7,864 nt of DNA from Acidobacteriota bacterium (GTDB taxonomy: Bacteria > Acidobacteriota > Terriglobia > UBA7540). The stretch is taken from NCBI GenBank assembly GCA_021780055.1, contig JAJXZM010000136.1:1-7864 (forward strand), given 5' to 3'. Below, piece after piece: positions 1 to 7,864 of the stretch. Each line of letters begins with the position of its first letter. Position 1 is the first letter of the stretch. The notes below the pieces were generated by a model that was given only the letters and a program-made list of their open reading frames with translations, had not been told where the DNA came from and searched no databases. Both the position numbers and the translations under genes were made by a program.

Positions 1-2
1 CG

Positions 3-62
3 GAGTTACTGCGAATGGTCAGCGAGCTTGCTGCGGAAGACCCGATTGGGATTTCATCTTAA
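3..62 (+). CDS. C-terminal tail of an unidentified upstream protein (5' truncated)
   Basis: One frame is open from the window edge to a TAA at 60-62 and encodes 19 residues ending LAAEDPIGISS. The tail is too short to assign to a family. It is taken as the end of a real gene because it lies just upstream of, and on the same strand as, the ACP gene, with a 50-nt gap that carries the ACP ribosome-binding site. If real, it is probably the preceding member of the same operon. The other frames across these 62 bases cannot be excluded. Confidence 0.45.
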   Translation, partial: ELLRMVSELAAEDPIGISS

Positions 63-101
63 GACGGACAGGGTCAAGGCAAAGAAACAGGACCGGTCAG
101 T

Positions 102-107
102 AAGGAG
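102..107 (+). promoter_or_regulatory. Shine-Dalgarno site of the ACP gene
   Basis: AAGGAG lies 5 nt before the ATG at 113. It is the strongest ribosome-binding site in the window and fixes the ACP start. Strong initiation fits an ACP, which is usually needed in excess over its partner enzymes. Confidence 0.8.
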
Positions 108-112
108 TAAAG

Positions 113-403
113 ATGGATGTAGGTGAGAAAGTCATTGAAATTATTGCACGGGAACAGCATCTCGACCCCAGTAACGTATCGATCGACGCGACGTTTGAGG
201 AACTTGGGATCGATTCCCTGGATGGAGTCAACATCCTGTTTGCGCTTGAAGAAGAGTTCAAGATCGATATTCCCGATACTGTGGCCCAGAACATGAAAAG
301 CGTAAGGCAGGTTGTGGACAGTCTTACTCGGGTGATTGAAGGTAAAGACATTTCTGATCTCGCGGCGATGGCCAAGGGCAGCGGCCCGTCGGCCAGAAAC
401 TAG
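113..403 (+). CDS. Acyl carrier protein
   Basis: This 96-residue acidic protein carries growing acyl chains on a 4'-phosphopantetheine arm. The attachment serine is Ser35 in the motif GIDSLDG (residues 32-38), at the start of helix II, followed by the acidic recognition helix and the FKIDIPD segment (about 49-55) typical of fatty-acid and type II polyketide ACPs. It is longer than housekeeping AcpP (about 78 residues) because of a C-terminal Ala/Gly/Ser-rich tail after about residue 80. Start ATG 113 has an AAGGAG site 5 nt upstream. It ends 17 nt before the ketosynthase gene, so the two are probably co-transcribed and work as a pair. The pairing and the tail suggest a dedicated pathway ACP rather than the primary fatty-acid AcpP; this is an inference. 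The acyl substrate cannot be told from the sequence. Confidence 0.95.
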   Translation: MDVGEKVIEIIAREQHLDPSNVSIDATFEELGIDSLDGVNILFALEEEFKIDIPDTVAQNMKSVRQVVDSLTRVIEGKDISDLAAMAKGSGPSARN

Positions 404-420
404 TCTTCCTGGAGTCCACG

Positions 421-1650
421 GTGCGCAGGGTCGTCATAACAGGGCTGGGGGTTTTCTCCTCCACGGGCAAGAACAGGGAATGCTTTTTTGAGAGCCTGGT
501 GCAAGGCCGGTCAGGCGTTCGGCCTATTACTCAATTCGATTCATCCTCTCTTTCCATTCGCATTGCAGCCGAAGTCGCCGACTACAATCCGGACGACTAC
601 TTTCCAGCCAAGCGCCAGGACATGCTGGACAAATTTACGCAGTTTGCGCTGATTGCTGCCGGCGAGGCGATGGAAAGCAGCGGCATCACGGTTCGTGATG
701 AAGAGCGCCCCCGTTTTGGGGTGGTGATGGGTTCCGGCATGGGCGGTGCGGGAAGCTATGACGCTGGCTATCACAATCTCTACGCCAAGCAGCTCACGCG
801 CCTGCATCCCTTTACCATTCCGCGCATCATGCACAACGCGGCCACGTCGCACATCTGCATGGAGTTTGGCGCGCAGGGTCCCGCGCTTGCCACGGCAACG
901 GCCTGCTCGTCGTCGGGCCACGCAATTTCGGAGGCCTTCCACCTTATCAAGTTCGGGCTGACGGATATAATGCTGGCTGGCGGAGCCGACGCTCCCATCA
1001 CCTACGGCGTGATGCGCTGCTGGGAGGCGGTGCGCGTTCTCGCTTCCGGGAATGGCAACCCTGCCACGGCCTGCCGTCCTTTTTCCGCAGACCGAAAGGG
1101 GATGGTGATTGGCGAAGGGTCGGGAGTTCTGTTACTGGAGGAGCTGGAACACGCTCTCAAGCGCGGCGCTACCATTTACGGTGAGCTTGCCGGCTGCGGC
1201 ATGAGCTCAGACGCCTCCCACATCACCCAGCCATCGGTGGACGGCCCGGTCCGCGCCATTCGCATGGCGCTTGATGAAGCCGGTGTTCCGCCCGAAGAGA
1301 TTGATTACATTAATGCACACGGAACCGGAACGCGACTGAATGACGCCACCGAAACCCAGGTGATCAAGGAAGTTTTCAAGGACCATGCCAGGAAGCTGGC
1401 GGTCAGCTCCACGAAATCGATGCACGGCCATGCGATGGGAGCAACCGGCGCGATCGAGTTTGTGGCCACGGTGCTGGCGGTCAAGCGCGGCGTGATTCCA
1501 CCCACCGCCAACTACACGGAACAGGATCCCGAATGCGACCTTGACTATGTTCCCAACGAGGCGCGGGAAAAGCCCATACGGGCTGCACTTTCGAATTCCT
1601 TTGCGTTTGGAGGCTTGAACGCCGTGCTGCTGGTTCGACGCTGGAATTGA
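421..1650 (+). CDS. Beta-ketoacyl-ACP synthase, FabF/NodE-like (KAS II family)
   Basis: This 409-residue decarboxylating Claisen condensing enzyme would join an acyl primer to malonyl-ACP. All catalytic residues of the thiolase fold are present: nucleophile Cys162 (TATACSSSGHA), His300 (YINAHGTGT), Lys332 (TKSMHGH) and His337. Length matches FabF (about 410). It is therefore predicted to be active, not a chain-length-factor-like inactive partner. The C-terminal gating loop reads NSFAFGGLN (393-400), where E. coli FabF has GFGGTN. Ala395 and Leu399 replace a Gly and a Thr, which may change chain-length or ACP selectivity. The start is GTG 421, with GGAG at 411-414, and the protein begins directly with the beta-strand RRVVITGLG. 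It lies 17 nt after the ACP gene. The housekeeping fabF remains possible, but the downstream glycosyltransferase, ligase and aminotransferase genes argue for a specialised pathway. Confidence 0.93.
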   Translation: MRRVVITGLGVFSSTGKNRECFFESLVQGRSGVRPITQFDSSSLSIRIAAEVADYNPDDYFPAKRQDMLDKFTQFALIAAGEAMESSGITVRDEERPRFGVVMGSGMGGAGSYDAGYHNLYAKQLTRLHPFTIPRIMHNAATSHICMEFGAQGPALATATACSSSGHAISEAFHLIKFGLTDIMLAGGADAPITYGVMRCWEAVRVLASGNGNPATACRPFSADRKGMVIGEGSGVLLLEELEHALKRGATIYGELAGCGMSSDASHITQPSVDGPVRAIRMALDEAGVPPEEIDYINAHGTGTRLNDATETQVIKEVFKDHARKLAVSSTKSMHGHAMGATGAIEFVATVLAVKRGVIPPTANYTEQDPECDLDYVPNEAREKPIRAALSNSFAFGGLNAVLLVRRWN

Positions 1651-1706
1651 GATTCTCATTTTTCCGCGGCGACGCGGTTCGGAAGCAGGGTACTATCGGA
1701 GCAGGC

Positions 1707-2894
1707 ATGGAAATCAAGCGAATCGCTATCCTGACGCTCGGTGTGGGGGCTGGGCATTCGCGGGCAAGCCAGGCTATTCATCAGGCCCTTCACGATGGCG
1801 CGGACAATGTTGAGGCCCGCACGATCGATGTGCTGGATCTCGCGGAGCCCTGGTTCCTTCGCTTCTACCTCTATCCTTATTGGCTGACGGTAAAACGCGT
1901 TCCCTGGGTCCGGCGCAAGTTCTTCGAATGGCGGCAACGAAAGCGTCTGCGGAGGATGGCCCCGGACTGGCTTTTCCGGCGCGGCTGCCGGTCCGTCCTT
2001 GCCCGCCTGAAGTCTTTCCGTCCGCATCTGGTGATTGTAACGGAGGCATGCGCTGCGAGGCTGGCTGCCATGGGACGGCGAGACGGCTGGTTTGACGCTC
2101 CAATCCTGGCTGCGCAGACGGACTTCTGCACGGAACCCGTCTGGGTCAGGGACGAAATCGACTTACATTGCGTGGGCAGCGAAGAAGCTAAGAGTCAGAT
2201 GATATCCTGGGGGGTTTCGGCGAATCGTGTCCTCTATTGCGGTGTGCCGGTAGATCCCTCCTTTGCGCTCAGTTTCGACCGCTCTGAGCTCCGACGGGCC
2301 CTTGCCTTGCATCCGAACCGGCCCGTGGTGCTGGTGATGGGCGGCGGGATGGGCCGCGCCCCGCTTGATGTCATCATTCAGAGCCTGGAAGTGTGCCGCC
2401 ATCCCATCCAGGTGATTGCCGTTGCCGGAAGAAATCGTATGCTTCGTGAGCAGTTGGAATTGTTGCGGGGGAAACTGGCCCTCGACCTTCACGTTTTTGG
2501 CTGGACGGAGTCTGTGCCGGAACTGATGGGCGCGGCCGACCTGCTGGTTACCAAGCCGGGCGGCGTTACTGCCTCTGAAGCCCTGGCTGCGGGCACCCCT
2601 ATGATTCTTACGTCTCCGGTGCCTGGGATGGAGGAAGACCACCTGAGGTTTCTGGTCAACCAGGGCGTTGGGTTGGCAGCCAAAGAGCTGCGGCAGATTC
2701 CCGGGCTGGTGTCCGGCCTGCTCGATGATCCCAAGCGCCGGGAGGAGTTGAGTTCGCGCGCCCGCGAACTGGCGCGGCCTGACGCCGCCTATGCGGTGGC
2801 CCAGGTGGCAAGGGCCCTGCTAGAAAAGGCTACGTACATCGATCTGCTTGCGGCGCCTTCGCCGGCCTCGGGTGAAACGGCATACCTGATGTAG
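1707..2894 (+). CDS. MGDG-synthase-like glycosyltransferase (GT28 type, GT-B fold)
   Basis: This 395-residue enzyme would transfer a sugar from a nucleotide-sugar donor, in this family usually to a diacylglycerol or other membrane lipid at the cytoplasmic face. The N-terminal acceptor domain opens with IAILTLGVGAGHSRAS (6-21), matching the GxGH signature of MGDG_synth proteins. The C-terminal donor domain has VLVMGGGMGR (208-217) and TKPGGVTASEALAAGTPMI (282-300), followed by PVPGMEED (304-311), as in plant MGDG synthases and Bacillus UgtP. I see no signal peptide or transmembrane helix; the basic, aromatic stretch at about 49-90 could be a peripheral membrane contact. The frame is open back to TTG 1647, but ATG 1707 is preferred: GGAG lies 5 nt before it and the conserved strand starts there. 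It follows the ketosynthase by 56 nt. Donor sugar and acceptor are unknown. A MurG-type role is less likely given the MGDG-type motifs. Confidence 0.88.
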   Translation: MEIKRIAILTLGVGAGHSRASQAIHQALHDGADNVEARTIDVLDLAEPWFLRFYLYPYWLTVKRVPWVRRKFFEWRQRKRLRRMAPDWLFRRGCRSVLARLKSFRPHLVIVTEACAARLAAMGRRDGWFDAPILAAQTDFCTEPVWVRDEIDLHCVGSEEAKSQMISWGVSANRVLYCGVPVDPSFALSFDRSELRRALALHPNRPVVLVMGGGMGRAPLDVIIQSLEVCRHPIQVIAVAGRNRMLREQLELLRGKLALDLHVFGWTESVPELMGAADLLVTKPGGVTASEALAAGTPMILTSPVPGMEEDHLRFLVNQGVGLAAKELRQIPGLVSGLLDDPKRREELSSRARELARPDAAYAVAQVARALLEKATYIDLLAAPSPASGETAYLM

Positions 2895-3028
2895 ACTGAC
2901 GGGTGCTTCAGGATCTTAGGCATGAACGGTAAAGGGTGCTCGGTTCCGAGAGCGACTCCTGAATAACACAATTCGGCAGCTCTGACGTCGCACGCTGACG
3001 CTTACAGCCGCCCTTTTTTTGACATCGC
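2895..3028. other. 134-nt intergenic gap between glycosyltransferase and ligase genes
   Basis: No gene is seen here. A short palindrome CTCGGTTCCGAG (2939-2950) and a run of seven T at 3014-3020 stand out. A 4-bp stem (GCTG 2994-2997 with CAGC 3005-3008) precedes the T-run but is too weak to call a terminator. The gap could mark a boundary between two transcription units, but no convincing promoter is visible. Confidence 0.4.
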
Positions 3029-4345
3029 ATGGTTGCTGACCTACGGAAGATCGTTGAACGCCGGGTGATTGGCGACTCGATACCCCGGCTTGTGCGCTGG
3101 GGCAAATCGCTTTCACCCTCACTGATCCACCGGATCCAGATGGATGGTTTCCGGCGGGTTGTCCGCTATGCGGCTGCCCACCAGAAGTTCTTTGCGCGCA
3201 AGCTTCAGGAAGCCGGCCTCCGCGCGGAACAGATCCGCCGGCCTGAGGACCTCGGAGAAATTTTCACCACGCCCGAAGACATTCGAAATCTTCCGGCGGA
3301 GGAATTCCTTTGCCGGGAACCCGAGTCTGTGTTTGAAACCACCGGCACTTCCGGCGGGCCAAAGCGGGTCTTCTTCAGCTACGATGAGCTCGACTTCTCG
3401 GCACGTTACGAGGCGGCGGCCTTTTATGAAAACGGCATGCGGCCAGGCGACCGCGTGGTTTGCACCTTTGACGCCGGATACTGGATCAGCAGTTGGGTGA
3501 CGTTTCTGGCCTGCAAGCAACTGGGGGTTTTCTGCTCGGCCGTGGGAAAGCCGCACCCAGCGGAAGTTTATGACCGCCTGGGGCGTTATCACTACAACGT
3601 GATTGTGGCGGACCCAACCTGGCTGGTGAGCCTGAGCGAAATTGCCGAAAAGCAGGGTCGTATTCCGGTCAAGCTGATCTTTGCCGCGGGTGACCGCATG
3701 ACCGACGCCTACCGCGACTACGTCCAGCGTATTTGGAACGCTCCGGTGATTCTCGGCTATGGCTCGACAGAGATGGGCGGCGGCGCCGGAATGGAATGTC
3801 TTGAGCGCAATGGCTACCACGTGGATGAGTACAACCTGCTCTTTGAAATTCTCGATCCCGATCCGGACGGCTACGGTGAACTGGTGGTGACCACTCTATC
3901 GCGCCGGACCACGCCGCTGATCCGCTACCGCGTGCGGGACATCACACGTTTTCTCGAAGGGCCCTGCCCATGCGGTACCACCGTGCGTCGCCTGGCGCGA
4001 ATTCGCGGACGCCGCGACGAGATGGTGGTGATGGGCGCCGGCAACATGTACCCGGAGATCTTTGAAAAGGTGTTGTCCGACGTTGCGGGGCTTTCGAGTA
4101 ACTGGCAAGTGGCGGTCCGGCAGGAGGACCTGCACGACATTCTGGAATTCCGGCTGGAACTGTCGAATGGAGTTTCCAATGCAGCCGTTGAAGACGCGGT
4201 CCGGAAGAACCTTGAGGCGCGCTATCCGGATGTCTGGGCTAATCAGGCGTGCGGGATGTACAGGCTGGCTTTCCGTTTTTGCCCCCCGGGGACGCTCGTC
4301 CAAGGGCGAAAGCGCAAACGCCTTGTGGACGAGCGCGGGGAGTAG
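3029..4345 (+). CDS. PaaK-like AMP-forming acyl ligase (phenylacetate-CoA ligase / CapK family)
   Basis: This 438-residue adenylate-forming enzyme activates a carboxylic acid with ATP and would pass it to CoA or a carrier thiol. Motifs in order: P-loop-like A3 TTGTSGGPK (104-112); A5 YGSTEMGGG (244-252); A7 region TTPLIRYRVRDIT (294-306) with Asp304; CPCG (313-316), a common PaaK-family feature; hinge A8 IRGRRDEMVVMGAGNMYP (325-342); and a C-terminal Lys-rich A10 segment RKRKRLVDE (427-435) with candidate catalytic lysines 428 and 430. Length fits PaaK (about 430-440), and motifs are intact, so it should be active. ATG 3029 is the first start after an in-frame TGA (3020-3022), but it lacks a visible Shine-Dalgarno site; GTG 3065 is an alternative. 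The acid substrate (aromatic, fatty or other) cannot be inferred, and the family name should not be read as phenylacetate degradation: no other paa gene is present. Confidence 0.88.
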   Translation: MVADLRKIVERRVIGDSIPRLVRWGKSLSPSLIHRIQMDGFRRVVRYAAAHQKFFARKLQEAGLRAEQIRRPEDLGEIFTTPEDIRNLPAEEFLCREPESVFETTGTSGGPKRVFFSYDELDFSARYEAAAFYENGMRPGDRVVCTFDAGYWISSWVTFLACKQLGVFCSAVGKPHPAEVYDRLGRYHYNVIVADPTWLVSLSEIAEKQGRIPVKLIFAAGDRMTDAYRDYVQRIWNAPVILGYGSTEMGGGAGMECLERNGYHVDEYNLLFEILDPDPDGYGELVVTTLSRRTTPLIRYRVRDITRFLEGPCPCGTTVRRLARIRGRRDEMVVMGAGNMYPEIFEKVLSDVAGLSSNWQVAVRQEDLHDILEFRLELSNGVSNAAVEDAVRKNLEARYPDVWANQACGMYRLAFRFCPPGTLVQGRKRKRLVDERGE

Positions 4346-4454
4346 GGTGGGTTTCAGAAAATAGGCAGCGCGTAGGGCTTGCAGGAGGGGGTGATTTCCT
4401 TACTGCCTACCATCTGACCCTCTGCCTGACCTATCGGTTTGAAGGGAGAATGAC
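4346..4454. promoter_or_regulatory. 109-nt leader before the phosphatase with an inverted repeat and an orphan AGGAGG
   Basis: TAGGCAG (4362-4368) is matched by its exact complement CTGCCTA (4403-4409), which would enclose a 34-nt loop. Inside the loop lies AGGAGG (4383-4388), with a GTG only 2 nt further on that opens an 8-codon frame ending at TGA 4415-4417. The annotated downstream gene uses another site, AGGGAG at 4443-4448. No protein of substance is encoded here. The leader could be a structured 5' region, but this is weakly supported. Confidence 0.3.
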
Positions 4455-5201
4455 TTGAGCGGAAAATTGCCGGGAAACGGCCAGGTCGGGAAATCGGTCC
4501 AGAAACCGGTCGTCTTTTCGGACTTTGACGGCACGATTACGCGCCTTGACGTGACCGATGAAATCCTGGAGCATTTCGCCGATCCTTCCTGGCACGAAGT
4601 GGAAGATCAATGGCTCCGTGCAGAGATCGGTTCAAAGGAATGCTTTGAGCGTCAGGCGGCGCTGGTGCGGGCCACCGTCAAGCAATTGAACGAATTGATT
4701 GACGCCATCCCTCTCGATCCTGATTTCCCCGTATTTTTCCGCTTCCTGAAGGCACAGCAACTGCCTTTCTACATTGTCAGTGACAGTTTTGATTACGTTA
4801 TCCGCCGGGTCCTTAAGCGCGTGGGCGCAGACGGCGAATTGCGGAACGGCCGCCATCTGTTTTCAACCGGGCTGGAATTTGAAGCGGGAGGGTTTCGGGC
4901 GACTTTCCCTCACAGCGACCACGGCTGCAACCATGGTTGTGCCACCTGTAAGCCGGCGATCATTCGCAAGCTGAGAAAAAAACAGCAACCGGTTATCTTT
5001 ATCGGCGACGGACTTTCAGACCGTTTTGCAGTGGAAGAGGCAGACGTGGTTTTTGCCAAGCACGAGTTGCTGGCCTATTGCCGAGAGCACGGCGTGGCGT
5101 GCCGGCCGTTTGAGACTTTTGATGACGTACAGAAGGAGATGGCCGAAATGATCGAAACCGGCTCCTTCTCTTGTGATGCCGCGGTGAGTGCTGCGCCGTA
5201 G
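4455..5201 (+). CDS. MtnX-like HAD-superfamily phosphatase
   Basis: This 248-residue HAD subfamily IB phosphohydrolase resembles MtnX (the enolase-phosphate phosphatase of methionine salvage) and more distantly SerB. Motif I is FSDFDGTIT (21-29) with nucleophile Asp23 and acid/base Asp25; motif II is YIVSDSFD (106-113); Lys166 or Lys172 can serve as motif III; motif IV is GDGLSD (184-189). A Cys/His-rich insertion with His153, His156, Cys158, His160, Cys162 and Cys165 recalls the cysteine segment of MtnX proteins and may bind metal. TTG 4455 is the start: a TGA at 4440-4442 closes the frame upstream, AGGGAG lies 6 nt before it, and no ATG occurs before the catalytic Asp23. The next possible start is TTG 4467. 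No methionine-salvage genes are nearby and the aminotransferase begins 6 nt after its stop, so the substrate is more likely a phosphorylated intermediate of the local pathway. Confidence 0.88.
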   Translation: MSGKLPGNGQVGKSVQKPVVFSDFDGTITRLDVTDEILEHFADPSWHEVEDQWLRAEIGSKECFERQAALVRATVKQLNELIDAIPLDPDFPVFFRFLKAQQLPFYIVSDSFDYVIRRVLKRVGADGELRNGRHLFSTGLEFEAGGFRATFPHSDHGCNHGCATCKPAIIRKLRKKQQPVIFIGDGLSDRFAVEEADVVFAKHELLAYCREHGVACRPFETFDDVQKEMAEMIETGSFSCDAAVSAAP

Positions 5202-5207
5202 CATGGA

Positions 5208-6635
5208 ATGAACGATCTTACGAGGGCGAAGGGAAAAGGGTTCATGTCATTGCCGGATACCACAACCAAAGCTGCCGAATTAATGGATCTCGAACGCCGG
5301 TACTGCTCCTACGGCGACACGGTGCACTATCTTGAGCCGCCCAAGGTTTTTTCCAACTGTGAAGGCTGCTACCTTTACGATGAGCAGGGCACTCCGTATC
5401 TCGACCTTCAGATGTGGTATTCCGCGGCGAACTTCGGTTACAAGAATCCCCGCCTGAATGAAGCCCTGAAGCGGCAGGTGGACCGGTTGCCCCAGCTGGC
5501 TTGCCAGTATCTGCACCCGGAAAAGGTTGAGGTGGCGGCGCGCATTTCGCAATACTGCGAAAAGCGGTTCGGCGTTAAAGGCCGCGTCCACTTCAATGTG
5601 GGCGGCTCGCAGGCCATCGAAGATTCGCTCAAGCTGGTGCGCAACGCAACCGGCCGGAACCTGATGTTTGCCTTCATGGGTAGTTATCACGGGCGGACGC
5701 TGGGTGCGTCGGCCATGACTTCCAGCTACCGCTATCGCCGCCGGTTTGGCCACTTCAGCGATCGCGCGCAGTTTGTTTTTTATCCTTATTGCCACCGCTG
5801 CATTTACGGGCTGAAGCCGGATTCGTGCAACCTCTATTGCGAGCAGCAGTTTGAGAAACTGTTTGATTCGGAATACTACGGCGTATGGGACGCCAAGGCC
5901 GAAGTCTCGGAATTCGGAGCTTTCTACATTGAGGCAGTGCAGGGAACGGGCGGCTACATCATCCCGCCCGCCGACTATTTCAAGCTGTTGAAAGAAACCT
6001 GCGACAAACACAAGATCCTGATCGTCGATGACGAAATCCAGATGGGCTTTTATCGCACGGGCAAGTTCTGGGCGATTGAAAATTTTGGCATCACGCCGGA
6101 CATCATTGTGTTTGGGAAGGCGCTGACCAACGGCCTGAACCCGATTTCGGGTGTCTGGGCGCGCGAAGAGCTGATCTCGCCGGAAATGTTTCCTCCCGGT
6201 TCGACTCACTCCACGTTTTCCGCCAATCCGCTGGGCACGGCCGTTGCTCTCGAAACGCTGAAGATGCTGGAAGAAGATGATTACGAAACCATGGTGAATG
6301 AGAAAGGCGCATACATGCTGGCCGGGCTGCGCGAACTTGCGCGGCGACATCCGGAGTCGATTGGCGACGTGGCCGGACTGGGACTTGCGTTGCGCATTGA
6401 AGTCTGCAAACCGGATGGCATCACTCCCGATCGCGAATTGACGGACCGCATCTTCGCTGAGGGCCTTGCCGGCAACCTGCAAGCCGGCGGCCGCAAAATG
6501 GGCCTGGTGCTTGATGTGGGCGGATATTATAAGAACGTCTTTACGCTTGCGCCGTCCTTCACGATCACGCGCGAAGAAATGGACCTCTCGATCGAACTGC
6601 TCGACCAGTTGTTTGCCCGCTGCGCGAAGAAATAG
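5208..6635 (+). CDS. Class III PLP-dependent aminotransferase with a four-cysteine motif
   Basis: This 475-residue fold-type I aminotransferase belongs to the group of GABA, ornithine and other omega-amine transaminases and would interconvert a terminal amine and an aldehyde or ketone. PLP-site features: GGSQAIEDSLKLVR (132-145; Gln135 where many relatives have Glu), GSYHGRTLG (158-166), VDDEIQMGFYRTG (273-285) with ring-binding Asp275, and Schiff-base Lys304 in VFGKALTNG, followed by HSTFSANPLG (334-343). An insertion carries Cys195, Cys198, Cys207 and Cys211 (CX2C-X8-CX3C). Mammalian GABA transaminase has an iron-sulfur cluster bound by a CX2C pair, so a metal or Fe-S site is possible. The protein looks complete. 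ATG 5208, 6 nt after the phosphatase stop, has no clear ribosome-binding site; ATG 5244 (Met13), preceded by purine-rich GAAGGGAAAAGGG, is a serious alternative and would keep all motifs. The substrate is unknown; the tight coupling suggests it acts next to the phosphatase. Confidence 0.92.
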   Translation: MNDLTRAKGKGFMSLPDTTTKAAELMDLERRYCSYGDTVHYLEPPKVFSNCEGCYLYDEQGTPYLDLQMWYSAANFGYKNPRLNEALKRQVDRLPQLACQYLHPEKVEVAARISQYCEKRFGVKGRVHFNVGGSQAIEDSLKLVRNATGRNLMFAFMGSYHGRTLGASAMTSSYRYRRRFGHFSDRAQFVFYPYCHRCIYGLKPDSCNLYCEQQFEKLFDSEYYGVWDAKAEVSEFGAFYIEAVQGTGGYIIPPADYFKLLKETCDKHKILIVDDEIQMGFYRTGKFWAIENFGITPDIIVFGKALTNGLNPISGVWAREELISPEMFPPGSTHSTFSANPLGTAVALETLKMLEEDDYETMVNEKGAYMLAGLRELARRHPESIGDVAGLGLALRIEVCKPDGITPDRELTDRIFAEGLAGNLQAGGRKMGLVLDVGGYYKNVFTLAPSFTITREEMDLSIELLDQLFARCAKK

Positions 6636-6652
6636 CGGGGAACCATGCATGT

Positions 6653-6677
6653 AGAGACGCCTCGCGGAGGCGTCTCT
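6653..6677. repeat. Perfect inverted repeat, possible terminator or REP-like hairpin
   Basis: AGAGACGCCTC (6653-6663) and GAGGCGTCTCT (6667-6677) are exact complements around a GCG loop, giving an 11-bp stem. Two wobble pairs and one T-A pair can extend it outward. It begins 17 nt after the aminotransferase stop, a typical terminator position, but no T-run follows on the + strand, so it is not a classical intrinsic terminator. It could instead stabilise the mRNA end or be one copy of a dispersed repeat. Confidence 0.75.
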
Positions 6678-6758
6678 GTAATCTCCGCAGGCTCTGCAAC
6701 CCCGCTTACCGTTTCAATCCTGCGGGCTGTTTCCACTGTTGCAAGTGTTACCGGGTTT

Positions 6759-6824
6759 CTCTGTGCCCTCTGTGTCTCCAAATATTTCCCACGGAGATCA
6801 TAGCGCGCCACTGTCTCCTCTGTG
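6759..6824. repeat. CTCTGTG heptamer cluster
   Basis: CTCTGTG occurs at 6759-6765, 6768-6774 and 6818-6824. The first two copies sit in a C/T/G-rich run, spaced 9 nt start to start. The pattern resembles low-complexity, CTCTGTG-rich intergenic sequence that I recall from many environmental bacterial genomes; that resemblance is from memory and was not searched. Confidence 0.45.
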
Positions 6825-6886
6825 TTGAGCTCTTTTCAGCACTGTAGCGCTTTAAGAAGCAAGCATTCCAGCAGAACCTGCCGGCA

Positions 6887-6908
6887 ACAACCATGAATTT
6901 CATGTTGT
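6887..6908. repeat. Palindrome upstream of the exported-protein gene
   Basis: CATGAA (6892-6897) and TTCATG (6899-6904) are complements around a single T. If C6891 is bulged out, ACAA (6887-6890) pairs with TTGT (6905-6908), giving ten pairs in all. It lies 80 nt before the TTG start at 6989. An operator for a dimeric regulator fits better than an RNA hairpin, since a one-base loop cannot form without melting inner pairs. Confidence 0.35.
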
Positions 6909-6978
6909 CCATTTAATCTGACGATTCACCTCGTTCGCAGAGCACGGGCCGCGCCAGAATCTGAAAGCCCGCGCCGCC

Positions 6979-6984
6979 GAGGGA
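6979..6984 (+). promoter_or_regulatory. Shine-Dalgarno site selecting a TTG start
   Basis: GAGGGA lies 4 nt before the TTG at 6989. It decides the start of the exported protein, because the first in-frame ATG (7079) would fall inside the hydrophobic signal segment and cut it off. Confidence 0.6.
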
Positions 6985-6988
6985 ACCT

Positions 6989-7864
6989 TTGAACCATAAC
7001 GGGGCTTTATCTGGCTGGAACAGGTGTTACGGGTGGGTTGCAATCATCTGGACCTCTGCCAGCATCGTGCTGCTGTTGATGACTGTGGGGACGCTGGCCG
7101 CGGGAGCAGAGACGAATCCAAAGGCGGTGGGCCGGGCAAAGGCAAATTACGTTTCGTTGCCGCTTGCCTTTGAGCAGAACTGTGGGCAGACAAACTCCGC
7201 GGTGAAATTTCTGGCGCGCGGAAATGGTTACGCGATTTTCCTTACTGAAGACCAGGCGGTGATGTCGCTGGAACGGAGCACCGCGGGCTCGCGCATTCCG
7301 TTTTCATCCGCAGGGAATGTTGGCCGCCCTACCAAAACCCGTAAGGTTCGAAAAGATGTCTTGCGCCTGCGGTGGGTGGGTGCGAGCGCCAATCCGCGCA
7401 TCGAAGGGCTGGCCATAGAGGCTGGCAAAAGCAACTACCTGACCGGGAACAACCCGGCGAAGTGGGTGCGCAACGTTCCCTCATACTCCAGAGTGGAATA
7501 CCACGGCATTTATCCCGGCGTTGATCTCGTCTACTACGGCAATCAGCGGAAACTTGAGTTTGATATCGACGTAGCTGCGGGAAGGGGCGTGCGTTCCATT
7601 CGGCTGGAGATTTCCGGCCGGAACCATCATGCTCCCGGACTCCGCGTCAATTCGCGTGGCGAACTGGTGGTGCGCACACGCGCCGGCGACGTGCGGTTCA
7701 AGAAGCCGGTTGCGTATCAACCCAGCGGGGTCTCTGCGCAAGGTAAACATTTCCTTGCAGTCCACTACGTGGTGGAGAACGGAGGCCGGGTGAGCTTTGA
7801 GGTGAGCGGGCGAGACCCATCGAAGCCTGTGGTCATTGACCCGGTGCTGACTTACTCCACTTAC
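6989..7864 (+). CDS. Exported DUF7948 / SBBP beta-propeller family protein (3' truncated)
   Basis: The first 292 residues of a large secreted protein are visible. The N-terminus has Arg12, a hydrophobic core at about 17-33 (VAIIWTSASIVLLLMTV), and a possible signal-peptidase site near AAGA-E (38-41). The DUF7948-type domain follows, with LAFEQNCGQTNSAVKFLARG (59-78), YLTGNNPAKW (150-159), IYPGVDLVYYGN (174-185) and the closing VIDPVLTYSTY (282-292), which normally leads into SBBP/NHL-like beta-propeller repeats. Here the repeats would lie beyond the window. Such proteins are surface-exposed or secreted and common in Acidobacteriota; their functions are mostly unknown. TTG 6989 is preferred because it gives a full signal peptide and has GAGGGA upstream; the frame is closed by TGA at 6962-6964. 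The gene is 353 nt from the aminotransferase and is probably not part of the biosynthetic unit. Confidence 0.88.
   Translation, partial: MNHNGALSGWNRCYGWVAIIWTSASIVLLLMTVGTLAAGAETNPKAVGRAKANYVSLPLAFEQNCGQTNSAVKFLARGNGYAIFLTEDQAVMSLERSTAGSRIPFSSAGNVGRPTKTRKVRKDVLRLRWVGASANPRIEGLAIEAGKSNYLTGNNPAKWVRNVPSYSRVEYHGIYPGVDLVYYGNQRKLEFDIDVAAGRGVRSIRLEISGRNHHAPGLRVNSRGELVVRTRAGDVRFKKPVAYQPSGVSAQGKHFLAVHYVVENGGRVSFEVSGRDPSKPVVIDPVLTYSTY

Follow-up and report, generated by a model that had tools for sequence, protein, structure and literature searches.

The six complete genes in the 7,864-nucleotide stretch of DNA analysed here (the window) form the cassette core of a conserved acidobacterial locus, which most likely makes an amine-bearing cell-envelope glycolipid, a tentative reading that we place just short of an even chance. 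Acidobacteriota are abundant in soil, and to our knowledge their envelope lipids are poorly linked to genes. A fixed order of seven genes, combined with a NodFE-like acyl pair and an unusual PLP enzyme, provides a concrete handle on one unknown lipid.

As proposed by the sequence-only reading, the six ORFs are complete, all lie on the + strand and follow the order claimed (Table 1). The codons preceding them correspond to the end of a gene that is complete in another locus (L004:3030-3419), where it encodes a single-domain response regulator matching Response_reg (PF00072). For the glycosyltransferase (GT), ATG 1707 is a more probable start than TTG 1647, as judged from the sequence, and homologues of the class III enzyme (AT) among the matches listed mostly start at residue 13 of the window version (about 5244). 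The expected catalytic residues were found: the phosphopantetheine serine of the acyl carrier protein (ACP), kept in all 34 loci with a match, Cys162, His300, Lys332 and His337 of the ketosynthase (KAS), the DxDGT motif of the phosphatase (HAD), and the PLP lysine Lys304 of AT, kept in 40/40 loci covering the position.

Table 1. Features of the cassette in the window
Feature	Position	Strand	Assignment
Response regulator (REC), C-terminal end, 19 codons + stop	3..62	+	frame 3 = ELLRMVSELAAEDPIGISS*
Acyl carrier protein (ACP)	113..403	+	PF00550 PP-binding, 2.2e-13, 50.7 bits, cut-off 20.8
Ketosynthase (KAS), NodE-like branch	421..1650	+	TIGR03150 519 bits, cut-off 494
GT28, MGDG-synthase/UgtP-like glycosyltransferase	1647..2894	+	PF06925 MGDG_synth 5.3e-18, 66 bits, cut-off 25
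PaaK-like adenylate-forming ligase	3029..4345	+	PF00501 AMP-binding + PF14535 AMP-binding_C_2
MtnX-like HAD-IB phosphatase (HAD)	4455..5201	+	TIGR01489 112 bits, cut-off 82
Class III PLP 'aminotransferase' (AT)	5208..6635	+	PF00202 Aminotran_3 1.4e-77, 261 bits, cut-off 30.5

More specific identities were rejected for several of these proteins. The ligase profile matched the PaaK structure 4r1l at 8.6e-47, and a phenylacetate-CoA ligase was dismissed at 125 bits against a cut-off of 646 (TIGR02155). For HAD, the predicted model was good, with MtnX as first fold match and phosphoserine phosphatases next; the methionine salvage phosphatase itself was not accepted (TIGR03333, 126 bits, cut-off 303), the broader TIGR01489 model being the one satisfied. 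The cispentacin families AmcB and AmcF gave matches below cut-off only.

To assess the cassette in relatives, 37 Acidobacteriota loci were gathered using the ligase profile alone. The order REC-ACP-KAS-GT-ligase-HAD-AT was kept almost wherever contigs reach, with GT present at 35/35 reachable positions, HAD and AT at 32/32 each, ACP at 31/31, KAS at 32/33 and REC, which adjoins ACP, at 30/31. Ligase identity ranged from 96% in the closest locus down to 65%, with the order still kept. This closeness, and the acidobacterial titles of every locus, support an origin of the window in Acidobacteriota. Exceptions were confined to one locus with 562 bp upstream of GT lacking KAS (L026), one in which REC was not seen (L018), and one with HAD up to 1.5 kb away from the ligase (L021). 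Because the same order recurs in loci collected by the ligase alone, it is not due to chance, and its persistence implies that the cassette is a functional unit. Homologues are thus not scattered in relatives, which bears out the earlier proposal of a joint pathway; that the seven genes would act together in one is well supported by this comparison. Alternatively, ordinary neighbours with unrelated jobs might be held together by descent, as the confinement of all 37 loci to Acidobacteriota (titled Acidobacteria, Acidobacteriota or Terriglobia) would allow. However, the surroundings of the cassette vary while the seven genes remain constant, and the same modules are re-assorted in other lineages and phyla, which makes this explanation extremely improbable. 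Promoter and terminator scans of the window stayed at or below chance, an Rfam scan gave no match at gathering score, and PADLOC gave none for the five window proteins scanned (ACP left out).

Upstream of the cassette, where contigs often end first, a NodB-like deacetylase and a radical SAM gene were each detected in 13/37 loci. The common upstream genes identified were a response regulator, the deacetylase, the radical SAM protein and a sensor kinase/NtrC pair, with no ketoreductase, dehydratase or thioesterase among them. The previously noted absence of these three activities hence holds for the conserved set, while the suggestion that upstream genes supply them fails for those commonly found. 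The radical SAM gene was present in 8/10 cassette genomes, in three of them (G007, G008, G010) on a contig separate from that of the cassette, and was missing from the closest genome, G001, and from G002, both MAGs. It occurred in only 2 of 297 sampled Acidobacteriota genomes, both AT-positive (about 2e-4 by chance; 5 to 7 candidates scored per genome, with G001 chosen, not drawn, as centre). Viperin models matched its product at 5e-20 over the SAM core only, and a role as defence viperin was not accepted.

From gene order, co-occurrence, families, catalytic residues and the ancestry of KAS and AT, all of them observed, we infer reactions, step order, substrates, product and cellular place. 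The PaaK-like ligase would turn a carboxylic acid into an acyl-AMP destined for the dedicated ACP or for CoA, and the NodE-like ketosynthase with this ACP would carry out dedicated chain extension, drawing its reductive steps from housekeeping fatty acid synthesis. HAD and AT may share one intermediate, on which the PLP enzyme would set the amine and the phosphatase take the phosphate off, yielding an amino (head-)group. The GT28 enzyme would put a sugar on the lipid; where present, the deacetylase could free the sugar amine and the radical SAM enzyme could modify the product. It is the GT28 resemblance that suggests a glycolipid, the candidate identities UgtP/YpfP diglucosyl-diacylglycerol synthase (NF010135, 180 bits, cut-off 500) and MurG both scoring below their equivalog cut-offs. 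No transporter, N-acyltransferase or acyl-transfer gene was found among the seven conserved genes. Ligase relatives without a class III AT adjoin DegT aminotransferases (L050, L052), and the ligase family therefore recurs beside amine-making steps.

The glycolipid reading draws on the order in 37 loci, radical SAM co-occurrence, the variant clusters of G085 and G096 described below, HAD-AT adjacency, the absence of KAS from some HAD-AT sets and the DegT genes beside ligase relatives. Points against it are Thr247 and Thr446 of AT, the limitation of deacetylase and radical SAM gene to 13/37 loci each, the lack of the latter in G001 and G002, and the fact that HAD and AT are not always adjacent. 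Between the two products envisaged by the sequence-only reading, a glycosylated amino-lipid continues to fit best as a class, strengthened by the GT28, deacetylase and ABC-2 exporter genes of variant clusters, its chemistry being conjectural; a short acyl-derived amine gained no support.

The amine-forming step is the least ordinary part of the proposed route. Residues E211 and R398 of GabT, which we take to be the carboxylate switch, align with Thr247 and Thr446 of AT. The set R163-T247-D275-K304-T446 was conserved in 38/38 fully covered loci and in 119/120 homologues among the matches listed, the remaining one carrying Ser247. AT thus possesses the Aminotran_3 domain and the PLP lysine and lacks the Glu/Arg switch, which renders ordinary Glu-dependent transamination doubtful on sequence grounds. 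The family calls, previously considered firm, hold for the fold; that an ordinary class III aminotransferase installs the amine is less certain. Among 29 control class III enzymes (from nine genomes, out of 53 matches, family member L115 excluded), the R398 position was occupied by 22 Arg, 3 Tyr, 2 Phe, 1 Lys and 1 gap, never by Thr. Moreover, the AT family forms one clade on a long branch (3.31, support 100/100) in a tree of 11/37 cassette loci with few outgroups. The AlphaFold model of AT was poor (pLDDT 51, pTM 0.52).

These features would also fit a PLP lyase or other catalyst acting on a phosphorylated amine, with HAD working on the same pool. PbfA, annotated as a transaminase and shown to be a lyase (PMC8154272, in part), was the only useful precedent in the arginine switch literature among the matches listed. 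It and ethanolamine-phosphate phospho-lyase share the class III fold with AT, and these two are not transaminases according to the same excerpt; in contrast, AT reaches 231 bits against the PbfA cut-off of 525, and the window has no phosphonate genes. However, the reaction is not settled by residue differences, the YHGRT motif retains its Arg163, 2/29 controls likewise carry Thr at the E211 position, and the donor could bind in another way. We regard a lyase or other such catalyst as rather unlikely.

The partnership of HAD and AT extends beyond the cassette. The two genes are adjacent in every one of the 32 reachable cassette loci, as well as in L001-L003, L055, L056, L063, L068 and L069; in L064 they lie 4 kb apart, a Roseomonas HAD (L067) stands beside a divergent, split class III gene, and within the 14.7 kb shown a Bartonella HAD (L070) is not accompanied by AT. 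In Rhizobium, Agrobacterium and Xanthomonas the pair recurs in plasmid operons that also carry arginase-like, FemAB-like and EamA genes and, in some cases, hydrolase, desaturase, cyclopropane synthase, KAS/ACP or DegT. The AT of these operons is 61-65% identical to that of the cassette, with the same R-T-D-K-T residues and the same kind of HAD, whereas ligase, GT28 and radical SAM genes of the cassette kind are replaced by EamA pairs and FemAB-like transferases. The variant clusters of G085 (Pfam-checked, with an ABC-2 exporter) and G096 (ABC genes read by eye) comprise radical SAM (52-56%), two GT28, deacetylase, HAD (42%), AT (70-73%), ligase (39-41%) and ABC exporter genes, and the best genome-wide GT matches in both genomes are these GT pairs. 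Possibly, the switch-less PLP family, nearly always accompanied by an MtnX-like phosphatase, performs a new non-glutamate amine-forming reaction on a phosphorylated intermediate, lying at the centre of two lipid pathways so far unrecognised, one glycosylated in Acidobacteriota and one of EamA/FemAB type on Rhizobium, Agrobacterium and Xanthomonas plasmids, a proposal that we consider speculative and on balance unlikely. The common HAD-AT module makes the rhizobial plasmid operons a tractable test system.

The main competing explanation is a free-standing (type II) beta-amino fatty acid module, in which the ligase loads a fatty acid onto ACP, KAS extends the chain to beta-ketoacyl-ACP and AT aminates the beta-carbon, the product being built into a glycolipid. 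Acyl-AMP ligase, ACP, ketosynthase and class III aminotransferase are indeed co-encoded, the same four activities as proposed, in the excerpt of PMC4219810, to generate the 3-amino acyl chain in puwainaphycin (ACP separate) and iturin assembly. Furthermore, the conserved genes lack a ketoreductase, which would leave a beta-keto intermediate available for amination. However, AT keeps closer company with HAD than with KAS/ACP, which were not found in the Rhizobium and Agrobacterium operons (ORF maps whose minimum length of 70 to 100 aa may pass over short ACP or EamA genes). FabF-family matches were absent from plasmids W01, W03 and W06, while W02 had a single remote nodE-like copy; the G085 cluster contig likewise had none (an ACP < 80 aa could be missed), and the phosphatase would be left without a role. 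Altogether, we judge this module unlikely, though it deserves weight beside the preferred amine-bearing glycolipid.

Whether the literature was searched by gene set or by pathway description, no matching pathway appeared among the matches listed, in agreement with the initial impression that no named pathway has exactly this set. The parts belong to known enzyme families, and the whole, for which we found no description, would probably make an amine-bearing sugar-lipid. Ornithine-type aminolipids (OlsB/OlsA) resemble the proposed product as amine-bearing lipids fed by ACP-bound chains (PMC11631085, in part, whose main text does not contain the word 'aminotransferase'); neither OlsB-type PF13444 nor PlsC-type PF01553 domains occur in the window. 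The iturin and puwainaphycin starter modules share the four activities named above and, as far as the excerpt of PMC4219810 goes, belong to PKS/NRPS assembly lines, unlike the cassette, which is free-standing, includes GT28 and HAD and has no NRPS beside it in the window.

Comparison with Nod factor synthesis starts from the ketosynthase. It exceeds the TIGR03150 cut-off, yet a housekeeping FabF was rejected, as KAS groups with rhizobial NodE in a clade separate from housekeeping FabF (support 99/95); a first tree without NodE gave the joint clade at 88/95. The trees covered 13/37 cassette loci with few outgroups, the second and third omitting six long or CLF-like rows and the third also L066_1363, and the nodE label, given to four rows, is backed by adjoining annotated nodABC in L141 only and is inferred for the other three. 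The cassette genomes G001, G003 and G006 each carry another, higher-scoring FabF. A secreted Nod-factor-like lipo-aminosugar signal, rather than a membrane lipid, might hence be made by NodFE-like ACP/KAS, NodB-like deacetylase and glycosyltransferase, the ACP-KAS order being that found next to nodABC in L141 and the deacetylase scoring 150 bits against the NodB model. However, this score lies below the cut-off of 240 and is equalled by that for a peptidoglycan deacetylase model, and the stretches read around related ACP-KAS pairs (Paracoccus L144; G052 L096) showed no nod genes. Window proteins gave no match to NodA or NodC families and no nodABC linkage, GT28, ligase, HAD and class III enzyme standing there instead or in addition. 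Such a signal is therefore highly improbable. Nod factor synthesis and the cassette have in common the NodB-like deacetylase, in the 13/37 loci that encode it. NodF and NodE, whose usual roles are swapped in the available part of one Nod factor paper (PMC5080398), find their counterpart in the dedicated ACP followed by a ketosynthase of the NodE branch, which connects NodE, familiar as a Nod factor enzyme, with a broader group of specialised ketosynthases.

ORF and family searches bore out the six complete plus-strand genes, and their positions, that the sequence-only reading had described, and the catalytic residues expected for the cassette enzymes are present. Because the genes after the class III PLP gene (AT) differ in other loci, the DUF7948 gene was not counted in the cassette. 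In the closest locus, L004, and in L005, L032 and L035, the gene after AT is long (1265-1391 aa) and belongs in all four to a single ORF family.

Genes of the cassette and its borders in the window
Feature	Position	Strand	Remark
Response-regulator gene (REC), tail	3-62		whole gene seen in L004
ACP		+	complete gene
FabF-type ketosynthase (KAS)		+	complete gene
MGDG-synthase/UgtP-like GT28 (GT)		+	complete gene
PaaK-like ligase		+	complete gene
MtnX-like HAD phosphatase		+	complete gene
Class III PLP enzyme (AT)		+	complete gene
DUF7948 protein, start only	6989-7864		runs off window end

Loci collected with the ligase profile alone (37 loci, 65-96% ligase identity) all carried titles of Acidobacteria, Acidobacteriota or Terriglobia. 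When genes were sought by tblastn outwards from the ligase and left unscored where fewer than 300 bp of contig remained, GT was found in 35/35, KAS in 32/33, ACP in 31/31, REC in 30/31, HAD in 32/32 and AT in 32/32, all on the ligase's strand. All seven were visible in 25 of the 37 loci; neighbourhood conservation in relatives, proposed earlier as a check, was thus found with the order kept. Two genes lay upstream in 13/37 loci each, one for a NodB-like deacetylase and the other for a radical SAM protein. Beyond the seven, no neighbouring ORF family was common to more than 12 of 41 sequences (40 loci and the window). The gene set is real and conserved and composed of known families; no description of it was among the papers listed by the literature searches.

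In 297 Acidobacteriota genomes drawn around the closest genome, G001, the ligase (E 1e-50) was detected in nine and AT (E 1e-140) in five; two had the radical SAM protein (E 1e-60), and both are AT-positive (chance about 2e-4). The radical SAM gene occurs in 8/10 cassette genomes, in three of them (G007, G008, G010) on a contig other than the cassette's. Variant clusters in G085 and G096, with only part of the genes Pfam-checked in both, bring HAD, AT, ligase and deacetylase together with two GT28, DegT, an ABC transporter, the radical SAM protein and another protein of the radical SAM family; the G096 cluster contains in addition ACP, KAS and one more ketosynthase, a pair of FabA-like proteins, a thioester-reductase-like protein and a nitroreductase. 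The two best GT matches genome-wide are the pair inside each variant cluster.

Alignment of AT to GabT placed Thr247 at E211 and Thr446 at R398, the two switch residues of GabT. Of 41 matched loci, drawn from both cluster types, three are partial; the 38 that cover the pattern R163-T247-D275-K304-T446 in full all have it, as do 119/120 homologues among the matches listed. Among 29 class III enzymes outside this family, taken from nine genomes, 22 have Arg and none has Thr at the second switch site, and the AT family forms one long-branched clade (100/100). Ordinary Glu-driven transamination can therefore not be taken for granted; of the amine installation by a class III aminotransferase proposed earlier, the fold stands and this chemistry is in part called into question. 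PMC8154272 describes how a transaminase annotation can conceal a lyase, PbfA. In HAD, residues 158-166 (window 4926-4952) form a conserved Cys/His stretch, CxHGCATCK, possibly a metal site, with C162, A163, T164, C165 and K166 invariant (25/25).

Plasmid proteins of Rhizobium, Agrobacterium and Xanthomonas share 61-65% identity with AT and adjoin HAD; the genes around them encode arginase-like, FemAB-like and EamA proteins, plus a hydrolase in Rhizobium and Agrobacterium and KAS, ACP and DegT in Xanthomonas. Such plasmid operons (L001, L002, L003, L068, L069), of which no description was found in the literature searched, perhaps encode a lipid pathway. This second cluster type also occurs, with KAS, in the Acidobacteriota G264, where ACP is visible, and G052; neither genome gave a GT match at E 1e-10. 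On a Roseomonas mucosa plasmid (L067:5245-6587), a divergent class III gene near a HAD relative is annotated as two overlapping CDS.

Cassette KAS, second-type KAS, NodE and two further ACP-linked KAS formed one clade (99/95; 99/96 in another tree) of 23 rows against 13 rows of housekeeping FabF from the same genomes and E. coli; among the NodE rows only L141 has annotated nodABC beside it. NodFE-like ACP-KAS pairs also occur in Paracoccus (L144:5603-7209), adjoining an LpxD-like acyltransferase, and in G052 (L096:9807-11263), with no nod genes within the stretches read.

Cluster make-up across both types indicates that HAD and AT are one travelling pair and KAS and ACP another. A free-standing beta-amino fatty acid module would follow puwainaphycin/iturin logic (PMC4219810); AT goes with HAD rather than with KAS/ACP across clusters, and we therefore rank this module, the main alternative though a rather unlikely one, second.

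AT was absent at its cut-off of E 1e-140 from 6/9 ligase-positive genomes. Ligase relatives of about 42% identity (L050 to L054, L057) include three that a Pfam scan placed by DegT, Gfo/Idh/MocA oxidoreductase and patatin (G211, L052), by DegT and Zn-dehydrogenase (G084, L050) and by inositol-phosphate synthase (G225, L054), all aminocyclitol-like neighbour sets; G297, G179 and G138 showed a similar layout by eye. The ligase family is thus recurrent next to amine-making steps. The best supported reading of the cassette, which we favour tentatively, is an amine-glycolipid pathway in which HAD and AT would make the amine, the NodFE-like pair would supply the acyl chain and the ligase activate it, and GT28 would attach a sugar. 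Whereas a domain search of the window returned no OlsB/OlsA-type acyltransferases, known aminolipid routes run through such enzymes, according to PMC11631085.
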